In this document: positions 1 through 47,365 of the stretch, piece after piece
Numbering within the stretch: position 1 is the stretch's first letter
Layout: every line of letters begins with the position of its first letter
Origin: Gemmataceae bacterium
Lineage (GTDB): Bacteria > Planctomycetota > Planctomycetia > Gemmatales > Gemmataceae
NCBI GenBank assembly: GCA_019694755.1
Contig: JAIBBI010000025.1
Location: 1 to 47,365 of the forward strand
Length of the DNA: 47,365 nt
Direction of reading: 5' to 3'
Notes under the pieces: model-generated
Told to the model about the DNA's origin: nothing
The model's input: the letters and a program-made list of their open reading frames with translations, nothing else
Databases searched by the model: none
Position numbers and translations under genes: made by a program

Positions 1-441
1 GAGCAGTGTGCCGCCGCGCATGCCGCGACGGCCGCCGGGATAGGCCGCACCGGCGTGGTGCCCCGCGTTTCCGGTCACGCGGACGATGCCTCCGCGCATC
101 TCCGCGGCCAGCCAGTCGTCGGCATCGCCGCGGATCTCCAGTTCTCCGCCCGTCAATCCGGACCCGGCGTGCATTCCTGCCGCGCCGATGATCGTCATGT
201 GTCCCTGCGTCATCCCCGCGCCGAGCCATTTCACGCCCGAGCAATCACCCTCCACGATCACGTGCAAGTCGTGCGCGTCGCCGCGCACGTGAAAGAAGTC
301 GCCGAGCTCGACTTCGTGCCGGCCGTGGCGGACGCGAAGTTTCGCGATCTGCGGGGCGGCCACGTCCGCGACCTTTTGCGGGGCGAGGCAATCGACTTCA
401 AGCGGCACTTCGGGCATGTGCCGGAGCGACAGGGTCAGCAT
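1..441 (-). CDS. fhcC: Formylmethanofuran dehydrogenase subunit C-like protein FhcC (C-terminus cut by window edge)
   Basis: The first 147 codons of an FhcC/FwdC-like protein are visible and the frame runs off base 1. From the ATG the protein begins MLTLSLRHMPEVPLEVD. It then shows the glycine-rich beta-helix repeats typical of the family, such as GAAGMHAGSGLTGG and GNAGHHAGAAYPGGRRG. In the known family this subunit is part of the formyltransferase/hydrolase complex, which turns formyl-H4MPT into formate during C1 transfer. The ATG lies inside the end of fhcD (7-nt overlap), so the two genes are very probably translated together, fhcD first. Confidence is high for the family; the true length is unknown. 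Confidence 0.88.
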   Translation of the reverse strand, partial: MLTLSLRHMPEVPLEVDCLAPQKVADVAAPQIAKLRVRHGRHEVELGDFFHVRGDAHDLHVIVEGDCSGVKWLGAGMTQGHMTIIGAAGMHAGSGLTGGELEIRGDADDWLAAEMRGGIVRVTGNAGHHAGAAYPGGRRGMRGGTLL

Positions 442-1340
442 GGGTCGCCGGGCCCCCAAAGGTCGCGGAGCCGAAACTGGTGTGGGCCGAGTTTGCCGCC
501 GTAGTTGCCCGCGCCGATGCCGAGCACGCCCGGCCGGCAGGCCGCGTCGATGCCCGCCCGCATCGCCGCCTCGACCGACGCCCGGCTCAATCCGTCGATG
601 ACGATCTCGTACACGGCATTCACCCCGGTCGGCAGTTCGGAGTCCACCGCTCCGCGGAGCGTCGGGCACCAGGCCTGATTGGTACTCGCCCGCAGCTTCG
701 GGTATTTGCTGCCGACCTTGCTGCCACTGCGGACGACGCCTCCGGGGAACGGCAGGATCACTTCAGGCACCCGTCGAATCGCCTCGACGGCCGCACCGGC
801 CGCGGCCAGCCCGGCCCTCTCGTCCGCCGCCAGAATCAGGAAGTTGCCGCCGGCGATGCCCTTCACGGTGCCGAATTCGTCCTCACATAGAAACTCGCCG
901 TCCATGGTGGGGATGCGCCAGAATCGGCGGTCACCGAGCAGCTTCGAGGATTGAAACCCGTCGCCGAAGTACCGGAGTCCGCCGCCGACGCGGAACGACT
1001 TGTCGGGCAGCCGGGTCAGCCCGTTGAAGCACGCCGTCGAGGGGCAGGTTAGCACGCACTGGCCGACGCGGTTGGTCGTGGCCTTGGCCAGCGCGTCGCG
1101 GCTGAAGGCGAAGAAGAGCAAGCTCACGCCCGGCCTACCATCGGGCGTCTCCGAAGAGTCGAGGTCTCGCTCGATGCCGGCCTCCGCATCGCAGCCGAGG
1201 ACGGAACAGCCGTAGCCCGTGGCCGCCTGACCCGCCGCGCGAGCCCATTCGAGCGTCGCGGCCGTGACCACGGCGCGGGCTGCCGTCATGCCGAAGGCCT
1301 CGGCAAACGTGTCCAGAATGGCGACGCCCCGACGAATCAT
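435..1340 (-). CDS. fhcD: Formylmethanofuran--tetrahydromethanopterin formyltransferase (FhcD/Ftr)
   Basis: A 301-aa protein, the normal length for Ftr. It carries the family's N-terminal signature ILDTFAEAFGM, then EAGIERDLDSSETPDGRPGV and the RVGQCVLTCPSTACFNGL region. The established reaction (EC 2.3.1.101) moves a formyl group between methanofuran-type cofactor and H4MPT. In bacteria it works in the Fhc complex that oxidises formaldehyde-level C1 units to formate. The ATG at 1340 was chosen because homologues start just before the DTFAEAF motif; the open frame upstream is antisense to the glycosyltransferase region. It overlaps fhcC by 7 nt. No fhcA or fhcB is in view; they may lie beyond base 1. 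Confidence 0.92.
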   Translation of the reverse strand: MIRRGVAILDTFAEAFGMTAARAVVTAATLEWARAAGQAATGYGCSVLGCDAEAGIERDLDSSETPDGRPGVSLLFFAFSRDALAKATTNRVGQCVLTCPSTACFNGLTRLPDKSFRVGGGLRYFGDGFQSSKLLGDRRFWRIPTMDGEFLCEDEFGTVKGIAGGNFLILAADERAGLAAAGAAVEAIRRVPEVILPFPGGVVRSGSKVGSKYPKLRASTNQAWCPTLRGAVDSELPTGVNAVYEIVIDGLSRASVEAAMRAGIDAACRPGVLGIGAGNYGGKLGPHQFRLRDLWGPGDPC

Positions 1341-1377
1341 GATGCCCACTAATGTACACCCCCGCCCGGCATTCGGA

Positions 1378-1407
1378 TTGACCGGTCCGGGGCCCGGGGC
1401 GTACACT
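1378..1407 (+). promoter_or_regulatory. Sigma70-type promoter for the glycosyltransferase pair
   Basis: TTGACC (1378-1383) and TACACT (1402-1407) are separated by 18 nt and lie 30 nt ahead of the first glycosyltransferase ATG, in the gap between divergent genes. This is read from consensus only. Confidence 0.5.
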
Positions 1408-1436
1408 CGCCGAATCTGGAAGCCACGGACGGCGCC

Positions 1437-2576
1437 ATGCGGATCGTTCACCTTACATCGTCGACGTTTTTCGGCGGACCCGAGCGACAGATGCTCGGCC
1501 TCGCCGACGCACTTCGCGGCCGGGCGGAAGTCGATTTCCTCTCTTTCGCCGAGCGCGGCGCGTGTACCGCATTCCTCGAAGAAGTCCGCCGCCGGGGCTT
1601 CACTGGCGAGACCGTCCCGCACGATACACCGCATCTGATTGCCGCCCGCACCGATGTCGTCAACCGCCTGCGGACCGGCGGGGCCGACGTGCTGTTGTGC
1701 CACGGCTACAAGGCGAATCTCGTCGGCCGGCGGGCCGCACGCATGGCCGGCGTACCGGTCGTCGCCGTCTCTCGTGGCTGGACTTCGGAAAGCTGGCGCG
1801 TCCGCCTTTATGAGGCCCTTGACCGCCGGGAGTTGGCCCAGTTCGATCACGTGATTGCCGTGTCCGACGGACAGGCCCAGCAGGTCCGGCTGGCCGGCGT
1901 CCCCGACTCTGGCGTCACCGTAATCCGTAACTCGGCCCGCAACGGCGCGTTTGCCGCGCCGAGTCAGGCCGGCCGGGCGCAGCTCATGGCGATGGCACCG
2001 TCGCCGGGTACGCACATCGTCGTGACGGCCGCCCGACTCAGCCCCGAGAAGGGCATCAACGTCCTCATCGACGCGGCCGAGCGCGTCCTGAATGTCCATC
2101 CCGGGGCGCGGTTTCTCGTGTTCGGCGACGGGTCCGACCGCGACCATCTCGAAGACCTGATTGCCGAGGCCGACATTGGCCATGCGTTCGCCCTGTGCGG
2201 CTTCCGGCGCGACCTCGACGACCTGCTCGCGAATGCCGACCTCTCGGTCCTGCCCTCGTTCACAGAGGGCCTGCCCAATGTGGTCCTCGAGGCCAGCGCG
2301 GCCGGAGTGCCCGTCGTAGCCACGCGGGTCGGCGGCACGCCCGAAGCCATCGTCGACGGCGAGACCGGCTGGATCGTCCCTCCCGGCGATGCCGTCGTGC
2401 TCGCGGGAGCAGTCATCAACCTGCTCACCGACCCGGCTCGGCGGGCCCGCCTCGGCGCGGCCGGGCGCGAGTTCGTCCGCACCACGTTCTCCTTCAACAC
2501 GCAGGCCAGCCAGTATCTCGACCTCCTCGGCCGCATCGCCCACGGCGTGCGCACCTCCGGGCGGCGGGCGGCATGA
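1437..2576 (+). CDS. GT4-family glycosyltransferase, first of a coupled pair
   Basis: A 379-aa GT-B fold glycosyltransferase. The N-terminal domain opens MRIVHLTSSTFFGGPERQ, where the glycine loop follows the first strand. The C-terminal nucleotide-sugar domain has VVTAARLSPEKGINVL and the E-x7-E signature in EGLPNVVLEASAAGVPVVAT. Family knowledge says these retaining enzymes move sugars from nucleotide or phospholipid donors onto lipids, polysaccharides or proteins; the acceptor cannot be told from sequence. It is soluble, with no membrane segment. Its stop codon overlaps the next gene's ATG (ATGA), so the two are coupled and probably act in the same glycan pathway. Confidence 0.88.
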   Translation: MRIVHLTSSTFFGGPERQMLGLADALRGRAEVDFLSFAERGACTAFLEEVRRRGFTGETVPHDTPHLIAARTDVVNRLRTGGADVLLCHGYKANLVGRRAARMAGVPVVAVSRGWTSESWRVRLYEALDRRELAQFDHVIAVSDGQAQQVRLAGVPDSGVTVIRNSARNGAFAAPSQAGRAQLMAMAPSPGTHIVVTAARLSPEKGINVLIDAAERVLNVHPGARFLVFGDGSDRDHLEDLIAEADIGHAFALCGFRRDLDDLLANADLSVLPSFTEGLPNVVLEASAAGVPVVATRVGGTPEAIVDGETGWIVPPGDAVVLAGAVINLLTDPARRARLGAAGREFVRTTFSFNTQASQYLDLLGRIAHGVRTSGRRAA

Positions 2577-3670
2577 CCGGCCCCGCGCAACCGATTCACG
2601 TCAATTTTCTGATCGACGGCCTGACGCGGGCCGGCACCGAGACGCAGCTGCTCGCACTCATCCGCTCGCTCGACCGCCGGCGCGTCCGCCCGACGCTCAC
2701 ACTCCTCGACGGTACAGATCCCGAGTCTCGCGAACTGCTGCCAAGCGACTGCCCGACACTCGTCCTCGGGCTCAAATCGATGAAGCGTCCCGCGGCCGTC
2801 GCCCGCGCCGCGAAGTCCCTGATCGGCTTCTGGAAATCGAACCACACCGATGTGGTGCAGACCTACTTCCTCGACAGCACCTATCTCGGCGTACCGCTGG
2901 CGCGCCTCGCGGGCATCCGGCGTGTGATCCGCGTTCGCAACAACCTCGGGCACTGGCTCACGCCGCGCCACCGCCGACTCGGCCGGATCGTCGGTCGCAT
3001 CGCCGACGTGACGCTGACCAATTCGGAGCCGGGCCGGGCGGCTTTGCTTGAGGCCGAGCGCGGCGACCGGCGTAAACTCGTCGTCCTCGAGAATGGCGTC
3101 GACTTCGATCGATTTGCCGCCCTGCCCCCGCCGCGCCGCGGGCAGCCGATGACGATCGGCGCGGTGGGCAATCTCCGCCATGTCAAAGGGATCGACGTGC
3201 TCGTCCGCGCCGCCGCGATGGTGCCGGGCGTCCGCTTCGTGGTCGCCGGCGACGGGGATCAGCGGCCGGAGTTGCAGCAATTGATCGGCCGGCTCGGATT
3301 GGCCGACCGGTTTCTGCTGCCGGGCAAGACCGGGGACATTCCCGGATTCCTGGCCGGAGTGGACGTGGCCGTGCTGCCGTCGCGGGCCGAGGGCATGGCC
3401 AACGCGCTGCTCGAGTTCATGGCCGCCGGCCGGCCCGTGGTGGCGACGGCCGTCGGCGCGAATCCGCAACTACTCGAAGACGGCCGGCACGGGTTGCTGG
3501 TGCCGCCAGACGACCCGGCCGCACTCGCGACGGCCTTGCGACAACTCGTCGATGATTCACAACTCGCCGACCGCATGGCCCGGTCGGCCCGCGGACACGT
3601 CGAGGCCCGCTACAGTCGGGTGGCCATGCGACTGCGCTTCGAAGATTTTTATTCCCGGCTTTGTGCCTGA
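2573..3670 (+). CDS. GT4-family glycosyltransferase, second of a coupled pair
   Basis: A 365-aa protein. The start is the ATG at 2573, which overlaps the previous stop. It begins with PIHVNFLIDGLTRAGTETQ, a typical glycosyltransferase subfamily 4 acceptor-domain loop. Its donor domain has IGAVGNLRHVKGIDVLV and EGMANALLEFMAAGRPVVAT, again an E-x7-E motif. It is related to its upstream neighbour but clearly divergent, so the two probably add successive sugars. The last 22 nt overlap the convergent ABC-2 permease gene on the other strand, so the two transcripts would be antisense at their ends. Confidence 0.87.
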   Translation: MTGPAQPIHVNFLIDGLTRAGTETQLLALIRSLDRRRVRPTLTLLDGTDPESRELLPSDCPTLVLGLKSMKRPAAVARAAKSLIGFWKSNHTDVVQTYFLDSTYLGVPLARLAGIRRVIRVRNNLGHWLTPRHRRLGRIVGRIADVTLTNSEPGRAALLEAERGDRRKLVVLENGVDFDRFAALPPPRRGQPMTIGAVGNLRHVKGIDVLVRAAAMVPGVRFVVAGDGDQRPELQQLIGRLGLADRFLLPGKTGDIPGFLAGVDVAVLPSRAEGMANALLEFMAAGRPVVATAVGANPQLLEDGRHGLLVPPDDPAALATALRQLVDDSQLADRMARSARGHVEARYSRVAMRLRFEDFYSRLCA

Positions 3671-5463
3671 GGCTGGTGGCTTTCCCGCCGCATCCATGCG
3701 AAGCGCATGTTCGTCTTCATTCGCATCGCCTCGCCGAGCAAGACGTAGAACGCGATTCCAACTGCTGTGCCGATGGCGAATATGACGAGAAGTTCCGTCT
3801 GGCTGCCCCACGGGTTGGCGGAACGGATGTTGGACACGGTCAGAAACCCGAGTGCCACGGGCGCCGAAAGCCCGGCTGTGAACATGGCAACACTCTCGAC
3901 CCCGCGACCACGGACATTGAGGACAACCGCGACAAAAATCGGAAGCAGCCACGGCAGGGCGGCCATCAATACGAGCAGAAGGGTAGTCGCCTGCTGAGCC
4001 TTCAGCTTGGGCGTCTCCACGATCGAGAAAAACATGCCGATCCGCACGACAGTAATCGTGTAGATCCAGTAGACAGGCACGACCAGCACGATGGCCAGGG
4101 GCGAGATCGCGCCGACAAGAATGCCGACTGCCCAATGCACCATCGTCCAGACGAGGAACCACCGTGCCGACCAGATCGCGCCCAGCGACTTCTGAAACAG
4201 GATTTCGCGGTTCGAGAGGTCCGTCAGGCAAAGCTCGTCGAATGTCTTCTGCCGGCGCTCGCGGCTGATCATCGAGGCCGCACTGTTGGCGATGTGGAGC
4301 AGCGATGCGGCCACGCCGATGCTGCCGAACCCGCGGACGATCTCGTGGACTTCCCGGGCCAGCCTCCCGCGGGTGATTCCCTCGTAAATTGCGATTGCGA
4401 GCGGCGCGAAGCTGGCAAGGTAGGCCAGCCATTTGATGCACTTGCCGAGCAGCCGCGGTGTCGGCCGACCGACGGCCGTCTTCGTCTCGCGCCAGTACAC
4501 GGGGAACCGCTGGCTGACGGCCGCGCGCCCCCGGCCCAACACCGCACCGAAGCTGCGCGTAGCCTTGGCGGCCGCCCGGTCGGCCTGGCGCGAAAGCGTC
4601 CGCCGAAGACGAGTCGCTGCCCAGGTTCCCGTGACCACGGCGACGATGACGTGAAACCCAACGAACCGCCCGAGCAGCGGGTACAGGATGTCGTCGATCG
4701 GCGTGTTGCGGGCGAGCCGGCTGAACAGGGTGGACATACCCCAGAACAGGTTGCCGGAATTGCACCAGTCCAGCACCTGGCCGAAGGAGACGACGCTGCT
4801 CCCCCACCACCCGAGGATCACCATGCCGTACCGCGGCTGGAGCATGGCCGTGACAAACGGCAGCACGAAGGCGTAGGCGGCAATGATCCCGACGGTCCGC
4901 CCGGTGGCAATCTTCACGTTGGGCGCGGCGATACTGATGGCCGCCCCGATGCCCGCCGCGCTGAGGACCGAGGCGGCCGTCGCGGCAAACGCGCAAATGA
5001 CGAGGATCGGGTCGACGCCGCCCATCACCTGCATGATGGCGAGCACCGGAAGCCCGGCCAGCAGAACCATGAACACCTGGGCGACCCGCGCGGCCAGCTT
5101 ACCCAGAACGATCTCACGGTCGCGCAGCACTGTCGTGAGCAGGAACGGCAGTGTCGCCCGCTCCTTTTCTTCCGCGAGGATGGCCGGCGTGGCCGTCGCC
5201 GCGGCAAACGTGCCTACGATGAATTGCAATATCGCGAACACCGAGAAGAACACCGAGCCGAACGTCGCGATATCCTTGGGGTTCACCGACGACATGAACA
5301 GGAAGTCGGAGACGCTCTCCGGCCCGTGCGGGAACAGGCTGAGGTACACGAATCCGAGCATCACGAGCAGGACGAGCACGTAGCCACATCGCCCGGCAGT
5401 CATCCGCTGCCGGCGGACGATCCGCGTCAGCTCGAACAGGAACAGCGGGCCGAACGGATTCAC
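3649..5463 (-). CDS. ABC-2-type transporter permease, double-module, paralogue of the upstream gene
   Basis: A 604-aa polytopic membrane protein starting at a GTG (VNPFGPLFLFELTRIVRR) that overlaps the stop of the upstream gene (GTGA). The first half holds the ABC-2 signature EEKERATLPFLLTTVLRDREIVLGK near residues 100-125. The second half holds a degenerate copy, RERRQKTFDELCLTDLSNREI, near residue 410. Roughly a dozen hydrophobic segments are seen. Permeases of this class move drugs, lipids or polysaccharides, or help assemble surface structures, and need a separate ATPase, which is not encoded here. Its overlap and clear similarity to the upstream permease suggest that the two proteins form a heterodimer. 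The substrate is unknown. Confidence 0.75.
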   Translation of the reverse strand: MNPFGPLFLFELTRIVRRQRMTAGRCGYVLVLLVMLGFVYLSLFPHGPESVSDFLFMSSVNPKDIATFGSVFFSVFAILQFIVGTFAAATATPAILAEEKERATLPFLLTTVLRDREIVLGKLAARVAQVFMVLLAGLPVLAIMQVMGGVDPILVICAFAATAASVLSAAGIGAAISIAAPNVKIATGRTVGIIAAYAFVLPFVTAMLQPRYGMVILGWWGSSVVSFGQVLDWCNSGNLFWGMSTLFSRLARNTPIDDILYPLLGRFVGFHVIVAVVTGTWAATRLRRTLSRQADRAAAKATRSFGAVLGRGRAAVSQRFPVYWRETKTAVGRPTPRLLGKCIKWLAYLASFAPLAIAIYEGITRGRLAREVHEIVRGFGSIGVAASLLHIANSAASMISRERRQKTFDELCLTDLSNREILFQKSLGAIWSARWFLVWTMVHWAVGILVGAISPLAIVLVVPVYWIYTITVVRIGMFFSIVETPKLKAQQATTLLLVLMAALPWLLPIFVAVVLNVRGRGVESVAMFTAGLSAPVALGFLTVSNIRSANPWGSQTELLVIFAIGTAVGIAFYVLLGEAMRMKTNMRFAWMRRESHQPQAQSRE

Positions 5464-7343
5464 CGGGCTCCCTCCGGCGCGACCCGCGGCTCGAGGGGCA
5501 GCCCGCGATTGGTCATCTCGGCAAACCGGTCGAACGTGATCAGCCAGACGATCAGGGCCAATACCGCCCAGCACAGGCAGCCGGCCGACCCCGTCAGGAT
5601 GTAGTTGATCTTCATCTCGCGAATGAAAGCGGGGGTGTCGTGGGCCGCAAAGGGAATCATGTAAAACATTGCCGGCGGAGTCGCGCCTACCTGGAACGCG
5701 AGCACGTTTTCGATCAGCGGGAAGCTCCCGGTGAACCCCGCCGGGATGTAGCAGCACATGCCGCCCACGCACCAATGACCGCCCAATCCGAACAGGAGCG
5801 CGGCCAGCGTGCCCAGGAGAGCACGCAACGTGGTCGACGCAAACACCGAAAGCGCGACACCGGTGACGCCGGCCGCCAGCGCGGGCGGAGCGAACGCGAC
5901 GGCGAAGGCCAGCGGCCCCCAGGGCGAGACGCTGCCGGTGACCATGCCGATCACCCATGCCAGCGAGAGCCAGTAGCCGAGTACGCGGACGCTGAGCATC
6001 GCCCCCCACACTTTGGGTGCGAGGATCTCGAAGGCCGAGAGCGGCGTGGTCAGCAGGCTGATGAGCGTGTCGCGGTCGCGCTCGGAGCCGATGGCCCCCG
6101 CAGCCCGCACGCCGATCCCGACGATCATCGCCGTGCCGTAGAGCACGCTGAGCGCGACGATCCAACCCGCCGTGAACTCCTGGAACTCGCGCCAGCTCAT
6201 ACGCCCCGCCGTTTCGGTCACGAAGAAGTAGACGGCCAGGATCATCGGCAGGAAACTGAGGACGACGAGCAGGATCATCCCGACCTGGCCGAACACGCCA
6301 AGCCGGAACGACCGCTCGATCCACATTTCCTTCCACAGAATGGGCCGACTGCCGGACACTGCCGGCCGGCGGCGGAACCGCGGCACGTTCTTCCGTTTGC
6401 GCGGCGCACTACCCGCCTGTCGGAGTGCAATCGCCCGGACCTTCCAGACCGCATATCCCAGCCCGGCCAGAAAGACGAAGAGGTGAAACGATGCGTACTT
6501 CGCCAGAAGCTCCAGCAAGGCTTCGCCGCGTGCCCCGACCCCGGAGATGATCTGGGTAATCTCGGAGATCACCCAGACCGGATCGCCCCAGCGGATGACC
6601 TTCATTACTGGTTCCATCGCAATGACGGCGCGGGCGATGGCGACCTCACGAAAGTTGGCCGCGACATTCTCGGCGAACCAGCAGAACCACGACAGGAACA
6701 GGTACGCGACGGAGATCAGGAACGTGACGACGACCGCTTCGCGGACGCGCCGACGCTGGACCGACTGAACGAGGCTGATGCCGACCAGGCCGAACATGGT
6801 GCAGGCCGTCGCGGCAAACGTCATCAGGAGGATCGCGGGATCAATGCCGCCGAACATCTGGATGATGCTGAGCACGGGCAGACCGGTGAGCAGGAACATG
6901 ATCAGATTCCCGATCCGGGCTGCCACCTTGCCGAAGATGATTTCGCGGTTGGCGAGGTCGGTCGCGAGGATGAAGTCGATCGTCCGCCGTTCCTTGTCCT
7001 CGGCCACGCAACCCGCGACGTAGCCGGGCGTGAGCAGGCACACCGCGCCGAATTGCACGATGGCGAAGGCGTAAAAGAAGATCTCCGCGAGGTACGACAT
7101 CGCGCGCGGGTCGTCGGCCATGCGGTTGCTTTCCGACCGCCAGATGGTCCAGACCCAGAGCAGAAGCAGAAACAGCGCGAGCGCGTAGACGGCGCGGAAG
7201 GCGAAGTACCGGCCGCGGCGGCCGGACCGCACCATCTCGAAGAACAGCACGGGGCCGAACAGGCGGAGGCTGCCCCCTGTCATCAGCTCCAGGCCGACAA
7301 CGACGGCGATCAGCGCGGCGACAATCCCGAAGGTCGCGATCAT
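5460..7343 (-). CDS. ABC-2-type transporter permease, double-module
   Basis: A 627-aa polytopic membrane protein. The N-terminal module has LFGPVLFFEMVRSGRRGRY and the signature EDKERRTIDFILATDLANRE with GKVAAR (about residues 110-140). A second module begins near residue 330 and repeats the motif as ERDRDTLISLLTTPLSAFEI (about residue 415). Each half therefore looks like one ABC-2 unit, meaning an internal duplication. The start is the ATG at 7343; an internal MTGGSLRLFGPVLFFEM start is possible. It is translationally coupled to the downstream paralogue. The substrate-binding lipoprotein gene just upstream ends 38 nt away, but solute-binding proteins do not normally partner with ABC-2 exporters, so a shared function is uncertain. 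Confidence 0.75.
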   Translation of the reverse strand: MIATFGIVAALIAVVVGLELMTGGSLRLFGPVLFFEMVRSGRRGRYFAFRAVYALALFLLLLWVWTIWRSESNRMADDPRAMSYLAEIFFYAFAIVQFGAVCLLTPGYVAGCVAEDKERRTIDFILATDLANREIIFGKVAARIGNLIMFLLTGLPVLSIIQMFGGIDPAILLMTFAATACTMFGLVGISLVQSVQRRRVREAVVVTFLISVAYLFLSWFCWFAENVAANFREVAIARAVIAMEPVMKVIRWGDPVWVISEITQIISGVGARGEALLELLAKYASFHLFVFLAGLGYAVWKVRAIALRQAGSAPRKRKNVPRFRRRPAVSGSRPILWKEMWIERSFRLGVFGQVGMILLVVLSFLPMILAVYFFVTETAGRMSWREFQEFTAGWIVALSVLYGTAMIVGIGVRAAGAIGSERDRDTLISLLTTPLSAFEILAPKVWGAMLSVRVLGYWLSLAWVIGMVTGSVSPWGPLAFAVAFAPPALAAGVTGVALSVFASTTLRALLGTLAALLFGLGGHWCVGGMCCYIPAGFTGSFPLIENVLAFQVGATPPAMFYMIPFAAHDTPAFIREMKINYILTGSAGCLCWAVLALIVWLITFDRFAEMTNRGLPLEPRVAPEGAR

Positions 7344-7381
7344 GGTGACTCAGGTTAGCGATGCCCGGGAGTGGCGTCCGG

Positions 7382-8407
7382 CTAGCGGGCAAATTCGCCG
7401 CGCAGGAATGCCAGTACTTCGTCCCACAGGGCGGCGGCTTTCGTGAAATCGACCTGCATCCGCGCGGCCTCGCGGGCCGGGGCCAGCGCGGCGGGCAGCT
7501 CCGCCTGCACCTTCGGATTCAGAGGGATCTGATACCCGCCGCCGGTCGCGAGCCGGCGCTCGACCTCTGGCGAGAGCAGGAAGTCGATGAGTCGCCGACC
7601 GGCGGCCGGGTTCGGCCCGCCACGAACCAAAGCGACCGTGTTCGGGATGAAGAGCGTGCCCATGCGCGGGTGCTCGGGCGTCCCCCCGGCCGAGTCGGGG
7701 AACAAGATCGCCACGGGTTTTCCCGCGAGGACTTCCTCGATGGCGTCGTCGGTGTCCGTGAGCCCGATGGCGGCGTCTCCCCGGCCGACCGCCTCCGCAA
7801 CCTGTTTGTTGCCGGGGTAGATCTTCACGCCGTTGTTCTTCAGCGCGCGGTAGAAGTTTTTTGCGGGTTCAACGCCGAGGACTTCGGCGAGACACACGGC
7901 CTGCGTCGCGGTCGTGCCGTGGAGCGGCTTGGCCATGGCGATCTTTCCGGTCCAGCGCGGGGATGCCAGGTCGAGCAAGCGCGTCGGCAGGTCGGCCCCG
8001 CGGATCAGGTTCTTGTTGGCGATGAGCACGCGGGCCCGCGCGCCGAACGCCGTCCACGTCTTGTCGGGCGCCTTCGCGTGGTCCGGATAGTCGGCCGCCG
8101 ACGGGCTGGCGTACGACTCCAGCACACCCATTTTCGCGAGCATCAGCGTCGTCAGGATTTCGTTGTTCCAGTGGACGTCGCACCGGGGCCGGGCGACTTC
8201 GAGTTGCAACTCGCGGAACAGCCCGACCGACTTGTTCGCCTCGGTGTCGTATTTGGCATCGACGGTGACGTGGGAGGCCTTCTCGAAGCCCGAGAGAATC
8301 CCCTCGGCGAACGGCCGATCCTGGGCGCAATAAAGGACAAGTCGCTCCGCGGGCCGGCCACACCCGAGCGACAGGAGAACCAGACAGGCCGCGGCGACGA
8401 TGCGCAT
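7382..8407 (-). CDS. Extracellular solute-binding lipoprotein, iron(III)/AfuA-like
   Basis: A 341-aa protein with a lipoprotein signal (MRIVAAACLVLLSLGC, lipobox LSLGC). The mature part resembles the periplasmic Fe(III)/spermidine-type binding proteins: VLYCAQDRPFAEGILSGFEK at the first strand, DVHWNNEILTTLMLAKMGVLE, and GDAAIGLTDTDDAIE. A family member would bind a metal or small anion and pass it to a membrane permease. The ATG at 8407 has a GGAG about 8 nt upstream and places the signal peptide correctly; an ATG at 8431 is the alternative. No matching inner-membrane permease or ATPase is near. Confidence 0.82.
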   Translation of the reverse strand: MRIVAAACLVLLSLGCGRPAERLVLYCAQDRPFAEGILSGFEKASHVTVDAKYDTEANKSVGLFRELQLEVARPRCDVHWNNEILTTLMLAKMGVLESYASPSAADYPDHAKAPDKTWTAFGARARVLIANKNLIRGADLPTRLLDLASPRWTGKIAMAKPLHGTTATQAVCLAEVLGVEPAKNFYRALKNNGVKIYPGNKQVAEAVGRGDAAIGLTDTDDAIEEVLAGKPVAILFPDSAGGTPEHPRMGTLFIPNTVALVRGGPNPAAGRRLIDFLLSPEVERRLATGGGYQIPLNPKVQAELPAALAPAREAARMQVDFTKAAALWDEVLAFLRGEFAR

Positions 8408-8501
8408 GGTTGTCTCCACCTTCCGCACCATGATACAGCCGGCCGGGCCGACCGCTTGACCCGTCTCGAACACTGAAACGGGGAAAAGAAAAAGAAAGCA
8501 C

Positions 8502-8530
8502 TTGACCTGGCCACTGGACAGTGGCATTAG
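8502..8530 (+). promoter_or_regulatory. Candidate promoter of the 8580 gene with a palindrome in its spacer
   Basis: TTGACC at 8502-8507 is followed after 17 nt by a weak -10 CATTAG. The spacer is filled by the inverted repeat at 8510-8525. The -35 is good and the -10 is poor, as in promoters that need or are blocked by a regulator. Confidence 0.35.
8510..8525. promoter_or_regulatory. Operator-like palindrome in a divergent intergenic region
   Basis: GCCACTG-GA-CAGTGGC is a perfect 7-bp inverted repeat with a 2-nt centre. It lies between the divergent lipoprotein gene (8407) and the 8580 gene. Its place over the candidate promoter spacer suggests a binding site for a dimeric repressor. The regulator is not identified. 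Confidence 0.45.
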
Positions 8531-8579
8531 TACATTGTCGGGTTGGCTTTTGCCGCCTCTCTGCGGGAGGGCTTGAGTC

Positions 8580-9122
8580 ATGATGTGGGAACCACCTCCG
8601 GAACATCCGCTCCGCCGGCTTTTCGCCGGCTACACGGAATTCACCTTTCAGAACACCTTCGGCGTCGCCGACCCGCCGCTCATCGACTACCTGAGCGGCC
8701 TGCTGTCGCGCTACGTCACGTCGGACGCGGCCGTGCGACTCAAAGACGCCACGGGCCGGCAACTCGACAATGTCGCCGAGCTGGTCGCCGAGGTGGCGGA
8801 CCTACCCCAAGGGCGCACGGCCTGCGAGCTGCACCGGCAGATCGGCGACTTCGCGCTGTTCTGGACCGGGGTGTACCCCGAGTGGTTTCACAAGATGCGG
8901 TCGCGAGTGCAGATCGACTACTTCGTCGATTACTGCCGGCAGGGCAAGCGGTCGTATTACCTTGCCAGCCAGCTCGAAACGTCTGACCACGAACAGGAGG
9001 CGGCGGTGCTCCGCCGGCTCAGCGATCAATTCGAAATGTGTGCATTCGGCCTGACCAAGGTCCGCGAGGAGTGGGAGAAAGACCGCACCGAGCCGACCGG
9101 CCGACTGATTGGCGTCGCCTGA
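8580..9122 (+). CDS. Conserved hypothetical protein, 180 aa
   Basis: I do not recognise a named family. The protein is acidic to neutral and soluble, without signal peptide or membrane segment. Notable stretches are FAGYTEFTFQNTFGVADPPLIDYL at the start, QGRTACELHRQIGDFALFWTGVYPEW in the middle and SYYLASQLETSDHEQEAAVLRRLSDQFE near the end; the whole looks mostly alpha-helical. The start at 8580 is supported by GGGAGG at 8565-8570 with a 9-nt spacing. It is a single-gene unit, bounded by its own candidate promoter and by a very strong hairpin just after the stop. Both suggest a real, separately regulated gene. Confidence 0.75.
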   Translation: MMWEPPPEHPLRRLFAGYTEFTFQNTFGVADPPLIDYLSGLLSRYVTSDAAVRLKDATGRQLDNVAELVAEVADLPQGRTACELHRQIGDFALFWTGVYPEWFHKMRSRVQIDYFVDYCRQGKRSYYLASQLETSDHEQEAAVLRRLSDQFEMCAFGLTKVREEWEKDRTEPTGRLIGVA

Positions 9123-9453
9123 CCCGGGCCCGACCGCCGGGCCGGCTCGCGTGAGCCGGCCCGGCGGAGCCCCTATCTTCACCTCGTTCGCATTTCTGCG
9201 CAAGTTCCGCGCCGCAATTCGTCCGTCACCGGCAAGATCGAAACGCCCGTTATAAGCCCGGGGGAGTGGGGAAACCTGCCGGGTTGTAGCGGATCGTTTT
9301 TCCATTTTCGTTAACTTCGATCGTACTCCGGCCCGATAACTTCCGGCCCGCGGATATTCCGGCCGCGGGTTTCGGGTTTCTGTCTGGACAGATTCGTGCT
9401 GTCCGGGTATCAGCCCGCGCGTCGAGTCCGGAAATCTCCTTCACAGGTGCGGG
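9123..9453. other. 331-nt intergenic region
   Basis: The gap between the 8580 gene and the M20 peptidase holds the terminator at 9134-9167 and the palindrome TCTGTC-TG-GACAGA at 9379-9392. It also has a weak promoter-like pair, TTAACT (9311-9316) and GATAAC (9335-9340), with 18 nt between. No coding potential was seen. Confidence 0.5.
9134..9167 (+). terminator. 15-bp perfect hairpin after the 8580 gene
   Basis: CCGCCGGGCCGGCTC (9134-9148) pairs perfectly with 9153-9167 around a GCGT loop, 11 nt after the stop codon. There is no T-tract, which is common for terminators in high-G+C genomes. Confidence 0.65.
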
Positions 9454-10659
9454 ATGTCTGTCCGGGAATTCCCCGTCGACTCCGAACGTGCCATCAGCAC
9501 CCTGATGCGGCTCATCGCCGTCGAGGGTACGACGGGCCACGAGGCGGCCATCATGGCCGAAGTCGCCGCGTGCCTGAAGGAGGCCGGCGTGCCCGCGTCG
9601 GCGATCAAGCACGACGACGCGCAAAAGCGGATTCCCGTGCCCACGCCCGTCGGCAACATGATCGTGCAGCTTCCGGGCACCCGCCCGGGGCCGCGACGCA
9701 TGTTCTCCTCGCACGTCGACACCGTGCCGCTGTGTGCCGGTGCCAAGCCCGTCCGGCAGGCGACGAAGATCGTCCCCGCGGGCAAGACCGCGCTCGGCGG
9801 CGACGACCGTACCGGCGTAGCCGTGCTCGTCTCGCTCGTCGCCACACTGCTCAAAAACAAACTGTCCTATCCGCCCCTGACGCTGCTGTTCACGGTCCGC
9901 GAAGAGAGCGGCCTGCACGGGGCCCGGCACGTCGATGCCGACATGCTCGGCGACCCGAAATTCGGATTCAACTTCGACGGCCGGTCGGCCAGCGAAATCA
10001 CCATCGGCGCGGTCGGCGCGCAGCGATGGGAATGCGAGATCTTCGGCAAGGCGGCCCATGCCGGCGTCGCGCCCGAGCGCGGCATCTCGGCCACGGCCGT
10101 CGCCAGCCTGGCCATCGCCGACATCGTCCGGCACGGCTGGTTCGGCCGGGTGATTCACGGCGAGCACCGCGGCACCAGCAACGTCGGCAGCCTCAGCGGG
10201 CCCGACGGCGGCAGCGCGGGCAACGCCACCAACGTGGTCACCGACTACGTCCTGGTCAAGGGCGAAGCCCGCAGCCACGACACGAAGTTCGCCTCGACCA
10301 TCGCCGCGGCCTACAAGGCGGCCTTCCGCGCCGCGGCCACGCAGGTGTGCGACGCCTCGGGCAAGTCGGCCAAGGTGAAGTTCACCAACCGGCTCGACTA
10401 CGCCCCGTTTCGTCTGAAAGAATCGAGTCCGGCCATTGCCGTCGCGCGACGGGCCGTCGCCGCCATCGGCCGGGAGCCCAAGCTGAAGATCGCCGACGGC
10501 GGCCTCGACGCCAACTGGTTCGTGAAGCACGGCGTGCCCACGCTGACCTTCGGGGCGGGCCAGAACAACATTCACACGATCGAAGAGTTTGTAGACCTGA
10601 GTGAGTTCGTCGCCGGCTGCCGAGTCGCGGTGGCCCTGGCGACCGAGGAGAGTGCATGA
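9454..10659 (+). CDS. M20-family (peptidase T-like) metallopeptidase
   Basis: A 401-aa cytoplasmic protein with a complete set of dinuclear zinc ligands for the M20 family: H87 and D89 (SSHVDTVP), D117/D118 (GGDDRTGVA), E150/E151 (REESGLHG, general base and metal ligand), D175 (FNFDGRS) and H374 (NNIHT). The lid or dimerisation domain lies in about residues 180-300 (FGKAAHAGVAPERGIS). The layout fits peptidase T or related tripeptidases; exact substrate specificity is an inference. The length is normal for the family. The start at 9454 begins MSVREFPVDSERAIS, just before the conserved first helix. It ends 77 nt before the RTX-calpain gene. Confidence 0.88.
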   Translation: MSVREFPVDSERAISTLMRLIAVEGTTGHEAAIMAEVAACLKEAGVPASAIKHDDAQKRIPVPTPVGNMIVQLPGTRPGPRRMFSSHVDTVPLCAGAKPVRQATKIVPAGKTALGGDDRTGVAVLVSLVATLLKNKLSYPPLTLLFTVREESGLHGARHVDADMLGDPKFGFNFDGRSASEITIGAVGAQRWECEIFGKAAHAGVAPERGISATAVASLAIADIVRHGWFGRVIHGEHRGTSNVGSLSGPDGGSAGNATNVVTDYVLVKGEARSHDTKFASTIAAAYKAAFRAAATQVCDASGKSAKVKFTNRLDYAPFRLKESSPAIAVARRAVAAIGREPKLKIADGGLDANWFVKHGVPTLTFGAGQNNIHTIEEFVDLSEFVAGCRVAVALATEESA

Positions 10660-10735
10660 CGGACGGGCCCCCGGGCAATCCCCGGCGGGCAAGACTCGGA
10701 TCAGAACCTCAAACCTCCAGGGAAGGAGTCGGCCG

Positions 10736-12061
10736 ATGAACCCCACCAAACGGCTCAGCTTCGACCGCCTCGAACAACGCGATCTGCCTGCCACCAGCAT
10801 CACCGCCGGCCTCGTCAGCGGTGTCCTCCGGGTCACGGGCACGGCCGGAAATGACTCGATTCTGATCCGACAGACGGCGGCCAGCGCCGTCAGCGTCGTC
10901 ACCAACACCGGCACCAAAGCCTACACGGGCGTCCGCGAAATCTACGCCGACGGCCAGGCCGGCAACGACTACATCTACGTCGATACTACGCCGCTCAAGA
11001 CCAACGAGGTCAGCCTCGCCCTCAAGTCCACGCTCGTCGGCGGGCTGGGCAACGACACCCTCGTTGGCGGTGCGGCCGTCGATCAGCTATACGGCGGCGC
11101 GGGCAACGACTCGCTGTTCGGCAACGGCGGCAACGACCTGATCTACGGCGGCGATGGTAACGACACCATCACCGGCGGCGGCGGCAACGATACCCTCTAC
11201 GGCGAAATCGGCGACGACCGACTCTTCGGCAGCGCGGGCAACGACCAGCTTTACGGCGGCGCAGGCGGCGACTACATCGATGCCGGCGCGGGGGATGATC
11301 TCCTCCAGGGCGGCACCGGCTTCGACACCTTCAAGAACGAATTCAGCGTCGCCGACGTGCTCGACGAATCCGACCCCGAAGACGTCCGGCAGGGCCTATC
11401 CGGCACCTGCGTGATCCTGTCTTCACTCCAGGCCATCAGCGGCACCGGCGTCGATCTCTCGTCCCGCATTACCAAAACCGGGACCAATACTTATTCCGTG
11501 CCCATCTTCCGCCCGGGCACCGGCTGGATCAAGCAGACTGTCTATTTCGACGGCACCTGGACCGACAACGACCCGTCGCCCACGATGGACGGCGCGGCCT
11601 GGACACTTCTCTACCAGCGGGCTTACCTGCAGGAGAAGGGCGTCAACTGGATGGACCCGAATGCAGCCGGCTGGGCCACCAAATACGGCGGTGGCTTCCA
11701 GAACGTCGATGCGGCTTTCATCGCCGTCACCGGCAAGGCGACCTACATCGGCAGCCGGCCCGGCGGACTCATTGACAGCGACCTGACCACGCTCCGGACC
11801 AGCTTCGCGGCCAATAAGCCGATCATCGCGCTGACTCGCCCCGCGGGCTCGGTATACTCGGCCGACATGACCCGGACCGGGGTCATCACCAGCCACGCCT
11901 ACTCGGTGATCGGGTTCGGCACGCGGAACGGCGTGACCACGGTGAAGCTGCGCAACCCGTGGGGCACCGACGGCCCGGTGAAATACGGCATCGACGACGG
12001 CATCATCGAAATTACCTGGACCGACTTCCGCAAGGTGATGCTCGGCTTCTGCGTGTCCTGA
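10736..12061 (+). CDS. RTX calcium-binding repeat protein fused to a calpain-like (C2) cysteine protease
   Basis: A 441-aa protein. Residues 6-18 (RLSFDRLEQRDLPA) form the planctomycete LEPR-XLL-like N-terminal motif that marks many large exported proteins. About residues 95-190 are at least six hemolysin-type nonapeptide repeats (GGxGNDxLxG), which bind calcium. The C-terminal half is calpain-like: Q219 and C225 (RQGLSGTCVILSSL), H387 (TSHAYSVIGFG) and N407 (LRNPWGT) complete the catalytic set. It should therefore be an active, calcium-dependent, probably exported protease. The start at 10736 has GGAAGGAG at 10721-10728. The route of export and the target are unknown. Confidence 0.87.
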   Translation: MNPTKRLSFDRLEQRDLPATSITAGLVSGVLRVTGTAGNDSILIRQTAASAVSVVTNTGTKAYTGVREIYADGQAGNDYIYVDTTPLKTNEVSLALKSTLVGGLGNDTLVGGAAVDQLYGGAGNDSLFGNGGNDLIYGGDGNDTITGGGGNDTLYGEIGDDRLFGSAGNDQLYGGAGGDYIDAGAGDDLLQGGTGFDTFKNEFSVADVLDESDPEDVRQGLSGTCVILSSLQAISGTGVDLSSRITKTGTNTYSVPIFRPGTGWIKQTVYFDGTWTDNDPSPTMDGAAWTLLYQRAYLQEKGVNWMDPNAAGWATKYGGGFQNVDAAFIAVTGKATYIGSRPGGLIDSDLTTLRTSFAANKPIIALTRPAGSVYSADMTRTGVITSHAYSVIGFGTRNGVTTVKLRNPWGTDGPVKYGIDDGIIEITWTDFRKVMLGFCVS

Positions 12062-12136
12062 ACTCAACTATTTGATTCGTTCGCAGTCCGTGGTATCTCC
12101 GCCGCTTTTCCGTTCGATACAACGGACATCGGCAGG

Positions 12137-13492
12137 GTGACTACGGACTTTCTCATGCGCATCGGCAATGCTTGCGGCTTCTGGGGCGACAACGTCGACG
12201 CCCCCGTCCATCTCGTGGCCGACGGTCGGCTCGACGTGCTCACGCTCGAATATCTTGCCGAGCTGACCATGTCGATTCTCGCCCTCATGAAGGCCCGCGA
12301 TCCGCAGGCCGGCTTTGCCACCGACTTCATTGACGTCCTCGGACGGCTCGCCCCCCACCTTCTTGCGCAGAAACATTTACAAATCGTGACCAACGCCGGC
12401 GGCATGAATCCGCAGGCGTGTGCGACCCGGGCCCGGGCCGTCCTGGAGCAGCACGGCCTCGCCGACCGGCGCGTCGGCGTCGTCGCGGGTGACGACCTGC
12501 TGCCCCGGCTCGACCAGCTCATTGCCGCGGGGCACGCCTTCACCAACCTCGACACCGGCGAACCGCTGACGAAAGTCCGCGACCGCGTTGTCAGCGCGAA
12601 TGCGTATCTCGGCTCCCGTCCGATCGCCGACGCGCTGGCCGGCGGCGCGAGCATCGTCATCACCGGCCGGGTCGCGGATGCGGCCCTCACCGTCGGCCCG
12701 CTCGTTCACCGGTTCGGCTGGCGGTGGGACGACTGGGACCGCCTCTGTGCCGCCGTCACGGCCGGGCACCTCATCGAATGCGGCGCCCAGGCGACCGGCG
12801 GCTTATGGATGAACTGGCTGGAGACGCAACTCGCCAACGTCGGCTACCCGCTCGTGGAATTCGACGACACCGGCACCTTCCGCCTGACCAAGGCCGCGGG
12901 CACGGGCGGCGCGGTGAACGTCGAGACAGCCTCCGAGCAACTCCTATACGAAGTCGGTGACCCGGCCGCGTACCTCACGCCCGATGTCGTCGCCGATTTC
13001 ACCAGCCCCACGCTGTCGCAGTCGGCGAAAGACGTCGTCGAGGTTTGCGGCTGCCGGGGGAAGCCGGCCACGGACAGCTACAAGGTCAGCATCGCGTACC
13101 GCGACGGCTTCGCTTCGAGCGGGACGCTGGTGATCGCCGGCCCCGGCGCGACCGCCAAGGCCCGCGCCTGCGGCGAGATGATCCTCGCGCGGTTGAAGCG
13201 GGCCGATGCCCTTCCGGCCGAGTCGCACATCGAGTGCCTCGGTTCGGGCGACAGCCTGCCGGGCGTACTGCCGCGGGTGGACCCACCCGAGGTGGTACTC
13301 CGCGTCGCTGTGCGGGACCCGAACAAGAAGAAGGTGGAGCGGTTCACGAAGGAGTTCGCCCCACTCGTGACATCGGGGCCGCCGGGCGTGACGGGCTACA
13401 CGACCGGGCGGGCCAGCGTCCGCGAGGTGTTTGCGTACTGGCCCGCGCTCGTCGCCAAGGATGTGATTGTGCCGGAGGTGACCGTCTCGTGA
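12137..13492 (+). CDS. AtuA-family (DUF1446) protein, large part
   Basis: A 451-aa protein of the acyclic terpene utilisation AtuA/DUF1446 family: RIGNACGFWGD at the N-terminus, EYLAELTMSILALMKARDPQAG, IVTNAGGMNPQACA and the ITGRVADAALTVGPLVHRFGW motif. In Pseudomonas atu genes serve citronellol/geraniol breakdown, but the biochemical role of AtuA is not settled and many homologues sit in other acyl-CoA pathways. The start is a GTG at 12137; an ATG at 12155 (MRIGNACG) is the alternative, and neither has a strong ribosome site. Its stop overlaps the next gene (GTGA). Here the usual C-terminal domain is a separate protein. Confidence 0.82.
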   Translation: MTTDFLMRIGNACGFWGDNVDAPVHLVADGRLDVLTLEYLAELTMSILALMKARDPQAGFATDFIDVLGRLAPHLLAQKHLQIVTNAGGMNPQACATRARAVLEQHGLADRRVGVVAGDDLLPRLDQLIAAGHAFTNLDTGEPLTKVRDRVVSANAYLGSRPIADALAGGASIVITGRVADAALTVGPLVHRFGWRWDDWDRLCAAVTAGHLIECGAQATGGLWMNWLETQLANVGYPLVEFDDTGTFRLTKAAGTGGAVNVETASEQLLYEVGDPAAYLTPDVVADFTSPTLSQSAKDVVEVCGCRGKPATDSYKVSIAYRDGFASSGTLVIAGPGATAKARACGEMILARLKRADALPAESHIECLGSGDSLPGVLPRVDPPEVVLRVAVRDPNKKKVERFTKEFAPLVTSGPPGVTGYTTGRASVREVFAYWPALVAKDVIVPEVTVS

Positions 13493-13830
13493 TTCCGCTT
13501 TCCACAATCGCGCATGGCCGATCGGGCGACAAGGGCAACCACGCCAACGTGGCCGTCATCGCCTACACGCAGGCCGGCTACCGCTGGCTCCTCGAGCACC
13601 TGACGGTCGAGCGCGTTCAGAGGTTTTTCGCCCCTCTGGGCGTTACCCGCGTCGCCCGGTTCGAGGCGGGCAACGTGCTGGCCGTGACTTTCCTGCTCCG
13701 CGACGTGCTGGCCGGCGGCGCGAGCCGATCGCTGCGCAGCGACACGCAGGGCAAGACGCTCGCGCTCGCACTTTTGCAGATGCCCATCAATCCGCCCGCA
13801 GACCTCGACGCGATGCGGAGGACGGCATGA
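13489..13830 (+). CDS. AtuA C-terminal-domain protein (split partner)
   Basis: A 113-aa protein starting at GTG 13489, with GGAGG at 13474-13478 and 10-nt spacing. It begins with IAHGRSGDKGNHANVAV, the hallmark of the domain that in many AtuA proteins forms the C-terminus (RSGDKGN motif). It is coupled at both ends: GTGA with the large part and ATGA with the crotonase. It should form a complex with the upstream protein. The function follows that of AtuA and is not biochemically certain. Confidence 0.8.
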   Translation: MIPLSTIAHGRSGDKGNHANVAVIAYTQAGYRWLLEHLTVERVQRFFAPLGVTRVARFEAGNVLAVTFLLRDVLAGGASRSLRSDTQGKTLALALLQMPINPPADLDAMRRTA

Positions 13831-14603
13831 GCGACCTCGTCAAAGTCTCCCGGCGCGGCCCGGCGACCGTCGTCGCGCTCAACCGGCCGGACAAGCGCAA
13901 CGCCTTGAGCCGGGGGCTGATCACCGCGCTCGACGAATCGTTTGCCGCGGCCGTCGAAGATCCGAAGTCGCGGGTCATCGCGATTACGGGCGAAGGCCCG
14001 GCTTTTTGTGCGGGCATGGACCTGACGGAACTTCAGGCAACGGTCCGTGCCGAGGCGGAAGTGATCTGGGACGATGCCCGGCGACTTGCGGGCATGTTCG
14101 ACCGCATCTACCGCTCGCCGAAGCCGACCGTCGCCGTCGTCGACGGGCCGGCCGTGGCGGGCGGCGCGGGGATCGCCAGCGTCTGTGACATCGCGATTGC
14201 GGCCTCGGGTGCAAAGTTCGGGTATCCGGAAGTGCGCCGCGGGCTGGTGGCCGCACTCGTGATGCCGCACCTGCTCCGCCACGTCGGCGAGCGGATGGCC
14301 CGGCACCTGTTGCTCGTGGGCGACCTGATTGATGCCGAGGCGGCCCAGCGGTGTGGGCTCATCAACGAATGCGTCGCCCCGGACAAGCTCTGGCCCCGCG
14401 CCGAAGAGCTGATCACCGCGCTGGCCGCGGGCGGGCCGAAGGCGCTGAAGACGACCAAAGACCTGCTGATGCACTTCTCGAGCCAGGCGCTCTCGACCGA
14501 GGAGGCGGCCCGGGCGTCGGCGGAGCCCCGGCTCACGGAAGAATGCCAGTTCGGGCTCGACGCCTTCTTCGCCAAGCAGGACCCGCCGTGGCTTCGCAAC
14601 TGA
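13827..14603 (+). CDS. Enoyl-CoA hydratase/isomerase family protein
   Basis: A 258-aa crotonase-fold protein. It has VVALNRPDKRNALSRGLI (CoA-binding strand), the oxyanion-hole segments AFCAGMDLTEL and GPAVAGGAGIASVCDIAIA, and the second catalytic-position Glu in FGYPEVRRGL. The first glutamate position of classical hydratases is not obvious, so the precise reaction (hydratase, isomerase or methylglutaconyl-type hydratase) is open. Being coupled to the AtuA pair, it may act as the glutaconyl-CoA hydratase step (AtuE or LiuC-like) of terpene or leucine breakdown; that is inference from context. Confidence 0.85.
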   Translation: MSDLVKVSRRGPATVVALNRPDKRNALSRGLITALDESFAAAVEDPKSRVIAITGEGPAFCAGMDLTELQATVRAEAEVIWDDARRLAGMFDRIYRSPKPTVAVVDGPAVAGGAGIASVCDIAIAASGAKFGYPEVRRGLVAALVMPHLLRHVGERMARHLLLVGDLIDAEAAQRCGLINECVAPDKLWPRAEELITALAAGGPKALKTTKDLLMHFSSQALSTEEAARASAEPRLTEECQFGLDAFFAKQDPPWLRN

Positions 14604-15181
14604 TCGACCCGCGCTGGCGGCCGCCGACGCTCACGCTCCCGCGGCTCACCCTCCGCGACGTTCGCGAATCCGACATCGACGCGATCTACGCCCTGGCCCG
14701 GAACACCAACGTCGCCCGCTACCTGCTCTGGAACGCGCACACGTCGCGCGACGACGCGGAGGCGTATTACCGCGACCTCGTGCTCCCGAAGTATCTCGAG
14801 GGCGTGCCCGAACCGTTTGCCGTGTGCCTGAACGACGGACCGCTCATCGGCGTGGTCGGCGCACGCTGGGCGGCGCGGAGCAACCTGTGCATGGAACTGG
14901 GCTACTGGTTCGGCGAAGAATTCTGGGGGCACGGCTACGCGACGGAGGCGGCCCGGGCCGTGCTGCAATGGCTGTTTGCCACCTACACCCTGGAACGGGT
15001 GCAGGCGCATTGCGTGACGGAGAACCAGGCCAGCGAGAAGGTCCTGCGGAAGATCGGCATGCAGTATGAGGGGACGGCGCGGTCGGCCCTCAATCACCGC
15101 CAGCGATTCTGGGACCTGCACTGGTTCGCCGCACTGCGGACCGACCCGGGCTTTACAGCCGGCGGCCGAACCGAAGGCTGA
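14588..15181 (+). CDS. GNAT-family N-acetyltransferase (RimJ/RimL-like)
   Basis: A 197-aa protein starting at GTG 14588, 16 nt inside the crotonase end. The first strand TLPRLTLRDVRESDIDAIY is typical of the RimJ/RimL subgroup. ELGYWFGEEFWGHGYATEAA holds the acetyl-CoA loop, and VTENQASEKVLRKIGMQYEG is the conserved C-terminal segment. The family acetylates protein N-termini, antibiotics or small amines; the substrate is unknown. It is the last gene of the atu-like cluster, and its 3' end overlaps the convergent glycosidase gene by 29 nt. A larger open frame upstream is out of frame with known GNAT sequence and antisense-like in composition, so it was not used. Confidence 0.82.
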   Translation: MASQLIDPRWRPPTLTLPRLTLRDVRESDIDAIYALARNTNVARYLLWNAHTSRDDAEAYYRDLVLPKYLEGVPEPFAVCLNDGPLIGVVGARWAARSNLCMELGYWFGEEFWGHGYATEAARAVLQWLFATYTLERVQAHCVTENQASEKVLRKIGMQYEGTARSALNHRQRFWDLHWFAALRTDPGFTAGGRTEG

Positions 15182-18100
15182 ACTGCCGGAAGTCGAGCGA
15201 ATCGACCGTGCCATTGCCGTCGTAGTCGAAGGCCGTGAACACCGGCGTGGCCAGGTAGGCGATGCGGAAGGCTGTGTAGTCGGTCGAATCCACATCCCGG
15301 TCGCCGTCGACGTCGCCGTAGAGGCGGTGGAAGGTGTCCACCCGGTCCGCCGCCATGACGTTGCCGGGCAGCGCGGCATCGACGACCTTGCTGGCGACGA
15401 GGCGGAGCGAATAGACCCCGTCCGCGAGGCTGCCGGCCACGATCCCCGTGCCGCCGAAAGTCAGCGTCGCCATCGTCTTGCCGGCCACCGTGCTGGTCAT
15501 CACGCTGACTGTCGGGGCGATGCCACCGACCAGCGTCAGCTCGAACGCCCCGGGCAGCAGCGTCACCACGCGATCGAATGTGACGCTGATCGAGCGGACG
15601 ATCGACCGCTGGACCGCGCCGTTTCCGATGACGACCGAAGTCACCGTCGGCGGCGTCGCCGGCGAAGTCACATCGGTCGAGGAAGGATTGGAGCCGGGCC
15701 GGGCCACGCCCTGTGACGTGCTGGTGGCAAAGGTCGAGCTACCCACGAAGACGGCCGAGAAGATCTGGTTACCGGCCGGGACGGACGACGGGGTGAACGA
15801 CGCCTTGCCCGTGGCATCGAGGTTGGCCGAGCCGAGCATCGTCGAGCCGGCATAAAAATTGACCATTCCGGTCGCGACTCCGCCCGCACAGGCCGCCACA
15901 TTGGCCGTCAGCGAACCGGTGCTGCTCGCGGAGAGCGTGGTCGCGGTGGCCGCGGTCGTGAATTTCAGATTGCTGATCATGAAGCCGGTTCCGACAGCTT
16001 CGATCTTCAGCACGTTTTGCCCCGCTTGGAGGTTGAGCGTCACGGCCGGGGCGTCCATGTAAGTGTCCCAGGTCGGCGTGGTCGGCAGGTTCACCGTCTG
16101 AATCACCTTGCCGTTCAGCGTGATACGGAACGACCGGCCGGCCACGTCCGTGGCGTACCCGAGGCGGAACGTGAATTGCCCGTTGGCCGGAGCACACAGC
16201 ATGTATTCGAGCGGTTGTCCGGGGGCGAAGTAGCGGTTCCCGGTCCGCACCGTCGAACCGACAGTGGCCTGGGCCGAGAACGTGGATGGCAGCGCCTCGC
16301 CGCCCATGTACGACGGTGTCGACCCGGCAAGCACCTGATTGATCGCGCGGATCTTCGGCGTGTTGGTATTGGTCATGTCATTGGTCAGGCCCCAGGTGCC
16401 GTAGGGCGAATCCCAGTTGGTCGCACCGGCCGTGAACCAGTTGAAGAGCCCGCCGCCGTTTGAGAACCACTGATTGAGGTAGTCGACGACGATCTGCTGC
16501 ATCCGCGGGTCGAGCTGCGATGCCTTCTTGGCCTGGATGTTGTTCGAGCCGAAGGTGTCCGGCCCGCCCTCGTAGGCGACCATCTTGAGGCCGTTGCCCT
16601 GCGCCAGCGCGGCCAGTTGCGAGTAGGCCATCGCCTCGGGCGCACTCTGCATCGCCGCCTGGAGCCCGGCGATGACCTGATCCACCGTCAGATTCGGATT
16701 CGTGTCGACGCTGCCGAGCGAAAAGTAGGGCGCGCCGGCAAGTGCGTACACGTACCGGCTCACGTCGCCGTAGCGGTCGTTGATGTACTTCACCGCTTGG
16801 CGGAACGTCTCGGGATTGGCCGACTGCGCCGCCAGCACGGGCCGGACGCGCGTGTTCATCGCGGCATCGCCCCAGACGGCGCGGAACCCGTCGCTGATCC
16901 GGCGGATCTGCTCGCCGACCCGCCGCCAGGCCCAGAAGCCGGCGTTGGTGTCGCCGTCGTAGTTGTACGCGCCGGTGCCGGCATTCACTTCCGCGATGGC
17001 GGCGTTGTAGTTCGTGCCGCACTGCTGGAAGCCCCAGTTCCACACCTCGTTCGACCACTCGACGTAAACGGCCCGGTCGGGGTTGAGGTTGTTCTTGAGG
17101 TACGTGGCCAGGTTGGTCACGTAATCGTTGGTGGCGTTGGTCGGGACGTTGATCCAGATGTCCTTACCGAGCTGATTGCCGAGCTGGACGATGTACTCCC
17201 ACGCCACGCCATGATAAGTCTGGCGGGCGTAGTTCATCGGCGTGCGCTCCGACCAGTTGGCGACGGTCGAGTGATTCGTCTCCAACCAATCCATGAACCG
17301 CAGGGTGGTGAACCCTTTGAGCTGATTCGTGAACTCGGTGGTGAAGGTCGGCGCGGTGGCCGGGTTGTAGCCCGGGCGGATCATGCGAACGTTCATGACG
17401 CCGGAGCCGACCGGACTGGCCGCCGTCCGCTTCGTGTTGCGGAAGACGATGCCGAGATACCATTCGGAGGAGGCGGAGGCGCTCAGGGTCACGTCGGCCG
17501 TGGTGGTGTTGGTGGCCGAGTCGTAGACGATGTTCGACACGGTGGCCGGGCTGACCCACTTGTCGATGGTCGCCTGCCCGGTGAACGAGAGCTTGTAGGT
17601 CCCGTTGTAGATGTGGGCCTGATTGGTCAGCCCCGACTGGAAGATGATCATGCTGTCGGCCGTTGGCCAACCGTTGGCGTCGACGGCGACGGGCTGGAAG
17701 CTGTCGGCCGTCATGAACTCGCGGGCCTGCTTCGTCATGTCGACGAACGAATTCGAGTAGGCCCAGTCGATGACCTCTTCGAGATTCGCGCCGAGCGGCG
17801 GCGGGTCGGCGATGGTCAGGTTCTCAAAGACGCCGGAGGCCAGCGAGTTGGAGCCGAGCGACGTGACGGCCGCCCCGACGGTCAGCGTGTTGCCCGCGGC
17901 AAATGCGCCCGTGCCGACCAGCGTCCACGAACCGTCCTGCCCGTTCGCGCTGACGTACGCGCTGAAGAGCGGGCCGTTGCGGACCAGCTTGGCGAACTGA
18001 GCCGACGGGCCGGCATAGGTCGCCGTGCTGACGAGCCCGTCCGGAGTCGATCGGAGCGAAAAACTCCAGGTGCCGTTCGTCGAGCGCGTTACCGCCGCGA

Positions 18101-18446
18101 ATGCGCTGTTAGCGGCGGTCCCGTTGCGGAACATCAGGCCGCCCGAGGCGATGCCGTCTGCATCGGTCACGGACGTGACCTTCGCGGTGATCGAGCCGTC
18201 GCCGGTGATTTCCTTGTAACGGAAGTGGAACTGGTCGGAGGTGCCGGTCAGACCGTTGCCGGCCCCCTGCACGGTGAGCGTGCCCGTCGTCGAGGTGGTG
18301 GCAGTACCTACGGTCGCGGGCTGACCGACGCCGGCATCGCCCCACCAGGTGGCGACGGCGGGGACTTCGCGGGCTTCCAGCTTTTCGAGTTGACGAAGAA
18401 GCGTGCCGATCTTGCGGATCTTGAGTGCGAACGTGCTGTCGGACAT
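15153..18446 (-). CDS. Large exported glycoside hydrolase-like protein with CBM, Ig-like and dockerin domains
   Basis: A 1097-aa protein. Residues 15-28 (LEKLEAREVPAVA) are a LEPR-XLL-like export motif. Domains in order: concanavalin-like beta-sandwich (about 30-205); a clan-A-like glycoside hydrolase region (about 215-740) with candidate acid/base E467 (YVEWSNEVWNWG) and nucleophile E626 (MVAYEGGPDTFG); a carbohydrate-binding-like sandwich (about 745-880); one or two Ig-like domains (about 885-1035); and a C-terminal type I dockerin-like pair of calcium loops (DVDGDRDVDSTDY, DYDGNGTVDSLDF). The role should be polysaccharide attack outside the cytoplasm; the substrate is not evident. The start at 18446 has GAGGA about 6-7 nt upstream. 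The catalytic assignments are inference. Confidence 0.8.
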   Translation of the reverse strand: MSDSTFALKIRKIGTLLRQLEKLEAREVPAVATWWGDAGVGQPATVGTATTSTTGTLTVQGAGNGLTGTSDQFHFRYKEITGDGSITAKVTSVTDADGIASGGLMFRNGTAANSAFAAVTRSTNGTWSFSLRSTPDGLVSTATYAGPSAQFAKLVRNGPLFSAYVSANGQDGSWTLVGTGAFAAGNTLTVGAAVTSLGSNSLASGVFENLTIADPPPLGANLEEVIDWAYSNSFVDMTKQAREFMTADSFQPVAVDANGWPTADSMIIFQSGLTNQAHIYNGTYKLSFTGQATIDKWVSPATVSNIVYDSATNTTTADVTLSASASSEWYLGIVFRNTKRTAASPVGSGVMNVRMIRPGYNPATAPTFTTEFTNQLKGFTTLRFMDWLETNHSTVANWSERTPMNYARQTYHGVAWEYIVQLGNQLGKDIWINVPTNATNDYVTNLATYLKNNLNPDRAVYVEWSNEVWNWGFQQCGTNYNAAIAEVNAGTGAYNYDGDTNAGFWAWRRVGEQIRRISDGFRAVWGDAAMNTRVRPVLAAQSANPETFRQAVKYINDRYGDVSRYVYALAGAPYFSLGSVDTNPNLTVDQVIAGLQAAMQSAPEAMAYSQLAALAQGNGLKMVAYEGGPDTFGSNNIQAKKASQLDPRMQQIVVDYLNQWFSNGGGLFNWFTAGATNWDSPYGTWGLTNDMTNTNTPKIRAINQVLAGSTPSYMGGEALPSTFSAQATVGSTVRTGNRYFAPGQPLEYMLCAPANGQFTFRLGYATDVAGRSFRITLNGKVIQTVNLPTTPTWDTYMDAPAVTLNLQAGQNVLKIEAVGTGFMISNLKFTTAATATTLSASSTGSLTANVAACAGGVATGMVNFYAGSTMLGSANLDATGKASFTPSSVPAGNQIFSAVFVGSSTFATSTSQGVARPGSNPSSTDVTSPATPPTVTSVVIGNGAVQRSIVRSISVTFDRVVTLLPGAFELTLVGGIAPTVSVMTSTVAGKTMATLTFGGTGIVAGSLADGVYSLRLVASKVVDAALPGNVMAADRVDTFHRLYGDVDGDRDVDSTDYTAFRIAYLATPVFTAFDYDGNGTVDSLDFRQFSLRFGRRL

Positions 18447-18629
18447 GACCAGTCCTCGCGCGCAGCGGGTCGAAGCCTGCTGCGCAAGCCGGAGGCGTCG
18501 GTCGTGCATCACTGCGCGACTTGGCGGACAGGACCGCGCGACGCCGGGGGTGCGTCTTTTGACGGGAGGGTTTTCCGACAGGGTGGTCGGGCGGCGAGGG
18601 GGTCGCATTCGCCCTGTCGAATCGACTGT

Positions 18630-18658
18630 ACTCTAGGTTACTATTTTGCGGGCGTCAA
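18630..18658 (-). promoter_or_regulatory. Sigma70-type promoter for the large glycosidase gene
   Basis: On the minus strand TTGACG (18658-18653) and TAGAGT (18635-18630) are 17 nt apart, giving a leader of about 180 nt to the ATG at 18446. Confidence 0.5.
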
Positions 18659-18722
18659 ACGGGCGCGTCCCGGAAGCGACGGCGGGCGCGGGAGATCCCG
18701 TCGCCCGGCCCGAAATCACTCT

Positions 18723-21700
18723 CTATTTGGCGGACTTCGCCCGCTGAAGCTGGCGCTGGGCCGCCTGGTCGCCCGGCGCGATCTTCAGGGCGGCTTCGTA
18801 CGCCGCGACCGCCTCCGCCGACTTCCGGGCGAGCAACGCCTTGCCGCCCAGGTCCATCTGACGGGCGTATTCGGCCCGGGTCGTTGCGGCGGGGTCGCCG
18901 GGAAGAGCCTTCAGCGCTTCGAGATAAGCCGATCGGGCGTCGGCATACTTGCCCTGCCGCTCGGCCGTCGCCCCGTCGCCCATCTTCTTCGTGTACTCGA
19001 CCGGGGGGCCCTTCTTCGCCTGCTCCTTCGGCAGCGGCGGCGGCGACTTCGGTTGCTCCAACTTGGGCTGCTCCTTCGGCAGCGGCGGCGACTTCGGTTG
19101 CTCCGCCTTCGGCTGCTCCTTCGGCAGTGGCGGTGGCGTCACCACTTTGGGCTGCTCCTTGGGCAGCGGCGGCGGTGTCACCACTTTGGGCTGTTCCTTC
19201 GGCAGCGGCGGCGGCGTCTCCGCTTTGGGCTGCTCCTTCGGCAGCGGGGGAGGAGTCACGACCTTGGGCTGTTCCTTCGGCATTGCCGGCGGTTGCTGCT
19301 GCTTGGCCATCGCGGCGGCAGCGGCGGCGGCAGCAGCGTCCGCCTTCAATTTCGCTTCCGCGTCGGCGCGGGCCTGATCCGCCGCCTTCTGTTTGGCCGA
19401 CTCGCTCAGCGACTTGCGGGCGGCCACCCACTGCCCGATCTGCTGGTCGACATCCGGATTCGGCCGAATCCGTCGGGCCTGATTAGCCAGGTCGATCGCC
19501 TCGTCGAAGCGGTTGTTCCCCGCCAACTTCTTCGCGTTGTCCATGAGTCGTGCAAACTCACGCTGGTCCCGCTCTTCGTCGCGTGCTTTGCGGGCGCGCT
19601 CCTCTTCGTCCCGGCGCCGGCGGTCGCGCTCGGTCTGCTCGCGCAACCGAGCGATCTCCTCGTCGCGCTGCTTTCGCAGGGCGGCTTCGCGGGCGGCCGA
19701 CTCCTCGGCCGCCCGCAACCGGGCCGATTCCGCCATCCGGGCTCGGACCGCATCGTGTTCGCGGATCAGGTCTGCCGACTTGTCGATGGCGAGCGCGGCC
19801 GTGAATAGCTCGGCCGACTGCTGCCACTGCTGCTTGTCGCGGGCCGCCCGCGCCTGCACGACGAGTCGTTCGTACGCGGCTCGTTGTTGACGCTGCCGGT
19901 CCGCTTCGGCCACCGCGGCCGCGGCCCGCTCGGCCTGCGCACGCGCGGCCGCCGACTCGCGCATCAACAGCTCCTGCTGTTCGCGCTGGCGGACCATCGC
20001 CAACCGTGCGGCTTCCTGATCCGACCGCCGGCGGTCGGCAATCTCCGCCATCCGCGCCTGACGCTCGGCCTGGAGAAGCAGTGATTGCACCTGCACGTCG
20101 TCGGGCCGGGCCTTCAGGCACTGCTGATAAATACCGATTGCCTGGGGGAACTGGCCCTGCGACAAATGCCCTTCCGCCTGGCCGATCAGAACCTGGAACG
20201 AGTCGGCCTGCTGGAGGCGGGCGACGCGGATGTTGGGGTCGGTCAGCATCCACCGGGCGATCTCGGGCAGGCGCAGCTTCAGCTCGACGGGATTGCGGGC
20301 GACGATCGTGGCCATGTCGATGCGTGCGCCGATCGCCGCATCCAGCAGATGTGCGGTCACTTCGAGTCCTCGCCGCGTCTGACGGATAGTGCCGACGAGA
20401 AAGTACCGGGCGTCGAGCGCCTGGCCGAGGTAGGCCCGGGCGGCCGGGTCGATAATCACATCGCGTAGCGTCAGCCCCAGCCGGCCCATGTACCACGAGA
20501 CGGTCCCGCGATCGAGCACGTCGTAGGGCGGCTGGTAATACGGTGCGAGCATCTGCGCCGTCCAGGTGCCCAGCCCCGGCTGGACGGTCCCGTCACCCGG
20601 CGAGACGAAGTCGAGCACGACAATCCGCTGGCGCGGCGGCGGGGGCGGCGGCATCGAGGGCCGGCATCGGTCGAGCCGGACCTGGATGTCGGTCTGGCCC
20701 GGGTTCAGATTCAGGGCCAACTGATATTGAGCATGGGCATCCCGCAGCAGCCCCCGGCGGAACAGGTTGTCGCCGAGTTCCAGCGCGAGGTGCGTCACGC
20801 GGAGGCGTGCTTTGTGGTCTTTCTCCAGCACCAGCGACATGCCGAGCCCGCCCGGCGGAGTAACGGGCGGCAGCCGACCGAAATCATCGACCAGTACGCC
20901 GCCCAGCGTCGGCGGGCGCAGGGTAACGGGCACGATGGCCGCGGGCGGCGGGCCGCCCGGCGGAGGTGGCGGGGGCAATGGCCCCTGCTCGATCACGTTT
21001 ACCGGCGGCTGCTGGGTCAGTGTCTGCTCGTACTGCCGCAATTCCGCGTCGCTCATCTGCAGCATCAGCGCGAGGTTCGGCAGCATCGCCATCATCGATC
21101 GCGGGTCGGCCGCGGCCACCCGTGCGGTCTGCACGACCAGCCCTGATTGGGCTTCGACCATCCGGGCCTGTACGACGATCCCTCCGAAGCTCGGCGTCAC
21201 GCTCCCGAGGACGATGTAGCGGACGTTGGCGAGCCGGGCGAGTTCGCGTCGCGACCCGTCATTGGACCACACGTCGCCCGCCTCCAGGCGTAGCTCGTTC
21301 ACGACCTTGTCGACCTGCTGACGTTCGACGATGTCGAACCGGCCGCGGAACTTCGGCATCAGCTCCTCGGCAACGACCCGGCCGGGGTTCGGGATACCGA
21401 TATCGCCCCGGACTTCGAAGTCGGCGATGGCTACACGGTCACGGCGGTTCTGCACCGCTAATGCGCAGGCGTCCCAATCGGCTCGATTCTCCGGCGTGTC
21501 CCAGAGTGCCCCGGCCTGGCGGTAAAGATCCATTGCCGCGTCGACCCGCGCAGGGTCGCGCCGCAACTCGAACGCCTGCCTGCGGAGGTCGTCGTACTTC
21601 GCGAGCGTCTGTCGGAGTTGATCCGCCTGCTGCTGCACCGCGGGGTCTGGACGGGCGGCCAGCGACTGGTCGTAGGCGATCACGGCCGCCCGCAGGTTGC

Positions 21701-22244
21701 GGTTGGTGGCCGCGGCTTCGGCCTCCTTGCGGAACTGGTCGGCGCGGGCGGCATCCGGCCCGCCGGCGAGGAGTGCGTCGGCCTGGCGCTTGAGCGCGGC
21801 AAACGTGTCGCCCTCGGCCCCGCCGCCGAACTGGCCCAGCGCGAGACCGGCGAGTCGGGCCGCCTCGTCGGCCCGGCCCTGCTTGAGTACGACGCGGATG
21901 TCGTCGGCCGCCCGACCGGCCAGATTCTGCTGCTCGATCCGCTGCTTCAGCCGGTCGATTTCGCCGCGGACCAGATCGGTGTCTTTCGCCGTCCGCGCCT
22001 TCTCCAGAGCCGCGAGCGCGGGGGCCAATTGGCCTTCCGAAAGTCGGGCCATCGCCTCGCCGAGGGCGGCATCGTATTGTGCTTCCGCACTCAGGGGAAC
22101 GGGCGGCAACGCGGGCACGGCCACGTCAGACGTCGGTGTCGCGGTCGCGCCGGTCGGCGCGGGCACGGCCGGCGGTGAGGCAGGACGGCCGCATCCCGCC
22201 ACGGCCATCCCGATAAATGCAGTCAGCAGAATCCTACGCGACAT
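18723..22244 (-). CDS. Large lipoprotein with two CsgG-like domains, coiled coil, Pro-Lys repeats and TPRs
   Basis: A 1173-aa lipoprotein (MSRRILLTAFIGMAVAGC, lipobox VAGC). After a helical/TPR-like N-terminal part, a CsgG-like domain occupies about residues 265-420 (RVAIADFEVRGDIGIP, FDIVERQQVDKVVNEL, RYIVLGSVTPSFGG). A second, more divergent copy spans about 533-680 (RIVVLDFVSPGDGTVQ, YDVLDRGTVSWYMG, YFLVGTIRQTRRG). Then come a TPR, a long charged coiled coil (about 735-960), seven PLPKEQPK-type repeats (about 985-1078) and C-terminal TPRs. CsgG itself is the outer-membrane curli pore; here a surface scaffold or regulator is an equally fair guess. The start at 22244 has GGAG 8 nt upstream. 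Confidence 0.78.
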   Translation of the reverse strand: MSRRILLTAFIGMAVAGCGRPASPPAVPAPTGATATPTSDVAVPALPPVPLSAEAQYDAALGEAMARLSEGQLAPALAALEKARTAKDTDLVRGEIDRLKQRIEQQNLAGRAADDIRVVLKQGRADEAARLAGLALGQFGGGAEGDTFAALKRQADALLAGGPDAARADQFRKEAEAAATNRNLRAAVIAYDQSLAARPDPAVQQQADQLRQTLAKYDDLRRQAFELRRDPARVDAAMDLYRQAGALWDTPENRADWDACALAVQNRRDRVAIADFEVRGDIGIPNPGRVVAEELMPKFRGRFDIVERQQVDKVVNELRLEAGDVWSNDGSRRELARLANVRYIVLGSVTPSFGGIVVQARMVEAQSGLVVQTARVAAADPRSMMAMLPNLALMLQMSDAELRQYEQTLTQQPPVNVIEQGPLPPPPPPGGPPPAAIVPVTLRPPTLGGVLVDDFGRLPPVTPPGGLGMSLVLEKDHKARLRVTHLALELGDNLFRRGLLRDAHAQYQLALNLNPGQTDIQVRLDRCRPSMPPPPPPRQRIVVLDFVSPGDGTVQPGLGTWTAQMLAPYYQPPYDVLDRGTVSWYMGRLGLTLRDVIIDPAARAYLGQALDARYFLVGTIRQTRRGLEVTAHLLDAAIGARIDMATIVARNPVELKLRLPEIARWMLTDPNIRVARLQQADSFQVLIGQAEGHLSQGQFPQAIGIYQQCLKARPDDVQVQSLLLQAERQARMAEIADRRRSDQEAARLAMVRQREQQELLMRESAAARAQAERAAAAVAEADRQRQQRAAYERLVVQARAARDKQQWQQSAELFTAALAIDKSADLIREHDAVRARMAESARLRAAEESAAREAALRKQRDEEIARLREQTERDRRRRDEEERARKARDEERDQREFARLMDNAKKLAGNNRFDEAIDLANQARRIRPNPDVDQQIGQWVAARKSLSESAKQKAADQARADAEAKLKADAAAAAAAAAMAKQQQPPAMPKEQPKVVTPPPLPKEQPKAETPPPLPKEQPKVVTPPPLPKEQPKVVTPPPLPKEQPKAEQPKSPPLPKEQPKLEQPKSPPPLPKEQAKKGPPVEYTKKMGDGATAERQGKYADARSAYLEALKALPGDPAATTRAEYARQMDLGGKALLARKSAEAVAAYEAALKIAPGDQAAQRQLQRAKSAK
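19009..19290 (-). repeat. In-gene tandem repeat coding PLPKEQPK units
   Basis: Seven units of 13-16 codons, each with the core PLPKEQPK followed by VVTPP, AETPP, AEQPKSP or LEQPKSPP. They code for a stiff, positively charged proline-rich linker like a periplasm-spanning or wall-binding segment. Copy number may vary between strains. Confidence 0.85.
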
Positions 22245-22323
22245 CAGCGGTACTCCGTCCAATTCCCGGTGCGCATCATCCTATCTGCGGGACGAGCCAG
22301 TCGGCACCCTCTTGCGCAGTCGA

Positions 22324-22353
22324 TTGCAATCGCGGGGCCGGCCGGGATAAGAT
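22324..22353 (+). promoter_or_regulatory. Candidate promoter of the histidine kinase gene overlapping a palindrome
   Basis: TTGCAA (22324-22329) and TAAGAT (22348-22353) are 18 nt apart. The -35 lies within the 12-bp perfect palindrome CGATTGCAATCG (22321-22332). The -10 is only 6 nt from the ATG, so the transcript would be nearly leaderless. Confidence 0.3.
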
Positions 22354-22359
22354 GACGGC

Positions 22360-23760
22360 ATGACGCAGCGATTTCACGGCTGGCGGCTGGCCCTGCCCAG
22401 CATCGTGTCGAGCCTACTCCTCCTCGGCCTGTGCGGCGCGATCGCGTATTCACTTCATTACCTCCAGACCCAGACGTCCGAAGAACTGACCGAGAACATC
22501 GACAGCCGGTATGCGGCCGGGCGACTGTCGCAGCGGGTGGAGGAGCTATTACTGGCGCACGCACGAGATGCGACAAATGTCGTCGACTTGCAGAAAGGCG
22601 TACTGGACCAGCTCGAACGTATGGAAGGGCTGGCCGACAAGGCGACCGAAAGTCGACTGGTTGGGGAAACACGTAGCGAATTCAATCTCTATCAAGGCCT
22701 CTGGCAGCAGCGAAAGAGCGACGCAATTCAGCACTTGGAGAGGTCGCTTCGGTTTTCGAACGATTTGCGGGACTTCAATAACGACCAGGTCGTTCTCGCG
22801 AAAAGACAAAGCCAGCGCACCGTGGAAAAGCTTGCCTGGGGCCTGGCCGGCGTTGGGGTCGCAGGATCGGTCGGAGGTCTGATCCTCGGGGTGGCCATCA
22901 TGCGCTGGTATCGCCGAGGCGTCCGCTCGCTCCATGTCCACGTCCGGGCGGCAGCCGGCGCGCTGGGGCAGGACCTCCCGCCGGTTGAGGTGGCCGGCGA
23001 CAGCCTCGAGGAACTTCGCGGACGGGTCCAGCTCGTCGTCCGCGAAGTCGAGACGGTCGTGCTGCGACTGCAACAGTCGGAGCGCGAAGTTCTCCGGGCC
23101 GAGCAGCTGGCGGCAGTCGGCCAACTGGCCGCCGGCATGGCCCACGAAATTCGCAACCCTCTCACCGCGATCAAAATGCTCGTTGACACGCAACGCGAAG
23201 ACGCACTCTCCCGCGGCATACCGGTCGACGACTACGACCTGATCCGCGACGAACTCAAGCGCGTCGAACGGTCGCTCGACTCATTCCTCAACTTCGCCCG
23301 GCTACCCCGCCCGGAAAAGTCGCGGCAGGACCTGTCCCGCCTCGTCCGCCAAACCATTTCACTCCTGCAGGGCCGGGCCCAGCACCAGAAGGTCAAACTC
23401 GAGTTCCACCCGCCGACCACGCCAGTTTCCGTCGATGCCGACGGCGGGCAGATCGTGCAGGTGCTCGTGAATCTCGCGCTCAACGCGCTCGACGCCATGC
23501 CGGCCGGCGGCACGCTGCGCGTTGAACTCAAGGCGCCCGCGCCCGACGCCGTCGAGGTCGACCTGCTCGACACTGGCCCGGGAATTGCCCCGGAGATGCT
23601 GCCGCGATTGTTCGAGCCGTTCGCCTCGAACAAGGAGGCCGGGCTCGGCCTCGGGCTGGTAACATCCCGGAGGATCATCGAGGATCACGGCGGGCGACTG
23701 CTGGCGACCAACCGCCCCGGTGGCGGCGCGTGTTTCACCGTCCACCTCCCGGCCGCGTAA
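22360..23760 (+). CDS. Membrane sensor histidine kinase (NtrB/ZraS-like)
   Basis: A 466-aa kinase. A membrane segment at about residues 13-33 and another at about 161-184 enclose a helical sensor domain of about 125 residues. A HAMP-like linker follows. The phospho-acceptor is H262 (GMAHEIRNPLTAIK); the ATP-binding part has the N box (VLVNLALNALDAMP), G1 (DTGPGI), F box (LFEPFASNKEAG) and G2 (GLGLGL). It would autophosphorylate on an envelope signal and pass phosphate to the response regulator encoded 13 nt downstream. The signal is unknown; the sensor domain has no recognisable ligand motif. Confidence 0.9.
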   Translation: MTQRFHGWRLALPSIVSSLLLLGLCGAIAYSLHYLQTQTSEELTENIDSRYAAGRLSQRVEELLLAHARDATNVVDLQKGVLDQLERMEGLADKATESRLVGETRSEFNLYQGLWQQRKSDAIQHLERSLRFSNDLRDFNNDQVVLAKRQSQRTVEKLAWGLAGVGVAGSVGGLILGVAIMRWYRRGVRSLHVHVRAAAGALGQDLPPVEVAGDSLEELRGRVQLVVREVETVVLRLQQSEREVLRAEQLAAVGQLAAGMAHEIRNPLTAIKMLVDTQREDALSRGIPVDDYDLIRDELKRVERSLDSFLNFARLPRPEKSRQDLSRLVRQTISLLQGRAQHQKVKLEFHPPTTPVSVDADGGQIVQVLVNLALNALDAMPAGGTLRVELKAPAPDAVEVDLLDTGPGIAPEMLPRLFEPFASNKEAGLGLGLVTSRRIIEDHGGRLLATNRPGGGACFTVHLPAA

Positions 23761-23773
23761 TTCCCGGAGCGCC

Positions 23774-25228
23774 ATGGCCTCGATACTGCTGATCGACGAC
23801 GAACCCGCCATCCGCCACGCGTTCGGCCGTGCGTTCCGCGCTCCCGCCTTCCACCTGCAATCCGCGGCCACCATCGCAGAAGGGCTCGGTATTCTCGGGG
23901 ATACCGACAATTTCGACGTAGTGATCCTCGACATTCACCTGCCGGATTCCCAAGGGCTCCATGGATTCGAGAGGGTCCACAGCCTCGCTCCGAAGGTGCC
24001 GATCATTCTCATCACCGGGCACGGCACGACAGACCTGGCCATCGAGGCCATCAAGCGCGGCGCGTACGAGTACCTGCTCAAGCCCCTGGAACTCGACACG
24101 CTGCGCGATCTGGTCGCACGGGCCTGCGCCAGCCGGCGACTTCAGGACGCACCGACGATCGCAGCCGAACCGGAAACGGAGGCGACCGGCGACGCGCTCG
24201 TCGGGCGGTGCCCCGCGATGCAGGAGGTGTACAAGGCCATCGGCCGGGTCGCCCCGACCGATGCCACGGTCCTGATCCTGGGCGCGAGCGGCACCGGCAA
24301 GGAACTCGTCGCCCGCGCGATCGTACACCACTCGCGGCGTTCGGCCGGGCCGTTTCTCGCCATAAACTGTGCGGCCATCCCGGAAGCCCTCCTGGAAAGC
24401 GAGTTGTTCGGCCACGAGCGCGGCTCCTTTACCGGGGCCGACCGCCGGCGCGTCGGGCGGTTCGAGCAGTGCGACGGCGGCACGCTATTTCTCGACGAAG
24501 TCGGCGACATGACTCCCCTCACGCAGACGAAAGTCCTGCGGGTCCTTCAGGAGCAGAAGTTCGAACGCGTCGGCGGCTCGGAGACCATCCATACCAACGT
24601 CCGCATCATTGCCGCGACTAATGCCGACCTCGAGAAACTGGTCGCGGCCGGGCAGTTTCGGGCCGATCTGTATTACCGGCTGAATGTGTTCACGGTCCGC
24701 CTGCCCGCGCTGGCCGACCGGCTCGACGACCTCGATTTGCTGACCTCATACTTCATCCGGCGGTTCAGTCGGGAGTTGGGCATGACCTGCCCCATCGTCC
24801 CCGCCGAGACTTTGGCCGCGCTGAAGCGTTACCCCTGGCCGGGCAACGTCCGCGAATTGCAAAGCGTCTTGAAGCAGTCGCTACTTCATTTGCGCGGGAG
24901 CGTCCTGCTGCCGGAGTTCCTACCATCGCTGGCGGGCGTCGCGACGCCGGCCGCGCTCGACGACTCGGCCTCGTATTGGGACCGGTTTGTGACGGCGCGA
25001 ATCGCCGCCAGCTCGAATCTGATTTACGACGAGGCCATGGCCATCATGGAGCGCGAAGTGATTACGCGGGTGCTTCGAGCCACCGAGGGGAATCAGGTCC
25101 AGGCGGCCAAGATGCTCGGGATCACGCGTGGAAGCTTGAGGACCAAAATTCGGCTCTACAAGATCTCCATCGGCCGAACAATATGGTCAGAAGACGAGCA
25201 GGACGATCAACAGACGACCAACTCCTGA
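23774..25228 (+). CDS. Sigma54-dependent response regulator (NtrC family)
   Basis: A 484-aa protein. The receiver domain (about 1-120) has acidic DD near residue 10 and phospho-site D53 ([10 protein letters not shown]). The AAA+ domain (about 145-375) has Walker A GASGTGKE, Walker [13 protein letters not shown] and R-finger region [12 protein letters not shown]. The sigma54-contact loop at residues 217-222 reads GSFTGA, where GAFTGA is the commonest form. A Fis-type helix-turn-helix ends the protein ([20 protein letters not shown]). It should activate sigma54 promoters when phosphorylated by the kinase upstream. The start at 23774 has CGGAG upstream and aligns with [11 protein letters not shown]. 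Confidence 0.92.
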
Positions 25229-25326
25229 GCCAATCGACCCGCTTACCAAGTCGCGAAAACCCGGAAAACGCGGCCTGGAAGCTGTTTTTTCGATTGGCAC
25301 GAATACTGCATCAGAAAGGTCAAAAG

Positions 25327-25447
25327 GGGCGTGAGCCCTTGACTCTCAAGGGATGTGTCGGGTTCAGGTTTATCGCGGATGAAGGGGCTCGATTCCGCGG
25401 TAGATCTCCGACATCCATTCCGGATACCGAGTCAAGGGCTCACGCCC
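25327..25447. repeat. Short inverted-repeat element (MITE-like), 19-bp perfect ends
   Basis: GGGCGTGAGCCCTTGACTC (25327-25345) recurs as its exact reverse complement at 25429-25447, enclosing 83 bp without coding potential. It lies in the gap after the response regulator gene. As RNA it could also fold into a long-armed hairpin and end transcription. I saw no second copy in the window. Confidence 0.6.
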
Positions 25448-25469
25448 TGACATTTTGCGCCGGACCTGA

Positions 25470-25898
25470 TCAGTCACTTTCCATCTCGTTCAACACGTCT
25501 TCCAGAACATCTTCTGCGACGTAAATGGGAACCCGGGCCGTGACGGCGAGGGCGATCGCGTCGCTGGGCCGGGCGTCGACCTCGGTCAGTTCGCCGTCCT
25601 TGCGGATACGGATACGGGCGTAATACGTGTGCTCGCGCAGCTCGCTGATCACCACGTCCTGCAGGTCGCCGCCGAGCGATTCAATCACGGAGTTGATCAG
25701 GTCGTGGGTCAGCGGCCGGGGGTTGACGATGTTCTTCACCCGCCGGTCGATGCTGGTGGCTTCGAAAATGCCGATCACGATCGGAAAGCTGCGGAGGTCC
25801 TGGGAATTGGAGCCGTCATCGACTTCGCGGAGCAGGATGATCTGCCGTTCGGAGATCTCGCTGATGATGATCCGCTTGAGTTCCATCTGGACGGGCAC
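25470..25898 (-). CDS. Bifunctional nuclease family protein (BFN, DUF151)
   Basis: A 142-aa protein of the DUF151/bifunctional nuclease family: MELKRIIISEISERQIILLREVD, FPIVIGIFEATSI, RPLTHDLINSVIESLGGDLQDVVI and the conserved EVDARPSDAIALAVTARVPIYVAE. Plant members act as DNase/RNase; in bacteria the role is unclear. The start is a GTG at 25898 (VPVQMELKRI), as homologues usually have a few residues before MEL; an ATG at 25886 is possible. It ends with an acidic tail (DVLEDVLNEMESD). A near-consensus promoter lies upstream. It is transcribed alone, convergent with the two-component genes. Confidence 0.88.
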   Translation of the reverse strand: MPVQMELKRIIISEISERQIILLREVDDGSNSQDLRSFPIVIGIFEATSIDRRVKNIVNPRPLTHDLINSVIESLGGDLQDVVISELREHTYYARIRIRKDGELTEVDARPSDAIALAVTARVPIYVAEDVLEDVLNEMESD

Positions 25899-25965
25899 GG
25901 TCGCCTCGCTTTGCCGCAGGTCGTCCGACGCCGGGACGGAGGGGAAAAGAACGCTGAATGGAGCA

Positions 25966-25995
25966 ATTATAAGAGTGCGGGCGGGAGCGGGTCAA
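25966..25995 (-). promoter_or_regulatory. Near-consensus sigma70 promoter for the BFN gene
   Basis: On the minus strand TTGACC (25995-25990) and a perfect TATAAT (25971-25966) are 18 nt apart, 68 nt before the GTG start. This is the best promoter match in the window. Confidence 0.65.
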
Positions 25996-26179
25996 GCAGC
26001 CTGCGCAATCCGCAGAATCGCCAAGCACGGCCGGCGCAATCGGACCATCGGGGCAGGGCGATTCCGCAGGGTCGCGACGTTCCCGCTGGCGTTCGGCCCG
26101 TCATACGGTACGATGTAGTCAAGTCTTGCGGAGCGCGACGGGCTGGCCCGTCACGCGCCCCGATGGGGAGAAAGGACTT

Positions 26180-26938
26180 ATGGCGCTGGCCCTGAATATC
26201 GGCAAGTGTACCTTGCTGGGCAATTACCGGGAAAACAACGAGGACTCGATCGAGGCCAAGCAGTTTCCCGATTTGTCGGTCTGCATCGTCGCCGACGGGA
26301 TGGGCGGGCAGGCGGCCGGGGAGATTGCCAGCAAGAAGGCCATCGAGATCGTCCCGAAGGAGATCCGCAAGCTCCTCCCGGCCGGCGCGGATGCCGCCAC
26401 CGTCAAGACCGCGATCCGCAAGTCCATCGTCCAGGCCAACGACGAGATCATCGCCCAGGGCACGCTCGACAAAGACCTAAAGAACATGGGCACCACCATC
26501 GTGGTCGCCCTCTGGCGGAAGACCGGCGAAATGTACATCGCCGGCGTCGGCGACAGCCGGGCCTACCTCATCCGCGGCGGAGAAATCCGGCAGCTCACGA
26601 TTGATCACTCCCTGGCCGAGGCGCTCGTCCAGGCCGGCACCATCTCCCGCGACGAAGCCCGCGAGCACAAGTTCAAGAACGTGCTCTGGAAATACCTCGG
26701 CAGCCGGGAAGTCGGCGAAGGTCCCGACGTTCATGCCGAGACGGTCCAGGCCGGCGACCGCTTCCTGATGTGTACCGACGGGCTATCCGGCGTCGTCTCC
26801 GACGAGAAGATCCTCGAGTTCGCCAATACCCAGCCCGACGCGCAGGCCTGCGCCGACGGGCTCGGTCAGTTCGCGCTCGATAACGGCTCCCGCGACAACG
26901 TCTCGACCATCGTCATCGACGTCGTCGAAGCCCGCTGA
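26180..26938 (+). CDS. PP2C-family serine/threonine protein phosphatase
   Basis: A 252-aa soluble PPM/PP2C phosphatase. Metal-binding aspartates are at D22 (ENNEDSIE) and D39 (VADGMGG), then GVGDSRAYLIR, MCTDGLSGVVSD and GSRDNVSTIVID give the rest of the metal centre. The fold is complete and no extra domain is present. It should remove phosphate from Ser/Thr kinase targets; planctomycetes have many such kinases but none is adjacent. The start at 26180 has GGGAGAAAGG just upstream (26165-26174) and fits the family's N-terminal strand. It converges with the SDR gene with a 4-nt gap. Confidence 0.92.
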   Translation: MALALNIGKCTLLGNYRENNEDSIEAKQFPDLSVCIVADGMGGQAAGEIASKKAIEIVPKEIRKLLPAGADAATVKTAIRKSIVQANDEIIAQGTLDKDLKNMGTTIVVALWRKTGEMYIAGVGDSRAYLIRGGEIRQLTIDHSLAEALVQAGTISRDEAREHKFKNVLWKYLGSREVGEGPDVHAETVQAGDRFLMCTDGLSGVVSDEKILEFANTQPDAQACADGLGQFALDNGSRDNVSTIVIDVVEAR

Positions 26939-26942
26939 TCGT

Positions 26943-27659
26943 TTACATGTAGACGTGGGCCGTCGGCTTCATCACCAACTCGGGCACGTGTGCCCGGGCC
27001 GGCAGCCCCGCCACGAACAACACCGCGGCCGCGATATCGTCCGGCTGAAGGATAACCGCCTTCTGCTCCGGCGTCGGCGGCTTCGGCCGGGCGTCGAGGA
27101 TGGGCGTATCCACTTCGCCGGGGTAGATGTTGGTCACCCGGATTCCGCTCTCCCGCTCTTCCACTCCCAGACAGATCCCCAGCGCGGCCAGGCCGAACTT
27201 CGCGGCCGAGTAACCCGCGCCCGCCAACGGCGTCGCCCGTTTACCCGCCGTCGAGGAGATGTTCACGATCGTCCCGGCCTTGCGCGCCAGCATGCCCGGA
27301 AGCGCGGCCTGAATGCAGTAGTACGCGCTGTTCAGGTTCGAGCGGATCAGCGCGTCCCACCGCTCGGTGGTCAGCTCGCGGATCGACCGCTCCTTAATGT
27401 TGGACCCGGCATTGTTTACGAGCACGGCCACCTCGCCGACGGCCGCGAACAGACTCCGAACCTGCGCGTCATCCGTCACGTCGGCCTGATGGGTCGACAG
27501 GCGGGGGCTGTTCAGGGTGCGGGCCGCGTCGGCGAGCTTCCGCGCGTCGCGCCCGGCAATCGCGACCGTCGCGCCCTCCGCCAGAAACGCCCGGGCGGTC
27601 GCCAGACCGATGCCGCTGCTGCCGCCCGTGATGACCACCCGCGTGCCGTCGAACCGCAT
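26943..27659 (-). CDS. Short-chain dehydrogenase/reductase
   Basis: A 238-aa Rossmann-fold oxidoreductase. It has TGGSSGIG (cofactor loop), the NAG motif (LVNNAGSN), catalytic Ser (NISSTAG) and YxxxK (GYSAAKFG). An Arg after the first glycine motif's strand (AGRDARKL) suggests NADP(H), which is inference. The end (AHVPELVMKPTAHVYM) is the style of SDRs near the YdfG/serine-3-dehydrogenase group. The ATG at 27659 has GGGAG about 7 nt upstream; an extension to 27707 would read into the intergenic space. It is divergent from prfB with 51 nt between. Confidence 0.85.
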   Translation of the reverse strand: MRFDGTRVVITGGSSGIGLATARAFLAEGATVAIAGRDARKLADAARTLNSPRLSTHQADVTDDAQVRSLFAAVGEVAVLVNNAGSNIKERSIRELTTERWDALIRSNLNSAYYCIQAALPGMLARKAGTIVNISSTAGKRATPLAGAGYSAAKFGLAALGICLGVEERESGIRVTNIYPGEVDTPILDARPKPPTPEQKAVILQPDDIAAAVLFVAGLPARAHVPELVMKPTAHVYM

Positions 27660-27710
27660 GGTGCCGCTCCCGAGTTGTTCGTATGTTGAAAGGTATCGCA
27701 GGAGCATGAT

Positions 27711-28821
27711 ATGAACGTCGAGTTGCGCCGCCGTGTTGACGACATTTCCGCCCGTCTGACCGTGCTACGAGACTCTCTTTGACGTAGCCGGCAAGATCGC
27801 GCTGCGCACGCAACTTACCGATTCGATGGGCAGCCCGACGTTCTGGGACAATCAGGAAAAAGCCAAGGAGACGATCGGCCGGCTGAAGCCGCTCAACGCG
27901 CTTCTGAAGCCGTACGAGGAGATCTCGGCCGCCGCCGCGGACCTCGCGACCATGGCCGAGATGGCCGAGGAAGACGCGGAACTCGCCACCGAACTCGAGA
28001 AGGAACTGCCGAAGCTCGAAGAGCGCCTTCAGGCATTCGAATTGCAGGCGATGCTCGACGGCCCGCAGGACGCCGCCAACGCCTTCGTCCGGTTCCAGGC
28101 CGGCGCGGGCGGCACCGACGCCTGCGACTGGGCGGCCATGCTCGTCCGCATGTACACCCGCTGGGCCGAACGGCACGGCTACGGAGTCGAGATCCAGGAC
28201 GAGTTGCCCAACGAGGAAGCCGGGCTCAGCAACGCCACGCTCAAGATCACCGGCGACTACGCCTACGGATACCTGCAGGGCGAGGAAGGCGTACATCGCC
28301 TCGTCCGCATCAGCCCGTTCGGCTCCGGCGACACCCGGCAGACGTCGTTCGTCGCCATCGAAGTCACGCCCGAGCTCGACGATTCCATCGACATCGAGGT
28401 CAAGGAGTCGGACCTCGAAATGCAGACGTTCACCTCGGGCGGCCCCGGCGGCCAGCACCAGAACAAGACGCAGTCGGGCGTCCGCCTGATCCATCGCCCC
28501 ACCGGCGTCCGCGGCGAATCGCGCACGGAGCGCAGCCAGCACAAGAACTACGACAACGCCCTCAAGCTGCTCAAGGCCCGGCTTTACAAAGCCGAGATGG
28601 CCAAGCGCATGGCCGAAATCGCCAAGAAGAACGAAACCAAGGCCGAGGTCAGCTTCGGCAGCCAGATCCGCAACTACGTCCTGCAGCCGTACACGATGGT
28701 CAAGGACGTCCGAACTGAGACGGAGACGCCGCAGGTGCAGAGGATTCTCGATGGTGACATCGACGAGTTCCTCCAGGCATTCCTCCGGCTCAAGACCGAA
28801 CGGATGAACCGGAAAAAGTAA
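27711..28821 (+). CDS. prfB: Peptide chain release factor 2 (programmed +1 frameshift)
   Basis: RF2 is made from two frames: 23 codons from ATG 27711 end at CTT, then an in-frame TGA (27780-27782). A +1 shift continues in the frame 27781-28821, giving about 369 aa, the normal RF2 length. After the shift come DVAGKIALRTQLTDSMGSPTFWD, the recognition motif region (SPFGSGDTRQTSF) and the catalytic GGQ in SGGPGGQHQNKTQSGVRL. RF2 ends translation at UGA and UAA and controls its own level through the frameshift. The ATG has GGAG at 27701-27704. A single-frame gene call would miss the first 23-38 residues. Confidence 0.93.
27777..27783 (+). other. prfB +1 frameshift site CTTTGAC
   Basis: CTT TGA C matches the universal RF2 slippery site. 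The Shine-Dalgarno-like booster that normally sits 3 nt before CTT (AGGGGG type) is not clear here: the bases are CGAGACTCT. Stimulation may therefore be weaker or use another element. Confidence 0.9.
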
Positions 28822-28838
28822 GTCCCAGGGGAATCGCG

Positions 28839-29540
28839 ATGCGCACTGCCGTGCTGGCTTTGATCGGAGTCGTACTGCTAGCCGGGCCGACTCCGGCCGA
28901 CGACGGGTTCAAGCCGCTGTTCAACGGCAAGGACCTCTCGGGCTGGAAGCCGTTTCTCGGCGACTCCAAGGTGAAGCCCGAGGAAGTCTGGTCTGTCACC
29001 GACGGCGTGCTCGTCTGCAAAGGCAAGCCGGCCGGCTACATCATCACTAACGATGAGTTCTCCAACTACACGCTGCGCCTGCAATGGCGATTCCCGGCCA
29101 ACTCCAAGGGTGGCAACTCGGGCGTGCTGCTGCGCACGCAGGCCCCCGACAAGATCTGGCCCAAAGCCGTCGAGGCTCAACTGCAAACGGGCCGGGCCGG
29201 CGACTTCTGGCTGATCGACGCCAAAATGGATATCGACGAAGCCCGCCGCGACCCGAACGTGGGCCGGCACTACATCCGGATCGGCGAGTCGTGGGCTAAG
29301 CAGGACGGGAAGGACAAAAAGGGCCGGGACACCTTCAAGCTCAACGCCATCGATGTCGAGAAGCCGATGGGCGAATGGAACCAATACGAGATCGTCTGCG
29401 ATGGCGGCAACATCCGGCTGACGGTCAACGGCAAGCTGGTCAACGAGGGTAAAAACTCGGAGCTGACCAAGGGCAAGATCCTGCTTCAATCGGAAGGGGC
29501 CGAGATTCACTTCCGCAACATCGAGATAAAGACGAAGTAA
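28839..29540 (+). CDS. Secreted DUF1080 (3-keto-disaccharide hydrolase-like) protein
   Basis: A 233-aa protein with a signal peptide (MRTAVLALIGVVLLAGPTPAD, AxA-like cut after about residue 20). The mature part is the concanavalin-like DUF1080 fold: GFKPLFNGKDLSGWKP, VWSVTDGVLVCKG, YTLRLQWRFPANSKGGNSGVLLR, GEWNQYEIVCDGGNIRLTVNGKLV and EIHFRNIEIK at the end. These are all classic markers, abundant in planctomycetes and placed in sugar turnover; some members cleave 3-keto-glycosides. It lies 17 nt after prfB, so it may share its transcript, and it meets the LarA-like gene tail to tail without a gap. Confidence 0.88.
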   Translation: MRTAVLALIGVVLLAGPTPADDGFKPLFNGKDLSGWKPFLGDSKVKPEEVWSVTDGVLVCKGKPAGYIITNDEFSNYTLRLQWRFPANSKGGNSGVLLRTQAPDKIWPKAVEAQLQTGRAGDFWLIDAKMDIDEARRDPNVGRHYIRIGESWAKQDGKDKKGRDTFKLNAIDVEKPMGEWNQYEIVCDGGNIRLTVNGKLVNEGKNSELTKGKILLQSEGAEIHFRNIEIKTK

Positions 29541-30824
29541 TCAGTCGCCGAGCCGATCAGGCGTGCCCCACAGGCCCAGCCCCGGATTGCTGACAAAGAA
29601 GACCTCCCCGCCCGGCAACGAGTTCCAGCCGGGCCGGAGGTCTTTCACATTGTACCACTGCTCCATCTCGGCCAGGTCGCCGTACTCATAGCCGACTTGT
29701 TCGATCTCGGCACAGGTGAGACCGCCCGGGCAATAGGTGATCGAGAAGCGACCTTCGGACGAGCCGTGGATCAGGTGGGCAGCGGCCGCGAGGTTGCCCG
29801 CGAGGTCGGCCTGCGTCCGCACAGCCTCGAGGATCGCGGGTGTGCCGCGGTAGCCGTACTGGCGGATGAGCTTGTCGATGCCCGGCTGTTCGCCGAACTC
29901 GCGGACCCCGGGCGCGAGCACGATCAGTCGTCCGCCGTCGGCCACGGCCATTCGGGTCCGGTAGATCGCCTTGTTGCCGAGCCACGTCGATCGGTATTCC
30001 CGCGGATCGAGCCAGACGACGACAGTAGCCGGGGCGCGATCGAGCCGATCGAGATTTACGCGCCGGCTCAGCGCCGCTCCGCGCTCGAAGCAACCGGTGT
30101 CGTCGCCGGCGAACAGCCCGCGCGTCACCAGTCGACCTTCCGCGTCGTGCGACCGTACCGTGAGCAGGTACACGAGCGGCAGGTGCGGCGCGAGCACCCG
30201 GCCGGCGTAGTCGAGCACGTCGCGGACCGGCGTCTTCGCCCGGCCCATGATCCGCTCCATGCCGAACACCGCGCCGAGGTAATGCGACTTGCCGATCAGG
30301 TCCGCGCCGCCCACGCCGATGAACACGTTTTTGCTGTGGTTGGCGATGCCGACGACTTCATGGGGCACGAGTTGCCCGACCGAGATGATCCGATCATACC
30401 CGCCCTCGACGAGCATACGGTTGACCTGCACGGTGGCCGGGTAGTCGACGCGCCCTTCGCTGGCCTCGCGGAATACCGAACCTGGGATTTCACCGAGCGT
30501 GACGACGCCGCGCCGCCAGTCGTGCTCGAAGAATCGCTCGCGGGGGATGCCGGGGAACATCTCCGCGATGTCGGCATCGGGCATCATGCGGTGCGTACCC
30601 AGCGCGGGGAGGATGTCGACGTGCGTGGCCGGGTGCAGACGGTTCCACAAGGCAACGGTCAACGCGCCTGCACCGGAGTGCCGGCGGGTGTAGTCCGGCG
30701 GGATGATGAGGACGCGGCGCAGCGGCCCCCCGGCCGACAGGCGATCGATCAATGCGTCGACGAGCGTGACGCATTGACTGTCGCTGAGGGCTGTATCAGC
30801 CGATCCTTCCGCCAGAAAGTCCAT
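29541..30824 (-). CDS. LarA/DUF2088-family nickel-pincer racemase-like protein
   Basis: A 427-aa protein resembling lactate racemase LarA and its DUF2088 relatives. VLIIPPDYTRRHSGAG matches the N-terminal nucleotide-like loop and DILPALGTHRMMPDADIAEMFPG the conserved GTHR motif. VGIANHSKNVFIGVGGADLIGKSHYLG lies where LarA has its His/Lys cofactor-binding region. LarA needs the nickel-pincer cofactor made by LarB, LarC and LarE, none of which is seen here. The substrate (a 2-hydroxyacid) is not predictable, and it may be a racemase or epimerase of another acid. The start at 30824 has GGAG upstream. Confidence 0.72.
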   Translation of the reverse strand: MDFLAEGSADTALSDSQCVTLVDALIDRLSAGGPLRRVLIIPPDYTRRHSGAGALTVALWNRLHPATHVDILPALGTHRMMPDADIAEMFPGIPRERFFEHDWRRGVVTLGEIPGSVFREASEGRVDYPATVQVNRMLVEGGYDRIISVGQLVPHEVVGIANHSKNVFIGVGGADLIGKSHYLGAVFGMERIMGRAKTPVRDVLDYAGRVLAPHLPLVYLLTVRSHDAEGRLVTRGLFAGDDTGCFERGAALSRRVNLDRLDRAPATVVVWLDPREYRSTWLGNKAIYRTRMAVADGGRLIVLAPGVREFGEQPGIDKLIRQYGYRGTPAILEAVRTQADLAGNLAAAAHLIHGSSEGRFSITYCPGGLTCAEIEQVGYEYGDLAEMEQWYNVKDLRPGWNSLPGGEVFFVSNPGLGLWGTPDRLGD

Positions 30825-30887
30825 GTCAGGCTGTCTCCGGCCGGGCCGCCCGTATTCTACCCCAAGACACCTTCGGAGGCCCGCACC

Positions 30888-31868
30888 ATGAAATACCCGA
30901 TGAGTCTGGTCCTGCTGATCGCCGGCCTGCCGGCGCTCGCCGCGGATCGGCGGATCGAAAAGTCGGTCGTCGTGGCCGCCCCACGGGCCGACTGCTGGAC
31001 GCAATGGACCACGACCGACGGCATCCGCCAGGCCGGCATTCAAGGCGCGCAGATCGAGTTGAAGCCGGGCGGGATGTACGAGTGGTACTTCAGCATGAAG
31101 GCCGACCCGGGTCTGCGCGGCAGCGAAGGCGCGAAGGTCCTCGCGTTTCATCCCAACGAGTGGCTGGCCTTTTCCTGGAACGCTCCACCCTCCATCAAGG
31201 CCCTGCGCGATGCCGGGAAGATGACCACGGTGTTCGTGCGATTCGCCGACGCCGGCCCGGGCGAAACCCGCATCACTCTGTCGCACGTCATCGCTGAGGA
31301 AGGGCCCGACTGGGACAAGTATCACAGCTACTTCGAACAGGCCTGGCCCAACGTGCTGGCCTTCATGAAGAAGTCGCTCGAGGCGAAAGATCGAAAGCCG
31401 ATCACCGCCGCGACGGTCGGCGGGTCGACCGTCCAGGACTACGAAATCGACGCGCCGGCCGCGACGGTGTGGAAGGCGATTACCGACCCGGCCGTCGCGA
31501 AGACCTGGATGTCGCCCCGGGTGGAGATCGACCTGAAGCCGGGTGGGAAGATGATGACAAACTACAGCGTCGACGCCAAACCGGGTGACGACACATGGAT
31601 CGTCCGCGAAGTCATGGCCGTCGAACCGGGCCGCGCGCTGGCCGTGAAGATGATCTCCGCTCCCGCGAAGTTCCCGCACAAGCAGGCGATCGAGGGCACC
31701 TGGCACGTTATGTACGTCGACCCGGTGACGGAAAACAAGTGTCGGTTCCGCCTCGCCCAGTGCGGCCTGCGCGACGACGATGCCACGAAAGCCATGGTCG
31801 CCTATTTCGAGAAAGCCAACCCGACAGTCATCGTTAACCTCCGCAAGGCGGTCGGCGGGGCGAAATAG
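30888..31868 (+). CDS. Exported tandem SRPBCC (AHSA1-like) domain protein
   Basis: A 326-aa protein with a signal peptide (MKYPMSLVLLIAGLPALAAD). Two START/Bet v1-like domains follow: the first at about residues 22-165 (IEKSVVVAAPRADCWTQWTT, IELKPGGMYEWYF), the second at about 175-320 (VQDYEIDAPAATVWKAITDP, EIDLKPGGKMMTNY). AHSA1-type domains bind hydrophobic ligands or act as co-chaperones and are usually cytoplasmic, so export of a tandem pair is unusual. GGAGG at 30875-30879 supports the start at 30888; the long open frame further upstream is antisense to the LarA-like gene. It is followed 29 nt later by a small membrane protein. Confidence 0.82.
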   Translation: MKYPMSLVLLIAGLPALAADRRIEKSVVVAAPRADCWTQWTTTDGIRQAGIQGAQIELKPGGMYEWYFSMKADPGLRGSEGAKVLAFHPNEWLAFSWNAPPSIKALRDAGKMTTVFVRFADAGPGETRITLSHVIAEEGPDWDKYHSYFEQAWPNVLAFMKKSLEAKDRKPITAATVGGSTVQDYEIDAPAATVWKAITDPAVAKTWMSPRVEIDLKPGGKMMTNYSVDAKPGDDTWIVREVMAVEPGRALAVKMISAPAKFPHKQAIEGTWHVMYVDPVTENKCRFRLAQCGLRDDDATKAMVAYFEKANPTVIVNLRKAVGGAK

Positions 31869-31897
31869 TCGGGCAACATCCACCACGAGGAATGCCA

Positions 31898-32293
31898 ATG
31901 CCGTTTTTCAGTATCGTGTTCGGGCTTCTGCTGATCGCCCTGGGCCTCGAAGGCTACACCAACTCCGTCGGAGTATTTCAGGTCGAGAAAGTCCACAGCA
32001 TCACTTCGCTGATCCCGGCATTCTTCGGTGCATTTCTGCTCGTGTGCGGCCTGATCGCGTTCATGCCGTCGTTGCGTAAGCACATGATGCACATAGCTGC
32101 GATGGTCGGCCTGATCGGTGCCGGCGCGGGCCTGTTCATGGGCATCAAGGGCTTCATGAACAACGAGGCGGGCAAGTCGCTGGCCGCACCGAAGATGCAG
32201 GTGACGATGGGCGTGCTCAGCCTGGTATTCCTGATTCTCTGCGTCCGGAGCTTTATCGAGGCCCGCCGGCGACGCAAGGCCGCGGGGCTGTAA
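31898..32293 (+). CDS. Small membrane protein, four predicted helices
   Basis: A 131-aa hydrophobic protein with about four membrane segments: FFSIVFGLLLIALGLEG, SLIPAFFGAFLLVCGLIAF, IAAMVGLIGAGAGLFMG and TMGVLSLVFLILCVRSFI. A basic tail (EARRRRKAAGL) points to a cytoplasmic C-terminus. I do not recognise a named family. The ATG at 31898 was preferred over 31892 because GAGG at 31887-31890 then has a normal spacing of 7 nt. It is probably in one transcript with the SRPBCC gene; its role is unknown. Confidence 0.72.
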   Translation: MPFFSIVFGLLLIALGLEGYTNSVGVFQVEKVHSITSLIPAFFGAFLLVCGLIAFMPSLRKHMMHIAAMVGLIGAGAGLFMGIKGFMNNEAGKSLAAPKMQVTMGVLSLVFLILCVRSFIEARRRRKAAGL

Positions 32294-32297
32294 CTGC

Positions 32298-33098
32298 CTA
32301 CTTCTTGTCCATCGAGAGCGACTGCTTCAATTCGATGAGCGGCGCGTGGTTCACCTGGATGAGGCCGCGCCGCGAGCGGTCGAAATCCAGGATCACGAAC
32401 ATCGTCAGCGTAAACATCGTGTTGAAGGCGATCCAGTGACCCCATTGCCGGAGCCCCGTCTGGCCCGACGAATAGCCGATCAGGCCGCACGAAACCAGCA
32501 CGCTGGTGAACAGCAGCAGGACGACCGGCCCCGGCACGTGGTTTTGCAAAGCCCATATCTGCGCTGCCGAGAGGTCGATGACCTGGTTGGCGGCCGGCAC
32601 GATCTGGCTCGGCACGATGATCGCGCGGTCGGCCTGGGCGACCGCCTCGACCGATTTCCAGAGCTGATCCAACAGCCTGTCCATCTCACCGCGACACCTT
32701 GTCAGCTGGGCAGGGTCCAGCGCCTTTTCAAACATCTCGAGGCGCATTTCGAGGTACTTCTGCAAGGTCTTCTTCACATCCGATCGATGCGGCTCGGGCA
32801 GTAGCCCGGCCCGAAGGTGGCAGGTGCCGATCGCATTCGCTTCGTCGAGGACAAACCGCCGCCGCTGGTCGTGCCGGCCCGACGACATCGCGAACGAGAA
32901 GCCCAGCAGAAGCGCGAGGAGCCCCAGAATACTGTTGCTCAGCGACGTCGAAACTGTGCGCGACTTTTCCGGCTCGTTGCGGAAGTAATGATCCGCGATG
33001 CGGAAGGCGGATTCATTGCACGCGAACATCAGTGCGAACAGTCCGACCACGACGGGCCAGGTCGGCCAGAGAAACATGGCATCCAGAATGTCGTTCAC
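32298..33098 (-). CDS. Bestrophin-like (DUF4239-type) membrane protein
   Basis: A 266-aa protein with two N-terminal membrane segments (about 10-28 and 52-70), a helical cytosolic middle part (about 80-185, including KKTLQKYLEMRLEMFEKALD) and two C-terminal segments (about 188-210, 218-240). The pattern and the SNSILGLLALLLGFSFAMSSGRHDQRRRFVLDEANAIGT segment fit the DUF4239/bestrophin-like group, whose members may be anion channels; the match is from memory of the family, so moderate. The start is a GTG at 33098 with GGAG 8 nt upstream. It follows the 33554 gene after 15 nt, probably in one operon. Confidence 0.7.
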   Translation of the reverse strand: MNDILDAMFLWPTWPVVVGLFALMFACNESAFRIADHYFRNEPEKSRTVSTSLSNSILGLLALLLGFSFAMSSGRHDQRRRFVLDEANAIGTCHLRAGLLPEPHRSDVKKTLQKYLEMRLEMFEKALDPAQLTRCRGEMDRLLDQLWKSVEAVAQADRAIIVPSQIVPAANQVIDLSAAQIWALQNHVPGPVVLLLFTSVLVSCGLIGYSSGQTGLRQWGHWIAFNTMFTLTMFVILDFDRSRRGLIQVNHAPLIELKQSLSMDKK

Positions 33099-33113
33099 GC
33101 TTACTACTCCGTG

Positions 33114-33554
33114 TCAGCTCCGCAGGCTGGTTGGCGGTTCACGGTCCGTCAGATCGGGCATGTCGCTGGCGATGTGAAACCGCTCACCCGCGGCCTGGAG
33201 CGACCGGAGCGCGTCGGACATAGCCTGCAAGTCGCCGCGGACTTTGTCCAAGCTGGCGACCGGTCCGGGGTCGTCGGCCAGGCGCATCAGGAGCGCGCCG
33301 ATGGTCGGCAGTGCGTCGGCCGGGTCGAACCATTCCTCTTCGGGCAGGTCGGCCGACTCCGGATCGACGCCTTGCGACCGAAGGTAAGCGGCCAGCACGA
33401 CCGGGTTCGCGCTGACGAATTCCTTGAGCGGCGGCAGGCCGAACTCGCCGGCAAACTCTTCGAGGTGATACTGGGCGAACAGCAGCGCCCGCCCGCCGTG
33501 CGGCGCGGGGTAGGCCCCGCTCTTCTCGCCTCGGACGTACCAACCGGTGCCCAT
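33114..33554 (-). CDS. Hypothetical protein, 146 aa
   Basis: I do not recognise this protein. It is acidic and soluble, starting MGTGWYVRGEKSGAYPAPHGG, with a middle (FDPADALPTIGALLMRLADDPGPVASLDKV) and a C-terminal helix that looks able to pair (DLQAMSDALRSLQAAGERFHIA). GGGAGG lies 8 nt before the ATG, a strong ribosome site. It is the first gene of a two-gene operon with the bestrophin-like membrane protein, so it may be a cytosolic partner of it. Confidence 0.7.
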   Translation of the reverse strand: MGTGWYVRGEKSGAYPAPHGGRALLFAQYHLEEFAGEFGLPPLKEFVSANPVVLAAYLRSQGVDPESADLPEEEWFDPADALPTIGALLMRLADDPGPVASLDKVRGDLQAMSDALRSLQAAGERFHIASDMPDLTDREPPTSLRS

Positions 33555-33787
33555 CGGACGACCCTCCCACCCGTTACTTGAGAGATTCTACCGAAAACGC
33601 CGGCCCGGCCCGGCGGTCGGGAGAATCCTGCGAGGCTCCGCAGTCGAACGGGTCGCGCACGGGCCCCGCGTGCCGGATTCCGGGCATTTTTCTGGGCGCG
33701 GGGCGGGCCATCGCGCACGATTGCCGTGGAATGATTCCGCGTCGGTCCACGAAGGGCCGGTGCGTCTCCCTTGCAGGGACCGTGACC

Positions 33788-34075
33788 ATGCGCAAGACAA
33801 TTCTGCTCGCCACGCTCGCCGCCGTTCTGTTGCCGACCATGGCCTCCGCCGCGGGCGGCGCGACCGACCAGTGGGGCTTCAAACGCCGCAGCGTACCGCG
33901 GGCGGCCCCGTGGTATCTCTACTGGCCCTACCCGGCCCACTTCGTCGCGCCCGCGCCGACGGGCGCCCCGGGCGGCTACGGCGTGATGACCGCCCAGCCG
34001 TACGTCGGCCAGATCGGACCTGCCGGCAATTACTACCCGCAGATCCACCGATCCCCGACCGGCTACGACTACTAA
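33788..34075 (+). CDS. Small exported Pro/Gly/Tyr-rich protein
   Basis: A 95-aa protein with a clear signal peptide (MRKTILLATLAAVLLPTMASAAGG; cut after ASA) and a short mature part rich in proline, glycine and tyrosine (APWYLYWPYPAHFVAP, GGYGVMTAQPYVGQIGP, NYYPQIHRS). It has no domain or cysteine pair. Such low-complexity peptides may belong to the cell wall or surface, but no family is recognised. The ATG at 33788 follows a weak CAGGGA. Confidence 0.65.
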   Translation: MRKTILLATLAAVLLPTMASAAGGATDQWGFKRRSVPRAAPWYLYWPYPAHFVAPAPTGAPGGYGVMTAQPYVGQIGPAGNYYPQIHRSPTGYDY

Positions 34076-34123
34076 TCGGGTTCCCGAGAACTCGCCAACC
34101 GGCGGCTTCGTCTGATACGATGG

Positions 34124-34140
34124 ATGAATCCAGGATTCAT
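34124..34140. promoter_or_regulatory. Perfect palindrome before the FHA gene
   Basis: ATGAATCC-A-GGATTCAT has 8-bp perfect arms with a 1-nt centre, 55 nt before the FHA ATG at 34196. It is symmetric and well placed to be an operator; it also contains the alternative ATG at 34124. Confidence 0.4.
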
Positions 34141-34195
34141 ACCTCGTTTCGGACGGAACCGCCGGTTTATCTTTACCTCATCCGGGGCCAGCAAC

Positions 34196-34648
34196 ATGAG
34201 CGAAACACCGAACGGAGAACTCGATCCCTTAGGCGGCGGCGAAGCGATTCCACTCTCCCGCACGCCCCTCACTGTCGGCCGGCGCGAGTCGTGCGACATC
34301 GTGCTCCAGTTCCCCAACATCTCCGGCATGCACTGCGAGCTGAACTTCCGCGACGGCTACTGGAGCATCCGCGACCTCAACAGCGCGAACGGCATCAAGG
34401 TCAACGGCTCACGGGTCCCGCAGCGGGCCCTCCGCCCCGGCGACGAGGTGGCCATCGGCAAGATGAAGTTCGCGATCCGCTACACCCCCTCGGCCGCCGC
34501 CCAGAAGAACCTCGAAGAGATCCTGAGCGAGCAGGACGATGTCTTCGGGACATCGCTGCTCGAGAAGGCCGGCCTGCAGAAGGCGAAGCCCGGCGAACGA
34601 TCCGTGTCGTCGCGGCGGATCTCCATCGAGGAAGAACTCGATGACTGA
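34196..34648 (+). CDS. FHA-domain protein
   Basis: A 150-aa protein with one FHA domain (about residues 14-100): PLTVGRRESCDIVLQFPNISGMHCELNFRDGYWSIRDLNSANGIKVNG includes the phosphothreonine-binding GR, SxxH-like (SGMHCE) and N-G motifs. The tail is charged and unstructured (about 110-150). FHA domains read phosphorylated threonine, so this is a likely target-reader in kinase signalling. I chose ATG 34196 (MSETPNGELDP) because the open frame from 34124 begins inside a palindrome without a ribosome site; the latter is the alternative. It overlaps the SDR gene by 8 nt, so the two are coupled. Confidence 0.8.
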   Translation: MSETPNGELDPLGGGEAIPLSRTPLTVGRRESCDIVLQFPNISGMHCELNFRDGYWSIRDLNSANGIKVNGSRVPQRALRPGDEVAIGKMKFAIRYTPSAAAQKNLEEILSEQDDVFGTSLLEKAGLQKAKPGERSVSSRRISIEEELDD

Positions 34649-35432
34649 TCTGCCGCTCGCCGGCCGGGTCGCGTTCGTCACCGGCGCGGCCGGCGGCATC
34701 GGGGCGGCCGGCGGCCGGGCCCTGGCCGAGGCCGGCGCGGACATCGCCGCGGCCGATCTGCGGTTCGACGCGCTCGGCCAGCAGGCGTGCGACATTGCCC
34801 GCGCCGCCGGTCGACGGGTCGTCAGGAACACTTACGACATCGCCGACCCGGCGGGCATCGCCGCCTTCGTCGCGCTGGCGCGCGAGGAACTCGGCGAGAT
34901 CGACCTGCACGTCGCCGCGGCCGTGTACAGCGACCGTGAACCGTTTCTCACCGCCGACCCGGTTGGGCTACACCGCACCGTCGACATCAGCCTCTGGGGC
35001 AGCTTCTACGCGCTCCGCGCCGCCGGGCGCGTCATGGTCGGGCAGGGCCGGGGCGGCGCGATGGCCATCGTCAGCAGCCCGCACGCGGTCATCCCATTCC
35101 CGAACTGCATCGCCTACAACATGGCCAAAGCCGCCCAGGATGCGATGGCCCGCACGGCCGCGATCGAGTTGCTGCCGCACCGCATCCGGGTCAACGTCGT
35201 CCACCCCGGCTGGACCGACACGCCCGGCGAGCGGAAGTTCTACTCCGACGAGGCGATCGCCCGAGTCGGCCCGTCGCTGCCCGCGGGGCGGCTAGCCCGA
35301 CCCGACGAGATCGCTCGCGCCGTGCTTTTCCTGCTTGACCCAGCGTCCGACTACATCAACGGCACCACATTGACGGTCGACGGCGGCCTGTCGCTGCCCT
35401 GGTGGTCGAAGCGGTCGTCCGGCGAGCTGTAG
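34641..35432 (+). CDS. Short-chain dehydrogenase/reductase
   Basis: A 263-aa SDR with TGAAGGIGAAGG (cofactor loop; classical TGxxxGIG) and an acidic residue after the second strand (AAADLRFDAL) that favours NAD. The active-site segment is AIVSSPHAVIPFPNCIAYNMAKAAQ, with Ser, Tyr and Lys in place, and the C-terminus is INGTTLTVDGGLSLPW. The usual NNAG motif is replaced by LHVAAAVYSD, an odd change in the strand that positions the active site. It overlaps the FHA gene by 8 nt. The substrate is unknown. The stop TAG lies inside the tRNA-like remnant described below. Confidence 0.85.
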   Translation: MTDLPLAGRVAFVTGAAGGIGAAGGRALAEAGADIAAADLRFDALGQQACDIARAAGRRVVRNTYDIADPAGIAAFVALAREELGEIDLHVAAAVYSDREPFLTADPVGLHRTVDISLWGSFYALRAAGRVMVGQGRGGAMAIVSSPHAVIPFPNCIAYNMAKAAQDAMARTAAIELLPHRIRVNVVHPGWTDTPGERKFYSDEAIARVGPSLPAGRLARPDEIARAVLFLLDPASDYINGTTLTVDGGLSLPWWSKRSSGEL

Positions 35433-35477
35433 CTCAGCGAAAAGAGTACTTGCGAGGTTCGATGCCTCAGCCACCCC
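35423..35477 (+). other. tRNA-like remnant (D-arm and T-arm pattern, no anticodon arm)
   Basis: TAGCTCAG with a pairing GAGT (35430-35447) looks like a D-arm. GAGG-TTCGATG-CCTC (35454-35468) is a perfect 4-bp T-arm with a 7-nt loop. There is no room for an anticodon arm and the flanks do not form an acceptor stem, so this is not a working tRNA. It sits where the base composition falls, as attachment-site remnants do, but chance is possible. Confidence 0.3.
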
Positions 35478-36100
35478 ATACTTGGTTGCAAACTGAGGCG
35501 GCTCGGCGCATCCTTCGGCCTCTTGGTCTCCGTCAGCGAGGACAGAGTCGCACGTGGTTGGACGATCACGGATGGTGGATAATCGTTGTTGAGTTTCAGC
35601 CGTCTAGTTGGAGCAAAGGCAGCTATTTGAATGTCGGGGCAATGTGGTTATGGATAGAGAAGGATTACCTCTCATTCGACTATGGCTCGCGAATCGAGAA
35701 CTTCGCTTCGTATGAGAACGACACACAGTTCGCCCCGTTGGCCGAAACACTTGCTATGCGAGCTTTGGAAGAGGTGGTTCGCTTACGTTCTCTTTTCGCA
35801 TCAGTCCCTGTTGCGGCACAACAGTTGACGGCAAAAGCGCAGTTCAGTTTTTGGGACTACTTCCATGCAGGAGTTGCTTGTGGTCTTGCGGGTAAAGTAT
35901 CGGAGGCGCGACGACTTTTGAGTGAGGTCGCTGGCACAGATAACCAGCTAGAATGGGCACAAGCAGCGGCATCCCTTGCGCGGGACTATTCTGGCGCGCT
36001 CGGAGATTTGGCCGGCTTTCGACTCCGTATTGAAGCGGTAATCCGTCGTACTCGAGAATTGCTTGTCCTTCCTGAGGTCGCCAACATCGAATTGCAGTAA
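35462..36100 (+). CDS. DUF4304-like protein in an AT-richer patch
   Basis: A 212-aa protein. The N-terminal part (ILRPLGLRQRGQSRTWLDDHGWWIIVVEFQPSSWSKGSYLNVGAMWLW) resembles DUF4304-type proteins of unknown function; the C-terminal half is helical. Its codon use and base composition are visibly AT-richer than all neighbours, ending about 36120, which suggests recent acquisition. The start at 35462 has a GCGAGG a few nucleotides upstream, part of the tRNA-like T-arm. There is no toxin or immunity hallmark to assign a role. Moderate confidence as a gene, low for function. Confidence 0.65.
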   Translation: MPQPPHTWLQTEAARRILRPLGLRQRGQSRTWLDDHGWWIIVVEFQPSSWSKGSYLNVGAMWLWIEKDYLSFDYGSRIENFASYENDTQFAPLAETLAMRALEEVVRLRSLFASVPVAAQQLTAKAQFSFWDYFHAGVACGLAGKVSEARRLLSEVAGTDNQLEWAQAAASLARDYSGALGDLAGFRLRIEAVIRRTRELLVLPEVANIELQ

Positions 36101-36209
36101 ACACGAATACGCAGAACCAAGTGCTGCTCCCGACTGGCTGCAATGCCGCCCCACTGGAGAGCGAGCTTGTTTGGCGGCGGGAGGTCCCCGACTCGCGGAG
36201 GTAAAGCCG

Positions 36210-36506
36210 GTGGTTGACGACATCGCGTGGGAGGTACTAAACGCCACAGCCGATGACTGGGAGTCGCTGGACCAACTTCACGCGGCTGAGGTCCGGTTCC
36301 CGGCCCCGGTGCGCCGGGCGGCGGTCGCCGACGTAGCCGAACGGTTAGTGGCCAGTGGGCTATTCGAGCAACGGCCGGCCGAAACCCCACCGGCCGAGGC
36401 GTGGTTCCGTATGACGGCCGCCGGACGGGCCGCCTGGGAGCAGGCCGTTGAGAGGTACGCAAGGCTAGCCGGACCACGCGCTGAAGCAACGGGCGGGGGC
36501 ATGTAG
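36210..36506 (+). CDS. Small winged-helix-like protein
   Basis: A 98-aa protein starting at GTG 36210, which has a strong ribosome site (GGAGG at 36197-36201, 8-nt spacing); a longer frame from 36063 includes AT-rich patch sequence and was not chosen. The body (VVDDIAWEVLNATADDWESLDQL, PVRRAAVADVAERLVASGLFEQR, AWFRMTAAGRAAWEQAVERYARL) reads like a winged-helix fold with TAxGRxAWE as the wing-turn, as in small transcription regulators or cargo proteins. Function is unknown. Base composition is again high G+C, so it is probably native. Confidence 0.6.
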   Translation: MVDDIAWEVLNATADDWESLDQLHAAEVRFPAPVRRAAVADVAERLVASGLFEQRPAETPPAEAWFRMTAAGRAAWEQAVERYARLAGPRAEATGGGM

Positions 36507-36559
36507 GCCTTCGCACGTTCGTAGCTCACTCGGTACCCGCCGCCGCTGAGCCTTATCGT

Positions 36560-37162
36560 TCAGCCGCGGGTCATCCGCAGCCGGCGGGTCAGATCGCGGA
36601 ACATCACCGCGAACTCGGCATGGCTGCGGTGGACGTGGCGGACTTCCGAAACCAGGGCGAGGCGATCATTGCGGACAAGGCCGAACTTCCGGCAGATGTC
36701 GGCGAACGGCTTGCGCCGCGGGGCGTACACAACAATTGTTTTGTGTTCGTCGAGCTGCACTTCGCAGGGGCCCCGCGGCGCGATCAACGCCACGCCGGTA
36801 CATCCGTCGTCTACGATCAGATCCTCGAACTCGCTCAGGTAGGCGGCCACGCCCACCCGGTCCACGTCGAGCCGGCGGAAGTCGCGGTGCTTCCCGTCGG
36901 AGCGGAAGTGGCTCGTCTCGAGCACCGCGTCGACCCGGGAGCCGAGTTCCGCCGCCAGCGCGAGGAACAGCGGGAAGACCCGCGCCCGGTCAGCGGCAAT
37001 CGCCAGGGCCGGCACCCGAAGGCTCCGGGCCGCGTTCATGTAGACATCCGACCGGTATCCGGGGCTCGCGGTAAACTGGATGCCGGGTGCGGGTCGCACG
37101 GCTTCCGACCAGGCGAGGGGACATGACGGCGGGACCGGAGGGAGGAGTTGTCGGCCGTTCAC
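36560..37162 (-). CDS. Conserved hypothetical protein, up to 200 aa
   Basis: I do not recognise a family. The core (RSLRVPALAIAADRARVFPLFLALAAELGSRVDAVLETSHF, VGVAAYLSEFEDLIVDDGCTGVALIAP, VQLDEHKTIVVYAPRRKPFADICRKFGL) is a plausible soluble alpha/beta protein ending in a basic tail (DLTRRLRMTRG). The start is uncertain: GTG 37162 has no ribosome site, and the next candidate, ATG near 37040 (MNAARSLRV), would give about 160 aa. It stands alone, convergent with the winged-helix-like gene. Confidence 0.6.
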   Translation of the reverse strand: MNGRQLLPPVPPSCPLAWSEAVRPAPGIQFTASPGYRSDVYMNAARSLRVPALAIAADRARVFPLFLALAAELGSRVDAVLETSHFRSDGKHRDFRRLDVDRVGVAAYLSEFEDLIVDDGCTGVALIAPRGPCEVQLDEHKTIVVYAPRRKPFADICRKFGLVRNDRLALVSEVRHVHRSHAEFAVMFRDLTRRLRMTRG

Positions 37163-37356
37163 AGTGTTACTCTGGGTCAGCGCGGCAAGATGTTACCGCA
37201 ACCATAACCGCAGAATCGGCTCTGCGCCGCAGCGGTGACCCATTCTACGCGTCCGGCAACACCTTCGAATTCATGTTGAGCCGACCTTTCCTGACACGCA
37301 CGTCTTGCGCAAGTTTCCCAGAAGCCCCGGTTTCGCAGCGCGGCCCGGTTCTGCCA

Positions 37357-37384
37357 TTGGCGGGTCGCACCGGTCGGGTATCAT
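37357..37384 (+). promoter_or_regulatory. Candidate promoter of the transglutaminase-like gene
   Basis: TTGGCG (37357-37362) and TATCAT (37379-37384) are 16 nt apart, 38 nt before the ATG at 37422. The pair is read from consensus only. Confidence 0.35.
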
Positions 37385-37421
37385 GGCGGTGCGCGGTGTT
37401 GACATGCGCGGAGGCACAGGA

Positions 37422-38951
37422 ATGAATCGCTGGATCGGGTTGGTTTTCGCGCTGGCGGGCTCGTTGGTTTCAGCACAGGAGCCGATCGCGCCGCCGCGCA
37501 CGCCCGCTCCGCGCGTTGTCGAAGAAGACTGGCAGGCCGCCTCCATCGACGGCCAGAGGTCCGGATACGTCCTGTTCACCGTTCACGAGTACGACATCAA
37601 CGGCCAGAAGATCTACCGCGGCACACGCCGGCTGGTGCTCAACCTGCGCCGGTTCGGTGACATCGCCAAGGTCGAAGCCGAGACGGGCACCGACGAGACG
37701 GCCGACGGCACGGTCACGGCCGTGTTCATGCGGCAGGGACTCGGGAAGAATACCGACCTCATCGTCCGCGGCACCGTCGTCGGCAACAAACTCAACGTGA
37801 CGGCCGAGGGCAAGATGCGCTTCAGCAAGGTCGTCGACGTCCCGCCGAAGATGGTCGGAGCGGTCGGCGAGTATGGCTACGTCGGCAAGTTGAAGCCCGC
37901 GCCGGGCGCGGAGTTCGAGTATGTGATGTACGAGCCATTCCTCAGCACCACGGTCAAGGTCCGGGCCAAGGCCGAGGGGATCGAACAGGTCCCGATTGCC
38001 GGGCAGAAGCCGTACCTGCTCAAGGTGGTGACGCAACCCTTGAAGCTGGACGAAGCCGAGTTGCCGGCCTCGACCTTCTGGTACGACAATAACTACAAGA
38101 TCGTGAAGACCGAGACCGTGATGCCGGGCGTCGGCAGGCTGATCCTGGAGCGGACGACCAAGGAAGACGCCCTCCGGCCCTGCGTCGGCCCGGACCTCGG
38201 CTGGCGGCAATCGATCAAGCTGAAGCAACGACTCCAGTACATCCACGACGCGGAGTCGGTGACCTACCGCATCAAGGTCCGCGACCAGAAGCCCGAGACG
38301 ATCCTGTCCACGACCGATGGCCGGCAGTCGATCAAGGCGGTAAGCCCCGGTACGATCGATCTGACCGTAACAGCCATCCGCAACCCCTCCGACAACCCGG
38401 GCAACGTCGCGGCCGCGCCCGGCGACGAATACCTGACCAGCAATAACTTCATTACATCTGACGACTCGCGGGTCCGGCAGCACGCCGCCGCCGCGATCGG
38501 GCAGGAGACCGACCCGCTGAAGAAGGCCCGGCTCATCGAGCGCTGGGTCCACACCAACATGCGGGTGATGAACTTCACCGAGGCGATGGCGCCCGCGGCG
38601 GAAGTCGCCAAGACCCTGTCCGGCGACTGTACGGAATACTCGATGCTGACGGCGGCCATGTGCCGGGCTGTCGGAGTCCCGGCCCGCACCGCACTCGGCA
38701 TGGTCTATGTCGACGCCCGCGACGGCCGGCAGGCGATGCTGGCCATGCACATGTGGACCGAAGTTTACGTCGGTGGCCATTGGCTGGGCCTCGACGCGAC
38801 GCTGGGGCGCGGCTCGATCGGCCCGGCTCATATCAAGGTCTCGGACCAATCCTGGATGAATCAGCCCGCGATGACGCCCCTCCTCCCGCTCATGCGGCTG
38901 ATCATGAGCGAGCCGGAAGTCGAAATCGTGAAAGAACAAAGGGGAAAGTAG
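37422..38951 (+). CDS. Exported transglutaminase-like (cysteine protease fold) protein
   Basis: A 509-aa protein with a signal peptide (MNRWIGLVFALAGSLVSAQ). The N-terminal two thirds form beta-rich unknown modules. The transglutaminase-like core is in the C-terminal part, with the catalytic triad C403 (LSGDCTEYSMLTAAMCRAVGVPAR), H443 (LAMHMWTEVYV) and D458 (LGLDATLG). Family members are amidases, peptidases or protein cross-linkers acting outside the cytoplasm. The start at 37422 has GGAGG at 37411-37415 with normal spacing. The substrate is unknown. Confidence 0.85.
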   Translation: MNRWIGLVFALAGSLVSAQEPIAPPRTPAPRVVEEDWQAASIDGQRSGYVLFTVHEYDINGQKIYRGTRRLVLNLRRFGDIAKVEAETGTDETADGTVTAVFMRQGLGKNTDLIVRGTVVGNKLNVTAEGKMRFSKVVDVPPKMVGAVGEYGYVGKLKPAPGAEFEYVMYEPFLSTTVKVRAKAEGIEQVPIAGQKPYLLKVVTQPLKLDEAELPASTFWYDNNYKIVKTETVMPGVGRLILERTTKEDALRPCVGPDLGWRQSIKLKQRLQYIHDAESVTYRIKVRDQKPETILSTTDGRQSIKAVSPGTIDLTVTAIRNPSDNPGNVAAAPGDEYLTSNNFITSDDSRVRQHAAAAIGQETDPLKKARLIERWVHTNMRVMNFTEAMAPAAEVAKTLSGDCTEYSMLTAAMCRAVGVPARTALGMVYVDARDGRQAMLAMHMWTEVYVGGHWLGLDATLGRGSIGPAHIKVSDQSWMNQPAMTPLLPLMRLIMSEPEVEIVKEQRGK

Positions 38952-39045
38952 CGACTGGTACAGGCCAACCGGACAGGGTATACTGACCCATGCATTCCCG
39001 ACCCCCGAAACAAGCTGACGCCGTTCGCCCGTTCCGATCGACGTG

Positions 39046-40164
39046 ATGACACAAGCATCGTCGAAATTCGCGAACACCCCCATGCCCGACGACGGCCGGC
39101 TGGAACGGGCCCGCGCGTGGTTTCAGCAGATCCGCACCGCCGGCCCGGGATCGCTTCCGCAATTCTCCCCGATCACAATTGAAGACGAGTCGCTGACGCG
39201 GACCGAGCGGTCGGCCGTCGGGCGGGCGGTGGCCGCCCCCGACATCTGCCTAATCGCTGCCGATGCACCCTCGGCCGAACGGATCGCCCGGGCCACGGCC
39301 CGGGAGGCTGCTCTCCGCGGCGAGCGCGTCCTGCTCCTGGCCGAGGCCGACAGTCGACGGACCCGCCTCGAAGAGCTTCGTCCCGTCGCCACGGCTGTGC
39401 GGAACCGCCGCTGGTGGTCGCTGACCTACTGGCAGGCCGAGCCCGACGCCGTCGGCAAGTTCGACCGGCTGCTACAGGAGCTAACTGCAGCAGAACCGCC
39501 GGGGCTGACCGTCTGCCCGCCGGACAAGTTGCACACCGCCGCTGGCCGGTGGGACAGGTTGATCTCACTCAACTCCGACCGGCTCACCGAGGCCGACGCG
39601 ACCGCGCTGGCCGCCCGGGCCGACCGGTGGGTATTCCTCGGCGCGGCCGGGCAGGCCGGCTGGTGGTCCGACTTGCGGACCCTGCTCGCCGACGAGACCT
39701 GGGTCCGCGAGGGCGACCGGCTCCGCTGCCGACTGAGGCACGATGCCGACCAGAGCCAGCTCTCCTCCGAACCCGTGGCGGACACTCCGGACGTGGAGCT
39801 GCGATTCGACCGCGCGTCCGAGCTGGCGGAAGTCGTCTTCTCCGCCGACACGACGCTCTTCGCGGCGAAGAACTTCCTGGCCGAGCAGATGGAAGCCTGG
39901 CCGATCGACCTCGACGCCCAGTCGATCACCTGGGACGAGTCGGCCGAGCGGATCATTGCCTGTGCCGGATGCGGCGACCGGCCGACCGCGATCCCCCGCG
40001 AGGTCGAGCCCGGAATCCGCGAGCTGATCGCCGACCGCACGGGCTCACTGCCGTGGTTCACATACGGCATCGAGTTCGACCGGTCCGAGGGGTGGAACCG
40101 CACGTCGGCGGAGGCCTGGCTCGCCGGGCGTTTCCCCGCCGTCAGCCGCGTGGTCACGGTCTGA
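39046..40164 (+). CDS. Helicase-like protein with no recognisable P-loop
   Basis: A 372-aa protein. LTRTERSAVGRAVAAPDICLI and ATAREAALRGERVLLLAEADSRRTRL resemble the Q-motif and Walker A neighbourhood of DNA2/NAM7-type superfamily I helicases. Where the P-loop GxxGTGKT should be, it reads AADAPSAERIA. A downstream degenerate segment (RADRWVFLGAAGQAG) sits where other helicase motifs would be, and the C-terminus has CAGCGD. It is therefore probably a dead-ATPase fold rather than a helicase; this is an inference from a few motifs. A GTG at 39043 is a possible alternative start. A possible -10 (TATACT, 38979-38984) precedes it. The function is unknown. Confidence 0.65.
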   Translation: MTQASSKFANTPMPDDGRLERARAWFQQIRTAGPGSLPQFSPITIEDESLTRTERSAVGRAVAAPDICLIAADAPSAERIARATAREAALRGERVLLLAEADSRRTRLEELRPVATAVRNRRWWSLTYWQAEPDAVGKFDRLLQELTAAEPPGLTVCPPDKLHTAAGRWDRLISLNSDRLTEADATALAARADRWVFLGAAGQAGWWSDLRTLLADETWVREGDRLRCRLRHDADQSQLSSEPVADTPDVELRFDRASELAEVVFSADTTLFAAKNFLAEQMEAWPIDLDAQSITWDESAERIIACAGCGDRPTAIPREVEPGIRELIADRTGSLPWFTYGIEFDRSEGWNRTSAEAWLAGRFPAVSRVVTV

Positions 40165-40205
40165 GTCTTTTCGCAAATTCAAGTCGTTGTCCGCTATCGT
40201 GATGC

Positions 40206-40231
40206 AGCATCGGTTCGGCATCGATGCTTTT
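40206..40231 (+). terminator. Hairpin with T-run before dnaE
   Basis: AGCATCG (40206-40212) pairs with CGATGCT (40222-40228) around a 9-nt loop, followed by TTT. It would end the 39046 transcript 42 nt after its stop. Confidence 0.45.
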
Positions 40232-40263
40232 CAGCCCTCCTGGCAGACGTATTTTTTACTGTG

Positions 40264-43752
<3,489 letters not shown>

Positions 43753-43755
43753 CCG

Positions 43756-45222
43756 TCACAACTTGGCGAGCTCCGTGGCCAGCATCGCGTCCACGGTATC
43801 CGGCTTGACCGCGCCCTTGGTCTCCTTCATCACCGCGCCCTTGATGCGTTGGGCAGCGGCCACCTTTCCCTTCTTGTAATCCTCGACGGCCTTCGGGTTC
43901 GCCTCGATGGCTTTGCGGATGATGTCGACCAGCGTCAACTCGTCGACCGCGGTGATGCCGAGCTTGCCGATCACCGTCGCGGCATCCTCCCCGTCGGCGA
44001 GCATCGAATCGAAGACCTGCTCGGCAATCTGCTTGGTCAGCCCCCGGCTCTTCTGCTCCCGGAGCAGGCCCACGAGTCGCTCCGCGGGAATCTTCTCCAT
44101 CGCGCCGTCGGTCTGGAGCAGTTTGTTGGCGATCCAGTTCACGGCCGCTTTGGCGTCGCCCGAGCCGGCCGCGACCGCCTCGAAGTAGGTCACGGACGCA
44201 CGCCCCTGCCGGACGAGCACATCGGCATCGTAAACGGAGAGACCGAAATCGCTCTTCAATCGCGCCCGCTGTGCGATCGGCAACTCGCCGAGTGCGGCCC
44301 GGGCTTCTTCGAGGTAGGCGTCGTCGACGGTGACCGGCACGAGATCGGGCTCGGGGAAGTAGCGGTAGTCGCTCGCTTCCTCCTTGCGGCGCTGGATGCG
44401 GGTCTGGCCGCGGGCGTCGTCCCACCCGGCCGTCGCCTTGGCGACATCGCCGAACCGCTGGCCGGTCTTCTGAAACTCCTCGTACTGCCGCTGGGCCTCA
44501 TAAGCGATCGCCCGCTCGACGGCGCGGAAGCTGTTCAGGTTTTTCACCTCGACGAGCGGCGTGGCGGCGACGGTGCCGTCGGCCTGCGGGATGTGGACGT
44601 TGACGTTCGCGTCGCAGCGCAGCGAGCCCTCCTGCATTTCGCAATCGGATACGCCGAGCTCACGCAGGAGCAGCCGAAGTTCGGTGAGGTAGGCCACGGC
44701 CTCGGCCGGGCTGCTCATCTCGGGCTTCGAGACGATCTCGACGAGCGGCGTGCCGGTGCGGTTAAGGTCGACCTTGCTGTCGCCGCCCCGGCCCGACTCG
44801 TCGTGCATATTCTTCCCGGCATCCTCTTCGAGGTGGGCCCGGATGATGCCGACCCGCTTGGGCACGTAGTCCTTCTTCGGGTCGGCCGCGACGTTGATCT
44901 CGAGCCAGCCCTCGTAGCTGAACGGGAGATCGTATTGGCTGATCTGGTAGTTCTTCGGCAGGTCCGGGTAGTAGTAGTTCTTGCGGTCCCACTTTGTGAA
45001 CTTGTTGATCGAGCAATTCAGGGCCAGCGCGGCCCGGATGCCGAGGTCGAACGCCCGGCGGTTCATCACGGGCAGCGACCCTGGCAGGCCCAGGCAGACC
45101 GGGCACGTGGCCGAGTTGGGCGGCAGCCCGAACTTGGTCGAACAGCCGCAGAAGAGCTTGGTTCGGGTGAGGAGCTGAACGTGAACTTCGAGCCCGATCA
45201 CCGTTTTGTAGGCAGTTGTCAT
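43756..45222 (-). CDS. gatB: Aspartyl/glutamyl-tRNA(Asn/Gln) amidotransferase subunit B
   Basis: A 488-aa GatB. It starts YKTVIGLEVHVQLLTRTKLFCGCS; the zinc-site cysteines are in CGCS and CPVCLGLPG. VNLNRTGTPLVE-type sequence appears as DLNRTGTPLVEIVSKPEMSSPAEA, followed by the SLRCDANVNVH motif. The tail is the YqeY-like helical domain (GAVMKETKGAVKPDTVDAMLATELAKL) that binds tRNA. GatB carries the kinase/transamidation centre of GatCAB, which turns Glu-tRNA(Gln) or Asp-tRNA(Asn) into the amide. gatA and gatC are not nearby, so the operon is split. Confidence 0.97.
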   Translation of the reverse strand: MTTAYKTVIGLEVHVQLLTRTKLFCGCSTKFGLPPNSATCPVCLGLPGSLPVMNRRAFDLGIRAALALNCSINKFTKWDRKNYYYPDLPKNYQISQYDLPFSYEGWLEINVAADPKKDYVPKRVGIIRAHLEEDAGKNMHDESGRGGDSKVDLNRTGTPLVEIVSKPEMSSPAEAVAYLTELRLLLRELGVSDCEMQEGSLRCDANVNVHIPQADGTVAATPLVEVKNLNSFRAVERAIAYEAQRQYEEFQKTGQRFGDVAKATAGWDDARGQTRIQRRKEEASDYRYFPEPDLVPVTVDDAYLEEARAALGELPIAQRARLKSDFGLSVYDADVLVRQGRASVTYFEAVAAGSGDAKAAVNWIANKLLQTDGAMEKIPAERLVGLLREQKSRGLTKQIAEQVFDSMLADGEDAATVIGKLGITAVDELTLVDIIRKAIEANPKAVEDYKKGKVAAAQRIKGAVMKETKGAVKPDTVDAMLATELAKL

Positions 45223-45259
45223 CGGGCTAGTTTAGCGACTGCGTCGGCCGGTCAAAGAC

Positions 45260-45304
45260 GGGAAAACAAGCGGGGCGGCATGTCCGGATGACGTGCCGCC
45301 CCGC
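45260..45304 (-). terminator. Intrinsic terminator of the desaturase gene
   Basis: The arms 45304-45290 and 45284-45270 pair over 15 bp (one G-U) with a 5-nt loop. On the minus strand the run TTGTTTTCC follows the stem, so it meets the intrinsic-terminator pattern, 29 nt after the desaturase stop. Confidence 0.75.
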
Positions 45305-45332
45305 AGGGTGTTCGATGTTGCCGGCCAACCGA

Positions 45333-46277
45333 TCAAGTCTTGCCCGAAGGCTCGTTGCTGATGGGTGCCAGGTTCTTCGGCGTGCGGTACTTCTTGGCGA
45401 GCAGTTCCTTCGGCGGCTCCTTGATGTCCCACACCACGCCGAAGATGCCGAGCGTCTTGATGATATAGTAGGACACGTCGAATTCCCACCAGAAGAAGCC
45501 CTGCCGGGTCGCGTTCTGGTAGTGGTGGTGGTTGTTGTGCCACCCTTCGCCGAGCGTGATGATAGCGAGCCAAGGGTTGTTCCGGCTGCGGTCGGTCGTC
45601 TCGTACCGGCGGTTGCCGAACAGGTGCGAGAGCGAGTTGATCGTGAACGTGCCGTGGTACAGCAGAACGGTGCTGAGCAGGAACCCGACGCTGACGCCGC
45701 CCCAGCCCGTGCCACCACCAGCCAGGCTGATGAAATAGCACGCGACCCCGAGGAGAATGCCCGGAATCCAGTGCCAGGTATTCAACCAGACGAGCTCGGG
45801 GTAGACGCTCCAGTCCTTGAGGATGTTCCAGTGCGTCGGGTCGTTCTTCTTGTCGAGAATCCAGCCGACGTGAGCGTCCCACACCGTCTTCGTGATCGGA
45901 GAATGGACGTCCTCGTCGGTGTCGGAATACTTGTGGTGAAGGCGGTGGTGCCCGGCCCACCAGAGCGGGCCTTTCTGAAGTGAGCTGCAGCCGAGCCAGG
46001 CGAGCACGAACTGGAACAGCCGGCTGGTCTTGTAAGTCTTATGCGAGAAATAGCGGTGGTAGCCGCCGGTGATCCCGAACATGCGAATCACGTAGAGCGA
46101 GAAGCAGAGGATCCAGTCGACGAGGTGAACGCTGGTGAAAAAGACCGTGATGCAGGCGGCATGAATGCCGAAAAACGGGATGGCACGAACCCAGTTGGGC
46201 AACGCATCGATCCAGCTCGTGGCGGACGCACCATTGGGTCGGGTGACGGGCAGGCTGGCCGAGGACGCTCCGCTCAT
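45333..46277 (-). CDS. Acyl-CoA/acyl-lipid fatty acid desaturase
   Basis: A 314-aa membrane di-iron desaturase. The three histidine boxes are complete: H74-H79 (HRYFSH), H110-H115 (HHRLHH) and the HNNHHHY box near residue 247 (GEGWHNNHHHYQNATRQG). Hydrophobic segments at about 37-68, 85-100 and 170-215 match the fold. The enzyme introduces a double bond, most often at position 9, into stearoyl/palmitoyl chains and needs an electron donor. The N-terminal 20 residues are flexible and Ser/Ala-rich. Its ATG (MSGASSASLPV) at 46277 has AGGAG about 4-9 nt upstream. Confidence 0.93.
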   Translation of the reverse strand: MSGASSASLPVTRPNGASATSWIDALPNWVRAIPFFGIHAACITVFFTSVHLVDWILCFSLYVIRMFGITGGYHRYFSHKTYKTSRLFQFVLAWLGCSSLQKGPLWWAGHHRLHHKYSDTDEDVHSPITKTVWDAHVGWILDKKNDPTHWNILKDWSVYPELVWLNTWHWIPGILLGVACYFISLAGGGTGWGGVSVGFLLSTVLLYHGTFTINSLSHLFGNRRYETTDRSRNNPWLAIITLGEGWHNNHHHYQNATRQGFFWWEFDVSYYIIKTLGIFGVVWDIKEPPKELLAKKYRTPKNLAPISNEPSGKT

Positions 46278-46321
46278 CAGATAACTCCTTGGCGAGTTCG
46301 TTCCCCAGAATACGGGACGGG

Positions 46322-46345
46322 CCCGAGGCGATCACTCGCCCCGAG
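46322..46345 (-). terminator. Hairpin after rpsU
   Basis: On the minus strand a 10-bp stem with two wobble pairs and a GTGA loop lies about 11 nt after the rpsU stop. There is no T-run. Confidence 0.45.
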
Positions 46346-46355
46346 CGACGCGGGG

Positions 46356-46562
46356 TCAACCGACCATCGCGCCGCGGCCGTTCGCCTTGCGGATCGCCAT
46401 GATCTTGCGGAGCTTCTTGCGGCGACGGAGTTCGCACGGCTTTTCGTAGTGCTTCCGCTTCCGCATTTCTTTCTGCAGGCCACTCCGCTCGAGTAACTTC
46501 TTGAAGCGACGCAAAGCGGCCGAAATCGGCTCCCGATCATGAACACGCATCCGCAACGGCAT
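46356..46562 (-). CDS. rpsU: 30S ribosomal protein S21
   Basis: A 68-aa protein with the S21 hallmark: MRVHDREPISAALRRFKKLLERSGLQKEMRKRKHYEKPCELRRRKK. It binds the 3' end region of 16S rRNA and helps initiation. Normal length for the family with a basic helical body. Its ATG at 46562 has GAGGGA upstream (minus strand). It is transcribed towards the desaturase but separated by the hairpin. Confidence 0.96.
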   Translation of the reverse strand: MPLRMRVHDREPISAALRRFKKLLERSGLQKEMRKRKHYEKPCELRRRKKLRKIMAIRKANGRGAMVG

Positions 46563-46711
46563 ACCGTTCCCTCGTCCCTATCTCGTGGCCGGGTCACCCG
46601 CCCGGCGGGGGTCAACAAATCGACTCTGGATAACTTACAGACAATATCGACGAAAAACAGTCCGATTCGGGAGGCCGACCGGGAATTCCGCCGACCGATC
46701 AAGCCAAACTG

Positions 46712-46960
46712 TCACACCGGGGCGGCTTCTGGCTTCGGTCGGATCGGGCCGCGGAAGGTAATCCGGCCCTTGGTCAGGTCGTACGGCGAGACTTCGACGG
46801 TGACAATGTCGCCCGGAAGAATGCGGATGAAGTGCTTGCGAATCTTGCCGGCAATATGGGCAATGATCTCGTGGCCACTATCGAGCTTGACCCGAAATTG
46901 CGTATTGGCCAAGGCTTGCGTCACCTTGCCCTGGACTTCGATCGCCTCTTCCTTCGCCAT
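46712..46960 (-). CDS. infA: Translation initiation factor IF-1
   Basis: An 82-aa OB-fold protein: [68 protein letters not shown]. These are the typical IF-1 residues. It occupies the ribosomal A site during initiation. It has a short extra tail ([12 protein letters not shown]) after the usual RITFR end. A GGGGGG run lies just before the ATG and a good promoter upstream. It is not in a ribosomal-protein operon here. Confidence 0.96.
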
Positions 46961-46987
46961 AATCCCCCCGAAAAATTCTATCCGGTT

Positions 46988-47015
46988 ATTATCCTCCGCT
47001 TTCCCGACAGGTCAA
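46988..47015 (-). promoter_or_regulatory. Sigma70-type promoter for infA
   Basis: Minus strand TTGACC (47015-47010) and GATAAT (46993-46988) are 16 nt apart, 28 nt before the infA ATG. Confidence 0.55.
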
Positions 47016-47197
47016 GCGGGCTTCCGAAATTCGCCCCCGAACCCCGCCGGGCCGAAATCCCTCAATGCTGGCAGCAAGCGATATTGACTGTCGACTGCAC
47101 AGCAAGACATTACCATAAAAAGACTTGCGACGCAGTGGCTGGCACAGGCGGTTCCGGTCGACCGGACACGGGTATACCCGCCCCGCCGCCCGGAAAC

Positions 47198-47226
47198 TTG
47201 CCTGCGCGAGCGAAAAAGAATAGGAT
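47198..47226 (+). promoter_or_regulatory. Promoter of tRNA-Lys
   Basis: TTGCCT (47198-47203) and TAGGAT (47221-47226) are 17 nt apart; the tRNA begins 10 nt later, as expected for a transcript starting close to the 5' end. Confidence 0.55.
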
Positions 47227-47235
47227 CACCCATCG

Positions 47236-47308
<73 letters not shown>

Positions 47309-47365
47309 CTGGAGATTTAGGCAAGTAGTCGTTAGTTGTTGTAGCAAGTCGCATAACCTTCGTTC

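Follow-up and report, generated by a model that had tools for sequence, protein, structure and literature searches.

How two double-length membrane proteins of the ABC-2 type are energised when no ATPase is encoded beside them is the question raised by the stretch of DNA analysed here (the window), the 47,365-nucleotide contig JAIBBI010000025.1 (C29 in our numbering) from the 335-contig genome of a Gemmataceae bacterium (GCA_019694755.1; G000). The original prediction of two coupled permease genes at 3649-7343 was borne out in its coordinates and its reading, with both genes on the minus strand. Gene A (5460..7343) encodes a double-length ABC-2 permease of 627 amino acids with two 6-helix units, and gene B (3649..5463), which has a GTG start, encodes a paralogous double-length permease of 604 amino acids that is 30% identical to A over A 23-558. 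The GTGA overlap between the genes was likewise found, on the minus strand at 5460..5463, where the TGA stop of A meets the GTG start of B, suggesting that the two are translationally coupled. A longer ORF of 895 amino acids consists of B plus an open-frame extension that reaches the region of A.

With PF12679 (ABC2_membrane_2) B passes the curated cut-off (34.6 vs 27.2) and A falls narrowly below it (26.6), while both match GldF and SagH weakly and far under the curated cut-offs, the GldF score being 16.8 bits for A and 12.7 for B with a cut-off of 288.5. A single-sequence search with A (phmmer) found no match in the PDB at E <= 1, and a first scan of the genome contigs with A alone as query gave no match. 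The genome has five matches of the A/B permease family, including one that lies at the end of a contig. Upstream of A on the same strand lies a gene for a lipoprotein-like solute-binding protein (7382-8581, minus; SBP_bac_6, PhnS-like), which ends 38 bases before A and may be co-transcribed with it. Binding proteins of the SBP_bac_6 type normally partner importers and not ABC-2 permeases.

Each of A and B contains two homologous ABC-2 units. In A the N-terminal unit occupies residues 27-311 (6411..7265, minus) and the C-terminal unit residues 330-612 (5508..6356, minus), the latter placed by profile comparison and the model; in B the units occupy residues 1-310 (4534..5463, minus) and 317-596 (3676..4515, minus), with ABCG25 and Wzm aligning to residues 315-596. 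PF12679 matches each protein twice over overlapping model positions, at profile positions 87-251 and 65-193 in A and 58-204 and 72-200 in B, the weak pieces among these double matches having E-values of 0.002-0.02. Profile comparison of the two halves gave a probability of 99.4 and a score of 111.6 over 298 columns for A, and 99.57 and 123.9 over 277 columns for B. Reversed C-terminal halves scored about 5 and the best of 20 block-shuffled C-terminal halves 15.0 (A) and 44.2 (B), the latter value making the control for B less clean than that for A. The internal duplication is thus seen in the double profile matches, the profile comparison and the models, and structure prediction, used as the test for one unit per protein, returned two units in each. 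Identity is 29% between the N-terminal units of A and B, 19% between their C-terminal units and 15% between the two units of A; with the last below the other two, the internal duplication predates the one that produced A and B.

The sequence motif on which the duplication was originally proposed occurs twice per protein, and its four copies, one of them degenerate, were all located, each at the coupling helix of its unit and all on the minus strand. In A these are residues 115-139 (6927..7001; EDKERRTIDFILATDLANREIIFGK) and 421-444 (6012..6083; ERDRDTLISLLTTPLSAFEILAPK), the second being without R-E-I, and in B residues 98-122 (5098..5172; EEKERATLPFLLTTVLRDREIVLGK) and 402-425 (4189..4260; ERRQKTFDELCLTDLSNREILFQK), the second being the degenerate copy, with one extra residue between the charged cluster and the T.

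Models built with 38 related sequences for A and 30 for B (pLDDT 86.3 and pTM 0.85 for A; 85.3 and 0.82 for B) have two 6-helix units per chain. Each half of A is modelled as an interface helix, TM1, TM2, a broken pair of short helices and TM3 to TM6, with the broken pair (111-127 and 417-432) falling exactly on the motif, which on this basis is predicted to be the coupling-helix loop. The top Foldseek matches were a mycobacterial efflux pump and NosY, with weak E-values (2.4e-3 at best). The mycobacterial pump (8k1m-8k1p, which we take to be Rv1217c/Rv1218c) aligned to A over 469 residues (Z 17.5, rmsd 5.0) and to B over 462 residues (Z 17.5, rmsd 4.4), and NosY to the N-terminal units of A (Z 18.7 over 243 residues) and B (Z 19.2 over 245 residues), on a scale where unrelated helical bundles may score 13-14. 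An ABC exporter requires two ABC-2 units and, going by the models, each of A and B would supply the complete membrane pair of an exporter.

In keeping with the original prediction that the missing ATPase is encoded elsewhere, no ABC ATPase was found in the window, the 51 PF00005 matches of the genome all lying on other contigs. No ABC ATPase ORF was present in 36 of 41 loci holding members of the permease family, 40 of these being taken from genomes, the present one included, and the other being the window. In a second set of loci found by name, which has several contigs in common with the first, 40 of 41 held a permease-family ORF and 36 of these 40 had no ATPase; of the four with an ATPase, two had a two-domain protein encoded on the opposite strand, one had an MlaF-like protein, and in one the ATPase lay about 6 kb off. 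G001, a closed genome of one contig, has four family permeases, and none of them comes nearer than about 16 kb to a PF00005 match. Relatives of A are found as single genes and also as tandem pairs or triplets. The neighbours of the permeases in the order to which the window belongs had no common function (pterin-type enzymes, kinases, DUF1501 and sugar enzymes among them). One gene family occurs no more than two genes after the permease or permeases in eight of 41 loci (L043, L044, L045, L046, L051, L053, L068 and L079), the two members tested being DUF6513/pterin-binding proteins, and a second follows the permeases in five loci, with two tested members being chorismate-binding enzymes.

Since the order of the window gave no hint of a partner, loci from further families were examined, 20 of which were drawn from a search of the phylum. 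An ABC ATPase ORF was present in nine of the 20, and in six (four genomes of family f9, together with G121 and G066) it lay directly before the permease on the same strand, overlapping it by 1-4 bases where the starts were clear. These six loci represent three families outside the class of the window. When the six linked ATPases were compared with 42 ATPases of the Gemmataceae genome, the one on contig C169 was the best match each time (294-320 bits, the next scoring 168-185), and in a tree of 39 ATPases the six linked proteins and 11 of C169 type formed one group (support 100/99), with 16 other ATPases of the genome and the flagged long branches falling outside it. Comparison with distant relatives that have kept the linkage can thus reveal the partner of genes that have become separated. 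In two of the remaining three loci a C92-type ATPase gene was oriented divergently from that of the permease, and in the third an LptB-like ATPase lay beside it. Within the class, at least three more same-strand ATPase-permease neighbours within 20 kb (gaps of 33, 1950 and 2837 bases) were seen among 44 permease and 32 ATPase matches, a part of all, and one of them, in G051, involves the C169 orthologue itself (73% identity). In one f9 locus (L396) the ATPase-permease pair is followed by genes for a LemA protein and an M48 peptidase, which perhaps hint at a role in envelope stress.

Comparison with the distant relatives singled out a GldA-like protein (G000:C169:811-1776), the only ATPase of this type in the genome at E <= 1e-60, as the candidate partner. 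At E <= 1e-60, ATPases of C169 type are present in 58 of 59 relatives (in 55 at E <= 1e-100), and the family permease is present in 58 of 59 at E <= 1e-15, among them all 48 good-quality genomes. In 20 C169-type loci (L414-L433) chosen among the 58 genomes having one, a gene for an auxiliary membrane protein lies directly before the ATPase in every case (split into two ORFs in L427), encoding roughly 750-890 amino acids with two to four predicted membrane helices, and no family permease was found in the operon of the ATPase in any of the 20. L430 has a weaker relative of the permease close by on the opposite strand, and an ORF of ATPase size where a second ATPase match falls. Often a MazG-like gene of about 105 amino acids and a TPR/peptidase-MA gene of about 900 amino acids are found further upstream of the auxiliary gene, the TPR/peptidase-MA gene standing first in the run; these Pfam assignments come from L414 and L416 only.

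Contig C169 itself starts inside the auxiliary gene, the C-terminal part of which is retained (37%, E 1e-47). In two of the six linked loci of distant relatives, those of G066 and G121, the gene before the ATPase is homologous to this auxiliary gene; a weak match to DUF4350 occurs in G066 and in G046, a genome of family f5. ATPase and permease, linked in the distant loci and each unlinked here, are thus complementary orphans. In a sample of 148 genomes across the phylum (permease at E <= 1e-40, ATPase at E <= 1e-70) the ATPase was present in all 25 permease-positive genomes compared with 44 of the 123 others (Fisher p 3e-10, ignoring descent). An A-type permease is present in 29 relatives, and a C169 orthologue was found at E <= 1e-100 in 26 of these; about two misses are expected by completeness and, of the three genomes without it (G029, G042 and G043), G042 and G043 share one family. 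Within the class C169-type ATPases are so widespread that their presence tells little.

The history of the permeases bears on whether A and B have kept this partner. In a quick tree of 73 permeases, with SH-aLRT support only, A and B belong to a radiation whose 46 members all come from the class of the window, and the ATPase-linked permeases fall in the other large branch (support 93) together with the permease on contig C145 of the same genome and similar proteins of other orders. On this tree, A and B appear to be paralogues of the ATPase-linked type that arose later. With their radiation separate from the ATPase-linked branch, the C145 permease could be the true partner of the C169 ATPase and A and B could have changed partners, which makes their retention of this ATPase the point at which the argument is weakest. 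Genes for CNNM/CorC-type proteins follow the C145-type permease in several families of the class (three proteins tested, from L394 and L407), and genes of similar size follow it in L395, L406, L408-L410 and L413.

Several other accounts of the missing ATPase have been weighed. Orphan ABC-2-like proteins of the YhgE/Pip and EsaA kind are regarded as scaffolds or channels, and A and B could likewise function free of any ATPase, in keeping with the absence of ATPases in cis from almost all loci of the order and with the multiplication and divergence of the permease copies. Against this, relatives are co-encoded with an ATPase, and the coupling-helix stretches, whose conservation would be expected mainly for contact with an ATPase, are the most conserved across the members from this genome and the ATPase-linked ones, so that a function free of ATPase is improbable. 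In an alignment of four permeases of the genome with six ATPase-linked ones, the best and second-best conserved 25-residue stretches were A 115-139 and A 420-444, the two coupling-helix loops, which rank first and third with the genome's own permeases alone and likewise with all 73 proteins. The suggestion that A and B make one heterodimer with four ABC-2 units and four coupling helices, as in the original prediction, draws on the 4-base overlap, which suggests coupled synthesis, and on the tandem pairs or triplets among relatives. We give it very little credence, in that either chain by itself aligns over its full length with a pump that has both units in a single chain and relatives of A also occur singly; with both units already in each chain, a four-unit heterodimer is unnecessary. 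Nor is the duplicated architecture unusual. It is already known, the relevant passages of the literature describing one-chain double ABC-2 proteins for EcsAB, AlbCD, YthPQ, SkfEF and Rv1217c (see below). The loss of a dedicated ATPase gene from the 335-contig assembly, which is fragmented and 97% complete, is scarcely conceivable given that the four family permeases of single-contig G001 are likewise remote from PF00005 matches and that the absence of a cis ATPase recurs across genera.

A further possibility, which we consider unlikely, is that A and B are driven by another ABC ATPase, or by several recruited promiscuously, such as the NatA-like C254, C138, C92 or others of the DrrA class. The genome encodes several DrrA-class ATPases, and C254 has no permease neighbour there; two related genomes have a C92-type ATPase gene oriented divergently from that of a family permease, and in G039 an A-B-like pair lies in a gene run headed by an ATPase about 5.7 kb away. 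However, in other families C254-type ATPases precede an ABC-2 permease of their own, in many relatives C138-type ATPases are followed by a six-helix permease, and C92-type ATPases are followed by membrane genes of their own. Among the 29 A-positive genomes, C138-type orthologues (E <= 1e-60) occur in 19 and C254-type orthologues in 20-21, compared with 26 for the C169 type (E <= 1e-100). C254, suspected as an orphan in its own genome, was rejected as first-choice partner when its orthologues were found to precede another permease elsewhere, as was C138 with its many orthologues followed by their own six-helix permease. No C254-type ATPase was found in closed G001, which has four family permeases, among the 46 of 73 first-look candidates that were scored. 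The same genome keeps several leftover DrrA-class ATPases with no membrane neighbour detected in 40 G001 regions for which ORF calls are incomplete. In three f4 loci (L216, L217 and L218) the C254-type ATPase precedes an ABC-2 protein with an apparent CPBP region, as we take it to be, and this protein was absent beside the C254-type ATPase in the Gemmataceae genome and the fetched relatives of its family; C254 is possibly part of another split ABC system.

The duplication, the predicted fold, the lack of an ATPase in cis, the linkage in cis in distant relatives and the ATPase clade were all computed, and the reading that we favour is that A and B are probably the membrane domains of type V exporters driven in trans by the C169 ATPase, which is probably common to several permeases. 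We infer the physical pairing, the sharing of one ATPase, the direction of transport and the kind of substrate. On this reading, the permeases would constitute a planctomycete family that has expanded in the order of the window, with its genes separated from that of their ATPase. A dimer of the C169-type ATPase would dock on the two coupling helices of A, or on those of B, and would probably serve other orphan permeases in turn. The ATP-bound dimer would close and push the coupling helices of A or B such that a putative envelope component is moved outward, by export or extrusion. The auxiliary protein may act on the periplasmic face of the membrane, the role proposed for GldG.

A broader proposal, which we put forward tentatively and hold with somewhat less than even confidence, is that of a modular exporter throughout the class of the window, in which one near-universal permease-free ATPase with its auxiliary subunit powers in trans some 1-9 dispersed, independently evolving double-length ABC-2 permeases, A and B included. 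Such a system, if real, would be the exporter counterpart of the importers that share an ATPase. The genes for exporter ATPases usually adjoin those of their permeases, which makes orphan permeases hard to annotate. If the C169-type ATPase is a common motor, a whole family of Gemmataceae membrane proteins that have had no place could be assigned both a partner and an auxiliary subunit, and the sharing of motors, known for importers, would be extended to type V exporters. What is new here is a conserved permease family separated from a conserved and identifiable ATPase; in the open-access papers searched, no description of the A/B permease family or of a shared exporter ATPase in planctomycetes was recognised.

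Among known systems, the mycobacterial pump of 8k1m-8k1p is alike in having both ABC-2 units in one chain, in the same order and arrangement as in A and B, the likeness being one of structure with no sequence match of A. That pump comes with its own ATPase, unlike A and B, which have none in cis. NosY of the NosDFY system has the fold of the N-terminal units of A and B but carries a single unit per chain and functions as a homodimer. Similarity to the Gld system (GldA, GldF and GldG) is seen in the C169 ATPase, whose top NCBIfam match is GldA at 239.6 bits, far below the curated cut-off of 402.6; the A/B permeases differ in being double-length and unlinked. In the passages of the sources concerned, Rv1217c is a double-length ABC-2 permease in one chain (PMC7761784) and the type V membrane domain is fused in a single polypeptide in the Bacillus complexes EcsAB, AlbCD, YthPQ and SkfEF (PMC11466899). 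The latter are named there together with their ATPase and are likened to A and B by architecture, not sequence. Sharing of a motor is described, in the relevant sections of the papers, for MsmK (PMC4519317) and MceG (PMC9947336), each a single ATPase common to several permease sets encoded elsewhere; loss of MceG is reported to bring down its permeases together. The systems of MsmK and MceG are importers of other folds, while A and B are exporter-type permeases for which sharing is proposed, and the same layout, several permeases together with one unlinked conserved ATPase, is present in the Gemmataceae genome.

Follow-up and report, generated by a model that had tools for sequence, protein, structure and literature searches.

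A large Gemmatales lipoprotein with two homologous TolB-N/LpoB/CsgG-core-like domains, a candidate envelope scaffold

The gene, its neighbours and the parts of its product

The window (the whole stretch of 47,365 nt of Gemmataceae DNA analysed here) carries at positions 18723–22244 a gene for a lipoprotein of 1173 aa (Table 1). The initial annotation had placed it correctly and given its proper length; it is read from the minus strand, which is open from the ATG to a single terminal stop, whilst the plus strand of the same interval contains several stops. As the window is GC-rich and spurious long ORFs are common in it (for example, a 1063-aa open frame at 16617–19808 on the plus strand, antisense to two real genes), the length of a reading frame is poor evidence here. 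We consider the gene real because homologues are conserved in other genera: in a set of 31 genomes, long-tract homologues were found in nine others, at 35–45 % identity and with E-values down to 1.6e-188. The interval thus encodes a real protein, which is present as a single copy in its own genome. A scan for terminators and promoters at the gene ends gave nothing notable.

Table 1. Coordinates (window positions) of the gene and of the parts of its product
Feature	Position	Strand	Basis
Whole gene, 1173-aa lipoprotein	18723..22244	-	ATG 22244-22242, stop 18725-18723; homologues
Lipoprotein signal peptide (predicted), residues 1-18, lipobox VAG-C18	22191..22244	-	Lipobox in all N-terminally complete homologues
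N-terminal helical/TPR-like region, residues 53-267	21444..22088	-	AlphaFold model helices
Domain 1 (TolB-N/LpoB/FlgO/CsgG-core-like), residues 270-396	21057..21437	-	Pfam, AlphaFold model, structure comparison, Foldseek
Pro-rich linker, residues 410-475	20820..21017	-	Composition; low pLDDT in core model
Helical hairpin (TPR-like), residues 477-530	20655..20816	-	AlphaFold model
Domain 2, predicted fold as domain 1, residues 540-667	20244..20627	-	hhalign, AlphaFold model, structure search
TPR, residues 670-720	20085..20237	-	Pfam TPR_1 693-716, TPR_14 687-725
Charged coiled-coil helices with embedded TPR-like hairpins, residues 721-984	19293..20084	-	Composition; long-helix start in AlphaFold model
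Pro-Lys repeats (six PPLPKEQPK-type units), residues 985-1084	18993..19292	-	Composition
C-terminal TPRs, residues 1085-1170	18735..18992	-	Pfam TPR_2 1091-1116

Operon context was considered as a functional clue and set aside, as the adjoining genes are not conserved beside homologues. Homologues have next to them neither the upstream histidine kinase/NtrC pair nor the downstream secreted protein, and the only two neighbours to recur, in three loci, are a putative ROK-type gene and a putative trpF-type gene, both named from sequence. PADLOC returned no match to a defence system. The gene directly downstream, on the same strand (15153–18608), encodes 1151 aa; its product combines Big_3_5, CBM6 and dockerin type I domains and bears, close to the N terminus, the motif LEKLEAREVPA. 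A further secreted-looking protein (10601–12061, plus strand) has RTX calcium-binding repeats, a calpain-type (C2) cysteine protease domain and the motif LEQRDLPA near its N terminus.

The initial description of the product as a lipoprotein with TPRs, a coiled coil and Pro-Lys repeats was borne out: all N-terminally complete homologues checked share the lipobox, Pfam TPR_2 matches with an E-value of 3e-13, charged residues make up as much as 60 % of the coiled-coil region by composition, and the P-L-P-K-E-Q unit occurs six times. Having both a lipobox and Pfam TPR matches over the cut-off, the protein can be classed as a TPR lipoprotein. Full-length homologues that we read are all longer (1406–1971 aa). 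Across them a core of TPR, domain 1, linker, TPR, domain 2, TPR and coiled coil is kept and the tail varies, their extra length being mainly a TPR-containing tail, with Pro-rich sequence in one (L029). Very similar Pro-Lys repeats were seen in a 659-aa aromatic-rich protein of the same genome (L002:1261-3237, minus strand), so this type of linker is common to more than one of its proteins.

Fold, ancestry and spread of the two domains

The initial annotation had also recognized two CsgG-like domains. That there are two homologous domains stands, whilst the label proved loose, as Pfam CsgG matches domain 1 only and in part (26 bits against a cut-off of 20.8, over profile positions 52–99 of 210). 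Domain 1 also matches Pfam FlgO, with 31.8 bits against a gathering score of 22.6, and among ten homologues the CsgG, FlgO, LpoB, TolB_N and GNA1162-like models each find matches to this domain, LpoB doing so in four of the ten. Domain 2 alone does not reach the Pfam cut-offs (its FlgO score is 15.5 bits, with 22.6 required), and its profile found no match in the PDB. When the two domains were compared by profile, however, hhalign gave 99.5 %, an E-value of 3e-23 and 26 % identity, and on this comparison domain 2 is clearly homologous to domain 1.

Structural models point to one shared fold. The AlphaFold model of domain 1 (pLDDT 86, pTM 0.79) gave Z-scores of 12.7–13.3 with TolB-N, 12.8 with GNA1162, 12.1 with FlgT, 11.7 with PelC and 11.3 with LpoB; with CsgG the scores were 10.0 over 114 residues (4q79, crystal form) and 8.2 (4uv3, pore). 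The best Foldseek match was LpoB, with an E-value of 3e-8. The core model covers residues 45–760 at a pLDDT of 80 and a pTM of 0.35, which leaves the relative placement of the domains undefined. Strands and helices follow one another in an order that appears twice in the models, giving domain 2 the predicted fold of domain 1, and a search with the whole core returned rows covering domain 2 that match TolB, FlgT and CsgG. Both domains are accordingly modelled with the fold of TolB-N, GNA1162, PelC, LpoB, FlgT and the CsgG core; as TolB-N, LpoB, PelC and FlgT match equally well or better, 'CsgG-like' is too narrow a name. Literature searches returned no paper combining FlgO, LpoB and CsgG, none combining GNA1162, TolB and CsgG, and for Gemmata with CsgG an unrelated match only.

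In the CsgG nonamer, each subunit contributes two transmembrane beta-hairpins, i.e. four strands, to a 36-stranded barrel (PMC4389571). Against 137 residues of the domain 1 model, the match in 4uv3 spans 205, leaving about 68 CsgG residues without a counterpart. At the two places that we take to be those of hairpin insertion, set from knowledge of CsgG and from strand order, the loops measure 8–9 and 21 residues in all domain 1 copies of the family, and 2–14 and 17 residues in all domain 2 copies. The strands in the AlphaFold models are about 10 residues long with a two-residue turn, and no long strands are seen. Sequence and model thus agree in predicting that both domains lack the CsgG transmembrane hairpins.

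Of 102 Gemmatales genomes, 23 carry the two-domain core, among them that of the cultured Zavarzinella formosa (locus L037); some copies are truncated at contig ends. Sampling 248 genomes from the class and 294 from the phylum gave, outside the order, matches to one domain or a repeat only; judged by sequence and within the samples searched, the two-domain lipoprotein is an order-specific architecture assembled from known parts. The trees resolve domain 1 and domain 2 each as a single group with full support, and the two jointly as a starred clade. As they are separate groups within one clade, the duplication predates the spread of the protein in the order, and both domains derive from one ancient duplication. 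Further proteins of planctomycetes also carry tandem TolB-N/FlgO-like domains, in different architectures (L050:1850-3193, L058:1-4215, L059:114-4796 and L061:2867-7000), so that a double copy as such is not unique.

The same clade takes in two single-domain relatives from other families, namely a 181-aa protein and a kinase in which the domain is flanked by TPRs. The latter (L065:1-3621, minus strand, genome G487) appears to be the closest non-Gemmatales single-domain relative with flanking TPRs. Read from sequence, it consists of a kinase, TPR, the domain 1 relative, TPR and a formylglycine-generating-enzyme-like domain, with the TPR-domain-TPR segment lying after an apparent transmembrane segment, so the domain 1 module seems to occur in receptor-like proteins as well. 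It resembles our protein in that its domain belongs to the same clade, has TPRs on both sides and is followed by MSDAEK in both proteins; it differs in having one copy and in being a receptor-like kinase, not a lipoprotein.

An envelope scaffold and its closest rivals

The best explanation, to which we give about an even chance, is that the gene specifies a periplasmic scaffold (adaptor) lipoprotein that is anchored in the envelope of the Gemmatales and has two docking modules. The N-terminal cysteine is predicted to be lipidated, and the anchor would probably lie in the outer membrane; to our knowledge, the +2 residue is no confident guide to sorting between inner and outer membrane in planctomycetes. 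TolB-N and LpoB are protein-docking domains. The two domains of this type, products of an internal duplication, sit between TPR and coiled-coil segments and may bind partner proteins, whilst the long variable tail, made up of the coiled coil, a flexible Pro-Lys linker and the C-terminal TPRs, could bridge the periplasm to a second partner. What sequences and models themselves provide is the lipobox, two homologous domains (their fold by prediction), the apparent lack of hairpins, the TPRs, the variable tail and the conservation. Speaking for a scaffold are the conserved lipobox, the conserved core with its variable tail, the docking-domain fold and the presence of the module in a receptor-like kinase; against it are the unconserved adjoining genes and the low pTM of the core model. 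Of the two proposals in the initial annotation, a new type of pore or an envelope-spanning scaffold, the first is discarded below and the second survives as the best explanation, given the lipid anchor and the long TPR, coiled-coil and Pro-rich parts.

The best structural match to domain 1 (Z of about 13), the TolB N-terminal domain (PF04052), is itself a periplasmic docking domain. TolB, however, combines one copy with a beta-propeller, whereas the protein described here has two copies, TPRs and a coiled coil; no beta-propeller was found in its Pfam matches or in model residues 45–760, and residues 761–1173 consist of charged helical, Pro-rich and TPR sequence. The Gemmatales envelope is unusual and poorly understood, and a conserved, order-specific large scaffold lipoprotein would offer a concrete handle on its organization.

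The main rival to a scaffold, and a rather unlikely one, is a soluble ring or collar in the style of PelC or FlgT/FlgO, which would encircle some other channel or machine on the periplasmic side of the membrane and have no barrel of its own; two domains could stack two rings. PelC and FlgT, which form rings, have the same fold, and in the case of PelC a ring of 12 lipoproteins holds the TPR part (stalk) of PelB (PMC12141448). Entries for FlgO-domain proteins contain 58 and 174 identical chains. On the other hand, the fold is equally that of TolB and LpoB, which are not ring proteins, and no conserved candidate for a barrel partner is encoded beside the gene. Like our protein, PelC and GNA1162 are lipoproteins with the fold of domains 1 and 2, but each is a single small domain, and PelC works as a 12-mer with PelB; beside the studied gene no comparable partner was found.

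We also doubt that the protein is an envelope sensor or regulator whose domains recognize a ligand or a protein of the envelope and relay a signal, as relatives fused to Ser/Thr kinases may do; this we judge improbable. Related domains are fused to kinases, as read from sequence, in five loci (L051, L053, L056, L057 and L065), one of which is the closest relative with flanking TPRs discussed above. The studied protein, though, lacks by Pfam a kinase or any other output domain, and the adjoining histidine kinase/NtrC pair is not kept beside homologues. More speculative still, and quite improbable, is an elaborate form of the collar, in which two stacked soluble rings at the Gemmatales outer membrane would be joined to TPR/coiled-coil tails forming a periplasm-spanning cage around a channel. 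If true, such a double collar with its cage would be a new kind of envelope-spanning assembly.

Gene content and the pore, flagellar and LpoB-like readings

A CsgG-type secretion pore with doubled domains is very improbable. In its favour are the score for domain 1 above the Pfam CsgG cut-off (PF03783, a partial match), the core fold common to domain 1 and CsgG, and the fact that both are lipoproteins. CsgG is, however, about a quarter of the size of the 1173-aa protein, which has short loops family-wide at both presumed hairpin places, no long strands in its models and the shortened match to 4uv3 described above. Nor are curli genes present: curlin (PF07012) was found in none of the 102 Gemmatales genomes, with a positive E. 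coli control. A CsgG-type pore is not supported because both the hairpins and a curlin gene are lacking, and the new pore of the initial annotation was dropped on these grounds. Domains folding, by sequence and model, in a form devoid of hairpins are one of the two outcomes which that annotation had itself named as refuting. The large two-domain lipoprotein is most likely a scaffold, not a new channel, and 'CsgG' annotations in planctomycetes can denote a general docking module instead of curli pores.

That the protein is a component of the flagellar outer-membrane ring, like FlgO or FlgT, is hardly credible in spite of the Pfam FlgO match above the gathering score and the FlgT structural match (Z of 12.1). 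No flagellar genes adjoin the 1173-aa gene. The L-ring gene flgH, the model for which, like the others used here, detected its target in control genomes, occurs in 34 of 102 Gemmatales genomes and is absent from the studied one, single-genome absences being weaker than counts over the 102, as some of the assemblies are incomplete. It shows no association with the core, being found in 5 of the 23 genomes that carry it and in 29 of the 79 that do not (Fisher p 0.22), and a flagellar role is contradicted on both counts.

An LpoB-like activator of a class A penicillin-binding protein (PBP) is likewise extremely unlikely. LpoB (PF13036) is a lipoprotein of the same fold, as the Z-score, Foldseek and Pfam results above attest; it differs from the studied protein, which has two copies and huge helical parts. 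Moreover, the glycosyltransferase domain of class A PBPs (PF00912) was detected in one of the 102 Gemmatales genomes and is absent from the studied genome and from all core-bearing genomes, and PBP_dimer (PF03717) was found in none of the 102; the two models found their targets in 10 of 14 control genomes. Barring a non-homologous synthase, gene content therefore contradicts this role. By these searches, class A PBPs and the class B PBP dimer domain appear to be missing from the Gemmatales. The scarcity of PF00912 agrees with a published survey, in which planctomycetes were assigned to a peptidoglycan-intermediate group, characterized by having no class A PBPs (PMC5814848).
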